64,000 nt of DNA from Butyrivibrio sp. YAB3001 (GTDB lineage Bacteria > Bacillota > Clostridia > Lachnospirales > Lachnospiraceae). A program made the translations under genes and the position numbers. Below the pieces are notes generated by a model. It worked only from the letters and a program-made list of their open reading frames with translations. It did not search any database and was not told where the DNA came from. Location of the stretch: assembly GCF_900112195.1 (NCBI RefSeq), contig NZ_FOKR01000002.1, positions 740,833-804,832 on the forward strand, written 5' to 3'. This document shows, one piece after another, positions 1-64,000 of the stretch. Positions within the stretch are counted from its first letter, which is position 1, and every line of letters begins with the position of its first letter.

Positions 1-553
1 ATTCATCCACAAAATCAAGAACCTCAGGATAATCCTGATAGAGCCCTCTGATTGCTTTTCCAGTTGTCTCTTTGGCGGTTCTAAACTCCGTATTCCCGGC
101 ATTTATTTCGCTTATACATTTGATCAGGGCAGATAATTTATCTGCAGCCTTCACAAGCTTCCTGATATATTTATCCTCTTCTGTTCCATCAGGCCTGAAT
201 ATCTCATCAAAAGCAGGTTTGAGGTCATCAGGAAGTTTCTCTAAAAGCCTTTCATCAGCAACCTTTTCCACCTCTTTGTATGCCTGCTTAATGTCAGGAT
301 TAAAATACTTTACAGGTGTAGGCATATCTCCTGTTATTATCTCAGATGCATCATGATAAAGACCTATGAGCGCAGCCTTATTGGCATCAAGGCTCTTGCC
401 GTAGCGGACATTTGCGATAGTGCAAAGCGCATGCGCTATCATTGCAACCTCCATTGAATGTTCACACAGGTTCTCTGCCCTTGTATTTCTCATAAGAGCC
501 CATCTGTCTATATATTTCATTCTTGATATAAGTGCAAAAAAATTGTAACTCAT
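1..553 (-). CDS. YfbR-type HD-domain 5'-deoxynucleotidase, 3' end cut by window
   Basis: The reading frame starts at an ATG at 551-553 behind an AGGGG ribosome binding site and stays open to the window edge, so the C-terminus is missing (184 codons seen). The N-terminus reads MSYNFFALISRMKYIDRW. It is followed by the metal-binding HD motifs EHSMEVAMIAHAL and GLYHDASEIITGDMPTP, the pattern of YfbR nucleotidases, which remove phosphate from deoxynucleoside 5'-monophosphates in the cytoplasm. YfbR of E. coli is about 199 residues, so little is lost. Family assignment is by motif; the substrate is inferred. It stands alone downstream of hemW, with no shared promoter visible. Confidence 0.85.
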   Translation of the reverse strand, partial: MSYNFFALISRMKYIDRWALMRNTRAENLCEHSMEVAMIAHALCTIANVRYGKSLDANKAALIGLYHDASEIITGDMPTPVKYFNPDIKQAYKEVEKVADERLLEKLPDDLKPAFDEIFRPDGTEEDKYIRKLVKAADKLSALIKCISEINAGNTEFRTAKETTGKAIRGLYQDYPEVLDFVDE

Positions 554-670
554 TGTAATCCCCTTTTTTTTGTATTTATGCTTTGTGCCTCACTACATAA
601 TAATCCGCAATTTTAGTTATACATTATTATGATATGAAGATTAAAAATAATGTTATGTATCGTTTGAAAA

Positions 671-1834
671 TTATGAAAACAAAAAATCCGCCATCACCGT
701 ATTGCTGACATCAAGTCCCTTTTCTGTAAGGCGAAGATACTCACCATCATTTTCAAGAAGCCCCATTTTAACGTATTTGTCAATCACTTCACCATAGATC
801 TCAAATACAGATTTACCAAATTCCTTTTCAAACTTATCTCTGCTAACCCCTTTTATAAGCCTAAGCCCCAGAAACATAAATTCTTCCATCTGCGATTCAA
901 TGGAAAGCCTCTCCTCATTTTCCATTATAAGCTTTATATCAGGCTCTTCCCCGGTAAGAGTTTCAATATAAGACTCAAAATGCGTGATATTATTCCATCT
1001 GACATTTTCTATCATTGAAGCCGCTCCGAGCCCTAGCCCAAGATAGTTTCCCCTTCTCCAGTACACTTTATTGTGATAACACTCGTACTTTTCAAAGTTT
1101 TCATCTGATCCGTCCAAAGCATAATTTGAAATCTCATATCTGTGGTATCCGCTTTCTAAAAGGACTTTTCTAGTCTCATGATACATTAACCTGTCCTCAT
1201 CCTCATCAGGAAGATTCAGCTCCATATCATAAAAAGGCGTCCCCTCTTCCACAATAAGACTATATGCCGAAATATGCTCCGGTTTTAATGAAATCACTTT
1301 CTTTAGCGTCTCAAGATATCCGTCAAGATTCTGCCCCGGAAGAGCACTCATCACATCAATATTTATATTGTCAAAGCCCGCATTTCTCGCATTTTCAAAG
1401 GTTTCATAAAAAAGCTTCGCATCATGTACCCTGCCAAGCTTTTTTAGTTCATCATCATTTAATGACTGCGCTCCGATACTGATTCGGTTAAAACCGGCTT
1501 TTTTGTACATAATAAGCTTATCCATTACACCGGATGCCGGATTTACTTCTATGCTTATTTCCGCATCTGCATCAAATCGTAAACGTTCTTTTATTTTCTC
1601 AAGTATCCTGCAAATATTTTCGGCCTTAGGAAAAGAAGGTGTACCCCCTCCAAAAAATACAGACTTTACGCAATAGTCACTGTACTTTTCTGATGACAGT
1701 ATCACCTCTTTTTCTAAAGCATTGAAATACTCTTCTATCTTTTTTTCCTCTGCATTAAAAGACAGAAAGTCGCAATATAAACATTTTCTGACGCAGAAAG
1801 GAATATGCACGTATATTGAAAGTTCTTTACTCAT
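671..1834 (-). CDS. hemW: HemW-like radical SAM protein (heme chaperone family)
   Basis: 387 residues from the ATG at 1834; an in-frame TTG nine bases upstream is less likely. The N-terminus carries the radical SAM cluster motif CxxxCxxC within HIPFCVRKCLYCDF, then FFGGGTPS and a C-terminal HemN-type domain. HemW proteins resemble coproporphyrinogen dehydrogenase but bind and deliver heme; many genomes annotate them as oxygen-independent coproporphyrinogen III oxidase. The start lies 17 nt after the lepA stop, the classic Firmicutes lepA-hemW pair, so the two are probably co-transcribed. No heme-binding ligand was identified by eye, and the exact activity remains inferred from family. Confidence 0.88.
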   Translation of the reverse strand: MSKELSIYVHIPFCVRKCLYCDFLSFNAEEKKIEEYFNALEKEVILSSEKYSDYCVKSVFFGGGTPSFPKAENICRILEKIKERLRFDADAEISIEVNPASGVMDKLIMYKKAGFNRISIGAQSLNDDELKKLGRVHDAKLFYETFENARNAGFDNINIDVMSALPGQNLDGYLETLKKVISLKPEHISAYSLIVEEGTPFYDMELNLPDEDEDRLMYHETRKVLLESGYHRYEISNYALDGSDENFEKYECYHNKVYWRRGNYLGLGLGAASMIENVRWNNITHFESYIETLTGEEPDIKLIMENEERLSIESQMEEFMFLGLRLIKGVSRDKFEKEFGKSVFEIYGEVIDKYVKMGLLENDGEYLRLTEKGLDVSNTVMADFLFS

Positions 1835-1851
1835 AATTAGCAATACTCAAA

Positions 1852-3660
1852 TCAATCTGTGCTATCCAGCTTTAATACGCTAAGGAAGGCTGACTGAGGC
1901 ACTTCGACGTTACCGATCTGACGCATCTTCTTCTTTCCTTCCTTCTGTTTCTCAAGAAGTTTCTTCTTACGGGAAATATCACCGCCGTAGCACTTAGCCA
2001 AAACGTCTTTTCTATAGGCTTTTACTGTTTCTCTTGCTATAACTTTTCCGCCAACAGCAGCCTGAATAGGAATCTCGAACATGTGCCTTGGTATCTCATC
2101 TTTAAGCTTCTCGCACATCTTGCGTCCACGCTCGTAAGCACCTTCTTTATGAACAATAAATGAAAGTGCATCCACTTCTTCCCTGTTGATAAGGATATCA
2201 AGCTTAACAAGGTCTGACTTTTCATAGCCCTTAAGCTCATAATCAAAAGATGCATATCCTCTTGATCTTGATTTAAGTGCATCGAAGAAATCATAAATAA
2301 TCTCGTTAAGGGGAAGCTCATACTTAAGTATTGCTCTTGACTGCTCGATGTAATCAGTACTTAAATATTTGCCTCTTCGTTCCTGGCAAAGCTGCATGAT
2401 TGCCCCAACATAATCTGTGGTCACCATGATCTCACCACTAACAATTGGTTCTTCCATAAATTCAATTTCCGAAGGATCAGGAAGGTTTGTAGGATTTGTC
2501 AGGTCAAAACATGTTCCGTCTGTCTTATGAACCTTGTAAACAACAGATGGCGCAGTTGTAACAAGATTAAGATCATACTCTCTTTCAAGTCTCTCCTGGA
2601 TTACCTCAAGGTGCAAAAGTCCCAAAAATCCTGCTCTGAATCCAAATCCCAATGCCTGTGATGTCTCAGGTTCATAGAAAAGAGAAGCATCATTAAGTTG
2701 CAATTTTTCCAAAGCATCTCTAAGGTCTGAATAATGCGCGGAATCTGCAGGATAAAGTCCGCAGTAAACCATCGGCATAACCTTCTTATATCCAGGAAGT
2801 GCCTCAGTACAAGGATTTTCCATATTTGTAACTGTATCACCTACGCGGGTATCTTTAATATTCTTAAGAGAAGCGGTAAAATATCCAACCTCGCCGGATG
2901 AAAGAATGTCACTGGCAATAAATCTTCCTGGGCCAAAATATCCAACCTCAACAACTTCTGCCTCAGCATCAGTTGCCATAAATTTAACTCTCATGCCCTT
3001 TTTAATGAAACCATCTCTTACACGGACAAAGACAATAACACCTCTATAAGAATCATATATACTATCAAAAATAAGAGCTTTAAGAGGGCTGTCATTATCC
3101 CCCTCCGGCGCAGGAATTTTGGAAACAACTGCCTCTAGTACCTCTTCAATGCCAATACCATTCTTGGCAGAGATCAAAGGTGCATCCTGAGCCTCAATTC
3201 CAATAACGTCCTCAATCTCATCTTTTACTTCCTGTGGCTGTGCACTGGGAAGATCAATCTTATTTATTACAGGGAAAACATCAAGGTCATGGTCAAGCGC
3301 CATATATACATTTGCAAGAGTCTGTGCCTCTACTCCCTGTGTAGCATCAACTACAAGAATCGCTCCGTCGCAGGCAGCAAGGCTACGTGAAACCTCATAG
3401 CCAAAATCCACATGTCCGGGCGTATCAATCATATTTAAAGTATATTCTTCCCCATCCTTGGCCTTATAGATCATTCTGACAGCCTGGGATTTAATTGTAA
3501 TTCCTCTCTCACGCTCGATATCCATATTATCGAGAACCTGATTCTGCATCTCCCTGCTGGTAAGAACACCTGTCTTTTCAATCATTCTATCCGCGAGGGT
3601 AGATTTACCATGATCTATATGCGCAACTATACAAAAATTTCTAATTTTACTCTGATCCAC
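1852..3660 (-). CDS. lepA: Elongation factor 4 (LepA), ribosome back-translocating GTPase
   Basis: 602 residues, the usual LepA length. It begins with GTG, preceded by AGGA seven bases upstream. G-domain motifs are clear: AHIDHGKS (P-loop), DTPGHVDF, and NKIDLP. EF-G-like domains II, III and V follow, and then the LepA-specific C-terminal domain ending near [20 protein letters not shown]. LepA acts on the ribosome during elongation and initiation and affects stalled or mis-translocated complexes. It lies between rpsT, separated by a terminator hairpin, and hemW, which follows after 17 nt. Confidence 0.97.
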
Positions 3661-3674
3661 TAATTCTTCCTCGT

Positions 3675-3716
3675 TTTTTAAAAAAACCTCGCACCGGTGA
3701 GAAGATGCGAGGTTTT
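3675..3716 (-). terminator. Hairpin terminator between rpsT and lepA
   Basis: Plus-strand bases 3683-3693 (AAAACCTCGCA) and 3706-3716 form an 11-bp perfect stem with a 12-nt loop. On the minus strand the stem is followed by a T-rich run (3675-3686). It sits after the rpsT stop and before lepA, so rpsT probably makes an abundant short transcript with partial read-through into lepA-hemW. Confidence 0.85.
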
Positions 3717-3749
3717 ATCTAATCTTTTAAATCAATAAAACAAAACTAA

Positions 3750-4013
3750 TTATGCAAGCTTGTTAACAGCCTGAGCAAGACGAGAAACCTTTCTTGAAGC
3801 AGTATTCTTCTTGAGAACGCCCTTTGACTCAGCCTTATCAATTGCTGATGTAGCAGCAAGAAGTGCCTTAGCAGCCTCTTCCTTGTTACCAGCTTCAATT
3901 GCAGCTCTAACCTTCTTAACTTCAGTCTTAACTGCAGACTTGATCATCTGATTTCTCTCAGCCTTTTTCTTATTAACAAGAATTCTCTTCTTGGCGGATT
4001 TGATATTTGCCAT
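3750..4013 (-). CDS. rpsT: 30S ribosomal protein S20
   Basis: 87 residues, very basic, starting MANIKSAKKRILVNKKKAERN, the standard S20 N-terminus. It binds 16S rRNA early in small-subunit assembly. The ATG at 4013 has a strong GGAGG ribosome binding site six bases upstream. A consensus promoter lies about 90 nt upstream and a terminator directly downstream, so it is a short, highly expressed unit in front of lepA. The arrangement rpsT-lepA-hemW is common in Firmicutes. Confidence 0.97.
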   Translation of the reverse strand: MANIKSAKKRILVNKKKAERNQMIKSAVKTEVKKVRAAIEAGNKEEAAKALLAATSAIDKAESKGVLKKNTASRKVSRLAQAVNKLA

Positions 4014-4105
4014 AATTACCTCCGAAACAAAAACTATAGTTAATTATAATTATCCTGGTAAGTGGGTTAAGCCGGACACGGACAGTTAACTTCACATACT
4101 AGGTT

Positions 4106-4134
4106 ATAATAGATTAAAATTGTCGAAATGTCAA
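4106..4134 (-). promoter_or_regulatory. Sigma-A promoter of rpsT
   Basis: On the minus strand TTGACA (4129-4134) is followed after exactly 17 nt by TATTAT (4106-4111), a near-perfect housekeeping promoter. It implies a leader of about 85 nt before rpsT. S20 is autoregulated in some bacteria, but no specific leader structure was established here. Confidence 0.85.
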
Positions 4135-4164
4135 TAGCTTCTAAAATTACCTTTTGCCCAAATT

Positions 4165-5214
4165 TCAGCCGCGACCGTTCCTTATTTTTGACGCGCGTTC
4201 CTTTATTTCTTCAAGACTTGTCTTAAATCTCTCTGAATACATGCTTGGATTTCCCATGATAGTGCGGGTTCTGTACCACTCAAAAAATGACTTCACAGGT
4301 GGTGGAGTAACTCTGTCCATAAGAACGCAGTACTTGGTATATAGCTCAATTACTTCTTCTTTGACGCTTCCTACATACGCAGAAGGATTTAGTCTTATTT
4401 TTTCTTTTATACTGCTAAAAGACTTTTCCAAAGAAGAACTAAGCACATCCATCCTGCTACCGATACCATTACTGATACCTTCCACAGTATTACCGATGCC
4501 GTTACTGATTCCCTCAACTGTATTGCCTATGCCATTGCTGATACCTTCAACAGTATTGCTGATGCCGTTGCTGATTCCCTCAACTTTGCTGCCAATTCCT
4601 TCTTTAACCTCTTCGCCCTTGAATGCAATGATGACATCAAGCCTTTTCTGCATTCTTGCCATTTCATACTTGGCTTTTTCCATGTAAAGAAGTATATCTC
4701 TAAGTTCTATCGCTGTCTTGAACGCCAACATAAAATCACAACTTACACCCACAGTAAGAACCACTGTAAAGATTGTCAAAAAATTGTATGGTATGGAACA
4801 GATCACTTTTTCCACGGGTATTTGTAAATAATGTGAAAATACAATAGTACAAACTCCCCACACCAGCGTGGATTCCAAACATACATAGCCTTTAAAATTA
4901 AACTTTTTGTGAGAATAATCCCAATACCTGACTTTAAACAGAGTTTCCATCAAAACTCCAACCACATATTCAAGCACTGTCGCTCCGATGCATCCTGCTA
5001 TATAGACCAAAAAAACATTATCATAAAAAGGTCTTGATACAACCAGCATCATAATTCCGCCGCTGCCATAAAGCGGTAAAAAAGGGCCTCTCATAAAGCC
5101 CCTGTTTACCGGATGTTTTTCCATCACCGTCACATATGCAGATTCAAAGCACCAGCCCAAAAAGCTATAAAAATAGAATAGAAACAGCCACTGCAATGGC
5201 AAATAGTTAAACAT
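4165..5214 (-). CDS. PF06541-type membrane protein with 11-residue repeat tail
   Basis: 349 residues. The first ~165 residues hold several membrane segments (for example LFLFYFYSFLGWCFESAY and VFLVYIAGCIGATVLEYVV). The GWCFESAY, NRGF and GPFLPLYG motifs are typical of the 'putative ABC-transporter type IV' family PF06541, whose function is not established. Residues 211-254 are four tandem 11-residue units of the type VEGISNGIGNT, with hydrophobic positions 1, 4 and 8, which suggests a right-handed (hendecad) coiled coil on the cytoplasmic side. AGGAG precedes the ATG. The gene follows the CobW-DUF1980 gene after 13 nt, so it is probably the last gene of that operon. The known family gives no activity to transfer. 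Confidence 0.75.
   Translation of the reverse strand: MFNYLPLQWLFLFYFYSFLGWCFESAYVTVMEKHPVNRGFMRGPFLPLYGSGGIMMLVVSRPFYDNVFLVYIAGCIGATVLEYVVGVLMETLFKVRYWDYSHKKFNFKGYVCLESTLVWGVCTIVFSHYLQIPVEKVICSIPYNFLTIFTVVLTVGVSCDFMLAFKTAIELRDILLYMEKAKYEMARMQKRLDVIIAFKGEEVKEGIGSKVEGISNGISNTVEGISNGIGNTVEGISNGIGNTVEGISNGIGSRMDVLSSSLEKSFSSIKEKIRLNPSAYVGSVKEEVIELYTKYCVLMDRVTPPPVKSFFEWYRTRTIMGNPSMYSERFKTSLEEIKERASKIRNGRG
4453..4584 (-). repeat. 33-bp coding tandem repeat (4 units)
   Basis: Four near-identical 33-bp units encode VEGISNGI(S/G)NT in the PF06541-type protein. The period is a multiple of three, so copy-number change would keep the frame. Confidence 0.85.
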
Positions 5215-5227
5215 ACCCCACTCCTAA

Positions 5228-6169
5228 TTACTGTTCAGGATTAGAAAAGTCTATGACCTGATTCTCAGGAGCAGTAGTTTTTTCCACTGAAATAGCCTTT
5301 AAGACAGGTCCTTCTCCCTGATATTCAGCCACATACTCTTTTGCAACCTTTGCTGTTACTAAAACCCAGTCTTTCTCAACAAGGTCTTTTGTATTTTCAT
5401 ATTCACAGGCAAAACCCAAAAACTGCATGTCCTGTGCGCAGCATGTCATTGCCATTCTTCCAGGCACAAATCTGTTATCCGGGAACTCCTCAGGTTTAAG
5501 AACCATAGCCTTAAATCTTACTGTTTTTCCTTCATAACGCTCAACATGGTCAAGAGCATCCAGATAGAACATTCCATAGCCATAGTTGTTGAGGTCAATA
5601 GGATTGGCATTTAGATCAAATGGAAGATCCTCATCAAGAGTCACATCCACTTCACCGTTTTTATCCTCAAAAATAATATCTGCCTTCTGATTGATAGCCT
5701 TAACATTTCTTTTATAGGAAGCAAGGTCCTCAATTCCGTCACAGCGGTTAAACAGAATCAGATCAGAATTACGTATCTGCTCAGCTAAAAGAGATTTCAT
5801 ATTATTAAAATAAAGCTCAAAATTAGAGGCATCGATAATAGTAATCTGCTGTTCAAGTCCCCACATAACAGGAAGTCGCAAATTCTTAAAATTCCACATT
5901 CCATTGTATTCAACAAGAATTCGCTCAGGATTATGCTTAGCATCAAGTGCTATAAGTGCATTGGGATTAAAGTCCTCTTCATCTTCTATGCGCTCAAGAA
6001 CAGTATTTGTAGACTTAAGAAGCTTTTCTTCGTAGTCATTTTCACCATCTTCGCAAACTATAAGGAGTGTCTTTCCTTTAGTTCTGAAATATGGCTGTCC
6101 CAGTGTATAACGGAAGAAATCCGTCTTACCACTGTCGAGAAATCCATTAATTATATATACCGGTTTCAA
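5228..6169 (-). CDS. CobW-family GTPase fused to a DUF1980/TIGR03943-like domain
   Basis: I place the start at the TTG at 6167-6169 because AGGAG lies seven bases upstream (6177-6181) and the protein then begins (M)KPVYIINGFLDSGKT, typical of CobW proteins. In-frame ATG or TTG codons further up have no such site. Residues 9-16 (GFLDSGKT) form the P-loop, and NRCD resembles the nucleotide-specificity motif. The CxCC metal motif of CobW chaperones is absent. From about residue 215 the sequence changes to a segment with RFVPGRMAMTCCAQDM and LGFACEYE, which resembles the soluble end of YcgQ-type DUF1980 proteins. The gene sits between a His-rich CobW gene and a membrane protein. Metal or membrane-permease partnership is inference. 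Confidence 0.7.
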   Translation of the reverse strand: MKPVYIINGFLDSGKTDFFRYTLGQPYFRTKGKTLLIVCEDGENDYEEKLLKSTNTVLERIEDEEDFNPNALIALDAKHNPERILVEYNGMWNFKNLRLPVMWGLEQQITIIDASNFELYFNNMKSLLAEQIRNSDLILFNRCDGIEDLASYKRNVKAINQKADIIFEDKNGEVDVTLDEDLPFDLNANPIDLNNYGYGMFYLDALDHVERYEGKTVRFKAMVLKPEEFPDNRFVPGRMAMTCCAQDMQFLGFACEYENTKDLVEKDWVLVTAKVAKEYVAEYQGEGPVLKAISVEKTTAPENQVIDFSNPEQ

Positions 6170-6201
6170 TTTTTCTCTCCTAATCATAAACAAATCGAAT
6201 T

Positions 6202-6251
6202 ATTATCTCACGAAATGCACAGCTACGTGCTTATTTCTGTCTAAACAGTAA
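6202..6251 (-). repeat. 50-bp dispersed intergenic repeat, TTACTGTT family (copy 1)
   Basis: Read on the minus strand it starts TTACTGTTTAGACAGAAA, contains an internal GCAC/GTGC hairpin, and ends near CGTGAGATAAT. It begins directly after the stop codon of the His-rich CobW gene. It aligns over its full length with 56422-56471 and shares its TTACTGTTYAGACA end with 7681-7702, 13936-13988 and 23826-23879. Confidence 0.6.
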
Positions 6252-7580
6252 TTAGAATCCTACTCTGCGGAAGAGCTTTTCAAGATTTTCTTCCTTAAGA
6301 CCTGATCCGATAACGCAGAACTTTCCTGTTACATCAGCAGCGCCATCTCTTACATCAGCTTCGCCCGGAACATAATCAAACTCAATCCACTTACCATCAG
6401 CTGTAGGAACTACGCCCTTAGTACGAAGAACAATACCATATTTTTCTTCATCCTCAAGCTGAGAAAGCATCTTCTCAATTTCGTCCTTTGTATATTTCAA
6501 AGGAGTTTCCATTCCCCAGCTCACAAAGACATCATGTGCAGCATGATCATGGTCATGATGATGATGCTCATGTTCGTCCTCATCTTCATCATGGTGATGA
6601 TGGTGGTGCTCATGTTCGTCCTCATCTTCATCATGGTGGTGATGATGGTGCTCGTGCTCGTCCTCATCTTCATCATGGTGGTGATGGTGGTGCTCATGTT
6701 CGTCCTCATCTTCATCATGGTGGTGATGATGGTGCTCGTGCTCGTCCTCATCTTCATCATGGTGGTGATGATGGTGTTCGTGCTCATGCTCGTCCTCATC
6801 TTCATCATGATGGTGATGATGGTGTTCGTGCTCATCCTCATCTTCATCGTCATCATGATGTGCTCTGTAAACAACAGATCCATCCTCCATAACAACTTTG
6901 TGGCTGCCATGATCATGATGGTGATGATGGTGATGTTCTTCTTCCTCCATAACCTGCTTCAAAAGCTCAGCCTCAAGATCATTATTTCCTTCGAATGTAT
7001 CAAGGATTTCTTTTCCTGTGATCTGATCAAGAGGAGTTGTGATTATAGTAGCCTTGTCATTGTGCTTGCGTATTAATTCAACTGCCTCTTCAATCTTCTT
7101 CTGATCAGCCTTATCAGTTCTTGTAAGAATGATTGTGCCTGCATTTTCAATCTGGTTAATGAAGAATTCACCAAAATTCTTGATGTAAACCTTAGCCTTT
7201 GAAACATCAACAACAGTAACAGCGCTGTTGAGTTCCATTTCAGCAGAACCATCTGCAATATTCTGAATAGCTCTCATAACATCAGAAAGTTTGCCAACAC
7301 CTGATGGCTCAATAAGGATACGCTCCGGTGCATACTGATCCATAACCTGCTTAAGTGAAGTCTCAAAATCTCCTACAAGAGAACAGCAGATGCATCCTGA
7401 ATTCATCTCTGTAATCTCAATTCCTGCCTCTTTAAGAAATCCACCGTCGATACCGATTTCTCCAAACTCATTTTCAATAAGAACAACCTTTGTTCCATTT
7501 AATGCTTCTTTTAAAAGCTTCTTTATAAGTGTTGTTTTACCTGCACCCAAAAAGCCTGATATAATATCAATCTTAGTCAT
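6252..7580 (-). CDS. CobW/ZNG1-type metal chaperone GTPase with His/Asp/Glu repeat block
   Basis: 442 residues from the ATG at 7580 (GGAG eight bases upstream); an in-frame extension of seven codons is unlikely. Motifs: P-loop GFLGAGKT at residues 9-16, ENEFGEIGIDGG, the metal-binding SGCICCSL with Cys 63, 65 and 66, ILIEPSG, and a CobW C-terminal domain with YTKDEIEKMLSQLE. Residues ~241-348 are almost only His, Asp and Glu in seven units of the form DEDEDEHEHHHHHH. CobW-family GTPases such as ZagA and ZNG1 hand zinc or cobalt to client enzymes. The His block is a plausible metal store. Zinc is the likeliest metal but is not proven. First gene of a three-gene operon. Confidence 0.85.
   Translation of the reverse strand: MTKIDIISGFLGAGKTTLIKKLLKEALNGTKVVLIENEFGEIGIDGGFLKEAGIEITEMNSGCICCSLVGDFETSLKQVMDQYAPERILIEPSGVGKLSDVMRAIQNIADGSAEMELNSAVTVVDVSKAKVYIKNFGEFFINQIENAGTIILTRTDKADQKKIEEAVELIRKHNDKATIITTPLDQITGKEILDTFEGNNDLEAELLKQVMEEEEHHHHHHHDHGSHKVVMEDGSVVYRAHHDDDEDEDEHEHHHHHHDEDEDEHEHEHHHHHHDEDEDEHEHHHHHHDEDEDEHEHHHHHHDEDEDEHEHHHHHHDEDEDEHEHHHHHHDEDEDEHEHHHHDHDHAAHDVFVSWGMETPLKYTKDEIEKMLSQLEDEEKYGIVLRTKGVVPTADGKWIEFDYVPGEADVRDGAADVTGKFCVIGSGLKEENLEKLFRRVGF
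6543..6848 (-). repeat. 42-bp coding tandem repeat (about 7 units)
   Basis: Seven units encode DEDEDEHEHHHHHH; one unit carries an extra HE pair and the last is degenerate. The nucleotide units are nearly identical, which indicates recent expansion. It makes long open frames in all other phases on both strands, which are shadows. Confidence 0.9.
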
Positions 7581-7606
7581 TTTTACCACTCCATTCTGCA
7601 CAAATT

Positions 7607-7664
7607 ATGTGCTACATCTACTACAACACAAAACATTTTATAGCACATTTTGAAAACATGTCAA
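7607..7664 (-). promoter_or_regulatory. Promoter and inverted repeat of the CobW operon
   Basis: On the minus strand TTGACA (7659-7664) and TATAAA (7637-7642) are 16 nt apart. An 8-bp inverted repeat, ATGTGCTA (7607-7614) and TAGCACAT (7641-7648), brackets the start region; its right arm overlaps the -10 element. It does not match the Bacillus Zur box I know, so the regulator is unknown. Confidence 0.6.
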
Positions 7665-7680
7665 GGATGGGGCGGCAAAA

Positions 7681-7702
7681 GCACATTCTGTCCGAACAGT
7701 AA
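7681..7702 (-). repeat. Partial member of the TTACTGTT repeat family
   Basis: The minus strand reads GTTACTGTTCGGACAGAATG, matching one end of the dispersed repeat. The second end is not recognisable. It lies in the gap between the coiled-coil gene and the CobW promoter. Confidence 0.4.
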
Positions 7703-7740
7703 CATGAACCATCAAGTAAAACATTAAGTAAAGAGATTAT

Positions 7741-10700
7741 TCACATTTTAGCATTATCATTTTCCTCATTTATGGCTTCTTCCAGCTCCTGATTTTCCTC
7801 ATCTTCCGTTCCTATGTTGTCCTTTGCTGTATCATTGTTTTCTTCGCTACCAGACACATCTGACAGTTCTTCAATCACAGGTTCTTCTTCATTCTCATCC
7901 TGCGATTTTTCAATAGCCTCAGGTAAAGAATCTGCATTTTCCTCAACATCTGAAGTATCATCGGCAAATTCATCAATAATAGCATCGCTGTTTTCTTCTG
8001 CCTCTACAGCTTTAGAAATATTTTCTTCCTCAATAGCAGTATCTGCACTTGCTTTCTTCTTTTTTGAAGAGGATTTATCTTTTTTCTTCTTACCTTTTTC
8101 CGGATTTATCTCATCATCATTATCTTCCATGCCTTCTTCAAGGAGAATTTCTTCAGAATCATCTTCTTCCGCTGCATCTACTTCTCCATAAATATCCCAC
8201 TCTGCATTTCCAAACTCTTCCAGTTCTTTTACATCAAACTGTATCAGCCTTGCTTCAAGTTCTTTTCCTGTTAAAAAACTACCTTCAGCAGAATCTAGAA
8301 GCATTGAAGTCTGAAGTTTGTTTTTGTTTCCGCTATAGTCGATATGAGCTTTAAGAATCTGTCCATAAACGTATCCGCAGTCAGGCGCATATCCATCAAT
8401 AGTAGTGTTATTTTTACCGCAGCTAAGTGTATTATTAGTTATTTCTTTTACGTAAGTCACTTCTCCTCTGCCAGCAATATCACTATAAACACTGGTAACT
8501 TCGTAGTGCCATGGGTTTGTTCCCTCAAAATCACTATTGCAATAATTACAATGATAATTACGATATTGTTGTCCATTGATTACACTTGTAGGACCAAGTT
8601 CTACTACATCTGTCGCAGTGAAATATTCATAACTAACTGACGTGCCCATGCAGGCATCTGTATGAACATGATATATCGGTTTTGTAAAACATCCGCCTTT
8701 TCTATTTTCACCAACCTGCTCTTTGTTACACTTCTTGTCATTACCGTCTAGGTGATAATGCCTGTCATAAGAAATCTTGCCGGGCATATTTTCTATAACT
8801 ACTGTTGTCTCAATACTTGCTATAGCGTCACTTATCTCAGCAAATGTGGCATCCTCTCTGATCTTAACGCCTTTAGTGAGCAATGTGGATGCCAATAACT
8901 TCTTTCCATTACTCACACGCTGAAAAACCGAATCAAACTTGGAATTAATTCCATTCATACTTTTTTCAAGCACTTCTCTTAGATTTCCCACGTTAGTAGA
9001 AACTGAATTATCAATACTATTAAGTTTGGTATCCATATTCTTGTTAATACTGTTAAACTGGTTAGTCATATTGTTATTTACAGTATCGATCTTGCCGTTT
9101 ATTTCTTTTCCGGTTGATGTAATCTTTCCATTTATGTCTTTTCCTGTACTTGCAAGGTTACCATTTATATCTTTTCCTGTAGCATCAAGCTTTCCGGTAA
9201 TGCTTGTTCCTGTCTGAGAAATTTTATCATTAACGTTCTTAGTGGTCTTATTGTACTTATCGTTAACGTTCTTGTTAGCTTCATCAATCTTGAGGTTCAC
9301 ATTATTATTAGTCTGCTCGATTTTTTCATTAACATTCTGATTTGCAAGATTTATCTTGTCATTGACATTTTTATTTATCTTCTCATATCTGGAATTTGAG
9401 TTTTTCTCTGCTTTATTAAATCCACCAGTAATGCTTTTTAGTAGACTTTCAAATTTCTCGCCAAGACTTGTATTTACACCATCAATTTTTTCATCGATGT
9501 CTTTCTTATTTGTATCAAGCTCATTTTTGATATATGTCTGATTCTGTGTAAACTTATTGTTGATATTCTTATTGATCTGCTTGGTCTTGTCATTGGTATT
9601 GTTATTTATTGTGGTAATTCCCTGAGCAAGTGCTTCATTAGTCTGCGCAATTTTTTCGCTCATTTCCTTATCAGACTTATCAAGTCTTTCATTTAAATTC
9701 TTGTTATTGTTATCCAGCTTTTCATTTATTCCATTAGCTGTGTTACTGATGTTCTCATTAATATCATTATTTGCTTTATCAAGTTTTTCGTTGATATCAC
9801 TACTTACTTTGTCAAGCTTGTCAGACATCTCTTTATCTGAATTTCCAAGCTTTTCAATCATGCTGTTGTGAATATTTGTGATCTTTTCGTTAAAACTATT
9901 ATTTGTCTGGTCAAGCTTTTCTGTGATATTGTTGTTGATTGTGCTGCTTGTCTGATCGATTTTTCCGCCAATGTCAGTATTGGTCTTATTTATATTGCTA
10001 TTAATATTGTTTGTTGATTTTTCTATTTTCTCACTGATATCACTGTTAGAACCTACAATTGCAGTAGTTATATCGTTCTTTGTCAGGTCCAGCCTGTTAT
10101 TAAAATTGTCATTTGTCTTAGTGAAGTTCTCATTAATACTTCTATTTGTCTCGTCGAATTTGTCATTTATATTTTTGTCAGTCTTATCAAACCTGTCATT
10201 TATATTCTTATCTGTCTTTGAAATCTTCTCATCTATATTATTGTTAGTTTGATCGAACCCTTCATTTATATTGTTATTAGTCTGTTCAAATTTTTCTGTG
10301 ATATTGTTGTTGATTGCGCTGCCTGTCTGATTGATTTTTCCGCTAATTTCAGTACTGGTCTTATTGATATTTTCATTAATAGTGTTTGTTGAATTATCTA
10401 TTTTTTCATTGATATCACTATTAGAATTGGAAATTGCAGTATTTATATCGTTCTTTACCTGATCAAGCTTTTCATTCAGCCCTGCACCCGTCTTATCAAT
10501 ATTCTCACTTATACCGGCACTTTTCTGGTCTATCTTCTCGCTTAAATTCTGAGCACTCTGACTGATGTTATTATTTATATCAGCATTGGAACTATCGATT
10601 TTTTCGAATATACTGCTATTTGACTGAACAAAATAGTTTTCCATATTTTTATTTGTAAGTTCATATTTTTCATTAATGGTATTGTAAGTACCTGTAAATC

Positions 10701-11637
10701 CATCATCAATGCTCTTATTAGTACTGCTAAACCATTTATCAATTCCATCACTTAAAAGCCCGATGCGTCCAAGAATTGAATTTTCTGAGTTCTTTACGCT
10801 ATTATCAAGCTGTGACAAAAGATTGTTCACATCACTGCGAAGGCCTGAAATATCATCTCTAAAAGCGCTTATAGTCTGGGAATTACAGTTCTCCATATTC
10901 TTATTCATTGCTTCAAGAGTTTCGATAAGTTTCTCTGACTTCTCATCAATACTTTCATTTATTGAATCGTCACCTTCCTTAATGCTCTTTTCAAGGCTAT
11001 CTGTAAGTTCCTTTGTCTGCTGCTGTGCCTTTTCAAAGCTTTCCTGAATCTTGGCAAGTTCAGCTTCTATTTCCTTAAAGCCGTTATCAATTGCTTCCCT
11101 GTTCTCACTTAAGCCGTTGTCAATCGTTGTGGTGAGTGTCTCAATCTTATTATTTGTCTCACTTATGCTTGTCTTAACTTCAGTAAGCTTTTCATCAAGT
11201 TCTGTCACCTTTTCGCTGATCGTTGTTGTGATCTTTTCTGTCTCGACAATGATTTTCTGAGTGTCAGACTTGATTTCTTTGGACTGTGTGTGAAGTTTCT
11301 CTGTATTATTGTTTATTGTGTCCTTAGTGCTGCTACTGCTTGCAATCTCATTTATAGTCTTAAGACTTTCCTTATTTCCTGTAACTGTCTTATCAAGCTC
11401 ATTTAAGTAATCATGAATTTCCTTTAATTTATCTGATGTTTCCTTATTTGCCTTTTTCTCATTTTCTGCAAACTCCTCAGTTGCACTGGTAGCCACGATC
11501 GGCGTGCTGATATAGATCAGTCCTGCGCTTAAAGCAAGAGCAATTACCACCGCTACTGCCACTACTTTCGTGTCATGTCGCTTTAACTTTTTCAGAAGCT
11601 CCTTGATCGAATTATTTGTCTTGTCTTTCTTTTTCAT
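7741..11637 (-). CDS. Giant anchored coiled-coil protein of 11-residue repeats
   Basis: 1298 residues from the ATG at 11637, which has GGAGA upstream. A longer frame starts at 11793 but overlaps the promoter -10. Layout: a basic N-terminus, then one membrane segment at residues ~25-45 (VVAVAVVIALALSAGLIYIS). A stalk from ~50 to ~895 follows. From about residue 340 onward it is some 45 units of 11 residues with the consensus (I/F/L)(D/N)xTxxxINEK, a right-handed hendecad coiled coil. At ~905-935 is GKKLLASTLLTKGVKI with DATFAEISDAI, a motif common in phage tail proteins. At ~950-1090 is a Cys/His module (GGCFTKPIYHVHTDAC, YHCNYCNSDF, LSCGKNNTTIDGY), and finally a highly acidic tail broken by KGKKKKDK. 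No LPXTG is present. Probably a cell-surface stalk or filament; the function is unknown. Confidence 0.7.
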   Translation of the reverse strand: MKKKDKTNNSIKELLKKLKRHDTKVVAVAVVIALALSAGLIYISTPIVATSATEEFAENEKKANKETSDKLKEIHDYLNELDKTVTGNKESLKTINEIASSSSTKDTINNNTEKLHTQSKEIKSDTQKIIVETEKITTTISEKVTELDEKLTEVKTSISETNNKIETLTTTIDNGLSENREAIDNGFKEIEAELAKIQESFEKAQQQTKELTDSLEKSIKEGDDSINESIDEKSEKLIETLEAMNKNMENCNSQTISAFRDDISGLRSDVNNLLSQLDNSVKNSENSILGRIGLLSDGIDKWFSSTNKSIDDGFTGTYNTINEKYELTNKNMENYFVQSNSSIFEKIDSSNADINNNISQSAQNLSEKIDQKSAGISENIDKTGAGLNEKLDQVKNDINTAISNSNSDINEKIDNSTNTINENINKTSTEISGKINQTGSAINNNITEKFEQTNNNINEGFDQTNNNIDEKISKTDKNINDRFDKTDKNINDKFDETNRSINENFTKTNDNFNNRLDLTKNDITTAIVGSNSDISEKIEKSTNNINSNINKTNTDIGGKIDQTSSTINNNITEKLDQTNNSFNEKITNIHNSMIEKLGNSDKEMSDKLDKVSSDINEKLDKANNDINENISNTANGINEKLDNNNKNLNERLDKSDKEMSEKIAQTNEALAQGITTINNNTNDKTKQINKNINNKFTQNQTYIKNELDTNKKDIDEKIDGVNTSLGEKFESLLKSITGGFNKAEKNSNSRYEKINKNVNDKINLANQNVNEKIEQTNNNVNLKIDEANKNVNDKYNKTTKNVNDKISQTGTSITGKLDATGKDINGNLASTGKDINGKITSTGKEINGKIDTVNNNMTNQFNSINKNMDTKLNSIDNSVSTNVGNLREVLEKSMNGINSKFDSVFQRVSNGKKLLASTLLTKGVKIREDATFAEISDAIASIETTVVIENMPGKISYDRHYHLDGNDKKCNKEQVGENRKGGCFTKPIYHVHTDACMGTSVSYEYFTATDVVELGPTSVINGQQYRNYHCNYCNSDFEGTNPWHYEVTSVYSDIAGRGEVTYVKEITNNTLSCGKNNTTIDGYAPDCGYVYGQILKAHIDYSGNKNKLQTSMLLDSAEGSFLTGKELEARLIQFDVKELEEFGNAEWDIYGEVDAAEEDDSEEILLEEGMEDNDDEINPEKGKKKKDKSSSKKKKASADTAIEEENISKAVEAEENSDAIIDEFADDTSDVEENADSLPEAIEKSQDENEEEPVIEELSDVSGSEENNDTAKDNIGTEDEENQELEEAINEENDNAKM

Positions 11638-11791
11638 TAATCCACTTTTCTCCTTTTCGTTGCGCAAAAAAGCAGAAAAAATGAAAAAGGTAATCCATAG
11701 TTTCGCTCTCTTGCAAACTATAAAATTATTTGTTGGAAAATCATCGAGAGAATTCTCGTGATTCTTGTCGACTGAATGCCGACGAAAATTC

Positions 11792-11819
11792 ATTATACAT
11801 ATTTCAAAAAGAAAAACAA
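11792..11819 (-). promoter_or_regulatory. Promoter of the coiled-coil gene
   Basis: On the minus strand TTGTTT (11814-11819), a 16-nt spacer and a perfect TATAAT (11792-11797). The leader would be about 150 nt. Its position argues against the upstream in-frame start at 11793. Confidence 0.7.
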
Positions 11820-11855
11820 GACCTATTTTTGTGAAAAAAATGTGAACCGCCTCAC

Positions 11856-13184
11856 CTACACTTTCCTAAGCAGCAGCTCAACCACAAATCCATTGTCGTT
11901 GTAATATTCCATACCGCCGCCCTGTTTGTTCATATAATTTTTGCAAAGATACATTCCAAGACCATATCCAGATTTGCTCTGCGCATTTCTGCCCCTGTAA
12001 TATTTCTCGGCAATCAAAGGAAGGTCATCTTTATCCACACCCGGACCATGATCCCTTATTGTTATCCTGATGAAACTTCCGCTTTTGCCATCTCCCATCA
12101 GCATTTGTTCAGTTTCAGAAAAAGAAACCAAAATATCAGTTCCTGCGTACTTTGCAGAATTGCCAATGATATTATCGATAATCTGTTCCATGCGCTGTCT
12201 GTCCATATAAACAAGGCACGGATAAATGTGATTTTCTAAAATAACATTTCCAAAACAGGAAAGATTCTTTATCCTTTCCTCCAAAATCAGAGTGCTTTCC
12301 TCGCATACATTAATGTCAATCTGTTCCATTTTCTCAAGACTTGCATGCATAACATCGCTCATAAGTGCGCTCACACTCTGGGATTTTGCGGAAATAATCC
12401 TTACTTTATCAAGATTATCCCTGCATTCTGCTATCTGCGCCTCACTTTCAGGATTGGAACCTGCTGCCGAAAGCTCTTTTTCTTTTCTTAAATACTTTAG
12501 TTCAAGAACTTCACAGGTTGCATTTATCACAGCAAGGGGTGTCTTTATATCGTGGCTTAATCCCTGAATAAGTTCTTTTCTTGCAATCTCTGCCCTGCGT
12601 TCTCTGTCGATAGAAAGCTTCACCTGTTCTCTCATTATGTCAAAGCCCTCAACAAAGGTGCCAAACACATTGTTCTTGCGAATGGGAAGCGGTTTGTCCA
12701 GCTCACCCTTTGCAATATCCGCCGCGAAATCCTTGAGTTCTTCAACAGGTCGCATAAAGCTATTGTATATATAACAAAACAACACATACCCGCCCAAAAG
12801 CACAAAGAGCCACAGCGCTATCCCCGCTTTTAAAAGTCTGTTACCAGCATCGTCAAAATTCTCTTCTCTGTCATTCCAGGCAACTTTACCAACATACTCA
12901 TTTTTTATGTCAAGGTCCATCACAAGAGCCCCCGATGAATATAGCTGCGAAAGCTCTGCGTCATTGATTTCCCTTGCCATCACAATATAACATGAGTATT
13001 TGTCCTCGACTTCAGTTTCCGGTATTCCATTTTCAATATCCTGCTCTACCTTGTGAAGAATATCGTTGTAATATACAATATCTCTTTTCCCAAACTCCGC
13101 TTTTTTACTGAGATTGAAAAAGAAAGCCAGTGCAATAGCCATTATTATGGTAAAAGAAACAAATAACTGTCTTAAGCTTTTCAT
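11856..13184 (-). CDS. Membrane sensor histidine kinase
   Basis: 442 residues from the ATG at 13184, which overlaps the regulator stop as ATGA, so the two are translationally coupled. Membrane segments lie at residues ~7-24 and ~121-140 around a ~95-residue extracellular domain. A HAMP linker, the HisKA box QGLSHDIKTPLAVINATCE with His211, the N-box IIDNIIGNSAKYAG and the G-boxes DHGPGVDKDD and GYGLGMYLCKNY follow. It autophosphorylates and passes phosphate to the regulator encoded just upstream. It sits in a cassette with an ABC exporter, so an envelope-stress or peptide signal is likely. The signal is inferred. Confidence 0.92.
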   Translation of the reverse strand: MKSLRQLFVSFTIIMAIALAFFFNLSKKAEFGKRDIVYYNDILHKVEQDIENGIPETEVEDKYSCYIVMAREINDAELSQLYSSGALVMDLDIKNEYVGKVAWNDREENFDDAGNRLLKAGIALWLFVLLGGYVLFCYIYNSFMRPVEELKDFAADIAKGELDKPLPIRKNNVFGTFVEGFDIMREQVKLSIDRERRAEIARKELIQGLSHDIKTPLAVINATCEVLELKYLRKEKELSAAGSNPESEAQIAECRDNLDKVRIISAKSQSVSALMSDVMHASLEKMEQIDINVCEESTLILEERIKNLSCFGNVILENHIYPCLVYMDRQRMEQIIDNIIGNSAKYAGTDILVSFSETEQMLMGDGKSGSFIRITIRDHGPGVDKDDLPLIAEKYYRGRNAQSKSGYGLGMYLCKNYMNKQGGGMEYYNDNGFVVELLLRKV

Positions 13185-13894
13185 GATAGTTCCAAAATAT
13201 ATCCTGTTCCCCAAACCGTCTTTATAAACTTAGGATCGTTTGGATTTTCTTCAATCTTTTCCCTGAGTTTCCTTATATGCACATTGAGCGTACTGTCACT
13301 AAAGAACGTATCTCCCCACACCTCGTCAAAAAGAACTTCCTTTTTTACTATAGTGTCGTGATGCTTGTACAGACAGTCCAAAAGAGCATATTCTTTTGCC
13401 TTTAAAGGAATACTCCTTCCATCTATTACCACAGACATTGTGGAATAGTTCATTGAAAAGCCCTCGTCTGCGCTTTTCGCATTATTATTTGCAGGCGTAT
13501 CAAAGAGATTTGCTGCATTTTTCATCTGCTCAATTCTTTTTAGATTAACCTTGACCTTTGCCAAAAGAACCGAGAGACTATAGGGCTTTTTAATATAATC
13601 ATCACCGCCAATAGACAGAGCGATAAGTACATCATCATCGCTCTGTCTTGCGCTTATAAACAATATTGGAAGCTGCATATCTTCGCGTAGCTTTTTGCAA
13701 ACTTCAAATCCCGTTCCGTCTCCAAGATTTATATCAAGAAGAACCATATCGGCCGTATCGCCCTCATCAAAAAAGCTGTAACAGGCTGCTGCACTATCCA
13801 CATACATGGTCAATACATCAAACATTCTGAAGTATTCGGCAGTCATTTTTGCAAGTTCTATCTCATCATCTACTATTAGGCAGTTGTAATGCAT
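13181..13894 (-). CDS. OmpR-family response regulator
   Basis: 237 residues from the ATG at 13894 (GGAG eight bases upstream); the in-frame extension of 15 codons lacks a site. The receiver domain has the acidic pair in IVDDE, the phosphoacceptor in DMVLLDINLGDGTG, and the conserved Lys in YIKKPYSL. The C-terminal winged helix contains LLDCLYKHHDTIVKKEVL and LNVHIRKLREKIEENPNDP. It pairs with the kinase that overlaps its stop codon. Its likely target is the 11-bp direct repeat upstream of the HlyD-like gene of the same cassette. Confidence 0.94.
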   Translation of the reverse strand: MHYNCLIVDDEIELAKMTAEYFRMFDVLTMYVDSAAACYSFFDEGDTADMVLLDINLGDGTGFEVCKKLREDMQLPILFISARQSDDDVLIALSIGGDDYIKKPYSLSVLLAKVKVNLKRIEQMKNAANLFDTPANNNAKSADEGFSMNYSTMSVVIDGRSIPLKAKEYALLDCLYKHHDTIVKKEVLFDEVWGDTFFSDSTLNVHIRKLREKIEENPNDPKFIKTVWGTGYILELS

Positions 13895-13935
13895 ATTTTC
13901 ATCTCCATATGGCTTATATTTTACCATAATGTCAA

Positions 13936-13988
13936 TCACTGTTCACTTGCTACCATAACTAATCTGCGCATTTTTATCTGAACAGTAC
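13936..13988 (-). repeat. 53-bp dispersed palindromic repeat, TTACTGTT family
   Basis: The minus strand starts GTACTGTTCAGATAAAAATG and ends GCAAGTGAACAGTGA, so the ends (CTGTTCA and TGAACAG) are inverted repeats. It fills most of the 102-nt gap between the permease and regulator genes of the export cassette. Closest relative: 23826-23879. Confidence 0.6.
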
Positions 13989-13996
13989 AAATGTCT

Positions 13997-16372
13997 TCAT
14001 TCTTCCGTAATCATTTTTACAGGCTCAAGTTTCTTAATCCTTCGTCCCATAAATGCTGCCGTGGAGAGCGCTACAGTGCAGATAATGATCGATGTAAGGA
14101 TATATGAAAAAGGATCTACAGCAAAATTTGTTTTCTTAAAACCAAATATCTTCATAGTGATAACCAAAAGCTCATTGCCAAGAAAAGGAGATGCCAAGAG
14201 CCCCAGGGTAACACCTATAAGGATTGCCGGCATATTTGACAGCATAACCTGAATGATAAGCTGACGTGAAGTAAATCCAAGCGCTTTACTTACGCCCAAA
14301 TTGCGCCACTGCTTATTGATGTTGGTACGAACTATAAGAGACTCAACAAATGCTACGATCAGGATGGTAAGAAATGCGATCAAATACGCAAAGGCATTTA
14401 TACTGCTTTTCACAAGACCTATAGTCTGATTCATTGCCTCAGAATAATCTGATACGGTAATTTCCGGAAAAGCATCCTTGAACTCTTTCTCAAATTCTGC
14501 AAAGGAAACTCCCTCTTTTAAATTTATGCAGACATTCATTGAATCAGGCAGTGCTGTTGCCTTAGACAAACCTTCAGTAGTCATAAATGCCATATATCCC
14601 ATACTATTCATAGTCTGACAAATGCCACATACTATATAATCTTCATCTGCCATATCATTTTTTACAGTGACCACATCACCCATCTCTACTTCAAGGCTTT
14701 TTGCTGCATTTGTCGCAAGCATTACTTCATTTGGATACATAGGCCAGCGCCCTTCAATAACAGCTCCACCGATGATAGTTGATGAATCCGAAACTGCCCT
14801 TGTGGAAAGAGCCTGCTTTTTCTTTTTATTGGAATAATTGACGCTGATCCATATCTCTCTTCGTGTATTATCAACAGTTCTCATTCCGGCCACTGTCTTT
14901 TCCATAGCTTCACTTCCGTAGAAATAAGCATCATACACATCAAAACCACCCATTTCAAGGACGCCTGCTTCGCTTCCATAAGTATCCATAAGCCCAAATG
15001 CAACTATGGAAGATATTGACAAGATCATCATGATAAAAATAATTCCAAGCTGATTCTTAAACTTTCCAAAAGTATCTTTGAGCGCAAGAGTTACAGGAAT
15101 TGAAAAGTGCGTTTTATCAAAAGAGAAATAGTTCTTTTTGTAATTGTGTGTATTTATCCCACCTTTAAGAGCAGATAAAACACTTACCTTGCTGTACTGT
15201 CTTCCAAGAACCACCGTCAAAAGTCCTACCAGTATGCATATACTTATAAAAACAACAAATCCAATAGCAAAATTGACCGGCTGATTCCACTCAAGTCCCA
15301 GTGTTATAAGCATTATCACAGCTATTTTGTCTATAAGAAGCGCTCCGGCAAGTATTCCTGTGATTGCCCCAATCCCCGAAACCAAAAGGAGCTGGAAAAG
15401 AAGTATCAGCACAAGTTCACGCACTGTATAGCCGGAAGCTTCCATGATGGCTGTGTTTTTCATATTTGTCATAATATAGTTTTTTACGCTGAAATTTATT
15501 ATGACTATAGCTATTATCCAGATGATCACTGCAAAAAGAAATGTCAGCGCCACAAAAATAAAAGGCAGTACCATTGAGGCTGTTTTCATGAGCTCGGCTG
15601 GAATAAAATTCACGCTGGAATCAGAGCCCGCATGAGTCTTTATGTACTCGCCAAGCCAGTTCATCACCTCATCTTTAATCTCATCTGAAATCGTAGTCAC
15701 GTCGGTATGTTTCTTTTTAGCCGTATCTGTCAGCTGAGTTTTTAAATATCTGCAGTCTGAAATTGTCATTGGATTATCAAATCGGATTTTTTCATAGAGG
15801 CTGTCAGATACATACACTTTGTAGGTTCCCAAATTCATCGGAGAACAAAATACATTATCCTCGTTGAAAGCCGCAACTTTAAGATCATACATATTATCGC
15901 CAATTTTAAGCTGAAGTATTGATCCTATATCAAAGGTAGTACTCAGGGAAATCGGGATTATGGCATCGTTCCCGGAAAGACCTGTTGCATCTGTACTAAG
16001 TGTCTGAATTGTGCAATCTTCCTCATAGCTGCTTAGATAAAACTGATACTCGATAAAGTTTTTATTTCCTTTAAGCCTGTACTTGGCGCCACATCCTAAA
16101 TAGCTCTGTTCTTCATAATTCTTTAGATAAACATTACCCCTTATCGCTTCTTCAACCCTTGAAATAAGTGCCTCGTTATTATCCACAAGAACCATAAGAT
16201 CTGCGGCATTTATCTTTTCACAATTAGTATCAATTACCTTCCCCGTATCCACAAGAAATGACGCGCAGATAAAGATAAAAAGTGCAGAGAGCGCGGAAAG
16301 GATAAAGAAGGTGATCATATCACCTTTTTGCTTTTTTATGTTATTCTTTGCTATAAAGAAAAATCTATACAC
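13997..16372 (-). CDS. ABC transporter permease, FtsX/MacB type
   Basis: 791 residues. An N-terminal membrane segment (FFILSALSALFIFICASF) is followed by a large extracytoplasmic domain, a group of three membrane helices around residues 270-390, a second extracytoplasmic domain, and a C-terminal helix group (INAFAYLIAFLTILIVAFVE onward). This is two FtsX-like units in one chain, the build of BceB/MacB-like permeases that export or remove peptides and other envelope-active compounds rather than import nutrients. The ATPase gene lies upstream across a 114-nt gap, with the two-component genes downstream. Substrate unknown. Confidence 0.88.
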   Translation of the reverse strand: MYRFFFIAKNNIKKQKGDMITFFILSALSALFIFICASFLVDTGKVIDTNCEKINAADLMVLVDNNEALISRVEEAIRGNVYLKNYEEQSYLGCGAKYRLKGNKNFIEYQFYLSSYEEDCTIQTLSTDATGLSGNDAIIPISLSTTFDIGSILQLKIGDNMYDLKVAAFNEDNVFCSPMNLGTYKVYVSDSLYEKIRFDNPMTISDCRYLKTQLTDTAKKKHTDVTTISDEIKDEVMNWLGEYIKTHAGSDSSVNFIPAELMKTASMVLPFIFVALTFLFAVIIWIIAIVIINFSVKNYIMTNMKNTAIMEASGYTVRELVLILLFQLLLVSGIGAITGILAGALLIDKIAVIMLITLGLEWNQPVNFAIGFVVFISICILVGLLTVVLGRQYSKVSVLSALKGGINTHNYKKNYFSFDKTHFSIPVTLALKDTFGKFKNQLGIIFIMMILSISSIVAFGLMDTYGSEAGVLEMGGFDVYDAYFYGSEAMEKTVAGMRTVDNTRREIWISVNYSNKKKKQALSTRAVSDSSTIIGGAVIEGRWPMYPNEVMLATNAAKSLEVEMGDVVTVKNDMADEDYIVCGICQTMNSMGYMAFMTTEGLSKATALPDSMNVCINLKEGVSFAEFEKEFKDAFPEITVSDYSEAMNQTIGLVKSSINAFAYLIAFLTILIVAFVESLIVRTNINKQWRNLGVSKALGFTSRQLIIQVMLSNMPAILIGVTLGLLASPFLGNELLVITMKIFGFKKTNFAVDPFSYILTSIIICTVALSTAAFMGRRIKKLEPVKMITEE

Positions 16373-16486
16373 GGTATTTCCCTCTCAAAACTAATGATAT
16401 AACGGTCAAAAATGATGTAACAGACTGTTCCGCCCAATGCGTTGCCACAATCCTACGTAATATTCGAAAAATCATTCATCACCTGA

Positions 16487-17305
16487 TTACCAGCCCATAT
16501 CCTGCAAAAAGTTTTTAAGGCGCTGATGGCGCTTTTTGGCTTCCTCCAAATGCGGATTAGTCTTATCCATATAATCTCCAACATAAGGTCCGAGCTCTAT
16601 TTCATCACTAATTATCCCGTCAGAAAGATAGATTATCCTGTTACCTCTTTCTGCTGCCTTAATTGTATGCGTTACCATGACAATGCTCTGGCCCTCATCA
16701 TTTAAGCTCGAAAGAATATTAAGAACATTATCAGTATTCTGCGAATTAAGAGCCCCTGTGGGCTCATCTGCAAAAAGAACCTCAGGGCTGTTTATAACAC
16801 CTCTTACCACAGCAATTCTCTGCTGCTGCCCTCCTGAGAGCTGAGTAGGAAATTTCCTGTAATCATTTTCTTCTATCTCCACATTGTGAAGCAGCATTTT
16901 GGCTTTTTGAGCAAGAGCTTTTCTATCGTTGTGCTTTAAAAGTCCACATACCATTACGTTGTCAAGCGCGCTCATACTGTCATTTAGGTAGTTTTGCTGA
17001 AAAACAAAACCTACATGGTCTCTTCTGAATGCCGCAAGCTTATCATTATTAAAAGTTGAGATCTCTGTTTCAGTGTCTTTTCCCTCATCAAAATACGTTA
17101 TGGTTCCCATGCTGGGTCTGTCCATTCCGGAAAGTGCATATAAAAGCGTACTCTTCCCCGAACCGGAATTTCCCATGATGACAGTGAAATCACCTTTATA
17201 TATTGATAGATTCAGATTTTTTAACACATGCTGCTGAACTGAACCATTTGAAAATGTCTTGGAAAGATCCTTTACATCCAAAAGTTTACTTTTTGCTGAT
17301 AACAT
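16487..17305 (-). CDS. ABC transporter ATPase, MacB/LolD type
   Basis: 272 residues. Walker A GNSGSGKSTLL, Q-loop GFVFQQNYL, signature LSGGQQQRIAVVRG, Walker B VLFADEPTGALN, and the switch His in VMVTHTIKAAE. The sequence around the signature and the DEPTGALN box place it with MacB/BceA-type ATPases that pair with FtsX permeases. Its ATG overlaps the adaptor stop codon as TAATG, so the two are translationally coupled. Confidence 0.94.
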   Translation of the reverse strand: MLSAKSKLLDVKDLSKTFSNGSVQQHVLKNLNLSIYKGDFTVIMGNSGSGKSTLLYALSGMDRPSMGTITYFDEGKDTETEISTFNNDKLAAFRRDHVGFVFQQNYLNDSMSALDNVMVCGLLKHNDRKALAQKAKMLLHNVEIEENDYRKFPTQLSGGQQQRIAVVRGVINSPEVLFADEPTGALNSQNTDNVLNILSSLNDEGQSIVMVTHTIKAAERGNRIIYLSDGIISDEIELGPYVGDYMDKTNPHLEEAKKRHQRLKNFLQDMGW

Positions 17306-18690
17306 TATTTATTCACCTTTACTCCCATTCCGTCAGTTAATTCCTGAGATTCTTTCCATACCACAAGACTTCCTTCTGAAAGTCCTTCTTTTATCTCAAC
17401 CATATCTTCATTTCTGCTTCCGCACTCAACAAATTCTTTTACGGCTTTTCCATCTTCAGCAACAAAAACATAGCTTCCTTCTTCATCTTCACTGAGCGCT
17501 TCAAGCGGAATGCGAATTACTTCCGAAAGATCTGAAGTATGGATCTTTGACTTTGCCTCAAGGCCAAGGATTATATCTTCACCGGGCACATCCAGTGCTA
17601 TCTCGACGCCAATTCCTGTGCCTGTCCCTGAATCTTTTGTCATTCTCTCAATTCTTGTAACTTTCCCCTGATAGTCCTTCTTTTTTATATTAACTGTAGC
17701 TGTCTGACCAACCTCGATATTCACTATATCATATTTATTTACGCTGCTTATGATGATTATATCTGCTGTTGATTTAAGTGTAAAAAGCTTTGTTCCTCTG
17801 CTGACGCTGCTTCCTTCAATTACATTTACTTCTGTTACGATACCTTCAAAATCAGCTCTTATTCCCTCTTTTGCCTCATTGTAATCAGCTATCTTCTCTT
17901 CATTTGAAATATCGTTTGCTTCTTTCACAGCTTCAAGCTGCTCTTTTGCACCTTCTGTCATCAGATTCATCACAGTGCTTGCCTTCTGACTGGTCATTTC
18001 AGCCTTGTATTCCTTAAGATCTGCAAGCTGCACATTAAGGCTGTTAAGCTCCTGCTCCATGCTCACGATGTCATCTGCATATTGCTGCTCATAGGCATTT
18101 GTCTGCACCAGCTTCTGGAGATTTTCATACTCCTCAGAATCAGGCTTATCCGCCCAATCTATAAGTGATACCTGGAGTTTTGCACCAAAATCTGCAAGAG
18201 AAGCTCTTCTCTCTGCAAGGCTGCTCTGAATTCTTGTGATAGCTTCCTGAGTATCTGTGATCTGCTGATCTAAAACAGCAAGATTTTTCTTTGCTTCACT
18301 GTATAATCCAGCATTTCTATTGCCTGTCTGTATGGAATTGTTATAGCTTCCAAGGTCTGCCTTTGCCTCAAGATTTGTCATAGTTTCCATTCTTTCAAGG
18401 TCTTCCTGGTCATAAGAGATGATGATATCACCCTTTTTGACAAAATCGCCTTCCTTGATATGGATATTACCGATCCTTGCATCTATGTCTGCGTAGTAAA
18501 CCTTATCTCTTCCACTTTCCACAGTTCCGTTAACTTCAATATCGCTCTCAAGGCTCCCTTTGTCTGCAGTATAAGCATTTACTGACATTGCTGCATTTGT
18601 GCTTACTGAATAACCTGTAATGGCAAGAGCTGCAATTAAAGCTGATGATATGATAACCATTATTTTTTTGTTTTTGACAAATCTTATCAT
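17305..18690 (-). CDS. HlyD/MacA-like membrane fusion (adaptor) protein
   Basis: 461 residues from the ATG at 18690 (GAGGG nine bases upstream); an in-frame extension of 30 codons lacks support. Membrane anchor at residues ~10-30 (IMVIISSALIAALAITGYSV). A biotinyl-lipoyl-like half with GNIHIKEGDFVKKGDIIISYD, a long coiled-coil hairpin (~110-270), the second lipoyl half (VIEGSSVSRGTKLFTLKS) and beta-barrel segments follow. In Gram-positives such adaptors work with MacB-type exporters at the outer face of the membrane. First gene of the five-gene cassette. Confidence 0.88.
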   Translation of the reverse strand: MIRFVKNKKIMVIISSALIAALAITGYSVSTNAAMSVNAYTADKGSLESDIEVNGTVESGRDKVYYADIDARIGNIHIKEGDFVKKGDIIISYDQEDLERMETMTNLEAKADLGSYNNSIQTGNRNAGLYSEAKKNLAVLDQQITDTQEAITRIQSSLAERRASLADFGAKLQVSLIDWADKPDSEEYENLQKLVQTNAYEQQYADDIVSMEQELNSLNVQLADLKEYKAEMTSQKASTVMNLMTEGAKEQLEAVKEANDISNEEKIADYNEAKEGIRADFEGIVTEVNVIEGSSVSRGTKLFTLKSTADIIIISSVNKYDIVNIEVGQTATVNIKKKDYQGKVTRIERMTKDSGTGTGIGVEIALDVPGEDIILGLEAKSKIHTSDLSEVIRIPLEALSEDEEGSYVFVAEDGKAVKEFVECGSRNEDMVEIKEGLSEGSLVVWKESQELTDGMGVKVNK

Positions 18691-18760
18691 TTTCCAGTCC
18701 CTCTTTTTTGTGCTTAAGTTCCGTTTCTGATAATACTTTACAGCGAAGGGCCGGATAAGT

Positions 18761-18816
18761 CTTAACCTGTCTCTTGCCAAATTCTTAACTGTTTCTTAAC
18801 TGATTAATTAAGAAAC
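18761..18816 (-). promoter_or_regulatory. Candidate OmpR-type operator upstream of the export cassette
   Basis: On the minus strand GTTAAG occurs at 18795-18800 and 18784-18789, exactly 11 bp apart, and again at 18761-18766. Direct repeats one helical turn apart are typical of OmpR-family sites. The 9-bp arms GTTTCTTAA (18791-18799) and TTAAGAAAC (18808-18816) are also an inverted repeat. A TATTAT -10 candidate lies downstream near 18730. The cognate regulator is presumably the one in this cassette. Confidence 0.6.
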
Positions 18817-18831
18817 TAAGAATAAACTATT

Positions 18832-18870
18832 CTATAAAAAGAGCCTGCTCAGAATTATCCGAACAGGCTC
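18832..18870 (-). terminator. Terminator downstream of the deacetylase gene
   Basis: Stem of plus-strand 18841-18850 with 18861-18870 (GAGCCTGYTC, one G-T pair), 10-nt loop, followed on the minus strand by TTTTTATAG. It isolates the export cassette from the upstream genes. Confidence 0.85.
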
Positions 18871-18878
18871 CACATACC

Positions 18879-19703
18879 TTAAAAAGAAGTTATCACTCCC
18901 GGTTTACATTCAATATGCTTTTTATCGACCTCTATCCACACGCTCATAGCACTTGGATTATAGGCAAAATCAGCATTTACAGATACCTGCAGTCTGTCTG
19001 CAGCATCAAGATAATCAACAATCTCTATATTTGTCGCATACCAGATATCATCTTTTCCGCCCATTTTTTTAGCAAAATCTTCAATCACATTCCAGTTATT
19101 ATCAATCTCAAATTCATAACTGTGTCCCCACACATACATCATATAAAGATACTGTGTTTTGTGAAGATTAAGGAAATCCTCTGATAACTTTAATAGAGAT
19201 TCACTTTTGTGACTGCATGTAGGATTCCATCTCAGATAATCCTCCGGCATTCCAAAGCCCAATGTAGAAAAAACAGTCCTTGCGTGCCTGATTCCGCAGG
19301 CTTTTAAAGCATCAACAACATTGTCGCTAAAAGAGCCGTTGGGATAAGCCAGACCTCTGACAGTTACGCCCAGCGCCTCCTCAAGCTTTCTTCTGTCCTC
19401 AATAACCTGCAAAACCATCTGTTCCTTTGGACATCTTGCAATTGTAGGGTGCATTACTGTATGGCAGGCAACTTCATGCCCTTTGTAGAGCTCTTTATAC
19501 TCAGAAAGAGGAATCCTCTCCTCATAAGGCTTTGAGAATTCTTTACACTCAAGCCCTGAATTTACATTAAAAGTACCCTTAAGCCCATATTCATTAAAAA
19601 GCGCAACAAGCCTTCTGTCCGCTATCTTTCCGTCATCGTAGCTAAGTGTCAGTACTTTATGCTTTCCACCCGGAAAAGTTGTATAAACATTCCTTAAATT
19701 CAT
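18879..19703 (-). CDS. Polysaccharide deacetylase (NodB-like), no signal peptide
   Basis: 274 residues from the second ATG (19703), which has GAGGG six bases upstream; the ATG at 19709 would touch that site. NodB motifs: SYDDGKIADRR (catalytic Asp pair), HTVMHPTI (metal His residues) and LAYPNGSFSD. It belongs to carbohydrate esterase family 4, which removes acetyl groups from chitin-like or peptidoglycan sugars. It lacks a signal peptide and membrane segment, so it is probably cytoplasmic, and the true substrate is unknown. The start is ~50 nt after the pepF stop, so co-transcription is likely. A terminator follows. Confidence 0.85.
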   Translation of the reverse strand: MNLRNVYTTFPGGKHKVLTLSYDDGKIADRRLVALFNEYGLKGTFNVNSGLECKEFSKPYEERIPLSEYKELYKGHEVACHTVMHPTIARCPKEQMVLQVIEDRRKLEEALGVTVRGLAYPNGSFSDNVVDALKACGIRHARTVFSTLGFGMPEDYLRWNPTCSHKSESLLKLSEDFLNLHKTQYLYMMYVWGHSYEFEIDNNWNVIEDFAKKMGGKDDIWYATNIEIVDYLDAADRLQVSVNADFAYNPSAMSVWIEVDKKHIECKPGVITSF

Positions 19704-19754
19704 ATTCATCCCTCAACATAGTTCTCATGTAAACACTGATTTATCAGCATTTTC

Positions 19755-21551
19755 TCAGCTTAATTTTTCAATTTCATCAATAATGCTTCCGATATAGTCA
19801 ATAGTATCCAAAAGCGCATGGTCAGTTGTAACATCAACTCCGGCCATTTTTGCAAACCCAATCGGATCAACTGTGCTTCCTGCTGCAAGAGTCTTTTTCC
19901 AATCATCCACTGCGCTCTGACCTTCATTTCTGATTCTTTTCATAACCTGAGTTGCAATCGTAAGGCTTGCGCTGTAGCTGTATGAATACAATCCCATATA
20001 ATAGTGAGGCTGACGCATCCAGGTAAGCTCACAGCCCTCTGTAAGCTCCACAGCATCTCCCCAGAATTTCTCAAGCACTCCGCGATAAATCTCATTAAGA
20101 GTTTCAGCAGGAACTGCCTCTCCCTTATCCACAAGCTTATAGACTTCTCTCTGATATGCAGCTTCAAGAAGATGTGTAACAAAATTGTGGTAGTAGGTAT
20201 TTGAAATCTGCGCAGCAAGCACCCATCTTCGGAAGCGCTTGTCATCTTTATTCTTTTCTTTAAGATATTCAGCCATCAATAGCTCGTTAATGGTAGAGGG
20301 AGCCTCTACAACATAATTGGAAACCCTTGTATCAAACTGGCTCTGTGCTCTGTTGCAGGCGTAAAAATGTCCTGCATGTCCAAGTTCATGTGCAAGAGTA
20401 AAGACATCGCTCATGCGCTCATTCCATGATAAAAGAATGAAGGATGGCTTGCCATATGGGCTTGCGCAAAAACCACCTGTAGATTTTCCAATATTCTGTG
20501 CAAAATCAATCCAGTGGTCTCTGTAAGCCTCTTTTAACATCTCTCCATATTCCGGCCCCATAATAGACAGACCGTCAATAATATAGTCCTTAGACTGCTC
20601 TATTGTAACCTTTGGGTCATATTCAGGATCCAGTGTTATCTTAAGGTCCGCATAAGTCATCTTCTCAAGATTATTTGCCTTCTGAAGGAGCTTAGCATAT
20701 TTGCGCATATGTGGAGCCAGCTTCTCCATAATAAGGTCAATCTGTCTGTCATACATTTCGCGGGTTACTTTCTGATTAAAAAGAAGATAATCAATTACAC
20801 TGTCAAAATGTCTTAATTCAGAAAGTCTTTTTTCCGTTCTCACATGAGTGCCATATTCAGCGGCTGTTGTATACATATAATCATGAAGCTTGCCATAAAA
20901 AGCCTTGAATGCAGCTCGTCTTACTTCTGTATCCTTGATATACTCATAATTTTCCTCAAAAAGAGTGTAACTTAGAGGGTGAGACTGTCCCTCAGCTTCA
21001 AAATCAGGAAAGCTCATATCCGCAAGCTTTGTCTGCTCATACATCTCGTAAGGCGCACTAAAAGTCTCAGACAATGCTCCCAGAGCCTGCTCTGTTTCAG
21101 GACTTAATCTATGTGGCTTGTATTTCAGAATATCTTCAAGATACACTTTAGCATTTGTAGATTTTTCTATTGCTTCTGCAAGCACTTCCTCGGATGCATC
21201 TGCTATTTCACTTTCGATAAAAGAAAGATCGCTTAAAATCTTAATATATGTATTTGTAACAACAGCATTGATCTTCTTATTCTCTGCATCTGTGTAATCA
21301 ACAGAAACATTGAGCGATGTATAGGAACTGATCTGATCGATCATTATATAAAGCTTTTCATACTTCACAAGACAATCACAAATAGCGCCTGCATTTGAAA
21401 GCTTCCCCTTGTAATTATCAATAATCTCATTTGCAAGAGCCTTGCATTCATCCAGTGCTTTGAGCATTTCCTCTTTTGTCTTAAATATAAGTGTTGTATC
21501 CCACTTTAATTCATTAGGTATTTCGTTTCTTCTTTTTACTGCTTCTGCCAT
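19755..21551 (-). CDS. pepF: Oligoendopeptidase F (M3 metallopeptidase)
   Basis: 598 residues, the standard PepF length. The zinc motif HExxH is in TLAHELGHAGHF, with the downstream Glu in the helix VEAPSTINELL. The N-terminus MAEAVKRRNEIPNELKWD matches the family. PepF cleaves peptides of about 7-17 residues in the cytoplasm, contributing to peptide use and clearance of signal-peptide fragments. A strong GGAGG precedes the ATG. The deacetylase gene follows after about 50 nt. Confidence 0.95.
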   Translation of the reverse strand: MAEAVKRRNEIPNELKWDTTLIFKTKEEMLKALDECKALANEIIDNYKGKLSNAGAICDCLVKYEKLYIMIDQISSYTSLNVSVDYTDAENKKINAVVTNTYIKILSDLSFIESEIADASEEVLAEAIEKSTNAKVYLEDILKYKPHRLSPETEQALGALSETFSAPYEMYEQTKLADMSFPDFEAEGQSHPLSYTLFEENYEYIKDTEVRRAAFKAFYGKLHDYMYTTAAEYGTHVRTEKRLSELRHFDSVIDYLLFNQKVTREMYDRQIDLIMEKLAPHMRKYAKLLQKANNLEKMTYADLKITLDPEYDPKVTIEQSKDYIIDGLSIMGPEYGEMLKEAYRDHWIDFAQNIGKSTGGFCASPYGKPSFILLSWNERMSDVFTLAHELGHAGHFYACNRAQSQFDTRVSNYVVEAPSTINELLMAEYLKEKNKDDKRFRRWVLAAQISNTYYHNFVTHLLEAAYQREVYKLVDKGEAVPAETLNEIYRGVLEKFWGDAVELTEGCELTWMRQPHYYMGLYSYSYSASLTIATQVMKRIRNEGQSAVDDWKKTLAAGSTVDPIGFAKMAGVDVTTDHALLDTIDYIGSIIDEIEKLS

Positions 21552-21691
21552 TTCTGCCTCCGTTCTTTATCGTTTCTATTCACTTTATTGCAGTTCATTC
21601 TGATAATTAATTTGCACATTCACTCCAATTAGGCTTCATAGATGTAAGCACTTACTACTGTACCTATTTATCTATTACTCATTTTTGTAAC

Positions 21692-22189
21692 TCACTGCCT
21701 GATTATCACTGATAATTTATCATAAACAAGCGCGCCAATAAGTCCAATTACTACACCGCTGAAAATACCGGTCACCCATAACACAGGCAAGTACCACGCG
21801 ATAGCCTTAGTTCCAAGAACTATCATTGCAGTAATTATCTGCCCTATATTATGTGTTATTCCTCCTGCAGCGCTGACTCCGATCGTACTGAATTTCTTAG
21901 TTCTTTTTAAAAAGATCATCATGATCGTGCTAAGCATTCCACCTACGATTGAAAATGCAAAACTCATTGCATTTCCAAACAAAATTGCCACGATGATTAT
22001 CCTGACTATATTGATAAACATAGCACTTTTATCATCAAAAAGATAAAGCACCATGAGCACAACCAGATTTGTAAGTCCTAGTTTCATGCCGGGAATTGCA
22101 ACAAATGCGGGAATCTGCATTTCTATATAGCTTAGAATAAATGCCAGTGCTATAAAAACGCCATATAATGAAATCTTCTTTGTTCTCAT
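21692..22189 (-). CDS. Gx transporter family membrane protein (heptaprenyl diphosphate synthase component I-like)
   Basis: 165 residues from the ATG at 22189; a TTG two codons up is equally near the weak site. Five hydrophobic segments, with PGMKLGLTNLVVLMVLYLF and GGITHNIGQII typical of PF07456. Members are often annotated as heptaprenyl diphosphate synthase component I, but they look like small S-component-type transporters, and the substrate is not established. It follows the NusG-II gene by ~12 nt; this pair is conserved in clostridia and often lies close to rnf genes, as here within 2-7 kb. Confidence 0.82.
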   Translation of the reverse strand: MRTKKISLYGVFIALAFILSYIEMQIPAFVAIPGMKLGLTNLVVLMVLYLFDDKSAMFINIVRIIIVAILFGNAMSFAFSIVGGMLSTIMMIFLKRTKKFSTIGVSAAGGITHNIGQIITAMIVLGTKAIAWYLPVLWVTGIFSGVVIGLIGALVYDKLSVIIRQ

Positions 22190-22201
22190 ACTCAAGTTTT
22201 C

Positions 22202-22585
22202 TCAGGACGATAATGTATCGTACTCTTCCTGATCAGGCTTTCCCCCTTTAATTTCAATAACAACACGATTTGGAAGACAAATGATCGACTGTCCGGCATC
22301 TTTTATCTGCCCCATGTGCATACACAGATGATCCGGGCAGCTGGCATCCGACATATAGGCTATGCCATCTTTTATCACGAGAACATTTCTCCCACCTTCG
22401 TATCCTTTTATCTCATATTCCACATCCTTATCCAAGGGAAAAGATGCAACTTCTTTACTATCAACACTGACAACCACAGTCTTACCCTGCTTTCGTGTCA
22501 TAAATAAAGCCCCTGCAATCAGTATCGCGCCAACCAGCAATACTCCAATCAATATAAGATCGTTTTTATTAATTATCTTCTTCAT
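22202..22585 (-). CDS. NusG domain II-containing membrane-anchored protein
   Basis: 127 residues from the ATG at 22585; an in-frame GTG four codons earlier lacks a better site. One N-terminal membrane segment (LILIGVLLVGAILIAGALFM) is followed by a beta-rich domain with ASCPDHLCMHMGQI and SIICLPNRVVIEI, the NusG_II (PF07009) pattern. The three Cys residues could bind metal or form a disulfide outside the membrane. Its conserved partner, the Gx transporter gene, follows. Despite the name it is not a transcription factor. A TATAAT is present upstream at 22664-22669 (minus). Confidence 0.82.
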   Translation of the reverse strand: MKKIINKNDLILIGVLLVGAILIAGALFMTRKQGKTVVVSVDSKEVASFPLDKDVEYEIKGYEGGRNVLVIKDGIAYMSDASCPDHLCMHMGQIKDAGQSIICLPNRVVIEIKGGKPDQEEYDTLSS

Positions 22586-22769
22586 ATGTAAATCCACTTT
22601 ATAATGTAAATATCGTTCTACTCATCATGTACAAAGAACATTCCTATTTGCACATGCTTAATAATTATACATTATTGTTCAATTAACATCTAGGATGAAA
22701 TTAGCAATGAGTAACAGATAAGATACCAACTGCATATATGGTAAAAATGTAGAAAAATCAGTTCTCGGG

Positions 22770-22812
22770 CGAAAAATAAAAAAGCCAGAAAGGAAATCAA
22801 TCCCTCTGGCTT
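22770..22812 (-). terminator. Terminator of the metallopeptidase bicistron
   Basis: 8-bp stem AAGCCAGA (22782-22789) with TCTGGCTT (22805-22812), followed on the minus strand by a T-rich run. Just beyond it, plus-strand CAGTTCTCGGGCGA (22769-22782) resembles part of the conserved strand of the structured element at 23885-24071. This is too short to call a copy. Confidence 0.8.
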
Positions 22813-22842
22813 AATTTTTTGACATAAATTCTAAAACATTTT

Positions 22843-23007
22843 TTACTTTGTTGCCTCAAGCTTCTTATTTTCTTTTAAGTAAAGCCTAAAGCTATCAATC
22901 GCACGAGGTGGCGCAAGCTTAGTGAGCTCATAGCTATTAGTTTCATAATTCGCCTTATACCACTTCTTATTAGTTTTCCAATACATTGCTTCACTATAAG
23001 ACTTCAT
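22843..23007 (-). CDS. Small protein of unknown function, coupled to the HEXXH gene
   Basis: 54 residues starting MKSYSEAMYWKTNKKWYK. The ATG at 23007 overlaps the stop of the upstream gene as TAATG, and its GGAGG site is built from the last codons of that gene (REGGTR), so translation is coupled. Basic and rich in Trp, Tyr and Lys, ending in KLEATK. I do not recognise the family. An antitoxin or immunity partner for the upstream protein is possible but not shown. A terminator follows. Confidence 0.7.
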   Translation of the reverse strand: MKSYSEAMYWKTNKKWYKANYETNSYELTKLAPPRAIDSFRLYLKENKKLEATK

Positions 23008-23675
23008 TATCTTGTACCTCCTTCTCTTGTGATTTGAATACATCTATTTACATATTTATCGGCAAATTCATTACCTGCTTTACCATAATAACCAGAAAAA
23101 GCTTCAGAAATTATCTCTCTTCCATCTTCTAATTCAGTAGAATAAAGAGATAACTCATCTGTAAGATATTCAAGAACTTGGATTTCACGATTCATCTTCA
23201 AAACATCTTTAGCTATCTCCATAGGTTTTAACCTGTATATGTTTGCAACTACATGTCCAACTTCGTGCTTGATCACTGAATGCCAATCAGTATTACTAAC
23301 GAAACGTCTCTCCGCAACACCTTCAATATAATCCGCATTAAGAATATTCAAATCTGAATAGTATACCGCATTCAAATGAATTATATGTCTATTCTTCGTA
23401 GTTGCGAAATCTGTCCCCATATCATAATCAAGATTTAATTCTATGGCAGTCTTTCCAGATATAATAAGTGGAAAGTCCTTTGCTATTACAACAATGTCAT
23501 CAATTACTTGCTTAATTACTTCTATGTCTCCTACAAAATCTTTAAAACCAGAAATAAAAACATGATTCTTTTCCGCATACAAAGCAAGTTCAGAATAAAC
23601 TTCTTTAGAAATTGGAGTTCCATATTTTTCAATCTGGCTTTTATAGCTAGACATTTTTTGCATGTTACTTGCCAT
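23007..23675 (-). CDS. Putative zinc metallopeptidase (HEXXH), toxin-like fold possible
   Basis: 222 residues; ATG with GGGAG seven bases upstream. The motif VIKHEVGHVVANIY supplies HEXXH, and IISEAFSGYYG about 70 residues later supplies a downstream Glu, the gluzincin-like layout seen in C-terminal peptidase domains of phage head-associated and polymorphic toxins. No signal peptide and no membrane segment. It forms a bicistron with a 54-residue protein. It is flanked by repeats and a structured element, so this is an accessory patch. Peptidase activity and toxin role are inference. Confidence 0.6.
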   Translation of the reverse strand: MASNMQKMSSYKSQIEKYGTPISKEVYSELALYAEKNHVFISGFKDFVGDIEVIKQVIDDIVVIAKDFPLIISGKTAIELNLDYDMGTDFATTKNRHIIHLNAVYYSDLNILNADYIEGVAERRFVSNTDWHSVIKHEVGHVVANIYRLKPMEIAKDVLKMNREIQVLEYLTDELSLYSTELEDGREIISEAFSGYYGKAGNEFADKYVNRCIQITREGGTR

Positions 23676-23753
23676 CTTTACTCTCCCAACTGAACTGATA
23701 GGAGAAGACCAATTTGGAACATGCTCCTTACCAAAACTTTCTTATGTATCCAT

Positions 23754-23762
23754 ATTATATCA
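23754..23762 (-). promoter_or_regulatory. Extended -10 promoter of the HEXXH bicistron
   Basis: The minus strand reads TGATATAAT, an extended -10 with a perfect TATAAT; no good -35 is visible. It lies about 80 nt before the start codon. Confidence 0.6.
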
Positions 23763-23825
23763 CATAACATCTCATTTATCTTTATCTCACTCAGATTGAT
23801 TTTCCGTTTTGTATCGGGAAAAGAG

Positions 23826-23879
23826 TTATTGTTCACTCGCATGCGCTCACTCATGAATCATTTTCTGTCTGAACGGTAA
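23826..23879 (-). repeat. 54-bp dispersed palindromic repeat, TTACTGTT family
   Basis: The minus strand starts TTACCGTTCAGACAGAAAAT and ends GCGAGTGAACAATAA, closely matching 13936-13988 at both ends. It abuts the outer stem of the structured element at 23885. Confidence 0.6.
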
Positions 23880-23884
23880 CGCCG

Positions 23885-24071
23885 CCGTTCATTAGGCAAA
23901 GCTTTAGAAATGTGCAGTTCTCGGACGAGCAGGATGATTTTCAAAATGAAAAATACAAGGGTGGCCGAGTGCTTCGAACAGCGCTGAGATGAGGCCACCC
24001 TTGTATTATGAATTTTAGAAAATCACCGCGCAGACGAACACAAGCATTTCTAAACTTTGCCTAAAAAACGG
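23885..24071 (+). ncRNA. Conserved structured element, copy 1 (candidate RNA)
   Basis: Outer stem: 23892-23901 with 24055-24064 and 23903-23912 with 24045-24054, 20 bp with one bulged C, extended by CCGTT/AACGG (23885-23889, 24067-24071). Conserved strands follow: GTGCAGTTCTCGGACGAGC on the left and CACCGCGCAGACGAACAC on the right, with a GATTTTC/GAAAATC pairing. The inner stem is 23952-23966 with 23993-24007, 15 perfect pairs. The 26-nt loop holds TTCGAACAGCGCTGAGA. Copy 2 at 45596-45784 keeps strands and loop but has unrelated, still complementary stems. The family is not recognised. Orientation is arbitrary. It occupies most of the 468-nt gene-free gap 23676-24143. Confidence 0.65.
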
Positions 24072-24087
24072 CCATACAGCCATCCCA

Positions 24088-24129
24088 CAAAAAGTACCGG
24101 CGAATTAGTATCCCTAATTGCACCGGTAC
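24088..24129 (-). terminator. Terminator of the rnf operon
   Basis: Plus-strand GTACCGGCGAATTAG (24094-24108) pairs with 24114-24129 around a 5-nt loop; the minus strand continues with TTTTTGTG. It lies 15 nt after the rnfB stop. Confidence 0.85.
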
Positions 24130-24143
24130 GTTTATGTTGATTC

Positions 24144-24938
24144 TTATACAGCCTTAATTGCTTTCTTCGGGCACTTCTCTACGCAGGTTCCGCAGTGAGT
24201 GCACTTTTCCTGATCTATGTGCGCCACATTGTTTTCTACTGTAATTGCCCCTGCAGGACAATTCTTTTCACAAATATGGCAGGCAATACAACCAACTTTG
24301 CAATAGCCATTGACCAGTTTTCCCATATCCTGAGACTTACAGGTCACAGCCTCTTTTGCCTCGTAAGGAATAAGGTCAATCAGATGACGAGGACAGATAT
24401 CTATGCACTTGCCACATGCTTTACATTCTTCCTTATCAACTACTGCAACACCGTTAACAACATGGATTGCATCAAACTGGCAAACAGATACGCAGCTGCC
24501 GCCTCCAAGACAACCATACGAGCAGGTCTTGGAACCGCCACCGGGAGCCTGAGTCTGCAAACGACAATCAGGCGCTCCGTTGTACTCGTACTGCTGCTGT
24601 GCCTTCTCGCAATCACCTGCACAGTGTACGTATGCAACCATCCTTGTTGATTCTCCTGCCTCTACTCCCATTATGCCGGAAATAGTTGCTGCAACAGGTG
24701 CTCCTCCTACAGGACATTGATTGACCGCAGCCTCACCTTTTGCAATTGCTGCTGCACATCCTGAACACCCGGGATATCCACATCCGCCACAGTTATTCCC
24801 GGGAAGAGCTTCTAATATAGCGGCTTCTTTTTCATCTACATCAACATGCAACTTCATGTCTGCAATGCCAAGGATTATACCGATTACAATCCCGACTCCT
24901 GCTACGACACAGGTCGCAATGATTATTCCACTAATCAT
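24144..24938 (-). CDS. rnfB: Rnf complex subunit RnfB, iron-sulfur protein
   Basis: 264 residues, last gene of rnfCDGEAB. Membrane anchor at residues ~2-25, then the four-Cys cluster NNCGGCGYPGCSGCA. Further Cys-rich segments are CSYGCLGGGSC, CKACGKCIDICP, CIACHICEKNCP and CTHCGTCVEKCP, consistent with several [4Fe-4S] clusters. RnfB receives electrons from ferredoxin, and the complex passes them to NAD+ while pumping Na+ or H+. GGAG precedes the ATG. It is separated from rnfA by 199 nt filled with hairpins, unlike the tight spacing of the other rnf genes. Confidence 0.96.
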   Translation of the reverse strand: MISGIIIATCVVAGVGIVIGIILGIADMKLHVDVDEKEAAILEALPGNNCGGCGYPGCSGCAAAIAKGEAAVNQCPVGGAPVAATISGIMGVEAGESTRMVAYVHCAGDCEKAQQQYEYNGAPDCRLQTQAPGGGSKTCSYGCLGGGSCVSVCQFDAIHVVNGVAVVDKEECKACGKCIDICPRHLIDLIPYEAKEAVTCKSQDMGKLVNGYCKVGCIACHICEKNCPAGAITVENNVAHIDQEKCTHCGTCVEKCPKKAIKAV

Positions 24939-24980
24939 CTCTAATCTCCTTTTTTATTTAATCCGTGCCATCTACTTACC

Positions 24981-25129
24981 CCGTAATATACGGAATTACT
25001 CCACTTCGTTCCCGTAATTCCTACATACATTCGGAATCCGGACTTTTCGTCCTACTTCCTCATGTATGTTCGGTCTTCAAGGTCAAATTACATTGCATGC
25101 AAGCATGCAGTAATCTGACTTTGAAGACC
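24981..25129. repeat. Three-hairpin array between rnfA and rnfB
   Basis: Hairpin 1: GGAATTAC (24992-24999) with GTAATTCC (25014-25021). Hairpin 2: ACATACAT (25023-25030) with ATGTATGT (25062-25069), holding GGAC/GTCC inside. Hairpin 3: 25072-25100 with 25103-25129, about 25 pairs, apex GCATGCAAGCATGC. The same order and the ATGCAAGCAT apex recur at 57212-57326 with different stem sequences. No coding frame is supported. Confidence 0.6.
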
Positions 25130-25137
25130 TATATCAC

Positions 25138-25722
25138 TCACTTAAGGGCTGAGAACCCTGTAAATGCGATAGCCATAAGCCCGGATGTAAGAAGTACAAG
25201 CGGCATTCCCTTGAAAGGTGCAGGTATGTCGTTGTACTCCATCTTCTCTCGAAGACCTGCCAGAATAACAATAGCAATTGTGAATCCCACTGCTGTTGAG
25301 AAACCACAAACAACACTCTCAAGAATAGTGTATCCATCTGTGACATTGTTAAGAGCAACACCAAGAACTGCGCAGTTTGTTGTTATAAGCGGAAGGTATA
25401 CACCAAGTGCCTGATATAAAGATACGATGTACTTCTTTAATATCATTTCAACGAACTGAACCAGCATTGCTATTACAAGGATAAATACTATTGTCTTAAG
25501 GTAAGAAAGATCTAGTGGATCAAGGATAAATTTATAAATTATGCTACATACCAGTGATGCAAGCGTAATTACAAATATACATGCACCGCCCATTCCAAGC
25601 GCAGTATCTGTCTTTTTTGATACTCCAAGGAAAGGACAAAGGCCAAGGAACTGGCTAAGTACGACGTTACTTACCAATGAGGCCGTTATCATAAGTGATA
25701 CAAGACTTAAAATTGTTTCCAT
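25138..25722 (-). CDS. rnfA: Rnf complex membrane subunit RnfA
   Basis: 194 residues, six hydrophobic segments, starting METILSLVSLMITASLVSN, with the conserved SQFLGLCPFLGVSK and LPLITTNCAVLG. The Cys residues in these membrane motifs (about 29 and 113) match those proposed to hold a membrane-embedded iron-sulfur cluster with RnfE. Starts 2 nt after the rnfE stop; the ribosome binding site GGGGG lies in the rnfE tail. Confidence 0.96.
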   Translation of the reverse strand: METILSLVSLMITASLVSNVVLSQFLGLCPFLGVSKKTDTALGMGGACIFVITLASLVCSIIYKFILDPLDLSYLKTIVFILVIAMLVQFVEMILKKYIVSLYQALGVYLPLITTNCAVLGVALNNVTDGYTILESVVCGFSTAVGFTIAIVILAGLREKMEYNDIPAPFKGMPLVLLTSGLMAIAFTGFSALK

Positions 25723-25724
25723 AA

Positions 25725-26504
25725 TTATTCAGCCCCCTTTCCTTTTTTCTCAGCTCTGATCTTGTCAGCTGCTGCTTCCTCAGCTGAGCTGCAGCAGCCC
25801 TGCTGGAACTTGGAAGTATCTTTTCCCTTGGCTGCCATATTGGCCTTGATCTTATTCATTATGGCAATTAGGAATGCAAGTACAAAGAACGCTCCTGCCT
25901 GCTGAATGAAAATGCTGATTGGCTGATATCCTGAAAGGAATGCTCCCACAGGTCCCGGAACAACGGTTCCTTCGCCAAGAATCTGCACATCAAAAGCTGT
26001 TCCGCCACCGATAAATTCACGAATAAGACCAATAACTGTGATTGCGCAGGTAAAACCAATACCCATTCCTATTCCATCAAAAAACGATGGAACAATTCCA
26101 TGCTTGCTGGCATATGCTTCTGCTCTTCCGAAGATGATACAGTTAACAACGATAAGAGGAATATATACTCCAAGAGCATTGTTAAGTGCAGGCACATAAG
26201 CCTTCATAAGAAGCTCAACCAAAGTAACGAAAGATGCAATAACTACTATAAAAGACGGAATTCTTACAGTTGAAGGAATTGTCTTTCTAAGAGCTGAAAT
26301 AACTGCATTACTAAGTGCCAGAACAAAAGTAGTGGCAAGTCCCATTCCAAGACCATTAATTGCTGAAGAAGTAACAGCCAGAGTAGGACACATACCGATC
26401 ATTAGAACAAGAGTGGGGTTTTCAGCAACAAGTCCGTTAAAAAATCGTTCAGCCGGAGTATCCTGCTTAAAGCCCAAAGCTCCTTTTTTAGCTTCTGTGC
26501 TCAT
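25725..26504 (-). CDS. rnfE: Rnf complex membrane subunit RnfE
   Basis: 259 residues from the ATG at 26504, which overlaps the rnfG stop as TGATG; AAGGAGG, six bases upstream, is formed by the last rnfG codons. Six membrane segments, with NPTLVLMIGMCPTLAVTSSA and LPLI-like LGVYIPLIVVNCIIFGR homologous to RnfA. The extra C-terminal tail is charged and contains QGCCSSAEEAAADK, which is not needed in shorter RnfE proteins. Part of the ion-pumping membrane core. Confidence 0.95.
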   Translation of the reverse strand: MSTEAKKGALGFKQDTPAERFFNGLVAENPTLVLMIGMCPTLAVTSSAINGLGMGLATTFVLALSNAVISALRKTIPSTVRIPSFIVVIASFVTLVELLMKAYVPALNNALGVYIPLIVVNCIIFGRAEAYASKHGIVPSFFDGIGMGIGFTCAITVIGLIREFIGGGTAFDVQILGEGTVVPGPVGAFLSGYQPISIFIQQAGAFFVLAFLIAIMNKIKANMAAKGKDTSKFQQGCCSSAEEAAADKIRAEKKGKGAE

Positions 26505-27112
26505 CACTGACCTCCTTTCAAAGCATTGTCAAAATATGTAACTGCTGCATTTACGCCCTCTGTAACAGCTCTGGATGTGATTGTTGCGCCGGAGATAGCT
26601 TCTATCTGGCTGCTTGCATCTGATAACTGTCCATTTTTAACTACTTCAAATAATGAAGCTACCTTATCGACAAACTGTGGAACAAGCACTTTCTCAGCAT
26701 TCATTCCAAGTCCGGGTGTCTCAGCAATCTTGATGATTGAAATACCATTTACATTTCCATCGTTGGTTATTCCAACAGTGTACTGAATAAAGTCGCCATA
26801 TCCTTTTGACTTAACCTGAATAACATAACCAAGTAAATTTCCTGAAGCATCAAGTGCATTTTTTACACTCTCTATAGTTACCCCCGGATGAGCCGCTATA
26901 GCTTCAGTAACCTTACTTTCATCAATTGTCCCGTCTTCAAAAGTCTGCGCAGAAGCAAAAACTGACTGATTTGCCTTATCCTGTGCAAGTTTTTCCTGAT
27001 ATGCTATAGGTTCTTTTGTAACCTGATAAACAAGTCCCAAAAGCACGCCTGCAACTAACGTTATAGCAAAAAGAATAAGGGCGTTTTTTATCATGCTCTT
27101 TGTATCGTTCAT
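26504..27112 (-). CDS. rnfG: Rnf complex FMN-binding subunit RnfG
   Basis: 202 residues with one N-terminal membrane helix (ALILFAITLVAGVLLGLVY) and an extracytoplasmic FMN_bind domain. The flavin attachment motif SGATITS is present near residue 175, where a Thr carries covalent FMN, and ETPGLGMNAE is conserved. It starts inside the rnfD stop (ATGA overlap). Attachment needs an ApbE flavin transferase, which is not encoded in this window. Confidence 0.95.
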   Translation of the reverse strand: MNDTKSMIKNALILFAITLVAGVLLGLVYQVTKEPIAYQEKLAQDKANQSVFASAQTFEDGTIDESKVTEAIAAHPGVTIESVKNALDASGNLLGYVIQVKSKGYGDFIQYTVGITNDGNVNGISIIKIAETPGLGMNAEKVLVPQFVDKVASLFEVVKNGQLSDASSQIEAISGATITSRAVTEGVNAAVTYFDNALKGGQ

Positions 27113-28059
27113 GCTTTTTTCGCCTCCTTCTTTGCCGTTTTCTTTATTCCAAAGGCTCTCGGAATTGTAAACTTCTCAATAAGCGGTACAAGAAGATTAC
27201 TGATTACAATCGCAAAAGATACTCCCTCTGCATTTGCTCCAAATACTCGGAATATTCCTGTCAAAAGACCTAGCAGTAATCCGAAGATAAATCTTCCCCT
27301 TGTAGTGATCGGACAAGTTACATAGTCAGTAGCCATGAAGAATGCGCCAAGCATAAGTCCGCCACCGGCCACATGAGCTGAAATGTATGACCAGTTAAAT
27401 CCATATCCGCCAAAGAATGCTACAAACAGAGCAAAAGTAATAATATAGGTAAATGGGATAACGTAATCAATAACACCAACTGCAAAAAGAATCATCGCAC
27501 CGATTGCTATGCAGAGCATTGATGTCTCACCAATCGTACCTGCAGTTTTACCAATGAGCATATCCATTACATTGACCTCTACGCCATTCTTTAAGTTAGC
27601 AAGAGGTGTAGCGCCTGTATAGGTATCTGTAACAAAATTTGTCATTAGCGCCGGGAAAGAAATTACCAGAAAGCATCTTCCGCCCAATGCAGGGTTCATA
27701 AAGTTCTGACCAAGACCGCCAAACAACTGCTTGACCATGATGATGGCAAAAACACCGCCCAAGATTGGAATCCACCACGGTACTGTTGATGGAAGGTTTA
27801 ACGCCAGAAGAAGTCCGGTTACAACTGCTGACAGATCCTTGATAGTTACCGGCTTATGAAGTGCTTTTTCATAAAGGAATTCTGAAAGCACACATGAAGC
27901 CACAGAAAGTAAAATTATTATCAATGCGTCAATGCCAAAATTGTAAATACCAAAACCGGTAGTGGGCAAAAGAGCTATTATTACCCACATCATAATGTTA
28001 GATGTAGTGGTCTTGGATCTTACATGTGGATTGGACGACACTCTTTTTAGTTCACTCAT
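27109..28059 (-). CDS. rnfD: Rnf complex subunit RnfD
   Basis: 316 residues, about nine hydrophobic segments, related to NqrB. The motif TGATPLANL near residue 172 corresponds to the SGATPLA/TGATPLA site where FMN is attached covalently. GGLGQNFMNPALGG is also conserved. The tail is Lys-rich. It starts ~18 nt after rnfC and overlaps rnfG by 4 nt. Confidence 0.96.
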   Translation of the reverse strand: MSELKRVSSNPHVRSKTTTSNIMMWVIIALLPTTGFGIYNFGIDALIIILLSVASCVLSEFLYEKALHKPVTIKDLSAVVTGLLLALNLPSTVPWWIPILGGVFAIIMVKQLFGGLGQNFMNPALGGRCFLVISFPALMTNFVTDTYTGATPLANLKNGVEVNVMDMLIGKTAGTIGETSMLCIAIGAMILFAVGVIDYVIPFTYIITFALFVAFFGGYGFNWSYISAHVAGGGLMLGAFFMATDYVTCPITTRGRFIFGLLLGLLTGIFRVFGANAEGVSFAIVISNLLVPLIEKFTIPRAFGIKKTAKKEAKKA

Positions 28060-28077
28060 TCTAAGCTAATCCTCCCC

Positions 28078-29394
28078 TCACTTTTTCCTCTTGCCAAGCT
28101 GTATTTTTCTCATACCCTTGATGAGCTGAGTCAGCTGACGCCTTGCAGGACATATATAGCTGCAGCATCCACACTCACAACATTCCATTCCGTACATGTT
28201 AAGGAATGTCTTTTCATCATTATGTTCAACAGCATCTGCAAGATTCTTAGGAATAAGTCTTTCAGGACATACCTCCACACATCTTGCGCAATTTATGCAG
28301 GCACTTGGCTCCATCTCTGAAACCGCATCCTTTGAAAAACAGGTAATAGCAGATGCAGTCTTTGTAGTCGGCACATCAAGATCAAACATGGCAAAGCCCA
28401 TCATAGGACCGCCTGAAATAATCTTGGCCGGTTCTGTGATGAATCCGCCCGCATCATCTATAAGCTCTTTATAATTTGTTCCGATCCTGACTTTGTAGTT
28501 TCTCGGATCAGCAATGCAGTCACCGGTTATGGTAACAATACGTTCCATAAGAGGTCTGCCTTCCTTGACAGCTCTGCAGACAGCACAAAGAGTATCAACG
28601 TTATCCACGATACATCCGGCATCAGCAGGAAGCATTGAAGAGTTGATCTCACGTCCTGTGCAGGCATAGATAAGCATTCTTTCTGCACCTTCAGGATACT
28701 TGGTCTTGACCTCTTTTACACTAATTTTATCTTCATCTTTAGTAAGTTCTTTGAACTTAGCGATAGCATCAGGCTTATTGTCCTCAATAGCCAGTATTCC
28801 TCTCGCATTAGGGAAAATACTTACCGCAATCTTAAGACCTTCTAAAAGGAGCTCCGGTTCCTCGATCATACGTCTGTAGTCAGAAGTAAGATAAGGCTCA
28901 CACTCAGAGCAGTTTGCGATAACATAATCAATCTTGTCAGGTTCCTTGGGTGAAAATTTGACCGCAGTAGGGAAACCCGCTCCACCCATACCTACAACTC
29001 CGGCCTCACGGACAGCTGCTATCTTATCCTCAGGAGTCATTTCCTCGTATGGCTTTAGCGGCTTAAACTCTACCTCATCATATTTTTCATCATTTTCTAC
29101 GATAATACTTTCGCACATTGCGCCTGTTGTAAGTCTGCGCTTCTCAATCGCCTTGACTGTACCTGAAACAGTTGCAAAGATGTTTGCCGAAACAAAGCCA
29201 CCTGCTTCTGCAATCTTCTGGCCAGTAAGAACATGATCACCAACTGCTACGATAGCTTTTGCCGGCGCACCAATGTGCTGGGATAATGGATAAACCAATT
29301 CCCCTTTTGGTAGCACTGATTTTATGGGCTTATCCTTAGACAACTCTTTGCCTTCATATGGATGGATACCGCCCGCGAACGTACCTCTTGCCAT
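28078..29394 (-). CDS. rnfC: Rnf complex NADH-side subunit RnfC
   Basis: 438 residues, first gene of the operon. The N-terminal barrel (GGIHPYEGKELS) is followed by the NADH/FMN domain with EAGVVGMGGAGFPTAVKF and NCSECEPYL. Two [4Fe-4S] motifs lie near the C-terminus: CINCARCVEVCP and CCECGCCSYICP. It is the peripheral subunit where NAD+ is reduced. The ribosome binding site is GAAGGG. The operon order C-D-G-E-A-B is the one found in clostridia and acetogens. Confidence 0.96.
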   Translation of the reverse strand: MARGTFAGGIHPYEGKELSKDKPIKSVLPKGELVYPLSQHIGAPAKAIVAVGDHVLTGQKIAEAGGFVSANIFATVSGTVKAIEKRRLTTGAMCESIIVENDEKYDEVEFKPLKPYEEMTPEDKIAAVREAGVVGMGGAGFPTAVKFSPKEPDKIDYVIANCSECEPYLTSDYRRMIEEPELLLEGLKIAVSIFPNARGILAIEDNKPDAIAKFKELTKDEDKISVKEVKTKYPEGAERMLIYACTGREINSSMLPADAGCIVDNVDTLCAVCRAVKEGRPLMERIVTITGDCIADPRNYKVRIGTNYKELIDDAGGFITEPAKIISGGPMMGFAMFDLDVPTTKTASAITCFSKDAVSEMEPSACINCARCVEVCPERLIPKNLADAVEHNDEKTFLNMYGMECCECGCCSYICPARRQLTQLIKGMRKIQLGKRKK

Positions 29395-29688
29395 TTCCTA
29401 CCCTTCTTTCGATTTTTTTTGAAAAATATTCCCAAAAAGAACATTTGAGAAGATGAAATTAGTTTCTGAAACCATGATAAAAAAATGCGTATACCGTGAT
29501 TATCAGTAACTGTACCCCAACATAATTAGTATAACTATTTTTGTGCAAAAATTCTATATATTCAATACTTTTTGTATGTAAAAAAGTTAATTTTCTCAAT
29601 TATTTTCTGATATAATATTTTTGTTATTGCCATAATCCGTATTTTTGGCATAATTAATGATAAAAATGCATGACGAAAGCGAATTGTT
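29395..29688. promoter_or_regulatory. Divergent AT-rich region between rnfC and the RNase H-like gene
   Basis: 294 bases without a gene. Plus strand: an extended -10 TGATATAAT at 29608-29616, about 70 nt before the nuclease gene, then a direct repeat TTGCCATAAT/TTGGCATAAT near 29636-29655. Minus strand: TTGAGA and TACAAA 17 nt apart, a weaker candidate for the rnf promoter. No riboswitch recognised. Confidence 0.5.
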
Positions 29689-30873
29689 ATGATCAAATCA
29701 AGTGAAGAATTCAAATTGCCAGAAAATCACATTATAAATTCATTGGCCGAAATGATAGGGTGCAACATAGAGCATATGCTCTTTTTTGACATAGAAACCA
29801 CAGGTCTCTCGGCCAGAAGTTCAAATCTTTATCTTATAGGCACTGCCTATTATCAAGGGCAGACCTGGCACGTATCACAGTTCTTTGCTGAAAGTCCTGA
29901 ACATGAAGGTGAGCTTCTTGCAAGCTTCAGTCACCTCTGCAAAGAATTCAGACATATAATCACCTTCAACGGCAATCGTTTTGACATACCCTATATGACA
30001 GAAAAATACACCAGAAATGGCATGGATTCTCCTTTTGATGCCTTGCAGTCTTTTGATATCTATAAGCAGATTTCTCCCTATAAAAAACTTCTTGGGCTTT
30101 CCGACTGCAAGCAAAAGACAATTGAATTGTTCTTAGGAATAAACAGAGAAGACGAATATGATGGTGGTAAACTCATTCCCGTCTATCAGAAGTATGTTGA
30201 AGACAAAGATCCAGAGTCTTTGCGCCTCCTTCTTTTGCACAACACCGAAGATGTAAAAGGTATGTTCACACTTCTTAAAATGCTGGAGTTTCAGTCATTT
30301 TTCAACTTATTCAGAAACATGCCAAACACATCAGTAAGAACAGATGAACCGATAAATGACAGTGATTTTGATATTTTGCTTCCTGTAAGAGCCAGAAAAG
30401 TCCAGGCAAACTATTATAAAGATTTTAACGGCGAGCAAAAAAAAGAAGTATATATGAAGCTTTCTCTTTCTGTTCCCTTACCCGCTCCTCTTTCCAGGAA
30501 TCTGGATGGTTGTTTTTTTAAGGCAGAGGGGGATGAAGCCTCTCTTCGAGTGCCAATGTTCGAAAAAGAATTGAAATACTATTATTCCAATTATAAAGAC
30601 TATTATTATCTCCCAAAAGAAGACATGGCAATTCATAAATCCATTGCATCTTTTGTAGATAAAGCTTTCAGAGAAAAAGCCACAGCAGAAAACTGCTACA
30701 CAAAAAAAGAAGGACAGTATCTACAAGAATGGGATCTTGTATTTACGCCCTTCTTTAAAGAAGACTATAAGGATAAATGTTTCTTTTTTGATCTCAACGA
30801 AAACGTGAAAAAGAGCCGTTTTGCAATGAGTCTTTATGCTTCACATGTGATTGCGCACATTCTTGAAGTATAG
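29689..30873 (+). CDS. RNase H-like (DnaQ-fold) exonuclease-type protein, YprB family
   Basis: 394 residues. The N-terminal half has the DEDD-type motifs: FFDIETTGLSAR (residues ~33-44), ITFNGNRFDIPYM, and HNTEDVKGMFTLL, as in PF13482 proteins such as YprB of Bacillus. The C-terminal half (about 215-394) is lineage-specific and matches nothing I recognise. Family members are predicted nucleases; the substrate is unknown. It is the only plus-strand gene in this part, divergent from rnfC and convergent with cheR. The ribosome binding site is weak. Confidence 0.8.
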   Translation: MIKSSEEFKLPENHIINSLAEMIGCNIEHMLFFDIETTGLSARSSNLYLIGTAYYQGQTWHVSQFFAESPEHEGELLASFSHLCKEFRHIITFNGNRFDIPYMTEKYTRNGMDSPFDALQSFDIYKQISPYKKLLGLSDCKQKTIELFLGINREDEYDGGKLIPVYQKYVEDKDPESLRLLLLHNTEDVKGMFTLLKMLEFQSFFNLFRNMPNTSVRTDEPINDSDFDILLPVRARKVQANYYKDFNGEQKKEVYMKLSLSVPLPAPLSRNLDGCFFKAEGDEASLRVPMFEKELKYYYSNYKDYYYLPKEDMAIHKSIASFVDKAFREKATAENCYTKKEGQYLQEWDLVFTPFFKEDYKDKCFFFDLNENVKKSRFAMSLYASHVIAHILEV

Positions 30874-30885
30874 GGAATAACTCCT

Positions 30886-31671
30886 TTATGCCTTAGGTTT
30901 TTCGTAATAGAACGAGTTCTTACGAACAAATCCGATATCTTTGTAGTTTACGATCTGCTCTGTACTGCCGATGAAAAGAATTCCTCCGGGAGCAAGGTTT
31001 GCATAATACTTTCTGAAAATATCATCTTTGGCTTCTTCAGTAAAGTAAATAAGCACGTTTCTGCAGACGATAAGGTGGCAGTCCTTTGGATATGGATCTC
31101 TTAAAAGATCCGCCTGCTTGAAAGTTACACGGGATGTAATCTCGCTGGAGACTTTCATTCTGCCATCTTCTGTCTCTGTGAAATATTTCTTTTTAAATTC
31201 ATCAGGAACGCCTGCAACTTCTTTCTTGTCGTAAATAGCAGCCTTTGCTTTTGCAAGAACTACTGCATCAAGGTCTGTTGCATACACATTTATCTGATTA
31301 AGAGGAAGGTGCTTAGAGAGCATCATTACAATTGTATATGGCTCATCACCGGTAGAACATGCAGCACTCCAGATCTTAAGGTTTTTGCCAAACTTACTAA
31401 TAAGTTCCGGAACCATTTCTTTATCCATAAGATTCCACTGATCCTTATTTCTAAAGAATTCCGACACGTTAATTGTAAGATAAGTAACAAATGAATCAAG
31501 CGCCTCTCTGTCCTTTTTAATCAACGCAAGAAATCCATCGTACCCCTTAACCTCATACTTACCGATAAGAGTATCGATTCTTCTCTTCATCTGTTTTTCT
31601 TTATATGCATTAAGGTCTATCTTGGTCAGATCATAAATTCCTTTTTTAAACCACTCGTAATCGTATTCCAT
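30886..31671 (-). CDS. cheR: CheR-type glutamate methyltransferase
   Basis: 261 residues. An N-terminal helical CheR domain (ERRI-like MKRRIDTLIGKY) is followed by the SAM-binding domain IWSAACSTGDEPYTIVM, DLDAVVLAKAKAA, CRNVLIYF and GGILFIGSTEQI. CheR methylates chemoreceptor glutamates using S-adenosylmethionine. It stands alone here, with its own promoter and no chemotaxis neighbours. The strong AGGAGGG site lies ten or more bases from the ATG, rather far. Confidence 0.93.
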   Translation of the reverse strand: MEYDYEWFKKGIYDLTKIDLNAYKEKQMKRRIDTLIGKYEVKGYDGFLALIKKDREALDSFVTYLTINVSEFFRNKDQWNLMDKEMVPELISKFGKNLKIWSAACSTGDEPYTIVMMLSKHLPLNQINVYATDLDAVVLAKAKAAIYDKKEVAGVPDEFKKKYFTETEDGRMKVSSEITSRVTFKQADLLRDPYPKDCHLIVCRNVLIYFTEEAKDDIFRKYYANLAPGGILFIGSTEQIVNYKDIGFVRKNSFYYEKPKA

Positions 31672-31727
31672 GAATGCTTATCCCTCCTAAAAATATTTCT
31701 GTAAAAAAACCCACAAGCCTCACTTAT

Positions 31728-31756
31728 ATTTTAAAATAGGGATAATTGTATGTAAA
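31728..31756 (-). promoter_or_regulatory. Promoter of cheR
   Basis: On the minus strand TTTACA (31751-31756), a 17-nt spacer and TAAAAT (31728-31733). Both boxes match consensus at five of six positions. Confidence 0.7.
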
Positions 31757-31779
31757 ATTAAATAATTATAAACACTTCA

Positions 31780-31820
31780 ACGTAAAAATAGCTGTCATAC
31801 CAAACGGTATGGCAGCTATT
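31780..31820 (-). terminator. Terminator after rpsA
   Basis: AATAGCTGTCATACC (31787-31801) pairs with 31806-31820 (one mismatch, 4-nt loop); the minus strand continues with TTTTTACG. It ends the long TetR-to-rpsA chain. Confidence 0.9.
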
Positions 31821-31834
31821 AACCCATCTTTATC

Positions 31835-32968
31835 TTATTCCTGCTCTGCGATAACCTTGTCGATATCTACAGATACTACATCTCCAGCTTCCTCAGCTGC
31901 GTTCTCGTCCTTCTCAGGAGCGAACATAGCCTTGATTGAAAGAGAAATCTTCTTTTCATCTTCGTTGAAATCAACGATCTTAGCTTCAACTTCCTGACCT
32001 ACCTTAAGTACATCAGCTGGCTTCTCAACATGCTCTTTAGCAATCTGAGAAACATGAAGAAGTGCATCGATACCAGGCTCAAGTTCCACGAATGCGCCGA
32101 AATCTGTCATCCTTGCAACTTTACCCTTAACGATATTGCCTACAGCATACTTCTCTGTAGCATCCTTCCAAGGATTCTCATCATCGAATTTTCTTGAAAG
32201 AGCAATCTTGCTTCCGTCAATTGACTTAACAAGAACCTTAACTGTATCACCAATCTTGAATACCTTCTTAGGACTCTCAACACGTCCCCAGCTCATCTCT
32301 GAAATGTGAAGAAGACCATCTGCTCCGCCAAGATCAATGAATGCACCGAAATCTGTTACATTCTTAACTACGCCATCAACAACATCGCCTGCTTTGATTG
32401 TATCAAAGAGCTTCTTAGCTGCTTCTGCCTTCTCAGCTGAAACAAGCATCTTTCTGTTGCCGATATATCTTCTTCTCTTAGGATTGTACTCAGTTACAAC
32501 GAACTGGATTTCCTGATCCTGATACTTGGAAAGATCTTTCTCATAGCTATCAGAAACAAGGCTAGCCGGAATGAATATTCTTACTTCATCAACAACTACT
32601 GTAAGACCGCCCTCAAGAACCTGAACAACCTTAGCTGTAAGAACTTCCTTGTTATTGAAAGCTTCTTCAATTCTCTTATTTCCTCTGTCAAGAGCAAGTC
32701 TCTTGTATGAAAGAATAACCTGGCCGTCTGCATCATTGGTCTTAAGAACCTTGACGTCCATCTTATCTCCAACCTTTACGGCGGTTGTAAGGTCAATACT
32801 ATTGTCGTTACTGTATTCGTTCTTTGTAAGAACTCCATCGGACTTATAGCCGATGTTGAGGATTATCTCGTCAGGCTTAACGTCAATAACAGTTCCCTCA
32901 ACAACCTCCCCTGTGTGAATTGTTTTGAACGATTCGTTAAGCATCTGTTCAAAAGTTTGTTCTGACAT
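31835..32968 (-). CDS. rpsA: Ribosomal protein S1 family protein, four S1 domains
   Basis: 377 residues from the ATG at 32968, whose GAGGAGG site lies within the ispH reading frame. Four S1 RNA-binding domains follow one another, for example GEVVEGTVIDVKPDEIIL, GDVVDGVVKNVTDFGAFID and GNIVKGKVARMTDFGAFVE, with an acidic C-terminal tail. Gram-positive S1 homologues are shorter than the six-domain E. coli protein, and many clostridia fuse this protein to IspH. Here they are separate but overlap by 20 nt in different frames. A terminator follows. Confidence 0.93.
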   Translation of the reverse strand: MSEQTFEQMLNESFKTIHTGEVVEGTVIDVKPDEIILNIGYKSDGVLTKNEYSNDNSIDLTTAVKVGDKMDVKVLKTNDADGQVILSYKRLALDRGNKRIEEAFNNKEVLTAKVVQVLEGGLTVVVDEVRIFIPASLVSDSYEKDLSKYQDQEIQFVVTEYNPKRRRYIGNRKMLVSAEKAEAAKKLFDTIKAGDVVDGVVKNVTDFGAFIDLGGADGLLHISEMSWGRVESPKKVFKIGDTVKVLVKSIDGSKIALSRKFDDENPWKDATEKYAVGNIVKGKVARMTDFGAFVELEPGIDALLHVSQIAKEHVEKPADVLKVGQEVEAKIVDFNEDEKKISLSIKAMFAPEKDENAAEEAGDVVSVDIDKVIAEQE

Positions 32969-33839
32969 AATTCTGAACCTCCTCAATAATGTTCTTTGGG
33001 GTCGACGCCCCTGCGGTAATCCCTACGAGCTTTACATTTCCGGTTAGATTTAAATGCAAGTCCTCTAGGGTCTGAATAAAATATGTTTCTGCACACTTTT
33101 CCTTGCAGATTTCATAGAGTTTCCTGGAATTGGAACTGTGTGCGCCACCAATCACTATCATAACATCCGCTTTGGATGCTATATCTTCAGCTTCTGTCTG
33201 ACGTTCATCAGTAGCATTGCATATTGTATTCACAATATTAATATTGTAACCAATATTTTTGAAGATTTCAACGGTTTCTTGAAATTTCTTCCTGTTAAAT
33301 GTAGTCTGAGCGACAACTGTATATTCCAGTTCCCTGCTTTCATTAAATTCACGGGCTTTTTCCGGACTGTCTATAACATACACAGGACCTGTAACATAGC
33401 TGACAATTCCTTCAACTTCGGGGTGATTGGCACTGCCAACAACTATGATACTTTTCCCTATGGAACTTTCTTCTGCTACAACCTTGTGAATTCTTTTTAC
33501 AAAAGGACAAGTCGCATCTATGATCTCAAGTCCGGTTTCCTCGATAAGTTTTTGAACTTCTTTTGTAACTCCATGCGATCTGATAACAATTGTTCCCTGT
33601 AAATCGCCGCCCTCTGAATTTTTTTCTTTTTCAGCTATAAGCTTTTGCAAGTCATCAGCATTTTCAATGACTCTAACACCCTTTTTCTCCAGGTCGGAAA
33701 CAACAGTTTCATTATGAATAATCGGGCCATATGTATAAATATTCATCGTATTGCCGGACTCAATCTGCTCATAAACTGTGTCCACAGCCTTGGTTACTCC
33801 AAAGCAAAAGCCAGCATGCTCTGCTACTAATACTTCCAT
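32949..33839 (-). CDS. ispH: 4-Hydroxy-3-methylbut-2-enyl diphosphate reductase
   Basis: 296 residues. The three cluster-binding Cys residues are at HAGFCFGV (Cys12), DATCPFVKR and NTICNATDERQTEA; VVGSANHPEVEG and GGAHSSNSRKL are family signatures. It performs the last step of the MEP isoprenoid pathway, making IPP and DMAPP with a [4Fe-4S] cluster. It ends YVRTNF and overlaps rpsA by 20 nt, so expression is coupled. Downstream of cmk, the usual clostridial order. Confidence 0.97.
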   Translation of the reverse strand: MEVLVAEHAGFCFGVTKAVDTVYEQIESGNTMNIYTYGPIIHNETVVSDLEKKGVRVIENADDLQKLIAEKEKNSEGGDLQGTIVIRSHGVTKEVQKLIEETGLEIIDATCPFVKRIHKVVAEESSIGKSIIVVGSANHPEVEGIVSYVTGPVYVIDSPEKAREFNESRELEYTVVAQTTFNRKKFQETVEIFKNIGYNINIVNTICNATDERQTEAEDIASKADVMIVIGGAHSSNSRKLYEICKEKCAETYFIQTLEDLHLNLTGNVKLVGITAGASTPKNIIEEVQNYVRTNF

Positions 33840-33865
33840 TTTAACTCCATTATATTAATATTTAA

Positions 33866-34525
33866 TCACACTGTTTTGTACAACTCAATAATTTTTTTTG
33901 CAACCTCATCGATTGTCATGTCTGAAGAATCAACTAAAATCGCGTCATCAGCCTGTTTCAAAGGAGAAAACTCCCTGTGCATGTCTCTGTAATCTCTATC
34001 AATTATATCCTTCTCGATAACATCAATATCACATTCCACGCCCTTTGCAGTAAGTTCCTTAAAACGTCTTTCCGCTCTCACCTTTGAACTTGCTGTAAGA
34101 TATACCTTGAGTGCTGCATCCGGCAAGACAACAGTTCCGATGTCTCTACCATCCATTACAACATCTGTAGTCTTTGCCAGTTTCTGCTGAAGCTCAACAA
34201 GTTTTTTTCTGACATCAGGATTAGCACTGCTTACTGAAGCCATATTACCTACTTCCTCTGTTCTGATCTGACCGTTGACATTTTCTCCATTCAGATAAAC
34301 CACCTGCTCGCCGTTTTCATATTTTATTGTAATATCTGCATCTTTGCAGGTTGCGCTGATTTCTTCTGTCTTGTCCGTGCTTATTCCGCTCTTTATCATA
34401 AAAAGTGCCATTGCTCTATACATTGCGCCTGTATCTACATATATAAAGCCCAGCTCCTTTGCCACCATTTTGGCTATTGTGCTCTTTCCTGCTCCTGCAG
34501 GTCCGTCGATCGCGATGTTTCCCAT
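33866..34525 (-). CDS. cmk: Cytidylate kinase
   Basis: 219 residues with P-loop DGPAGAGKS, GFIYVDTGAMYRA, and VVMDGRDIGTVVLPDA, all typical CMP kinase motifs. It phosphorylates CMP and dCMP for nucleotide recycling and lipid precursor supply. GAGGAG precedes the ATG. It sits 26 nt before ispH and about 160 nt after the flavoprotein gene. Confidence 0.97.
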   Translation of the reverse strand: MGNIAIDGPAGAGKSTIAKMVAKELGFIYVDTGAMYRAMALFMIKSGISTDKTEEISATCKDADITIKYENGEQVVYLNGENVNGQIRTEEVGNMASVSSANPDVRKKLVELQQKLAKTTDVVMDGRDIGTVVLPDAALKVYLTASSKVRAERRFKELTAKGVECDIDVIEKDIIDRDYRDMHREFSPLKQADDAILVDSSDMTIDEVAKKIIELYKTV

Positions 34526-34685
34526 AAAAATCTCCTCTTGTAGAATTTGTATAATTATTCGTTTATATACATATTTTAATCAATAATTATTCGTTATATC
34601 AGATTGTCATCAATCATGAGTATTTGCTACAACAATTGACGACAACAAAGCCTATGTTCAAATTGATAGAAATGGTCCGGTTCAT

Positions 34686-35981
34686 TTAAAATGCCGCACT
34701 TGCACTCACTCCCGCAAGATGCCCTGTTGACCACGCAACCTGAAGATTAAAGCCACCGGTTTCTGTATCCACATCAATTACTTCACCGGCAAAATAGAGT
34801 CCTTCAACCAGCTTGGATTCCATAGTGGACGGATTGATCTCTTTAACGCTCACTCCGCCTCTTGTAATAATTGCCTCGTTAAAGCTCCTGGTTCCTGTAA
34901 TTGTAAGAGGAAGATTTTTGATAAGCTTCACAAAATTGCTTCGCTCTTCCCTTGTAACCTCATTAACTTTTTTCTCAGGATCAATCCCGGATAATTCTAT
35001 CATAACCGGAATGAGTTTTGATGGGAAAAGACCTCCCAAAATATTTTTAAATGATTTGTTAAGCCCTTCCTCAAAATCCCGCAAAACACGTTTATCAAGC
35101 TGTTCTTCCGTAAGCGCAGGTTTTAAGTCGATAAAAACCTTTCCCTGCATATTCTTTTCATAATGGCAGCTTGCTGTCAGAACCAGTGGCCCGCTAATGC
35201 CAAAATGAGTAAACAGCATCTCACCAAAGCCTTCATAGACAGGCTTTGACTTTTTCTTTTTGTTCTTTGTTTCATCTGTCTTTTTCTGGGCATCGTCATT
35301 TTTTTCCAGGAATAGCTTCAGCCCAACATTCCTAAGTGAAAGCCCTTGCAAATCCTTGCACCAGCTCTCCTTTGTCTCGAAGGGAACCAGTGAAGGAAGC
35401 GGTGTAACAACCGTGTGTCCTAATTCTTTTGCAAATTTATAGCCATCGCCCGTGGAACCTGTTGAAGGATAGGAAACGCCTCCTGTGCACACGATAACAC
35501 TGTCAAACTCTTCTCTTGTCACAGGCTCACCGTCATTTTCATAAACAACAGCGCTCACTTTGCCGCCCATACTTTCAACAGAATAAACCGTTGTATTAAA
35601 AAGCACGTTAACTCCGGCTTTGGTAACTGCTCTGTAGAGCGTATTTATAATATCTGAAGAATGGTCGGAAACAGGAAAAACTCTGTCTCCCCTCTCTGTC
35701 TTCAAATGGCATCCATTTTTTTCAAAAAAATCCATGACAGCTGTATTATCAAAATCATAAATTGCGCTGTACAAAAATCTTGGATTTCTTTTTACATATG
35801 AAAAGAAGTCCTCCACACTGCAGGCATTTGTCACATTACATCTTCCCTTGCCTGTTATATAAATCTTTTTTCCCGGTTTGGAATTCTTTTCAAAAATAGT
35901 GACGCTACTACTGCTCTCTGCAGCAGCAAGCGCCGCCATCATACCGGCTGCGCCGCAGCCTATTACTGCAATTTTCTTCAT
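34686..35981 (-). CDS. HI0933/BaiN-type FAD-dependent oxidoreductase
   Basis: 431 residues. The FAD-binding N-terminus is IAVIGCGAAGMMAALAAAE, followed by GKKIYITGKGRCNVTNA and a C-terminal TGGFNLQVAWSTGHLAG, the HI0933 (PF03486) signatures. Members are flavoproteins of unclear substrate; BaiN is proposed to act in bile acid metabolism, but that cannot be transferred here. Residues ~225-240 contain a Lys-rich insertion (KKTDETKNKKKKSK). Its ATG overlaps the RpiR stop (TAATG). This family next to cmk is common in clostridia. Confidence 0.88.
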   Translation of the reverse strand: MKKIAVIGCGAAGMMAALAAAESSSSVTIFEKNSKPGKKIYITGKGRCNVTNACSVEDFFSYVKRNPRFLYSAIYDFDNTAVMDFFEKNGCHLKTERGDRVFPVSDHSSDIINTLYRAVTKAGVNVLFNTTVYSVESMGGKVSAVVYENDGEPVTREEFDSVIVCTGGVSYPSTGSTGDGYKFAKELGHTVVTPLPSLVPFETKESWCKDLQGLSLRNVGLKLFLEKNDDAQKKTDETKNKKKKSKPVYEGFGEMLFTHFGISGPLVLTASCHYEKNMQGKVFIDLKPALTEEQLDKRVLRDFEEGLNKSFKNILGGLFPSKLIPVMIELSGIDPEKKVNEVTREERSNFVKLIKNLPLTITGTRSFNEAIITRGGVSVKEINPSTMESKLVEGLYFAGEVIDVDTETGGFNLQVAWSTGHLAGVSASAAF

Positions 35982-36916
35982 TAAATACTTTCCTTTTTAT
36001 TTGCGAGGGGATAACCGATCATAGGTGCATCCGACGCAAAATCTATTTCATCATTTAAATAAACCTGATAATTATTCCAGGCTTCTTCCAGCATCTTGAG
36101 GTCTGCCTTAACTTCCTGCGGTTTTTTCATACATAACGCAACAACCAGAGCGTTTATCACGCTAAGCGGAGCGACCAGTGAATCAACGATAGACGCCATC
36201 TCACTTTTTGCCAAAAGGTTACAGGACGAATAAAGATTCATCGGTGAGTGGACAGAATCTGTAATGGTTATTACTTTTGCGTTTCTGTCATTGGCAAATT
36301 CCATGCATTTAAGTGTACGCATTGAATACCTGGGAAAACTGATGCCGACAATCGCATCTCTATCTCCGATTCTTATCATCTGTTCAAACATTTCACTGAC
36401 ACTTGTCGTTCTGATAAGAACGTTATTGCCTCTGATTATATTCAGATAAAAGTGCAAAAAGTCAGCCAGAGGTTCACAGGATCTTATCCCCACAATATAG
36501 ACCGTGCGTGCCTTTAAAATGATATCCACTGCTGTTTTAAACGCAGCAACGTCAATGCTGTTTATGGTATGCTCAATATTTGATATGTCGGACTTCAGGA
36601 TTGCAGAAAGAATCTCTCCTTCGCTGCTTCTACCGAATTTCCTTCCCACCTTCTCTACTGAGCCAAACTTGTCGCTCACCCAGACTGACAATGCTTTCTG
36701 AAAAGCAGGGTAACCATCATATCCAAGGCTCATGGCAAAACGTACCACCGTCGATTCACTCATACCGACTATCTTGCCAAGCTCTGCTGCCGTCATGAAC
36801 ACCGCTTGCTCATAATGGTCGCAGATATATGTGGCAATGGATTTTTTCCCCTTACTCATCCTTGAATAACATTCATTTATCCTGGTGATAACATCAACGT
36901 TTTCTTCAAACCGCAT
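35981..36916 (-). CDS. RpiR-family transcriptional regulator (HTH plus SIS)
   Basis: 311 residues. The N-terminal HTH_6 domain has TAAELGKIVGMSESTVVRFA and the SLGYDGYPAFQ extension, then a SIS sugar-phosphate domain (ARTVYIVGIRSCEPLADF, DAIVGISFPRYS). RpiR regulators sense phosphorylated sugars, often amino sugars. No sugar operon is adjacent, so its target is unknown. It follows the TetR gene by 16 nt and overlaps the flavoprotein gene. Confidence 0.9.
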   Translation of the reverse strand: MRFEENVDVITRINECYSRMSKGKKSIATYICDHYEQAVFMTAAELGKIVGMSESTVVRFAMSLGYDGYPAFQKALSVWVSDKFGSVEKVGRKFGRSSEGEILSAILKSDISNIEHTINSIDVAAFKTAVDIILKARTVYIVGIRSCEPLADFLHFYLNIIRGNNVLIRTTSVSEMFEQMIRIGDRDAIVGISFPRYSMRTLKCMEFANDRNAKVITITDSVHSPMNLYSSCNLLAKSEMASIVDSLVAPLSVINALVVALCMKKPQEVKADLKMLEEAWNNYQVYLNDEIDFASDAPMIGYPLANKKESI

Positions 36917-36931
36917 CTACCCCTACCCGCC

Positions 36932-37486
36932 TTAGACAATACTAAAAGCCTTATACGCTGCTGTCAACATGTCAACAGAAGCCGCCTCATCAAGATCATA
37001 ATCTCCTGTAACAGCCATGCAGCCTGCGCCGTGAATAAATATCCACATCTGCATAAACAACTGCTGCGCGTTACCTGCGCCATTTGCCATTGCCTTATTG
37101 ATCTCATGAACTACGTTCTCATTTGAACCATTCACAAGATCATACATAGTTCTTGAACCCGGCTCCTGTCCTGATATAAAAAGAAGTCTGAATAAGTGAG
37201 GATATTTCTGGGCAAAACCGATATACGCAAGCCCCAGATCCACAAACGGCGTATCATGAGTCTTATTAAAATCGTTATAATAATCCTCATAATAAGCTGC
37301 CGCCTTATCATAGACATCTTTCTTTAATCCATCCATGTTTTCATAGATACGAAAGATCGGCTGTGTAGAACACCCTGCTGCCGCAGCCAGTTTTCTGGAT
37401 GTAATCTGCTCAAAGCCTTCCTTTTTGGTTATCTTAAACGCCGCATTGACAATTTCTTTCTGAGTAATCGTAGCTTTCCTGGACAT
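36932..37486 (-). CDS. TetR-family transcriptional regulator
   Basis: 184 residues from the ATG at 37486 (GGGAGG six bases upstream); a GTG codon directly before it is less well spaced. The HTH is TSRKLAAAAGCSTQPIFRIYENMDGL. The C-terminal ligand-binding half has YPHLFRLLFISGQEP, resembling the TetR C-terminal domain called WHG. It heads the chain leading to RpiR, flavoprotein, cmk, ispH and rpsA, and probably controls its own promoter through the repeats at 37501-37518. Confidence 0.9.
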   Translation of the reverse strand: MSRKATITQKEIVNAAFKITKKEGFEQITSRKLAAAAGCSTQPIFRIYENMDGLKKDVYDKAAAYYEDYYNDFNKTHDTPFVDLGLAYIGFAQKYPHLFRLLFISGQEPGSRTMYDLVNGSNENVVHEINKAMANGAGNAQQLFMQMWIFIHGAGCMAVTGDYDLDEAASVDMLTAAYKAFSIV

Positions 37487-37500
37487 CACTAACCTCCCAT

Positions 37501-37518
37501 CATGATCTGTTCATGATC
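37501..37518 (-). promoter_or_regulatory. Candidate TetR operator
   Basis: GATCATGA occurs twice on the minus strand, 11 bp apart, giving the inverted pair TCATGA-n5-TCATGA. It lies in the leader between the TetR promoter and its start codon. Confidence 0.5.
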
Positions 37519-37562
37519 TATATATAAACATAAGAAAAAAACATTTAAAAGCATGCGTTATT

Positions 37563-37591
37563 ATTTTACAAAATGCAGAATTAAGTGTCAA
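37563..37591 (-). promoter_or_regulatory. Promoter of the TetR-to-rpsA chain
   Basis: On the minus strand TTGACA (37586-37591), 17 nt, TAAAAT (37563-37568). A second TTGACA (37592-37597) directly abuts the first, so the -35 region reads TTGACATTGACA. Confidence 0.85.
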
Positions 37592-37630
37592 TGTCAAAAA
37601 AAGTTCTTTTTTCCGTATATTGCAAAGATA

Positions 37631-37639
37631 TGGTAAAAT
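37631..37639 (+). promoter_or_regulatory. Extended -10 directly before the SNF2 gene
   Basis: TGGTAAAAT, an extended -10 (37631-37639). Transcription would start close to the ATG at 37647, and no ribosome binding site precedes that ATG, so the mRNA may be leaderless. Confidence 0.45.
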
Positions 37640-37646
37640 TATTTGT

Positions 37647-40600
37647 ATGGACAAAAAAATACAAAACAATCAAAATCTAAATTTAGGGAACAGCTATATA
37701 ACCGCCTCTGGAAGACGGTTTATTTCCGATGTTCAGAAAGATTTTCACTACACCTCTTTTGAGACCAAGAAACTCCTTAAGGATTATGCTCCTGAAAGTG
37801 AAAGTCCATTCCTATATAAAAAGGCTTCCTTTGTCGATCTGGAACCTCATGTTATATTAAATCATGATAAATTAACATTGTCTTTTCATATATGCTCAGG
37901 TATAAGCGGTCACAATTATGTTCTGCGTGACATTGCTGAACTGCTTATTGCCATCAAAGAGCACGAGATCGTAAGCTACGGAAAGCATCTGGAATTCACC
38001 CATGATTATTCAGCCTTCACTGAAAATGCTCAAAGAATCATCTCCTTCCTCATGGACTATTTCAGAGGAAGACAGCTTAGCGATGAACTTACTACATATA
38101 GCAAAGGTCACAACAAGCAGCTGGAGCTTTCAGGACGCGAGATAGATGAATTCTTTAATTCCGTTGATAAGGTTTATTTCCTTAATTCCGACTTTAGAGC
38201 AAGATACAAAGAAGAACGTCTTGTAGACATAGCACCTGTTTTTCCGCCTATCGATCTTCATATCGAAAAAAGCGCCAATGGCATAACCTTTGAAGCAAGT
38301 TCTTTTACCATGTTCGAAGGATATTCCAATGTATATTTTGAAAGAAGGCGCAAGCTCCACGTAATTCCAAGAAAAGACTGCGAATCAGTTATTCCTTTTC
38401 TCAAATTCTTATCAGCAAGAAGAACAGAGAATGAATTATTCGTAGCAAATAAGGATCTTCCAATCTTCTCCTCCGGACTGTATCCGATACTGGAAGAATA
38501 CTTTAATGTAAGCAGTGATGGCTTTTATCCTGCCAAATACTCGCCAGATCATCCAACTTTTAAAATATATATTGATATGCCTGATTCCGTCACAATATCT
38601 TGTGATATTCAGGCTGTTTATCATGAAGATGAATCAGACGAAACAACAATACATTTATTCAACAACTCTCTTGGACGCCCCTCAAACACAGATAACGGGG
38701 GGCATGCAAATGATAACGAGCTGTCTATTAAACGTAATTATTCTCAGGAATATACAATAGCAAAGGCAGTCAGCCAATACTTCGAGAGCATAGATGCCGA
38801 AAAAGGTCTTCTTCTGATAAAAGCAGATGATATCAATGACGATAAACTTTACTCATTCATATCCAATGATATTCCGGTCATTTCAAATTTAGGAGACGTA
38901 TATCTTTCAGATGCGATAAAATCTGTCAGAATATCAAATGCTCCTGTTGTCAACTTAGGTCTTTCTGTTGTATCGGACCTTTTGGAACTATCGCTCGTAC
39001 CAACTGATATCACTCCGACTGAATTAAGCGATATTTTAAATCGTTATCAGCGTAAAAAGAAATATTACAGGCTAAAAAACGGCGAAGTAATTGACCTCAA
39101 GGCAAAAGAAATGGATTTTCTTTTTGCTCTAAAAGAAGGGCTTGGCCTTACTTCAAAAGATATCCTCGCCGGAAATGTTTCTCTTCCAAAGTACAGAGCT
39201 CTTTTCATAAATGATCTTATGAAAAACCACTTTGGAAATGATAGATCAAAGATAACAAAAAGCGAAGAAGTCAGCGACCTTTTAAACTCTTTTGCCACTT
39301 GCGAAGATAAGCTTTACGAAGTTCCTGCTTCTCTTTCTGCTGTTCTTAGAGACTATCAAAAGGATGGTTTCCTGTGGCTTAGAACCTTAAAGCACAACGG
39401 CTTTGGAGGGATTCTTGCTGACGACATGGGTCTTGGCAAGACCCTGCAGGTACTCTCTCTCCTTCTTAGTCTAAAGGAAGAGGCTATACATAAGAACGAA
39501 AAAGGCAAATGTTCCATCATCATCTGCCCTGCTTCACTTGTCTATAACTGGGAACATGAAATCCACAGATTTACTCCGTCACTTAAATGCCTTCTGGTAG
39601 TAGGCAGTAAAGCTGACAGGGAAAATATCATCAAAGAAGATTTAAACAATGACACCGATGTTATCATCACTTCCTATGACCTTTTGCGAAGAGATATATC
39701 GTTATATAAAGCGCTTTCCTTTGATTGCCAGATAATCGATGAGGCACAGTTTATCAAGAATCCTACAACGCAGATTGCAAAAGCTGTAAAATCAATCACT
39801 GCCCCTTTTAAAGTTGCGCTCACCGGAACTCCTATCGAAAACAGGCTTAGCGAATTATGGAGTATATTTGACTACATGCTCCCGGGATATCTTTTCACAT
39901 ATAAGCATTTCAGAGACACAATCGAATCTCCCGCTGTAATTGACGGTGATACAGATGCTCTCGACCACTTAAAGAAAATGATAGCGCCCTTTATCTTAAG
40001 GCGTCTTAAAAAAGATGTACTAAAAGACCTTCCCGATAAACTTGAAGAAAATATTTATGCCCCGATGGCAAAAGAACAGGAAGAATTGTATAAAGCGCAC
40101 CTTCAGAGAGTTAAGCTTTTGGTTGATTCCAAAAACGATGAAGAATTTGGTCGGGACAGAATCATGATACTATCAGAACTCACAAGGCTTAGACAGCTTT
40201 GTTGTGATCCCGGACTTATATATGAAAACTACAGCGGTGGCAGTGCAAAGGCTGATCTTTGCATAGAAATGATAAAGAGCGCTTCTGAAAGCGGTCACAA
40301 GGTTCTTATTTTCTCTCAGTTCACCTCAATGCTTGAGAGACTGACCAAGCTCCTAAAGAGCGCTTCCATTAGATATTACCTGCTCACAGGCGCCACCAAA
40401 AAAGAAGACCGTATAAAAATGGTTGACGCATTCCAGGAAGATGACACACCTGTATTCTGCATCTCGCTTAAAGCCGGCGGAACAGGTCTTAATCTAACTG
40501 CTGCCGATATAGTAATCCACTATGACCACTGGTGGAATATAGCTGTCGAAAATCAGGCTACAGACAGAGCTCACCGCATCGGTCAAAAGAATGTGGTGAC

Positions 40601-40751
40601 TGTTTACAGACTGATAATGCAGAACACCATTGAGGAGAGAATTATTCTTTTACAAAATAAGAAAAAGGAACTGGCGGACCAGCTCCTTAATTCCGGAAAT
40701 CTCAGCAATCCATCCCTTACGAGGGAAGAACTGCTCGAACTGCTTGGATGA
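37647..40751 (+). CDS. SNF2-family DEAD/H helicase (bacterial Snf2/RapA-like)
   Basis: 1034 residues from the ATG at 37647; a TTG nine codons earlier is possible. The N-terminal ~570 residues resemble bacterial SNF2-associated regions but lack the Cys-rich SWIM motif often found there. The motor then follows: LRDYQKDGFLWL, Walker A DDMGLGKTLQV (~591), IIDEAQFIKNP (~697), LTGTPIENRLSELW, and the second lobe with KVLIFSQFTSMLERL, GGTGLNLTAADIV and QATDRAHRIGQ. SNF2 ATPases translocate on double-stranded DNA and remodel protein-DNA complexes; the bacterial role is uncertain. Single-gene unit, divergent from the TetR gene. Confidence 0.93.
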   Translation: MDKKIQNNQNLNLGNSYITASGRRFISDVQKDFHYTSFETKKLLKDYAPESESPFLYKKASFVDLEPHVILNHDKLTLSFHICSGISGHNYVLRDIAELLIAIKEHEIVSYGKHLEFTHDYSAFTENAQRIISFLMDYFRGRQLSDELTTYSKGHNKQLELSGREIDEFFNSVDKVYFLNSDFRARYKEERLVDIAPVFPPIDLHIEKSANGITFEASSFTMFEGYSNVYFERRRKLHVIPRKDCESVIPFLKFLSARRTENELFVANKDLPIFSSGLYPILEEYFNVSSDGFYPAKYSPDHPTFKIYIDMPDSVTISCDIQAVYHEDESDETTIHLFNNSLGRPSNTDNGGHANDNELSIKRNYSQEYTIAKAVSQYFESIDAEKGLLLIKADDINDDKLYSFISNDIPVISNLGDVYLSDAIKSVRISNAPVVNLGLSVVSDLLELSLVPTDITPTELSDILNRYQRKKKYYRLKNGEVIDLKAKEMDFLFALKEGLGLTSKDILAGNVSLPKYRALFINDLMKNHFGNDRSKITKSEEVSDLLNSFATCEDKLYEVPASLSAVLRDYQKDGFLWLRTLKHNGFGGILADDMGLGKTLQVLSLLLSLKEEAIHKNEKGKCSIIICPASLVYNWEHEIHRFTPSLKCLLVVGSKADRENIIKEDLNNDTDVIITSYDLLRRDISLYKALSFDCQIIDEAQFIKNPTTQIAKAVKSITAPFKVALTGTPIENRLSELWSIFDYMLPGYLFTYKHFRDTIESPAVIDGDTDALDHLKKMIAPFILRRLKKDVLKDLPDKLEENIYAPMAKEQEELYKAHLQRVKLLVDSKNDEEFGRDRIMILSELTRLRQLCCDPGLIYENYSGGSAKADLCIEMIKSASESGHKVLIFSQFTSMLERLTKLLKSASIRYYLLTGATKKEDRIKMVDAFQEDDTPVFCISLKAGGTGLNLTAADIVIHYDHWWNIAVENQATDRAHRIGQKNVVTVYRLIMQNTIEERIILLQNKKKELADQLLNSGNLSNPSLTREELLELLG

Positions 40752-40752
40752 T

Positions 40753-40787
40753 TTTAGTACATGTATTTTGGCGAGGTTGTACTAAAT
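40753..40787 (+). terminator. Terminator after the SNF2 gene
   Basis: TTTAGTACA (40753-40761) pairs with TGTACTAAA (40779-40787), followed by TTTCTTC. The right arm overlaps the end of the convergent mgtC-like gene. The T-run is short. Confidence 0.55.
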
Positions 40788-41471
40788 TTCTTCAACATAG
40801 CTTACATATTCAAGCTCTGAGATCATATCAAGCATTTCTTTATGCGAACGATTTTTATCAAAGTCTATATCGATTATAAGCGCTGCATCTGAAGATTGCA
40901 GCGTTTTTTCTTTGCTCTTGGTCATACTGCTGACGGTGTAGCCCTGCTCGGCTATCCACTTGGATATTTTCTTGGCTCCGCCGTTTTTGTTGACTTCCAC
41001 ATAGACGCTGATATATTTGCTGTTTTCTTCAACAACCTTACTAAGATTTATAAGGACCACATTAGCAAGCATGATAAGGACAAAACATGCGATTCCAACT
41101 ATAAGATAACCGCCACCGATTGCCATGCCCATGCAGGATGTTACCCAAAGGGATGCTGCTGTGGTCAGGCCTTTTATCTGCTGTCTTCCTGTGACAAGGA
41201 TTGTTCCTGCGCCAAGAAAGCCAATTCCACTTACAACGCCTGCCGGAATACGGCTTACATCCGCAGATAGTCCGGGAAGCATTGCAAGATAGACATTAAG
41301 AGCTGTAGCAACCGCTGATCCAAGGCTCACCAGTGCAAACGTCTTTATCCCGGCGCTATGTCTTTTTACAACTCTCTCCCATCCTACGAGACTTCCAAAC
41401 AGCATCGCAATTGCAAGTCTTATGGCAACTGCCACATCCGAAGTTCCTTCTAAAAATTCAAGTATTTCCAT
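40782..41471 (-). CDS. MgtC/SapB-family membrane protein
   Basis: 229 residues. Four to five N-terminal membrane segments with the family signatures AIAMLFGSLVGWERVVKRHSAG and GIGFLGAGTILVTGRQQIKGLTTAASLW. A C-terminal soluble domain (~150-229) looks ACT-like. MgtC proteins modulate F-type ATPase and adaptation to low magnesium or phosphate in pathogens; in commensals the role is unknown. The GGAGG site lies in the 24-nt gap after the ABC ATPase stop, so it is probably the last gene of the importer operon. Confidence 0.88.
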   Translation of the reverse strand: MEILEFLEGTSDVAVAIRLAIAMLFGSLVGWERVVKRHSAGIKTFALVSLGSAVATALNVYLAMLPGLSADVSRIPAGVVSGIGFLGAGTILVTGRQQIKGLTTAASLWVTSCMGMAIGGGYLIVGIACFVLIMLANVVLINLSKVVEENSKYISVYVEVNKNGGAKKISKWIAEQGYTVSSMTKSKEKTLQSSDAALIIDIDFDKNRSHKEMLDMISELEYVSYVEEI

Positions 41472-41495
41472 TCATCCTCCTTGAAAGTCCAAATA

Positions 41496-42557
41496 TTACA
41501 GTGCATAGAGTGTATTTTCTTCGAAATTAAGATAAACTTCGTCTCCTACACTATATATTTTCTTGTTTTTAGGATTATACTCCTGAATCTTCACAAGGGT
41601 ATCAGCAACCTGAACATGGTAGTCCTGATATGCTCCCATGAAGCATGAGTGTCTTACCTGTCCCTTGATTGCACCAGTATCTCCAAGGAATGCTCCCTCA
41701 GGTCTTAAAACGATGCTGCACTTTGAACCTGCCTGCATTGTTCCTGTCGCGCATTTAACATCAGCTCCGTCAATCTCAACAACATCCTGTGCCTTAACTG
41801 TTCCTTCAAGGAAGTTTGCCTCTCCGATAAAGTCTGCAACAAACTTGTTGTTTGGATAATAGTAGGCTTCCTGTGGAGTAGAAATCTGCTCAACAAGTCC
41901 GCCCTTCATAATGATGACTTTGTCTGAAATTGCCATCGCCTCACTCTGATCATGTGTTACATAAATAGCTGTAATTCCGGCTTCCTGCTGAATTCTTCTT
42001 ATTTCAGTTCTCATAGAAACTCTGAGCTTGGCATCAAGGTTTGACAAAGGCTCATCAAACAAAAGAACTCCGGGCTCAATGACAAGCGCTCTTGCCAGAG
42101 CAACTCTCTGCTGCTGACCACCTGAGAGCTGGTTTGTCATTCTGTTTTCCATACCCTCAAGTCCAACAAGCTTTAAAATATCAGTAACCTTTTCCTTAAT
42201 TACTGCTTTGTCCATTTTACGGAGCTTAAGGCCATAAGCAACATTATCAAAAATATTGTAATGTGGAAGAAGCGCATAGCTCTGGAAAACCATTGCTGTA
42301 TCACGTTTATTAGGTGTAAGGGCATTTATAGGCTCATTGCCAAGATAAATCTCACCTTCATCCGGGCTTTCAAAGCCTGCGATCATTCTAAGTGTAGTTG
42401 TCTTTCCGCATCCTGAAGGACCAAGAAGTGTAACAAAACTACCCGGTTCAATTTCAAGATTAGCATCTTTTACTGCGTAAAAATCTTTTCCTGTCTTTGG
42501 GTCTTTATATATTTTAGAAATGTGCTCAAGGCGAACACCTTTTTTCTCTTTTGCCAT
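41496..42557 (-). CDS. ABC importer ATPase, PotA/FbpC/AfuC type
   Basis: 353 residues. Walker A GPSGCGKTTTLRMIAG, Q-loop VFQSYALLPH, signature LSGGQQQRVALARAL, Walker B VLLFDEPLSNLDAKLR, switch ITAIYVTHDQSEAMAISD, and a C-terminal TOBE-type domain (~240-353). This class energises importers for polyamines, ferric iron, phosphonates or sugar phosphates. It lies directly after its permease gene. Confidence 0.94.
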   Translation of the reverse strand: MAKEKKGVRLEHISKIYKDPKTGKDFYAVKDANLEIEPGSFVTLLGPSGCGKTTTLRMIAGFESPDEGEIYLGNEPINALTPNKRDTAMVFQSYALLPHYNIFDNVAYGLKLRKMDKAVIKEKVTDILKLVGLEGMENRMTNQLSGGQQQRVALARALVIEPGVLLFDEPLSNLDAKLRVSMRTEIRRIQQEAGITAIYVTHDQSEAMAISDKVIIMKGGLVEQISTPQEAYYYPNNKFVADFIGEANFLEGTVKAQDVVEIDGADVKCATGTMQAGSKCSIVLRPEGAFLGDTGAIKGQVRHSCFMGAYQDYHVQVADTLVKIQEYNPKNKKIYSVGDEVYLNFEENTLYAL

Positions 42558-42574
42558 TGTAAATATCTCCTTTT

Positions 42575-44287
42575 TTATTCTTCTACTTCAATCTTTTTAC
42601 TGGTTCCAAATCGCTTGATGATAAGGTTCATGATAAGAACAGAACTGTATGTGATAAGTATCAAAATTGATGCAAATGCACAGGCTATTCCATAAGAACC
42701 TTTTTCCGCAAACTCGTTTATCTGAACCGTGATAAGAAGGTACGATGGAGTAACAAGAAGAATTATCGCGCTTATCGCAGTAATGCTTCGAACAAATGAT
42801 GTTACAAAACCGGAAAGGAAGCTGTCCTTGATAAGTGGAAGTGTTACTGTCATGAACACCTTAAAGCTGTCCGCTCCCATGTCATAAGCTGATTCCTCAA
42901 TGCTCTTATCGATCTGTCTGAGAGCTGAAATACCACTTCTTGTACCGGTAGGAAGGCTTCGAACTATGAATACGATAACGAGGATAGCTCCTGTTCCGTA
43001 AAGTCCCTGAAGAATTCCTGAACCAAAAATGCCGCCAGAGAAGCCTCTTATATATCCGATACCAAGAACTGTTCCGGGAACTGCCATAGCAAGCATTGAC
43101 ACCGCTTCAATAAAGCCTTTTGCCTTGAATTTTCTTTTTACAACAAGGTAAGAGATGATCATTGATAAAAGAGCTGTAATAGGTGCTGATATCAGTGACA
43201 AAATAAAGCTGTCCTTGAAGGCTTTAAGTCCCTTATACTTGGTAAATACAAGTCCAAACCACTTGAAGGTAAGGTGGAAATCGTATCCCCAGGTCTTAAA
43301 CATAGCTCCAAAGGGAACGCAGATGTACATTACAATAACGAAAATTGCCAGTGCTGAGCACAAAATCGTAAGCGGGATTGTAACGCTCTTGTCGGTGATA
43401 AGCATACGCTCTCTTGATGCCTTACCTGAAAGAGTCGCTGTACTTTTTGCCTCGAGATAATATTTCTGCACAACGAACATTACAAGGGTTATTGCCAAAA
43501 GAACTACAGCCATTGCTGCTGCGCCCTCTTTATCATAAGCTCCTGTAATCTGAAGATATATAGTTGTTGCCAAAGTATCATATGAACCGCCGATGATCAT
43601 TGGGTTTGCAAAGTCTGCAATTGATTCAATGAATGTAACAAGGAAAGCATTTCCAAGTCCCGGCAGAATCAATGGTAATGTCACAGTCATGAAAACCTTG
43701 AATCTGGAAGCGCCCATATCTCTCGCTGCTTCCTCAAGGGATGGATCAATATTTTTCAAAAGACCTTTTAACATCATATAGCATACTGGGAAAAAGGTCA
43801 GTGTCTGTACGATAGCGATGCCCCAGAAGCCGTATACGCTATTATCATAAATATGTAAAAGAAATCTGGTGATGATACCTGCTTTTCCGAAAAGCATGAT
43901 CATTGAAAGTGAAAGAACGAAAGGTGGAGAAACAACAGGAAGCATGGAAACAACCTTAAAAAGTCCCTCCATAAATCTTGTGCGTAACTTAACATAAACT
44001 TCTACGTAGGCAAATAAAAGACCGATAAGCGCTGATGCAATACCTACCAGAAAACCTACTTTTAATGTATTTGTAATTGCTCTTCTGAAATTGGAAAGAG
44101 CCATAACCCTCTTAAATATATCCAGTGTAACCCCTGAATCCGTAACAAAACTATCTACCAATAGTATTGCCAATGGATAAAGAATAAATATCGTCAAAAA
44201 AACGATCAAAAGCACAATTGTCGTAACCATTATAGGATCGCCCAAGAGCTTTTTTCTGTCCAGGCTGGCACTCTGACTTTTTGCCAT
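42575..44287 (-). CDS. ABC importer permease, two fused membrane domains (FbpB/AfuB type)
   Basis: 570 residues from the ATG at 44287, with GGAGG eight bases upstream; the ATG five codons earlier overlaps that site. Two homologous halves of about six membrane helices each carry an EAA loop: EEAARDMGASRFKVFMTVTL (first) and EESAYDMGADSFKVFMTVTL (second). Fused permeases like this form the channel of FbpABC/AfuABC-type importers as a single chain. Substrate not determined by sequence. Confidence 0.93.
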   Translation of the reverse strand: MAKSQSASLDRKKLLGDPIMVTTIVLLIVFLTIFILYPLAILLVDSFVTDSGVTLDIFKRVMALSNFRRAITNTLKVGFLVGIASALIGLLFAYVEVYVKLRTRFMEGLFKVVSMLPVVSPPFVLSLSMIMLFGKAGIITRFLLHIYDNSVYGFWGIAIVQTLTFFPVCYMMLKGLLKNIDPSLEEAARDMGASRFKVFMTVTLPLILPGLGNAFLVTFIESIADFANPMIIGGSYDTLATTIYLQITGAYDKEGAAAMAVVLLAITLVMFVVQKYYLEAKSTATLSGKASRERMLITDKSVTIPLTILCSALAIFVIVMYICVPFGAMFKTWGYDFHLTFKWFGLVFTKYKGLKAFKDSFILSLISAPITALLSMIISYLVVKRKFKAKGFIEAVSMLAMAVPGTVLGIGYIRGFSGGIFGSGILQGLYGTGAILVIVFIVRSLPTGTRSGISALRQIDKSIEESAYDMGADSFKVFMTVTLPLIKDSFLSGFVTSFVRSITAISAIILLVTPSYLLITVQINEFAEKGSYGIACAFASILILITYSSVLIMNLIIKRFGTSKKIEVEE

Positions 44288-44308
44288 AATGAAATCCTCC
44301 ATTTATTA

Positions 44309-44335
44309 AGGAGCGGATGCGAACACCCGCTCCTT
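44309..44335 (-). other. Intercistronic hairpin between binding protein and permease
   Basis: AAGGAGCGG (44309-44317) pairs perfectly with CCGCTCCTT (44327-44335). No T-run follows, so it is more likely an mRNA stabiliser that raises binding-protein over permease expression than a terminator. Confidence 0.6.
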
Positions 44336-44348
44336 ATTTTTAATACTA

Positions 44349-45539
44349 TTATTCTGTCTTGAAACGATCGTCAGCTGCGCTTCCGAGTGCTGTCATAACT
44401 TCTTCAACATACTTTGTAGTATTTTCTTTTGCATCTGCAAAGTCATACTTCATAACGTTTTCAGGATCAAGACCAAACTGAGCTGCTACTTCAGGCTGCT
44501 TAGCATTGTCAAGAACCAGGAACTGATAGGAACCGTTATCTGCTGCAAGTTCTACGCAGTCAGGGCTAAGTGCATACTCAATCCAAAGCTTAGCTGCATT
44601 AGGATGTGCGCATCCCTTGAAGATTGCTGTTGCGCCTACTTCGAAAGATGTTCCTGAAGAAGGGATTACGAGGTCGATGTTGCCATAACCATTATCAACG
44701 ATCTGTGTGATTCCATCATGTAAGAAACCGATACCTACGATACACTCACCTGTTCCAACGTTCTTAGATGGACCGGAACCTGACTTTGTGTAAACTTCGA
44801 TGTTCTTATCAAGATCAACAAGATACTGTATTCCTTCGTCATGGCCGTACTTCTGGATCATTGTGTTTACTACAAGCTTTGCTGTTCCTGCTGTGTTGTA
44901 GTTTGAAAGCCAGATGAGTCCTTTGTACTTCTCATCAAGAAGATCTTTCCAGTCTGCAGGCTCATCAATTCCCATACGGGAAAGCTCATCCTTGTTTACC
45001 ATGAATCCAAGGATTCCTTTATAAATACCATACCAGTAACCATCTGCATCACGATACATATCGCTGAGGAGGTGACTTGCATTCTGTGCTTCATACGCTT
45101 CAAGAAGTCCTTCTCCAGCTGCTACATTGTAAGGATCGGTTGTGCCGCCGAACCAAACATCCCCTGATGGATTACCATTTTCCTCCTCGATCTTACTCTG
45201 TACTTCTCCTGTTGAAAGGCGCTGATACTGAACTTTGATTCCATACAACTTTTCAAAGTTCTCGCAAGCTGCTGCAAGGTATTCTTCTTCGCAGGAACCG
45301 TATACAATAAGTTCTCCGTCTGCCTTTGCTGCTTCAATGAGTTCATCAAGACCGCCTGCTGCCTCAGCGGGTGCTGCTGTGTCTTCAGCTGCTTTTTCTT
45401 CTGTCTTTGCCTCAGTTGTTGTCTCTGTCTGAGTGTCTGCTGCCGGTGTACTTGTTGCAGCCTGTTCAGATGAACTGCCGCATCCTACGACACCTAATGT
45501 CAACAAACCTGCTAAAACTAATGCCAATTTCTTTCTCAT
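44349..45539 (-). CDS. ABC importer solute-binding lipoprotein (Fe3+/sugar-phosphate type)
   Basis: 396 residues. Lipoprotein signal with lipobox VVGCGSSS near residue 20, then a Thr/Ala/Glu-rich linker to ~residue 60 and a binding domain starting LIVYGSCEEEYLAAACENFEKLYGI. The motifs GDVWFGG and GTSFEVGATAIFKGCAHPNAAKLW are typical of FbpA/AfuA-type proteins (SBP_bac_6/8 families). In Actinobacillus, AfuA binds hexose phosphates rather than iron. The linked HptARS-like sensor makes an organophosphate substrate plausible. First gene of the importer operon. Confidence 0.9.
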   Translation of the reverse strand: MRKKLALVLAGLLTLGVVGCGSSSEQAATSTPAADTQTETTTEAKTEEKAAEDTAAPAEAAGGLDELIEAAKADGELIVYGSCEEEYLAAACENFEKLYGIKVQYQRLSTGEVQSKIEEENGNPSGDVWFGGTTDPYNVAAGEGLLEAYEAQNASHLLSDMYRDADGYWYGIYKGILGFMVNKDELSRMGIDEPADWKDLLDEKYKGLIWLSNYNTAGTAKLVVNTMIQKYGHDEGIQYLVDLDKNIEVYTKSGSGPSKNVGTGECIVGIGFLHDGITQIVDNGYGNIDLVIPSSGTSFEVGATAIFKGCAHPNAAKLWIEYALSPDCVELAADNGSYQFLVLDNAKQPEVAAQFGLDPENVMKYDFADAKENTTKYVEEVMTALGSAADDRFKTE

Positions 45540-45595
45540 TTTTCCTCTCCTTTCAAAATGAACGTATGAGGTGGATGGCCACGCTGCGTCCAGTT

Positions 45596-45784
45596 CCAGT
45601 CGCCGGGGCAGGATTCAGAAAAGTTTGTGTTCGTCTGCGCGGTGATTTTCTAAGATCTATAATTTAAGAGAGACTTCCTCTCAACGCTGTTCGAAACAGT
45701 CAGTCTCTCTTATATTATAGACCAAGAAAATCATCCTGCTCGTCCGAGAACTGCACATTTCTGAGCTCCTGCCCCGACTCCTGG
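45596..45784 (-). ncRNA. Conserved structured element, copy 2 (candidate RNA)
   Basis: Reverse orientation relative to 23885-24071. Outer stem: GGGGCAGGA (45605-45613) with 45767-45775 and TCAGAAA (45615-45621) with 45758-45764, plus AGTCG/CGACT. The conserved strands (45726-45762 and ~45622-45652) are nearly or fully identical to copy 1. The inner stem, 45656-45675 with 45702-45721, has 19 of 20 pairs and no sequence likeness to copy 1. The 26-nt loop (45676-45701) matches copy 1 at 22 positions. It lies 57 nt upstream of the binding-protein start, in the direction of that gene. With the hairpin at 45890 it fills most of the gap 45540-45975. Confidence 0.65.
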
Positions 45785-45889
45785 AAGTAGGCTGCAGTGT
45801 AGCTCATTCCTCCATCACACACATCTGATAGAAAAATGATAAAGCAATTGGCATTTTATCTATACCTATATTTCTGTTTTATTATCCGA

Positions 45890-45944
45890 ATTTCTGAACT
45901 ACTCGATTACAGTTTAGGCAGCAACACGCCTACCTTTCAGAAAT
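45890..45944. other. Hairpin downstream of the MmcQ-MGMT gene
   Basis: ATTTCTGAA (45890-45898) and TTCAGAAAT (45936-45944) are a perfect inverted repeat enclosing a second short stem (TAGGC/GCCTA). No T-run on either side, so not a clear terminator. Confidence 0.45.
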
Positions 45945-45975
45945 AATCTTCCACATTATTCAACATTTCTGTCTC

Positions 45976-46605
45976 CTACTCTGTCTTGATCCCATATTTT
46001 GAAAGATCAACTTTACCGTCAACAACTTCTATTCCATCTGCTTCTAATAATTCTTTCTGGGCCCATGCTCCTCCAAAAGCATATTCTCCGGCAAGTTCTC
46101 CCTTTGAATTTACAACCCGGTAACATGGCACATTTTCAAAATCCGGGTTCTTATGCAAAGCATTCCCTACCGCCCTGCACATCCTTGGATTTCCAGCCAT
46201 CTTCGCTACCTGAGCATAAGTTGCTACTTTTCCTTTGGGGATTCTTTTAACTGCTTCGTATATGCGCCTGGTTGGAGAGTCTGTAACCAGGTCATAGCTT
46301 TCTGCTATCATCCTTTTAATATCTTCGTCAGGGATGGAACCGTCCAGGATAACTGTATTCCAGTGCTCTTTATTCTGATGATAAGCAGGCTGCACGGATT
46401 TATATGTATTTCTCCATAAATCTCTCCATTCCGGGGCACATTTTAGATTCAGACAGATTTGCCCATCCTTTTCATATGTCCATAAGAAGGCCTTCTTGCT
46501 GGGCATAACTCTTATCAGTTGCCAGTTTGGATCATGAAACGGAGCCTCTTGATAGGTATATTCAAATGATAAGCCAAAAGCCAAAGCCTCTTCACGTGTT
46601 CGCAT
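45976..46605 (-). CDS. MmcQ/YjbR-domain protein fused to an MGMT-type DNA methyltransferase domain
   Basis: 209 residues. Residues ~1-105 resemble the MmcQ/YjbR DNA-binding-like fold (FHDPNWQLIRVMPSKKAFLW, HWNTVILDGSIPDEDIKRMI). Residues ~115-209 are an O6-methylguanine methyltransferase domain with RRIYEAVKRIPKGKVATYAQVAKMAG, RAVGNALHKNP and VPCYRVVNSKG. The PCxR Cys is present, so it should be able to accept alkyl groups, unlike alkyltransferase-like proteins in which Trp replaces it; His is replaced by Tyr. Single-gene unit. Repair activity is inferred. Confidence 0.85.
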   Translation of the reverse strand: MRTREEALAFGLSFEYTYQEAPFHDPNWQLIRVMPSKKAFLWTYEKDGQICLNLKCAPEWRDLWRNTYKSVQPAYHQNKEHWNTVILDGSIPDEDIKRMIAESYDLVTDSPTRRIYEAVKRIPKGKVATYAQVAKMAGNPRMCRAVGNALHKNPDFENVPCYRVVNSKGELAGEYAFGGAWAQKELLEADGIEVVDGKVDLSKYGIKTE

Positions 46606-46774
46606 GTAGCCCCCCTGTCCTCATCAATGGATTCTGTGGCCCAGATAACACTTTGCAGCACACCGCTTTTATCCCTGCAGCCTGCAATGAAATGCATTCT
46701 TATCCAGATGCAAATTCAAAATCTTCATTTTCTGTTCCCTCATCGTCATATTCTGCTTATCACAAAATATACGA

Positions 46775-46809
46775 CATATGTTTACTGTACCGAAAACAGT
46801 AAACATATG
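46775..46809. other. Perfect 14-bp inverted repeat after thrS
   Basis: CATATGTTTACTGT (46775-46788) and its exact complement (46796-46809) with a 7-nt loop. Downstream on the minus strand is TATATTTTG, so it may act as the thrS terminator. The TTACTGT/ACAGTAA core resembles the ends of the dispersed repeat family. Confidence 0.55.
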
Positions 46810-46837
46810 CCTTATAATATCACATCTATACAGCTCT

Positions 46838-48592
46838 TTATTCAACCAGTCTTACGAATTCATCTATCGCCATCTGCCCTAAATCTGCCTTATCCGGCTC
46901 AGCATCACGAGCTCTGACAGATACAACTTTTCCCTGTTCTTCTTTTTCTCCGATGACAAGCATATAGGGAACCTTATCCATTCTTGCCTCGCGAATCTTG
47001 TAGCCAAGCTTCTCATTGCGGTCATCAAGCTCAACACGGATGTCCTTAGCTCTCAAGGCCTTCTCTATTTCTTTTGAATAATCCAAAAACTTATCTGACA
47101 CCGGCAGAATCTTTACCTGTACCGGAGAAAGCCACACCGGAAACTTCCCTGCATAATGCTCTATCAAAATACCGATAAATCGGTCTATTGAGCCAAATAC
47201 CACCCTGTGGAGCATGATTGGGCGATGTCTTTCCCCATCTTCTCCAACATAGTCAAGATCAAACCGCTGAGGAAGCTGGAAATCAAGCTGTATCGTTCCG
47301 CACTGCCACGTTCTGCCTATGGAATCCTTTACATGGAAGTCCAGCTTTGGCCCATAAAAAGCACCATCTCCTTCATTGATCGTATAGGGCTTTCCCATTT
47401 CCTCAACGGCTTCCTTAAGAGAATTGATGGCAAGTTCCCAATCGTCGTCACTTCCTATAGAATTTTCCGGCCTCGTTGATAGCTCAATCTCATAGGGGAA
47501 TCCAAATCTGGAATACACCTCATCGATAAGTCTTATAACCCCCTGTATCTCTTGCCTGACCTGATCTTCTCTCATGAAAATATGAGCATCATCCTGCGTA
47601 AAGCATCTTGCTCGCATCAGGCCGTGGAGCGTTCCTGATTTCTCCGCTCTGTGAACTATTCCAAGTTCACCTACCCTTATAGGGAATTCCCTGTAGGAAT
47701 GCGACTTTGACTTATACACCAACATTCCGCCCGGGCAATTCATAGGCTTAATTGCGTAGTCCATATCATCAACGCTCGTTACGTACATGTTATCTCTGTA
47801 GTGATCCCAGTGTCCCGACTTCTCCCAAAGAGATTTCATAAGCATTATTGGCGTTGATATTTCCTGATATCCTTCACGAAGATGTATTTTTCTCCAATAG
47901 TCGATCAGCTGATTTTTTAACACAAGTCCCTTAGGAAAATAAAATGGCAGTCCCGGCCCTTCATCCATGATTGCAAAGAGCTCAAGTTCTTTTCCCAGCT
48001 TCCTATGGTCTCTTGCCTTGGCTTCTTCTAACTGGTGAAGGTATTCTTCCATCAATGATGCCTTGGGAAAAGAGATTCCGTATATCCTCGTAAGCATCTT
48101 GTTGTATTCATCCCCTCGCCAGTAGGCGCCGGCAACTGATAAAAGCTTAATTGCCTTGATTGCGCTGACATTTGCAATGTGCGGACCGACGCAAAACTCT
48201 GCATAATCTCCCTGTCTGTAAAAAGAAATCTTCTCTCCCTTGGGAAGTTCTTTTATCATCTCAAGCTTATATGGTTCCCCGTTTTCTTCCATGTATAAAA
48301 GAGCCTCTTTTCTTGATACTTCATATACAGAAAGAGATAATGACTCTTTTACAATCTTTCTCATTTCATCTTCCACAGCTTTAAGATTCTCTTCGTTAAA
48401 GGGAACATCGAACTCAAAATCATAATAAAATCCGTTTTCAATTGCAGGGCCAATAGCGCATTTTGCATTGGGATAAAGTCTCTTTACAGCCTGTGCAAGG
48501 ACATGTGCGCTCGTATGCCAAAATGCCTTCTTTCCCTCTTTGCTGTCAAAAGATAAATCAATTACCTGCTGATTGTTTTGTAATACTTTCAT
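46838..48592 (-). CDS. thrS: Threonyl-tRNA synthetase lacking the N-terminal TGS domain
   Basis: 584 residues, about 55 shorter than the E. coli enzyme (642). It starts MKVLQNNQQVIDL and enters the editing domain at once (FWHTSAHVLAQAVKR, GFYYDFE, FCVGPHI). The catalytic core has PMNCPGGMLVYK, ARCFTQDDAHIF and MLHRVVFGSIDRF, giving Cys/His/His zinc ligands, and an anticodon-binding C-terminus (LPVSDKFLDYSKEIEKALR). GGAG lies nine bases before the ATG. Expression is controlled by a T-box reading ACC. Confidence 0.96.
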   Translation of the reverse strand: MKVLQNNQQVIDLSFDSKEGKKAFWHTSAHVLAQAVKRLYPNAKCAIGPAIENGFYYDFEFDVPFNEENLKAVEDEMRKIVKESLSLSVYEVSRKEALLYMEENGEPYKLEMIKELPKGEKISFYRQGDYAEFCVGPHIANVSAIKAIKLLSVAGAYWRGDEYNKMLTRIYGISFPKASLMEEYLHQLEEAKARDHRKLGKELELFAIMDEGPGLPFYFPKGLVLKNQLIDYWRKIHLREGYQEISTPIMLMKSLWEKSGHWDHYRDNMYVTSVDDMDYAIKPMNCPGGMLVYKSKSHSYREFPIRVGELGIVHRAEKSGTLHGLMRARCFTQDDAHIFMREDQVRQEIQGVIRLIDEVYSRFGFPYEIELSTRPENSIGSDDDWELAINSLKEAVEEMGKPYTINEGDGAFYGPKLDFHVKDSIGRTWQCGTIQLDFQLPQRFDLDYVGEDGERHRPIMLHRVVFGSIDRFIGILIEHYAGKFPVWLSPVQVKILPVSDKFLDYSKEIEKALRAKDIRVELDDRNEKLGYKIREARMDKVPYMLVIGEKEEQGKVVSVRARDAEPDKADLGQMAIDEFVRLVE

Positions 48593-48680
48593 AATGTGTT
48601 GCTCCTTTCATTTTTTTGAATGTTTAATGTTTGGCAACAACATAAGAAAACGTGTTTTGTTTTGCTTTTCTAAGGAAACA

Positions 48681-48929
48681 AAAAGCACCCAAAAGATCTA
48701 CTGATCTTAAGGGTGCAGTACGCACGGTTCCACCTTAACTTTTTACTTCAGATTCCAACAAATCCTATCCTTTAACGCAGGCCTACGGTAACGCTTACTA
48801 AAATTGGGCGTTACAGCTCAGGAATGGTTTTCGCCTGCAGTCCTCATAAATGACTTCCACCAAATGTCATTCTCTCTGGATGATTCATCACAAACTACTC
48901 TTTCCGTCAACGCTTTTCTTATGTTATTA
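48681..48929 (-). ncRNA. T-box riboswitch for threonine upstream of thrS
   Basis: Minus strand: GAGAGAATGACATTTGGTGG (Stem I region), the specifier ACC (Thr) in GCGAAAACCATTCCTGAGC at 48826-48828, the T-box AAGGTGGAACCGTGCG (48721-48736), and a terminator stem GCACCC/GGGTGC (48685-48690, 48711-48716) followed by TTTTTG. Uncharged tRNA-Thr would favour the antiterminator. A candidate -35 TTGACA lies at 48959-48964. It explains most of the gap 48593-49039. Confidence 0.93.
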
Positions 48930-49039
48930 CGATGCTTCTAACAAAGAGCCATAATTACTGTCAACTCAATTTTTATAAAAACCGCAATGAATTCAGCATG
49001 GATTAGTTTAAACAATCGACAAAATACTGAATTTATGCA

Positions 49040-49819
49040 TCATCCGTTTAATTTAAGAAACTCCGATGGCGACACATTTGTATATCTTTTAAACACAGTA
49101 TTAAAGTGTTTGTAATCGGTAAAACCTGTCATATCGGAAACTTCATAGACTTTATATTTCCCTGTTTCCAGAAGTCTCACTGCCTGCTGAACACGGTATT
49201 TGTTGAGAAAATCAAGAAAACTCGTTCCCGTTGATTCCTTGAATTTACGTGAAAGATAACTGGCAGAAACACCCAATTCCTCAGAAAAAGCCTCTATACT
49301 TATCTTATCCGCATAATGCTCCTTGGTATAATCCAGGATATGCTGAACATAGTCGTTTTCTTTATCAGTTTTTATAAATGCAGTAGGCATATTACCTGCC
49401 ATAGCATTATTCTCGGATATTTTCTCCAGTTTACGTTCTTTCTCAAGCTCAGTAGTAATCTTTGCAACAGCCTTTTTTAGTTCTTCCTCGTCAACAGGCT
49501 TCATAAGATACGCTGAAACATCAAGGTCGATTGCCTTTTTGGCATATTCAAAATCGGCATAGCTAGTAAGAATGATTGACTTAAAAGCCGGCATATCCTC
49601 GCTACTTTTAGCAGTTCTTATCATTTCGATGCCATCCATCACCGGCATCATAATATCCGCCATTACGATATCAGGCGACAGTTCTGCTATCTTATCAATG
49701 CCTTCCTGCCCGTTTGCCGCTTCGCCGACAATGCTGCATCCCATCCCCGGCCAGTCCATGGTATAGGCAATACCTTTTCTTATGATGTCTTCATCCTCAA
49801 CAATCAACACTCTGTACAT
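49040..49819 (-). CDS. Response regulator with AraC-type DNA-binding domain (YesN/HptR-like)
   Basis: 259 residues. The receiver has VEDEDIIRKG, phosphoacceptor DIVMADIMMPVMDG, TSYADFEYAKKAI and LMKPVDEEEL. The C-terminal AraC domain has FSEELGVSASYLSRKFKESTG and VSDMTGFTDYKHFNTVFKRY. It is the partner of the YesM-type kinase two genes upstream. The order sensor protein, kinase, regulator is that of HptARS, where the regulator activates sugar-phosphate transport; by analogy it may activate the importer operon at 45.5 kb. Confidence 0.92.
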   Translation of the reverse strand: MYRVLIVEDEDIIRKGIAYTMDWPGMGCSIVGEAANGQEGIDKIAELSPDIVMADIMMPVMDGIEMIRTAKSSEDMPAFKSIILTSYADFEYAKKAIDLDVSAYLMKPVDEEELKKAVAKITTELEKERKLEKISENNAMAGNMPTAFIKTDKENDYVQHILDYTKEHYADKISIEAFSEELGVSASYLSRKFKESTGTSFLDFLNKYRVQQAVRLLETGKYKVYEVSDMTGFTDYKHFNTVFKRYTNVSPSEFLKLNG

Positions 49820-49874
49820 ACGTTACTGCAAAATTCCCCCATCAATATCTTGTCGCCGTTTAGAATTTACTTTC

Positions 49875-50522
49875 TCACACTTCTTCACAAATGTAGATTT
49901 TCTTTTCCTTCATCCATTTTAACGCATCTTTCTCATCGAAAAAAGAGCTGCCGGTTGCAGCGTTAAATGAAACGATATCGGTAATCTTGGCCATGATCAC
50001 AGGAGTATCCGGTAAAACTTCTCCTTTGTCCAGAAGTCTGAGTTCATCCTCAATGTTCATTCTTCTGATATACGCCTCATCTCTTATGCAAAAGATGTCA
50101 TATTCATTTCTGATCTTATCGTAATCAGGAATCCTGTTCATGGTAAAATCACATACTGTTTCAAAGCCCATCCAGGAATAAATCGCTTCATCCACAGGCA
50201 TAAGAAAAACAAACGGAACATGCTCTTTTCTTAGGATTTCAAAGGTTTTTTCAAATACTCTGGTCATGTATCCTTCGTGGCGATGGTCTTTCCTTGTAGC
50301 AACAGCGACGACATAATAGCTCAAAACCCTGGTTCCGCACAGGTTGACCAAATATGGGTTAAGGTGAAGCATAGATATGATTTCACCGTTCTCCACACTT
50401 ACTATCATGCGATTATCTAAGCACTTATCGCTATAATAATAGTCCACAAATTCTTTCGAATCCTCAAAAGCCTCTTCATAAAGCTTTCTTGTATTTTCTT
50501 TTTCCGCATACTCTGTGATCAT
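49875..50522 (-). CDS. GNAT-family N-acetyltransferase, Eis-like
   Basis: 215 residues. It contains the acetyl-CoA region YYVVAVATRKDHRHEGYMTRV (here split as VVAVAT and RKDHRHEGYMT) and YSWMGFETVCDF, as in Eis-like GNAT proteins. The start overlaps the stop of the DUF2156 gene (ATGA). It lies between the kinase and regulator genes, an unusual insertion into a two-component operon. Substrate unknown. Confidence 0.82.
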   Translation of the reverse strand: MITEYAEKENTRKLYEEAFEDSKEFVDYYYSDKCLDNRMIVSVENGEIISMLHLNPYLVNLCGTRVLSYYVVAVATRKDHRHEGYMTRVFEKTFEILRKEHVPFVFLMPVDEAIYSWMGFETVCDFTMNRIPDYDKIRNEYDIFCIRDEAYIRRMNIEDELRLLDKGEVLPDTPVIMAKITDIVSFNAATGSSFFDEKDALKWMKEKKIYICEEV

Positions 50523-51439
50523 TTCTCATATACCCTGTATTTTCTTGCAAAACCTATTGGATTGTAGCTTTCTTTTGCCTTACGAAGTCCCTCTAGTCCC
50601 ATGTCATCTTCACGGTTTACAATTTTCGCATCTTCGTATGAATGTAAAAGAAATTGCTGATTGATTACCTGATATATTCCGGGAATATCTGAATTTCCCT
50701 TTTCTATACTGATAACTGCCATCTTCTCGCGGCTGTTATAGGAACCGATTGTAAAGGCCTCCAGTTTCTCATCTATAAAAAGACCTCCGATCCTGAAAGT
50801 CACCTTATCGCAGTTGCGGAGCATTTCAATCACTCCGTCTTTCTCCACAATAAGGGTATCTTTGCTGTCTACGCCCTCTGAAAGCCTGATATCAACCCAT
50901 TTTTGCATGAACTCCTCAAGAAAATACTCATCAACACAGCACAGCGTCTTGTATTCCCATCTGCCTTCATATTCTTTCATGAATTTGTTTATGAGATTTC
51001 TCTTTTTCTGGAATTTTTTCCCGGGAAGATTTTTAAGCTCATCCGCATCATACAGATAATCCTTCAGATCAGTTTCTTCCTCAACGACAAACGCAGGGTC
51101 ATCAAATAATCCCAGTACACTTAGCCCTTCTTCATCAGCAAGGTCTATCCTTAGAGGACAGTTCAATTTCTCATGAAAATACTTTCTTAACAATTCAAAG
51201 TATTCCGGCAGTTTATCCTCGCTGCAATATGGCATAGCCGCAAAATATCCCTTATCATCTCTCATCAGAATAAGCGCAGCTTCATCTTCCATATAGATTT
51301 CTGTATGATATAAATCTTTCCATATATAAGTATCCAAAACTGTGCTATCACAGGTCTTGTTATTACGAAGCGCATAAATCTGCGCCAATTTAGCGGCATC
51401 ATCAAATGATGGTTTATGAAAAATAAGTTCTTTGTCCAT
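50519..51439 (-). CDS. DUF2156 (phosphatidylglycerol lysyltransferase C-domain-like) protein
   Basis: 306 residues from the ATG at 51439 (AGGA seven bases upstream). The motifs DSTVLDTYIWKDLY, GKKFQKKRNLINKF, and the C-terminal IPGIYQVINQQFL, VNREDDMGLEGLRKAKESYNP match DUF2156, a double GNAT-fold domain related to MprF. There is no membrane part, so it is cytoplasmic. Such proteins may transfer aminoacyl groups, but this is not shown. It overlaps the GNAT gene and follows the kinase after 82 nt. Confidence 0.82.
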   Translation of the reverse strand: MDKELIFHKPSFDDAAKLAQIYALRNNKTCDSTVLDTYIWKDLYHTEIYMEDEAALILMRDDKGYFAAMPYCSEDKLPEYFELLRKYFHEKLNCPLRIDLADEEGLSVLGLFDDPAFVVEEETDLKDYLYDADELKNLPGKKFQKKRNLINKFMKEYEGRWEYKTLCCVDEYFLEEFMQKWVDIRLSEGVDSKDTLIVEKDGVIEMLRNCDKVTFRIGGLFIDEKLEAFTIGSYNSREKMAVISIEKGNSDIPGIYQVINQQFLLHSYEDAKIVNREDDMGLEGLRKAKESYNPIGFARKYRVYEK

Positions 51440-51521
51440 AAGTAGGTCCTCATAAATGGTTGTTGCGCATTTGCACAATTTAATTGTATACTATTTATAT
51501 TAAATCTTACTTCTGTTCATG

Positions 51522-53189
51522 TCAATGCCTCGGAATGATAATCCTCACAGTTGTGCCCTGCCCCTGAGCACTCGCTATATCAAGACCGTAGTCACCCTTG
51601 TACATCAGTCTTATACGGCGATGAATATTGTACAAACCATAATGATTTGAAGTATTGTCCTCATTCTGAAGATTGTTCTGTATTTCTTTTAACCTGTTCT
51701 CCTCAATTCCGGCGCCATCATCCTCACAGACAAAAATTAGCTTCTCCTGCATCTGATAACCTCTGATATGAACTGACAGTTTTTCCTGCCCATTAAAGCC
51801 ATATTTGATGGCATTCTCAAGAAGTGGCTGAAGCAATAATTTAGGAATCAGAAAATCCATTATATCCTCGTAAACATCTATCACATACGCAAATCGCTTA
51901 TTAAATCTTATCTGCAAAATATTAAGGTAATACTGGAGGTTATCAAGATCCTCTCTAACTGTTACCTCTTCTTTCATTTCCCTTATGCTATATCGTAAAA
52001 GACCTGACAGAGAAACGATCATCTTATCAGCGGCGGCAGCATCAATCTTGGCCATGAAACGGATATTGTCAAGGGTGTTAAAAAGAAAATGCGGATTAAA
52101 CTGACTCTCCAGCTGCTTAACCTGGGAAAAAGCAGCATGTTCAGCAAGCTCATTATTCTTTTCTATCTGCTCCTTAAGACCTTTTAGCATCTCGTTAAAA
52201 TCGTTTCCGATAATCTTAAACTCTGTGCTGCTGTCAATATTAAGAGTTGCGTCCAGATTGCCATTCTGAACTTCTTCAAACGCATCTTCTATTTTCCTGA
52301 TATCCTTGGTGTAACGCTCAGAGCTTCCGGCAGTGCTTCTGATCGTAATAAGTGAAATCCCTATAAAAATAATTGCTATGATGATTATAAGCGCCAATAT
52401 AAGTTCCACGCTCTTTCCGATATCACTTATTGTATAAACCACAATTCCTTTGTCCGTAACGGTCTTATACGCATAAAAAAGCGTTCCATTGTATTTTACA
52501 AATCCATTGTTTTCATCAAATTCTTTTATGATCTGGCCATAATTATCCTGGAGCTTTTTTGTGTTGCTGGCATAAACAAAGCCATTTTTATCAGTAATTA
52601 TCAAAAATCTGCTCTGGCTACCTGCAGCATTTGAGATAACTTCACCGGGCACAATGTAGCAAATCGCATATCTCAAACTATTCTTCTCATATACACCTTT
52701 TACTGCATACAACGCCTTTTCGTACAAAACAAACGATACCTGGCTCTTATACTTATTTATCTTGTTCCAAACTCCCCAATTCGCGTAGTTTTCATCCGTA
52801 AGAAATTTGGGAACATAATCCTTACTTGTGAAAAGAGCTTCATGAGAGGCTGAAAGTATTATCAAATTTCCGATATCACTAAACTCAGCCGTTCTGTCAT
52901 ATAGCTTTGAAAAAATCTCATCACTTGAAACCGTTTCATTTTTCTCAGCAAGGTCTTTTTCCAAAACATCAGAAACATCGCCCAAAAGCTCATAATAAAT
53001 ATTCAGTATCCTTGTTATCTCGCCTGCAACCTGCCTGTTTCCCTGCTTATTGTAAGAGGTGGTAAAAATAGACCATGAAAAGACAAACAAAAAGAGCGCA
53101 ACTGACACAATTATGGCTATTGGAACAATTGAAAATCTTATGAAAGTTCTACGTATATTCTCCTGGAAAGACTGAGGATCTCTGTTCAT
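51522..53189 (-). CDS. YesM/HptS-type sensor histidine kinase
   Basis: 555 residues. Membrane segments at ~20-42 and ~265-285 around an extracellular sensing domain of ~220 residues; a HAMP region, then the His-kinase box KQLESQFNPHFLFNTLDNI, the N-box LLQPLLENAIKYG, and DDGAGIEENRLKEIQ. Its ATG overlaps the stop of the sensor binding protein (ATGA), which fits a model where the binding protein docks on the kinase. Partner regulator: 49040-49819. Confidence 0.93.
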   Translation of the reverse strand: MNRDPQSFQENIRRTFIRFSIVPIAIIVSVALFLFVFSWSIFTTSYNKQGNRQVAGEITRILNIYYELLGDVSDVLEKDLAEKNETVSSDEIFSKLYDRTAEFSDIGNLIILSASHEALFTSKDYVPKFLTDENYANWGVWNKINKYKSQVSFVLYEKALYAVKGVYEKNSLRYAICYIVPGEVISNAAGSQSRFLIITDKNGFVYASNTKKLQDNYGQIIKEFDENNGFVKYNGTLFYAYKTVTDKGIVVYTISDIGKSVELILALIIIIAIIFIGISLITIRSTAGSSERYTKDIRKIEDAFEEVQNGNLDATLNIDSSTEFKIIGNDFNEMLKGLKEQIEKNNELAEHAAFSQVKQLESQFNPHFLFNTLDNIRFMAKIDAAAADKMIVSLSGLLRYSIREMKEEVTVREDLDNLQYYLNILQIRFNKRFAYVIDVYEDIMDFLIPKLLLQPLLENAIKYGFNGQEKLSVHIRGYQMQEKLIFVCEDDGAGIEENRLKEIQNNLQNEDNTSNHYGLYNIHRRIRLMYKGDYGLDIASAQGQGTTVRIIIPRH

Positions 53190-54211
53190 GGATTCACCTC
53201 CTCAAATCTTTGAAGGAACTTCTCAATCCACTTATTCTTGCTATTCATAACGCGAAATTTATCCGTTCCTATGTACGGAATTTCATCACTGGAAATGACA
53301 AGCTTTGAGCCTTCCACATCCTTTCTTACGGAACGTCTCCCAAGATCACTTGCCATATAAAGCTGCGCATCCTTTGATGTCAGAAAATCCACAAATCTCT
53401 CCGCATTGGATATTCTTTTTGATTTTTTGCTGATATAAATGCCATCTGGCGTTGAAAGAACTCCCTCGTCCATATAGACTATACGGATATGCTTATCCTT
53501 TTTTATCATAGTAACAGCTGCTTCTTCAAAGGTAAGTCCCACCTTGAATTTCCCATCTGCCACACCGTAATACACTTCAGATGAGTTATCAAGCAGTTTT
53601 CCATCAAGGTTATTGATCAGTTTTTTTACGTAATCCCAACCATTTTCGGGATCCCCTTTTCCCATGGCATACAGCATGTTTACAAGATGTTCAAATGCAG
53701 ATGAGGATTTAAGCGGATTTGCATAAGCAATCTGCCCCTTAAGAAGAGGGTTCAGCAGATCATCGTACCCTTCCACCTTAATATCCCCGATAATATCCGA
53801 ATTTACTATAATAACGCTTGGAACATCAGAAAAACAGGTGAATTCTCCTTCCACAGTCTTAAACTGTTCCTTGAAAATCGCCCTGTTCAGAGTCTTATAT
53901 GAAAAGAAATAATCTTTATATGAACCTACTGCAAGAAGTGATCCGCCCCATAATACATCCACATCCTCATCTGTAGTAATCTTCTCTATCGCATCGGTTG
54001 TACCACAGCTGATGAGATTCACAGATATTCCTGTCTCATTCTCAAACTCCTGCATAAGAGGAGTCATAAATTCAATAGGATTGGGCGAAACCACCACAAG
54101 ACTATTATCATCAGGATCACTATCATTTCTTGTGTTTACACTAACGCCCCAAAATACCGCAAACACCGCAATTACCAGAATTATTGGCAAAACTGTCATT
54201 ACTTTTTTCAT
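53186..54211 (-). CDS. Membrane-anchored sensor binding protein (HptA-like)
   Basis: 341 residues from the ATG at 54211. A hydrophobic N-terminus (VLPIILVIAVFAVFWGVSV) with no lipobox Cys suggests an uncleaved anchor. The binding domain begins LVVVSPNPIEFMTPLMQEFE and includes DVDVLWGGSLLAVGSYKD and ISNAERFVDFLTSKDAQLYM, close in type to the importer's binding lipoprotein but a different gene. No permease or ATPase is adjacent; a kinase overlaps it instead. This is the arrangement of HptA, a glucose-6-phosphate sensor component in Staphylococcus. Ligand is inferred. Confidence 0.85.
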   Translation of the reverse strand: MKKVMTVLPIILVIAVFAVFWGVSVNTRNDSDPDDNSLVVVSPNPIEFMTPLMQEFENETGISVNLISCGTTDAIEKITTDEDVDVLWGGSLLAVGSYKDYFFSYKTLNRAIFKEQFKTVEGEFTCFSDVPSVIIVNSDIIGDIKVEGYDDLLNPLLKGQIAYANPLKSSSAFEHLVNMLYAMGKGDPENGWDYVKKLINNLDGKLLDNSSEVYYGVADGKFKVGLTFEEAAVTMIKKDKHIRIVYMDEGVLSTPDGIYISKKSKRISNAERFVDFLTSKDAQLYMASDLGRRSVRKDVEGSKLVISSDEIPYIGTDKFRVMNSKNKWIEKFLQRFEEVNP

Positions 54212-54270
54212 ACATTTACTTCCCAAAACATCAAGCAGACTGAAAGCCACTTATTTTCGCGCTTTCTACC

Positions 54271-54307
54271 AGAAAAAAACGAAAGAAGTTGTTATTACAC
54301 AACTTCT
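54271..54307 (-). terminator. Terminator of the zinc-ribbon gene
   Basis: AGAAGTTGT (54284-54292) and ACAACTTCT (54299-54307), 9 perfect pairs; the minus strand continues TTTCGTTTTTTTC. It separates this gene from the sensor operon. Confidence 0.85.
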
Positions 54308-54333
54308 CTCTAAACATCTTAACACATTTCGTG

Positions 54334-54558
54334 TTACTTCACCCTATTCTTATTTGCCAAATTTTCACAATCAGGCGGAGAATTTATCAGATCATTATTT
54401 CTGACTTTGCAGGACACATTTCTGCAGGTACGGCACCTGAAAGTCACAGAATTGCCATACATCTTTTTGCAACTAAGAGAACAAAACGCATACTTTCCCT
54501 TCTTTGCAGTGAATTCTCTTCCACAATTTACGCATAAACGCTTTACGTTACGTGCCAA
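54334..54558 (-). CDS. Small zinc-ribbon protein
   Basis: 74 residues from a TTG at 54558 with AAGGA nine bases upstream. A longer frame starts at 54636 but contains the promoter -10, so the TTG is preferred. Two Cys sets are visible: CVNCGREFTAKKGKYAFCSLSC and RCRTCRNVSC (first set split as CVNC and CSLSC), a double zinc-finger layout, with a basic tail NKNRVK. The family is not recognised. Nucleic-acid binding is likely but inferred. Confidence 0.65.
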   Translation of the reverse strand: MARNVKRLCVNCGREFTAKKGKYAFCSLSCKKMYGNSVTFRCRTCRNVSCKVRNNDLINSPPDCENLANKNRVK

Positions 54559-54612
54559 TTTATCACATCCTTTTTTTGCTTCAAAAAGCCATTGATGGGT
54601 AGATTTGTTATC

Positions 54613-54621
54613 ATTATAGCA
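54613..54621 (-). promoter_or_regulatory. Extended -10 of the zinc-ribbon gene
   Basis: The minus strand reads TGCTATAAT. It lies 55 nt before the TTG start and inside the longer alternative frame. Confidence 0.6.
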
Positions 54622-54688
54622 AACATATTGTAACAAATTAGCATGAACTTTATGTTAATATGCTATTAAAATAAAATTAAATAGCATT

Positions 54689-56386
54689 TCATTTCCCCTC
54701 TGTCAGCATATCAAATGTCACACCGTATCTTTTGGCGATGTCATTTGCATAGGACATTCCCTCAGGTGGCGCAACTTTAATGGAGTATGAACGCTCACTA
54801 CCCTGATTTAGTACAATAAGGGATGCTGCCTTGAACTTAGATGCATCTGCATTTATTTCATCTATGTCATAAGCAAGCTTGTGCATATGAGTGTTGTAAA
54901 TGGTCCGGATTCCCTTTTGTAATATTGCCTTTATACAGTCCTTGGCAATGAAAAAGCCTTCTTCAAAAGAGGTTGTTGAAAATGTCTCATTCAAAAGAAA
55001 AAGACTGTCTTTTGTTGCATTATCGTACATGTCCTTAAATCTCTTGCATTCTTCGCCAAGACGTCCCAGGTCAAGAGTCTTATCCTCATCTGCGGGAAAA
55101 TGCGTGTAAATGGCATCTACAGGTCTATAAGAAAAAGATATTCCCGGGACATATATTCCACCCTGAGCAAGAAAATATAGCTGACCTATAGCCTGAGTAA
55201 TTGTTGTCTTACCACCACGGTTTGCGCCGGTAAGAATATATAACCACAGGTCGTCTGTGAACCTAAGGCTATTAAGAACTATATCACTAAAAGAAATTCC
55301 ACCATTTTCGATGAGTTTGAGATTGTATACTCCTTTGGCATCCATTGCAAGGGATGTATCAGCTTCTTTACATATCTCCGGTTTGCAAAATAAGAATCCT
55401 TTTTCTGAAAGTTTTTCTATAAATTCAGCCCAGCGGATATAATAGATGAATTCAGGCATAAGGTCAGTAATATCAGTAATTGCAAGCATTGCATATTTGC
55501 CAAGGACTTCTCTTAGGTGTCTTACAGTTTTACTAAGAAGTCTTCCTGCAACTTCATCCATGTAGTTTGTTATTCCGCGTTCACTTTCCTCCCCTTCCGG
55601 AATATGCCTGAGGCTCATAAGTGCAAGTGGGCTAAATGCAGGAATCACAAAATCCTTATCATTAGTTATTTTTCCCTTTATTGTAAATTCATCAAATCTA
55701 TAAGAACCGTCCCAATCTGCATCTTTATTTATGGAATCACCTGTCACTTTATCTATAAAATGGCTAACGATATGAGACTTGCTAAAAGGCTTACTGTTTA
55801 TGGAAATCACTCCCAGATCAGTTGCTTCAAAACGTTCATTTAAGTTGATGCCGACAGTTACACTCTTTAGATTGCCGGTATTTGCTTTCAAATCCTTAAT
55901 ATCTTTTTTTAGTGCATCAAGAGCATTATCCTCATAAATATGATTGACATAATCCCTTAGCCTGTTAAGGCCTTCAGAATGAATATCAGTTTCTGCAAGA
56001 CAAGCATGAATCGCTTCTATACACTCTATATAATCTCTTATCTCTTCAAGTCTGTGTAGCAAGTCCCAAACACCCGGCTCATGCTCATGATCTCGTTTAA
56101 AGCTCCCGAACTCACGCAAAAAGTTGATGCGATCAAAAAGTTTTAGCAAAGTGTCGCGCATTTTTTTATTCTTATAAATATCATCAAAAACATCTGCGCG
56201 ATATCCGGCATTGAACGGATCAGCAGCCATCATTTTCATGACATTCATTATATAAATGCGCTCATTTTCTAAAGTTGAAAGCTTTTTTACAATGACATCC
56301 ATTCCTATATCGTGAATGGTGATGTCACTTAATGTCTTAAAATTCAAAGTCTGGTCCGGAAAGAGCAGACTAATTTTTTCTCCCAT
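54689..56386 (-). CDS. MutS-like ATPase with altered Walker B
   Basis: 565 residues. The C-terminal MutS ATPase domain has Walker A ILTGANRGGKTTITQAIGQ (~385-400), then SLFLLNETFSTTSFEEG in place of the usual LLxDExGxGT(S/T), so the Walker B Asp is Asn. The clamp/lever region is present, but the mismatch-reading N-terminal domain of MutS1 and the Smr domain of MutS2 are not. Such proteins are annotated as DNA mismatch repair ATPases in Lachnospiraceae, but a repair role is unproven. Monocistronic; GGGGG precedes the ATG. Confidence 0.82.
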   Translation of the reverse strand: MGEKISLLFPDQTLNFKTLSDITIHDIGMDVIVKKLSTLENERIYIMNVMKMMAADPFNAGYRADVFDDIYKNKKMRDTLLKLFDRINFLREFGSFKRDHEHEPGVWDLLHRLEEIRDYIECIEAIHACLAETDIHSEGLNRLRDYVNHIYEDNALDALKKDIKDLKANTGNLKSVTVGINLNERFEATDLGVISINSKPFSKSHIVSHFIDKVTGDSINKDADWDGSYRFDEFTIKGKITNDKDFVIPAFSPLALMSLRHIPEGEESERGITNYMDEVAGRLLSKTVRHLREVLGKYAMLAITDITDLMPEFIYYIRWAEFIEKLSEKGFLFCKPEICKEADTSLAMDAKGVYNLKLIENGGISFSDIVLNSLRFTDDLWLYILTGANRGGKTTITQAIGQLYFLAQGGIYVPGISFSYRPVDAIYTHFPADEDKTLDLGRLGEECKRFKDMYDNATKDSLFLLNETFSTTSFEEGFFIAKDCIKAILQKGIRTIYNTHMHKLAYDIDEINADASKFKAASLIVLNQGSERSYSIKVAPPEGMSYANDIAKRYGVTFDMLTEGK

Positions 56387-56421
56387 AATACCCCCAAAAA
56401 CAATTTGTTATACGTGAATCA

Positions 56422-56471
56422 ATTTTCTCACAAAATATGCAGTACAGTGTGCTTTTTTGTCTGAATAATAA
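56422..56471 (-). repeat. 50-bp dispersed repeat, TTACTGTT family
   Basis: The minus strand starts TTATTATTCAGACAAAAAAG and ends TTTTGTGAGAAAAT, aligning end to end with 6202-6251. It lies just upstream of the MutS-like gene, and a candidate TATAAC -10 follows it. Confidence 0.6.
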
Positions 56472-56497
56472 CAATTATAACATCTATCGAATCCTAT

Positions 56498-56525
56498 TTG
56501 TTTATATTTTAACATGTGTTATAAT
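56498..56525 (+). promoter_or_regulatory. Promoter of aroK
   Basis: TTGTTT (56498-56503), 16 nt, and a perfect TATAAT (56520-56525) preceded by TG. Leader of about 80 nt. Confidence 0.65.
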
Positions 56526-56614
56526 CCATAACGTAACCGCAAATGTACTGTTTTTATATATGACAGGAATTTGATATTGAAAAAGCAAGTATTCTTGCTA
56601 ACGATAGGAAAAGA

Positions 56615-57115
56615 ATGAAAAAAGATAACATTATTTTGATTGGAATGCCGGCAGCCGGAAAGAGCACTGTTGGAGTAATATTGGCTAAGATATTGGGATA
56701 CAATTTCGTTGATTCAGATCTTGTTATTCAGGAAAAAGAAGGCAGAAAACTTGCTCAGATCATAGAAGCTGAAGGCGTAGACGGATTCATAGATATAGAA
56801 AACCGCATCAATCAGGGAATTGAGGTAGAAAAAAGTGTCATTTCCACAGGCGGAAGTGTTGTCTATGGAAAAGAAGCTATGGAGCATTATAAGAACATCG
56901 GAAAAATCGTATACCTTAAAGTTGATATGGATATCCTCACAAAGCGCCTAAAAAATATGAAACAGCGCGGAGTTGTAATGAAAGACGGACAGTCACTCAT
57001 TTCTTTATACAACGAAAGAAGCGTTCTCTATGAGAAATATGCTGATATCACTATTGAGGAAGGCAATGACACTATGGAAGAGGTTGTTGCAAAACTGCTG
57101 GCTGCGCTATCATAA
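56615..57115 (+). CDS. aroK: Shikimate kinase
   Basis: 166 residues. P-loop GMPAAGKSTVG at ~10-20, the shikimate-binding FVDSDLVIQ, EAEGVDGFIDIEN (usual Arg of FRxxE replaced by Ile-Asp context), and VISTGGSVVY. It phosphorylates shikimate in aromatic amino acid synthesis. TAGGA precedes the ATG. The Arg that normally contacts shikimate in the FRxxE motif is not obvious, so a related small-molecule kinase cannot be excluded. Single gene, convergent with tpiA. Confidence 0.82.
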   Translation: MKKDNIILIGMPAAGKSTVGVILAKILGYNFVDSDLVIQEKEGRKLAQIIEAEGVDGFIDIENRINQGIEVEKSVISTGGSVVYGKEAMEHYKNIGKIVYLKVDMDILTKRLKNMKQRGVVMKDGQSLISLYNERSVLYEKYADITIEEGNDTMEEVVAKLLAALS

Positions 57116-57211
57116 CTTCTAAAGGGCTGTTCTCCTGTGCTCTGCTTTGTGGAAACCGTCTTGGAATCGCAAAGAGCCTTGCTCCAATCCAGTACCTTAT
57201 TCGATTTTTGC

Positions 57212-57326
57212 AATCGAGTAGGCTGACTCCTACTCGATTTCGCACACGAACATTCCGCATTTCATGCTCCATGTTCTTACGACCGGCAAATGAATTTGTA
57301 TGCAAGCATCCATTCGCTTGCCGGTC
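57212..57326. repeat. Three-hairpin array between aroK and tpiA
   Basis: Hairpin 1: AATCGAGTAGG (57212-57222) with 57229-57239, 11 perfect pairs. Hairpin 2: GAACAT (57248-57253) with ATGTTC (57271-57276) enclosing GCAT/ATGC. Hairpin 3: 57281-57326, GACCGGCAA paired with TTGCCGGTC, apex ATGCAAGCAT. Same order and apex as 24981-25129. Confidence 0.6.
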
Positions 57327-57335
57327 TTGTGCTAC

Positions 57336-57370
57336 AAAAAGAGACGGGTTCAAATGAATCCGTCTCTTTT
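57336..57370. terminator. Bidirectional terminator between aroK and tpiA
   Basis: AAAAAGAGACGG (57336-57347) pairs with CCGTCTCTTTT (57360-57370). T-runs follow in both directions, so it serves the convergent genes. Confidence 0.88.
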
Positions 57371-57393
57371 CATGTATAATTTGAACTTAAGAT

Positions 57394-58140
57394 TTAAGCG
57401 TTGACGATCTTGCCAAAATCTGGCTTCAAGCTTGCGCCGCCGATAAGTCCACCATCGATGTTAGGCTTTGAAAGAAGTTCAGCAGCATTGCCAGCGTTCA
57501 TAGATCCGCCATACTGAATACGAACTTCATCTGCTGTAGCCTGATCATAAAGCTTAGCAATAAGCTCACGGATAAGTCCGCAAACTTCTTCAGCCTGATC
57601 TGCTGTAGCTGTTTCGCCTGTTCCGATAGCCCAGATAGGCTCGTAAGCGATAACAAGCTTCTTTACCTGATCAGCAGTTACTCCATCAAGATCCCAAGTG
57701 ATCTGTCTTTCAATCCACTCCTTGTAAGTATCAGCCTTACGAAGTGCAAGAGATTCACCACAGCAAAGGATAGGTGTAAGACCTGAAGCAAATGCCTTCT
57801 TAACCTTCTGGTTGATAAGGATATCATTCTCACCGAAGATATCTCTTCTCTCTGAGTGTCCAATGATAACATACTCAACACCTGCATCCTTAAGCATAGG
57901 AGCAGAAATTTCACCTGTGAAAGCGCCACTGTCTACAATGTAGAAATTCTCAGCACCAACATGTACGTTTGTGCCCTTAACTGCCTCAACTACAGGTACG
58001 ATATCGATAGCCGGTACGCAGTAAACTACGTCAACAGCATCATTCTTTACTAAATCTTTAAGCTCTGCGCAAAGAGCTACTGCCTCACTGGGAGTCTTGT
58101 TCATTTTCCAGTTTCCGGCGATAATTCTTCTTCTTGCCAT
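57394..58140 (-). CDS. tpiA: Triosephosphate isomerase
   Basis: 248 residues from the ATG at 58140 (GGAGGAATAAA upstream). Catalytic residues are visible: Lys in AGNWKMNK, His in [10 protein letters not shown], and Glu in [15 protein letters not shown]; the phosphate loop GGSMNAGNA is intact. It interconverts DHAP and glyceraldehyde 3-phosphate in glycolysis. Last of gap-pgk-tpiA, separated from pgk by 230 nt holding a hairpin, so separate control is possible. Confidence 0.97.
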
Positions 58141-58209
58141 TTTATTCCTCCTAGATACTACGCTCCACAACAGGTATGATCTCTACGATGCACACTTCCG
58201 TTCCATCTC

Positions 58210-58286
58210 AAACGCAAGAGTACTAAGTCAGCACAATACGCAGACTAAGTACTCGCGTTTTCAAAGGGCATCTATGAGACCATATC
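58210..58286. other. Hairpins in the pgk-tpiA gap
   Basis: AAACGC (58210-58215) with GCGTTT (58255-58260), and GAGTACT with AGTACTC plus AGTC/GACT inside, form an interrupted stem of about 17 pairs. A smaller stem follows near 58266-58286. No T-run, so an mRNA processing or stability role is more likely than termination. Confidence 0.45.
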
Positions 58287-58370
58287 CTTTATGTTTCGCT
58301 CACTCATTATGTAAAAATATATGCTCTAACTACAATTAGTTAGCAATCATCATCTTACGCCGCTGCCATA

Positions 58371-59606
58371 TTATTTATCGTCTGCTGCAACTACGCCTGG
58401 AAGAGCCTTGCCTTCAAGGAACTCAAGAGAAGCGCCGCCACCTGTTGAAATGTGGCTCATCTTATCAGCGAAACCAAGCTGGTTAACAGCTGCTGCACTA
58501 TCACCACCACCGATGATTGTTGTAGCTTCTGTCTCAGCAAGAGCCTTAGCTACAGCCTTTGTGCCTTCTGCAAGAACAGGGTTCTCGAATACGCCCATAG
58601 GTCCGTTCCAAACAACTGTCTTAGCTGACTTAACAGCATCTGCGAAGAGTTCACGTGTCTTTGTTCCGATATCAAGACCTTCCTTATCAGCAGGAATCTT
58701 TGTAGATTCAACAATTGCTGTCTCGATGTCAGGATTGTCGATAGGATCTGGGAATCCAGCAGAAACAACTGTATCAACAGGAAGAAGAAGTGTCTTGCCG
58801 TTAGCCTTAGCCTTGTCAAGCATCTCCTTGCAGTAATCAAGCTTAGTGTCATCTACGAGAGACTTACCAACTTCATAGCCCTGAGCCTTAAGGAATGTGA
58901 ATGCCATACCACCACCGATGATAAGTGTATCGCACTTCTCAAGAAGGTTAGAAATAACGTTGAGCTTATCAGCAACCTTAGCGCCACCAAGAATAGCTAC
59001 GAAAGGTCTTACAGGATTCTCAACTGCATTTCCAAGGAAGTCGATTTCCTTCTGCATAAGATATCCAACAGCGTTGTTTCCGCCCTTTTCTGTGATGAAC
59101 TTTGTAACAACTGCTACAGAAGCGTGTGCTCTGTGAGCTGAACCAAATGCATCGCATACATAATCATCAGCAAGATCAGCAAGCTCTTTTGCGAAAGCTT
59201 CTCCAGCTTCCTGTGGCTTTGTCTCCTCTTTGCCTCTGAAACGTGTATTCTGAAGAAGAACAACATCTCCCTCGTTCATAGCTTCAACTGCTGCTGTTGC
59301 ATCAGCGCCTGTTACATTATAATCAGCAACGAACTTAACGTCCTTGCCAAGCTTCTCTGAAAGTCTCTTAGCTACAGGAGCAAGTGATTCACCCTCGTTA
59401 GGACCATTTTTAACTTTTCCAAGATGTGAGCAAAGGATAACCTTTCCACCATCATCAACAAGCTTCTTGATTGTAGGAAGAGCTGCTACGATTCTTGTCT
59501 CGTCTGTGATCTCACCGTTCTTAAGAGGTACGTTGAAATCGCAACGAACAAGTACACGTCTGCCCTTTACGTTGATGTCATCTACTGACTTTTTGTTTAA
59601 AGACAT
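58371..59606 (-). CDS. pgk: Phosphoglycerate kinase
   Basis: 411 residues, normal length. [56 protein letters not shown], and the C-terminal [11 protein letters not shown] and GGGDSAAAV are diagnostic. It makes ATP from 1,3-bisphosphoglycerate. AGGAGG precedes the ATG. A terminator hairpin lies between gap and pgk, and a TATAAT just after it may allow separate initiation. Confidence 0.97.
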
Positions 59607-59635
59607 TTTGTTTTCCTCCTGGGATTATATTAAAA

Positions 59636-59674
59636 GATTAAAAAGAGGGCCAGGTCCTAACGGACCGGACCCTC
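59636..59674 (-). terminator. Terminator between gap and pgk
   Basis: GAGGGCCAGGTCC (59645-59657) pairs with GGACCGGACCCTC (59662-59674) with one or two mismatches; the minus strand continues TTTTTAATC. Probably makes gap the most abundant glycolytic message here. Confidence 0.85.
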
Positions 59675-59709
59675 AAAAAGTACATTTAAGATAGGTTCTT
59701 TAAAAAGAA

Positions 59710-60735
59710 TTATTTAACGAACTTCTCGAAGTACTTGATTGTTCTAACCATCTGTGATGTGTATGAGTTCTCGTTGTCATACCATGAAACAACCTGAACT
59801 TCATAGAGGCCATCGCCGATAGCTGTAACCATTGTCTGTGTAGCATCGAAAAGTGAACCATATGTCATTCCAACGATATCTGAAGATACGATTTCATCCT
59901 CGTTGTATCCGAATGTCTCAGGATCAGAAGCCTTCTTCATAGCTTCGTTGATTGCTTCCTTAGTGATTTCCTTGTCAGACTTAACAACTGCGAAAAGAAG
60001 AGTTGTTGATCCTGTAGGAACAGGTACTCTCTGAGCAGCGCCGATGAGCTTGCCGTTAAGTTCAGGAATAACAAGACCGATAGCCTTTGCAGCACCTGTT
60101 GAGTTAGGAACGATGTTAACAGCGCCTGCACGTGCTCTTCTAAGGTCACCCTTTCTCTGAGGTCCGTCAAGGATCATCTGATCACCTGTGTAAGCATGGA
60201 TTGTTGCCATGATACCAGACTGGATAGGTGCGAAGTCGTTAAGAGCCTTAGCCATAGGTGCAAGACAGTTTGTTGTGCAAGATGCAGCTGAAATGATGTT
60301 GTCATCTGCTGTAAGTGTCTCGTGGTTAACGTTATATACGATTGTAGGAAGATCATTTCCTGCAGGAGCAGAAATAACAACCTTCTTAGCACCAGCGTTG
60401 ATGTGTGCCTGAGCTTTAGCCTTTGATGTGTAGAATCCTGTACACTCAAGAACTACGTCTACACCAATCTTGCCCCAAGGAAGATTATTAGCATCAGCCT
60501 CCTTGTAGATTTCAATCTCTTTACCATTTACTGTGATTGAGTGATCGCTGAAAGATACCTTGTCAGCATATTTGTACTTGCCCTGTGATGAATCATACTT
60601 AAGAAGGTGTGCAAGCATCTTAGGATCTGTAAGATCGTTGATTGCTACGATCTCTGTTCCTTCGTGCTCAAACATCTGTCTGAATGCAAGACGACCGATA
60701 CGGCCAAAACCATTGATTGCTACTTTAACTGCCAT
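59710..60735 (-). CDS. gap: Glyceraldehyde-3-phosphate dehydrogenase
   Basis: 341 residues. NAD-binding [12 protein letters not shown] at the N-terminus, the catalytic Cys in [13 protein letters not shown], and the conserved [16 protein letters not shown]. It oxidises glyceraldehyde 3-phosphate to 1,3-bisphosphoglycerate. AGGAGG precedes the ATG. It leads the glycolytic cluster gap-pgk-tpiA and has its own promoter with an overlapping inverted repeat. Confidence 0.97.
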
Positions 60736-60784
60736 TTTAAGTTCCTCCTAAAATGAATTTATAATTGATTGCTGTTACATATCA

Positions 60785-60845
60785 TTAGAATTGATAATTT
60801 TTTATCAGCAATTCTAATTCTAATAAAATTTCTGTCATAAATCAA
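60785..60845 (-). promoter_or_regulatory. Promoter and inverted repeat of gap
   Basis: On the minus strand TTGATT (60840-60845), 17 nt, TAGAAT (60817-60822). An inverted repeat TTAGAATTGATAA (60785-60797) with 60802-60817 (one 3-nt bulge) abuts the -10 and would span the start site, a typical repressor site position; it could also fold at the mRNA 5' end. The remainder of the gene-free stretch 60736-61138 is AT-rich and shows only the plus-strand promoter at 61089. Confidence 0.55.
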
Positions 60846-61088
60846 GTAAGAATAATAAAAAATGCAAGATTATTTAATACTTTCACGCTATTCAAGGCCG
60901 ATAGTAGTATAATACAACCTATAAATGAATATTGCCTTGCCATTTTATAAAATTATTATAAAAAAAGAAAAAACATTGGATAAAATAACTCTTTTTCTAC
61001 TCTATTTTCTAAAATTTGTGTCGATATAAAGATAATTCTTTTCACTTTGGCAGCATCAAAACAGATATTCAAATTAATAGAAAATTGA

Positions 61089-61116
61089 TTGAAACATTTC
61101 GTTTTTTTCCAATAAT
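61089..61116 (+). promoter_or_regulatory. Promoter of the PHP phosphatase gene
   Basis: TTGAAA (61089-61094), 16 nt, AATAAT (61111-61116), giving a leader of about 16 nt that still holds the AAAGG ribosome binding site. Confidence 0.55.
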
Positions 61117-61138
61117 ACTAAACAAAGAAAGGTTCAAA

Positions 61139-61963
61139 ATGACTACAAAATTACCCGCAGATTACCACCTTCACACTCACCACTCAGGTGATAGCAGCGC
61201 CCCAATGAAAGACATGATCGAGAGTGCGATTTCTCATGGTCTTGGTGAGATATGTTTTACTGAGCACATGGATATGGATTTTCCTGTCTTTAAAGATGTG
61301 CCCAAGGATACATTTACCCTTATCGTCCCGCCTTATCACGACGAAGTTTCTTTTTATCAGAATGAATATAAGGATAAGATAAACATAAAATACGGCGTGG
61401 AGCTTGGCCTTCAGCCTCAGATAAAAGACATCAACCGCAAATTCATAAATGACAACGATTTTGATTTTGTGATCGGATCCATCCACCTTGTGGATAAGAA
61501 AGATCCCTACTACTATCCTGATTACTGGGAAAAAGAAAATGAAGATCAGGTAATTGCCCGCTACTTTGAGCTGACAATTGAATGTCTGCAGGATTTTGAT
61601 GACTTCGATGTTCTTGGGCACCTGGATTATATCGTCCGCTACACTCCTTCTAAGGGAGCAAACTATTCTTATGATAAATATAAAGAACTAATCGATGAGA
61701 TCTTAAGAATAATTATCAAAAAAGGAAAAGGCCTGGACTTTAATTCGAAAGCTTTATTTTACGGTGGAAGTCCCAATCCAAATCCGGATATCTTAAGACG
61801 TTACAAAGAACTTGGAGGAGAGATAATCACCTTCGGTTCAGATGCCCATGTCCCTGAAGGCATAGCCGGCGCCTTTGATAAAATGCGTGACATTGCCCTC
61901 TCCTGCGGTTTCGATCACTACTACACTTATGAAAAAAAAACCCCCTCTGCTGTATTATTGTAA
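61139..61963 (+). CDS. PHP-domain histidinol-phosphatase (HisJ type)
   Basis: 274 residues from the ATG at 61139 with AAAGG six bases upstream; the longer in-frame start lacks a site. PHP metal motifs: DYHLHTHHSGDSSAP, CFTEHMDMDF, FVIGSIHLVDK, DVLGHLDYIVRY and TFGSDAHVPEG. HisJ-family enzymes dephosphorylate L-histidinol phosphate in histidine synthesis. No other his gene is present, so a different phosphate monoester is possible. Confidence 0.88.
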   Translation: MTTKLPADYHLHTHHSGDSSAPMKDMIESAISHGLGEICFTEHMDMDFPVFKDVPKDTFTLIVPPYHDEVSFYQNEYKDKINIKYGVELGLQPQIKDINRKFINDNDFDFVIGSIHLVDKKDPYYYPDYWEKENEDQVIARYFELTIECLQDFDDFDVLGHLDYIVRYTPSKGANYSYDKYKELIDEILRIIIKKGKGLDFNSKALFYGGSPNPNPDILRRYKELGGEIITFGSDAHVPEGIAGAFDKMRDIALSCGFDHYYTYEKKTPSAVLL

Positions 61964-61972
61964 AAACAATTA

Positions 61973-62035
61973 GTCAGTAATGCGCATTTCTCTTTTTTAT
62001 AAAAAATAAATCAAGGAGTATGCGTAGCTACTGAC
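61973..62035. other. Long inverted repeat between the PHP gene and the GGDEF gene
   Basis: GTCAGTA (61973-61979) and GCGCAT (61982-61987) pair with ATGCGT (62020-62025) and TACTGAC (62029-62035). The loop holds a nested TTTTTTATAAAAAA. No T-run after the stem and no c-di-GMP riboswitch features. Confidence 0.45.
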
Positions 62036-62179
62036 GTTATAAAATCTTAACTTTATTAGATTGTCTATATATAGTAAAATAAATATATGTAAATTCATTA
62101 ATTTAAGGTATCCTGCGAAGTCAGAATATCTTTTTACGATCATATTTAACACCTTAGTCTACTTGTTTGGAGGCACCTG

Positions 62180-62920
62180 ATGAAAGCAGAATTCTATAAC
62201 AAAAGCAAAAGGTCAAATATCTATGGTTCTATTTACGTATATAAAATTGTTTCTTTATCTGTCTTTATACTGATGTCAGTTCTTCTGTCCATTAATTATC
62301 ATCGCACCAAAGCTGACTTTGAGGCGCTTGGTGTTACCAAAACTCCAGAGATTTTCTATGCCGTGCAGGTTGTTATCGCTCTTTTCATACTTTCCATAAT
62401 AACGGATTTCTACATCATGCACAGAACTGCCTCTATCGGGAGATACCTCAACAAAATGGCTTATATTGACAAGCTCACAGGGCTCCCAAACAGATTCAGC
62501 TGTGATCTTATTTTTGACACTTTTAACGATCCTGAAAAGCTGCCTCACACCGGTTTCATTTTGCTTAAGCTTAATAATCTTGTAAATATCAATTCCGCAG
62601 GCGGTCATGCCAATGGTAATAACCTTATCTCCGACTTCTGCACTATTTTTGAGGAAGTAGGTCAGATTTACGGATTTGTGGGAAGAAATGGCGGAAACGA
62701 ATTCGTCGTTGTGATAGATAATTGTGACAGCACAAACATTGACATGTTTCTCATGGATCTAACCAAAAAGCTTCATGATTATAATGAAAATAATTATATT
62801 GCGCCATTGGAGATTGCCTATGCGCGCGCGTTAAACTGCGATGAACACAAGGATAAGATTACTGACCTTATATCTCTTGTATACCAAAGATTAAGAGAAT
62901 CTCCTCAGATTCTCGTTTAA
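62180..62920 (+). CDS. Membrane-anchored GGDEF-domain protein with degenerate active site
   Basis: 246 residues. Two membrane segments (~21-40 and ~60-82) with a short loop, then a GGDEF domain entered by MAYIDKLTGLPNRF. The active-site loop reads NGGNEF instead of GG(D/E)EF, and the remaining domain is short (~150 residues). Cyclase activity is doubtful; it may bind GTP or c-di-GMP or be a partner of another protein. GGAGG lies six bases before the ATG. Confidence 0.82.
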   Translation: MKAEFYNKSKRSNIYGSIYVYKIVSLSVFILMSVLLSINYHRTKADFEALGVTKTPEIFYAVQVVIALFILSIITDFYIMHRTASIGRYLNKMAYIDKLTGLPNRFSCDLIFDTFNDPEKLPHTGFILLKLNNLVNINSAGGHANGNNLISDFCTIFEEVGQIYGFVGRNGGNEFVVVIDNCDSTNIDMFLMDLTKKLHDYNENNYIAPLEIAYARALNCDEHKDKITDLISLVYQRLRESPQILV

Positions 62921-62980
62921 ACAAGTGCGTCTCGTTGTAAGCAGCATTATTAATCACAGAGCATATCCTTATAAAGAACT

Positions 62981-64000
62981 ATGAAACAACGACTATTAAG
63001 CCTTTTTTTCATAAATAGAATAGGGACTTTATCCGCAGCGGTTTTGGCCGCTTTTTTCCTATGCAGTTGTGCCTCTTCTTCCCCTTCTTCGGATACCAGG
63101 AGCATTCCCGATTCTGATACACCCAAAACTGAATCTTCTGATTCTTCCAATGAAGAAGAGAACTTGCCCAGGGAAAAAGGAAGCCGCGACAACACTCCAG
63201 TCTGTCTTGTACCGGAAGCTCCCGGAGTCACTGTCTATGAAAACGAATATGCTCATCTTGATGCTTCAAACATCTCTGAAGGATATCTGACTGTAAAATA
63301 CACCGGTTCTTCGGGAAAAGTAAAACTTCAGATAACCGGTCCTACCGAAATCACATACACCTATAACCTGACCGTCACAACTCCCACAGACGAAGTTTTC
63401 CCTCTTCAGAGCGGAAACGGCCAATACATCGTAAACGTATTTGAGAACCTTGAAGGCACCAAGTATACCACTGTTTTTTCACAGATGCTGGATGTTCAGT
63501 TAAGCGATGAATTCAAGCCGTTTTTATATCCAAACCAATATGTCACTTTCAGCAAAGACAGTCAGGCAGTCGCTAAAGGCCAGGATCTTGCCTACGTCTG
63601 CAACAATGAGCTTGAGGTAGTTTCAGAAGTCTACAACTTCATGATAAAAAACATCACATACGACTACGAAGAAGCCGAAACCGTCCAAAGTGGATATATC
63701 CCGGACATTGATGAAGTTCTTTCAACTAAAAAGGGCATCTGCCTTGATTATGCAGCTCTCATGACCAGCATGCTAAGAAGCCAGCAAATTCCAACAAGAA
63801 TGGAAATCGGATATGCCGGCACAGCCTACCACGCGTGGCTAAGCACCTACATTACCGACATAGGCTGGGTAAACGGAATGATAGAATTTGACGGAAAAGA
63901 ATGGTCTTTGATGGACCCGACTTTCGCTTCAAATACAGACGATAAATCATTAAAAGATTTCATTGGTGATGGCAAAAATTATTCAGTTAAGTACGTTTAT
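62981..64000 (+). CDS. Transglutaminase-like domain lipoprotein, 3' end cut by window
   Basis: 340 codons seen, open at the window edge. Starts MKQRLLSLFFINRIG; the hydrophobic signal ends in the lipobox FLCSC, then a Ser/Glu-rich linker (~30-60). The C-terminal part holds a transglutaminase-like triad: Cys in KKGICLDYAALMTSM, His in AYHAWLSTYI, and Asp in SLMDPTFA. Secreted proteins of this type act as cysteine peptidases or crosslinkers at the cell wall. No strong ribosome binding site precedes the ATG (AAAGA only). Confidence 0.8.
   Translation, partial: MKQRLLSLFFINRIGTLSAAVLAAFFLCSCASSSPSSDTRSIPDSDTPKTESSDSSNEEENLPREKGSRDNTPVCLVPEAPGVTVYENEYAHLDASNISEGYLTVKYTGSSGKVKLQITGPTEITYTYNLTVTTPTDEVFPLQSGNGQYIVNVFENLEGTKYTTVFSQMLDVQLSDEFKPFLYPNQYVTFSKDSQAVAKGQDLAYVCNNELEVVSEVYNFMIKNITYDYEEAETVQSGYIPDIDEVLSTKKGICLDYAALMTSMLRSQQIPTRMEIGYAGTAYHAWLSTYITDIGWVNGMIEFDGKEWSLMDPTFASNTDDKSLKDFIGDGKNYSVKYVY

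Follow-up and report, generated by a model that had tools for sequence, protein, structure and literature searches.

A dispersed palindromic repeat family of Butyrivibrio with conserved loops and stems that change sequence while staying paired

A structured element first noticed as two copies in 64,000 nucleotides of Butyrivibrio sp. YAB3001 (contig NZ_FOKR01000002.1, positions 740,833 to 804,832; this whole stretch is called the window below) belongs to a real, genus-wide repeat family of Butyrivibrio that is absent from Rfam. Its copies are dispersed among unrelated flanks, are present in some genomes and absent from others at one orthologous site, have at some sites their stem arms replaced as blocks, and have inner hairpins in common between different outer frames. 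We propose, at a probability of roughly one half, that the family is a non-autonomous REP/BIME-like palindromic repeat which is maintained and dispersed in hairpin form and comes to lie at gene 3' ends, with stems that are kept up and rewritten by DNA copying and loops under some selection as a single strand.

Two copies on a common plan

Both window copies lie where the earlier note had placed them, in opposite orientations (Table 1), and the two internal strands described there, of 37 and 29 nt, are identical between them. They follow a common plan, i.e. a private outer stem, a large internal loop with two conserved strands, an inner stem and a conserved apical loop. The predicted folds are very stable, with -84.7 kcal/mol (z -11.67) for copy 1 and -100.9 kcal/mol (z -11.61) for copy 2, and in neither case was any of 200 dinucleotide shuffles as good. 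The stems had been described as having no likeness between the copies. This holds for the outer arms, which differ yet are complementary within each copy, while the inner arms do share some sequence. Elsewhere in the window, a T-box leader (48706-48919, minus strand) was found upstream of an apparent threonyl-tRNA synthetase gene, named by reading of the ORF.

Table 1. Positions in the window of the two element copies and of features close to copy 1.
Feature	Position	Strand	Remarks
Copy 1, whole hairpin	23885..24071	+	Model R1 match G000:C29:764725-764891
Copy 1, 5' conserved strand (proximal outer stem, internal loop, inner stem start)	23906..23942	+	Identical in copy 2; conserved in 21 own-genome copies
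Copy 1, apical loop region, conserved	23966..23993	+	
Copy 1, 3' conserved strand of internal loop	24015..24043	+	Identical in copy 2
Copy 2, whole hairpin	45596..45784	-	Model R1 match G000:C29:786441-786607
Copy 2, 5' conserved strand	45726..45762	-	Identical in copy 1
Copy 2, apical loop region, conserved	45676..45702	-	
Copy 2, 3' conserved strand of internal loop	45625..45653	-	Identical in copy 1
rnfB-like gene, 3' end toward right end of copy 1	24144..24938	-	Named by ORF reading, not by family search
Clostridiales-1 RNA (RF01699)	24984-25136	-	Close to copy 1

Family size and distribution

The view of a two-copy element proved to be an undercount. A 22-nt pattern, with at most 3 mismatches, identified 26 places in the own genome (G000) as compared to one for the reversed control pattern, and a covariance model, R1, of 167 positions gave 29 matches there, although match counts of this kind may include both strands of one palindrome. 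The model was built from 21 of the 26 places, with L003, L007, L011, L019 and L022 excluded. These 26 places against a single control hit, together with fold z-scores near -12, rule out a chance origin. Arms included, the element measures about 190-280 nt. The span that starts at the left motif and closes with the CAGACGA motif was measured in 25 own-genome copies; it was 131 nt in 21 of these and 130 nt in two, with single copies at 132 and 140 nt. L007 is without the right motif. In L003 and L011, a two-hairpin insert follows the CAGACGA motif inside the internal loop, with recurring loops (CTCGAAAATACCTCG-like) on stems that differ.

With R1, 21 of 61 genomes had matches (the own genome included), all of them among the 37 genomes of the own genus, while none of the 24 genomes from other families matched. 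Of 299 genomes of the same family, representing 298 genera and with nine candidates scored per genome, only the own genome matched. A model of the inner hairpin alone, R2, found the element in 26 out of 35 selected Butyrivibrio genomes and gave a single marginal match (E 6.5e-4) among 39 genomes from other genera within the family; nine of the 35 had none. The highest R2 count was 66 matches, in G367, possibly including opposite-strand matches of one hairpin, and 41 of these were read out as places. When named genomes were scanned for the exact pattern, 11 stretches were obtained, of which ten bear Butyrivibrio and one Eubacterium sp. in the title. Copy 1 was also found, at 75.9% identity over 92% of its length, in an unannotated gap of plasmid pCY186 of B. 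proteoclasticus B316. In this part of the plasmid (L394, 1275-3145), an annotated transposase of the IS1182 family starts at a distance of 98 nt from the copy.

In agreement with the earlier statement that no named family fits, Rfam searches at gathering scores gave no element match in the window. With E values up to 10 allowed, copy 1 had weak matches alone, all well short of gathering, and 15 loci holding variants had no match; a known Rfam family was rejected on this basis. Copy 1 had no match in a phage collection, nor the exact pattern in viral contigs, and a phage or viral origin was rejected on these grounds. No report of the element was found among the titles and abstract openings surveyed.

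Placement at gene ends and the folding strand

Copies sit mostly at gene 3' ends. Placement was analyzed for 158 places (157 distinct, as one place in G367 was counted twice, as L138 and L325) using mechanically called ORFs of at least 100 aa. The 3' end of the nearest ORF faced the element on the right side in 118 places and on the left side in 100, and 76 places were situated between two convergent ORF 3' ends. In these convergent cases the right gap was the smaller one in 61 (median 41 vs. 86.5 nt, p = 1e-7). The rnfB-like gene was used as a DNA query, and 30 loci were scanned with R2 at this gene; apart from copy 1 itself (L105, own genome), a divergent match was found in G361 (L107) and a partial one in G021 (L120), which overlaps the rnfB match at its end. 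The right end of the element pointed toward rnfB in all three, and the remaining 27 loci had no R2 match at E 0.01. Opposite-strand matches of the same palindromes were kept out of the copy sets. Head-to-head element pairs were seen in L058, L075 and L200, with gaps of 138, 119 and 137 nt, respectively. A terminator-like palindrome (GGCTGTCACACTAATTAGTGCGACAGCC) adjoins the element in L060 (1690-1722) and recurs on both strands in several Butyrivibrio genomes. In G019 (contig C3; L227 and L228), several divergent copies occur within about 35 kb, in stretches that share other repeats as well, some at least 90% identical.

Isolated stem mismatches were counted in 117 copies (21 from the own genome and 96 matches from other genomes, one of which is L138), a set in which related copies inflate the G.U counts. 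G.U exceeded A.C in inner stems (30 vs. 7, p = 0.0002) and near outer stems (54 vs. 29, p = 0.008), with no clear excess in the longer outer arm (90 vs. 71, p = 0.16). This excess favors the plus strand as the folding strand and suggests that it also acts single-stranded, be it as RNA or as DNA. Sigma-70-like sites before the plus strand were not enriched (best score 8.82 vs. 8.85 in shuffles, n = 155); by the same score, promoters facing away from the element were enriched on both sides.

These data bear on two explanations in which RNA is the primary unit. In one, the element would act in cis as RNA where transcripts end, e.g. as a terminator, an mRNA stabilizer or an RNase III substrate, selected on the transcript and dispersed only secondarily. 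The frequent gene 3' ends on both sides, the G.U excess in inner and near outer stems and the conserved, purine-rich internal loops all agree with it; the right end of the element, however, faces its gene without a fixed transcript direction, and in the majority of places the strand with the G.U-biased fold runs antisense to the gene on the right. Some copies, such as copy 1, moreover lie beyond a separate terminator, as judged by eye, and a U-run is not a fixed part of the element. We consider this explanation fairly unlikely. The other is a family of trans-acting small RNA genes, to which the conserved loops and fold and the G.U bias of the plus strand would be suited, and for which the larger left gap could hold a promoter. 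The score before the plus strand equals that of shuffles, though, with outward-facing promoters enriched instead, and match numbers range from zero (9 of the 35 genomes) to 66. Such a family appears very unlikely. The earlier suggestion of a standalone small RNA is weakened by the same missing plus-strand signal, by the many copies per genome and by their patchy presence.

Stems change in steps while loops are conserved

Among 54 diverse copies, each of the 26 consensus pairs of the inner stem was found to change on both sides, so that the stems of homologues do covary. Counted by cell, there were 398 two-sided as opposed to 25 one-sided changes, and G.U made up 2.5% of the canonical pairs. 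The loop strands and the apical loop are conserved, with hardly any variation in spacing, and the internal loops are purine-rich, all in line with the picture of conserved loops on a conserved fold. Compensated point mutation would be expected to leave more intermediates, although the independent control for their absence is thin, consisting of five tRNAs only (five usable of ten), in which 8 of 57 pairs were G.U and 18 two-sided changes stood against 4 one-sided ones. Clostridiales-1, the intended control, had 191 two-sided vs. 8 one-sided changes and 1.0% G.U; it thus displays the same pattern of stem change as the element and gives no clean control.

Orthologous sites allow such changes to be followed in place. 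At a CheY-like gene, the orthologous copies L177 (G016) and L165 (G033), whose right flanks are 98.8% identical, have identical 3' inner arms, while their 5' arms differ by clustered substitutions through which a tandem G.A mismatch becomes paired. L180 differs from L170 and L192, to which its aligned flanks are 91-97% identical, by the replacement of both inner and both near outer arms, with pairing kept. The same holds for L178 as compared to L167 and L186 (flanks 81-95%), upstream of a gene that we take to be groES from reading of the flank, where both arms were replaced as blocks and remained paired. Ordinary recombination between copies could account for some of these block replacements. 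Other orthologous sets changed little: sets 3, 5 and 7 were nearly unchanged, and set 8 and three of the four members of set 6 mostly so. Within the clade of G016, G033 and G035, copies are therefore mostly inherited, with occasional large jumps, and active movement was not seen directly. The CheY-like site carries the element in G033, G016 and G367 and is without it in G035, G368 and G026, a distribution that reads equally well as gain or as loss.

The earlier note had taken the stem covariation as a sign of a selected fold. The covariation is real; as to its cause, one-sided intermediates are few and whole blocks sometimes switch at one site, and much of it may therefore come from DNA copying between the arms.

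Shared inner hairpins and inverted gene ends

Dispersal within genomes is indicated by 21 same-genome pairs whose inner hairpins are 95% or more identical, with flank identity at background level, and the idea of a non-autonomous mobile element moved as a hairpin fits these dispersed copies and their unrelated flanks. In L170/L172 the outer arms match as well (0.97 and 0.86). In L320/L331, on the other hand, the inner hairpins are 100% identical and the outer arms are at 0.45 and 0.44. By eye, the outer frame of L331 is that of L184, L174 and L193 from related species, all of which hold another inner hairpin; the inner hairpin can hence differ inside one frame. Two further variants were observed. 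The inner hairpin of L176 (G033, 2035-2258) has been replaced by several others, its relatives L182 and L188, at the same site according to their flanks, being ordinary, and inner hairpins stand alone without the rest of the element in L196 and L223.

Four loci were examined for joined flanks in relatives, one of which, L311 of G367, was positive. Its site is empty in G033, G035, G368, G026 and G016, and in G367 the left arm continues into a copy of the convergent gene's end, inverted and degraded. As judged by eye, this copy includes 12 nt (GTATTCCACAAA) that are closer to the gene end of G033 and G016 than to the present one of G367. An inverted gene-end copy was also found in L070, over about 53 nt (z 7.6); L311 and L070 are the two clear cases. 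Among 122 elements with a convergent gene end nearby, drawn from the same list as the 158 places, 11 had a rank below 0.05 (p = 0.04). So weak a signal implies that copying of gene ends is occasional or decays fast, and the data do not support the presence of the neighbor's gene end in the left arm as a general rule (11/122).

Proposed mechanism and its implications

Taken together, the few intermediates, the block replacements, the exchange of frames and the inverted gene ends point to arm-to-arm DNA copying by template switching, and not only to compensatory point mutation. We infer the steps from fold to movement as follows. The palindrome would fold when its DNA is single-stranded, and a polymerase may then switch template, using one arm as the template for its partner or copying flanking sequence across the hairpin. 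In this way complementarity would be maintained even as the stem sequence turns over quickly, and an inverted copy of the neighboring gene end could be added. The loops would be kept because a protein, or the fold of the plus strand as RNA or single-stranded DNA, depends on them. A distinctly unlikely alternative is ordinary selection on an RNA fold combined with gene conversion between copies, without template switching: identical inner hairpins in different frames speak for it, and the conserved loops could act as short homology, but clustered corrections of a single arm and inverted copies of gene ends are not readily produced in this way.

An extension of the template-switching proposal would be a new mode of propagation, in which a hairpin encoding no transposase enters near transcript 3' ends, copies adjacent host sequence inverted, even a gene end, to build or lengthen its stem, and swaps its inner hairpin as a cassette between outer frames. 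We regard this as unlikely.

A new genus-wide repeat family is hereby added to Butyrivibrio. Compensatory stem change is commonly regarded as the strongest evidence for a functional RNA fold, and the stems of this family stay paired while changing in steps that seem larger than point mutation would give, in some cases at orthologous sites. If the proposal is true, the creation and maintenance of stems by DNA template switching becomes testable in a bacterium. Covariation alone would then also be a less safe guide in RNA discovery, as a curated Rfam family, Clostridiales-1, displays the same pattern in the same genomes.

Comparison with known systems

The element resembles REP, BIME and REPIN sequences in being palindromic, dispersed, intergenic and non-coding, in forming some head-to-head pairs, and in its location at 3' ends. 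It differs from them in having several internal loops, private stem sequences and fewer copies. REPs measure 20-40 bp according to PMC3733652, a size range far exceeded by the element, with arms extending beyond the 167 positions of R1. Unlike REPs with their RAYT (TnpA-REP), it has no visible tie to Y1 transposases in 23 genomes of the genus. Over 37 genomes, these 23 included, Y1 counts did not track element counts, e.g. 29 element matches and one Y1 in the own genome, 15 and none in G021 (83% complete), and no element matches in G004 and G008 with three and five Y1 matches, respectively. Reverse transcriptase (RVT_1) counts in 18 genomes did not track them either, and both families were rejected as partners, the copy number being unlinked to their counts.

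A classical MITE served by a DDE transposase encoded elsewhere would likewise be short, dispersed, patchy and without evident ORF, and the IS1182 family transposase beside the plasmid copy could be read in its favor. The conserved bases of the element, however, are those of internal loops; its outermost arms differ between copies and are not the shared, conserved terminal inverted repeats of a MITE. Regarding the transposase-bearing relative and the target-site duplications raised by the earlier note, the former was not found among the Y1 and RVT_1 families, and direct duplication was not seen, by eye, between filled and empty sites of two loci. A MITE origin seems scarcely probable.

Clostridiales-1, which is among the RNAs named in PMC2864571, is like the element multi-copy in the genus and poor in one-sided stem changes. 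It matched in all 61 genomes, with 1-32 matches each, and G363 had 11 of equal length and score among the matches listed. Its sequence and fold differ from those of the element, which its Rfam model does not match, and its G.U mismatches (11 vs. 9 A.C) show no excess, unlike those of the element.

The proposed copying is modeled on its closest parallel, the template-switch mutations described in RNA genes, including those for rRNA and microRNA (Monttinen and Loytynoja 2022, PMC8794818). In such mutations, reverse-complement copying creates stems, fixes pairing in one event and spares loops. Different from the RNA genes treated there, the signature described here is found in a dispersed bacterial repeat and is accompanied by block replacement at orthologous sites.
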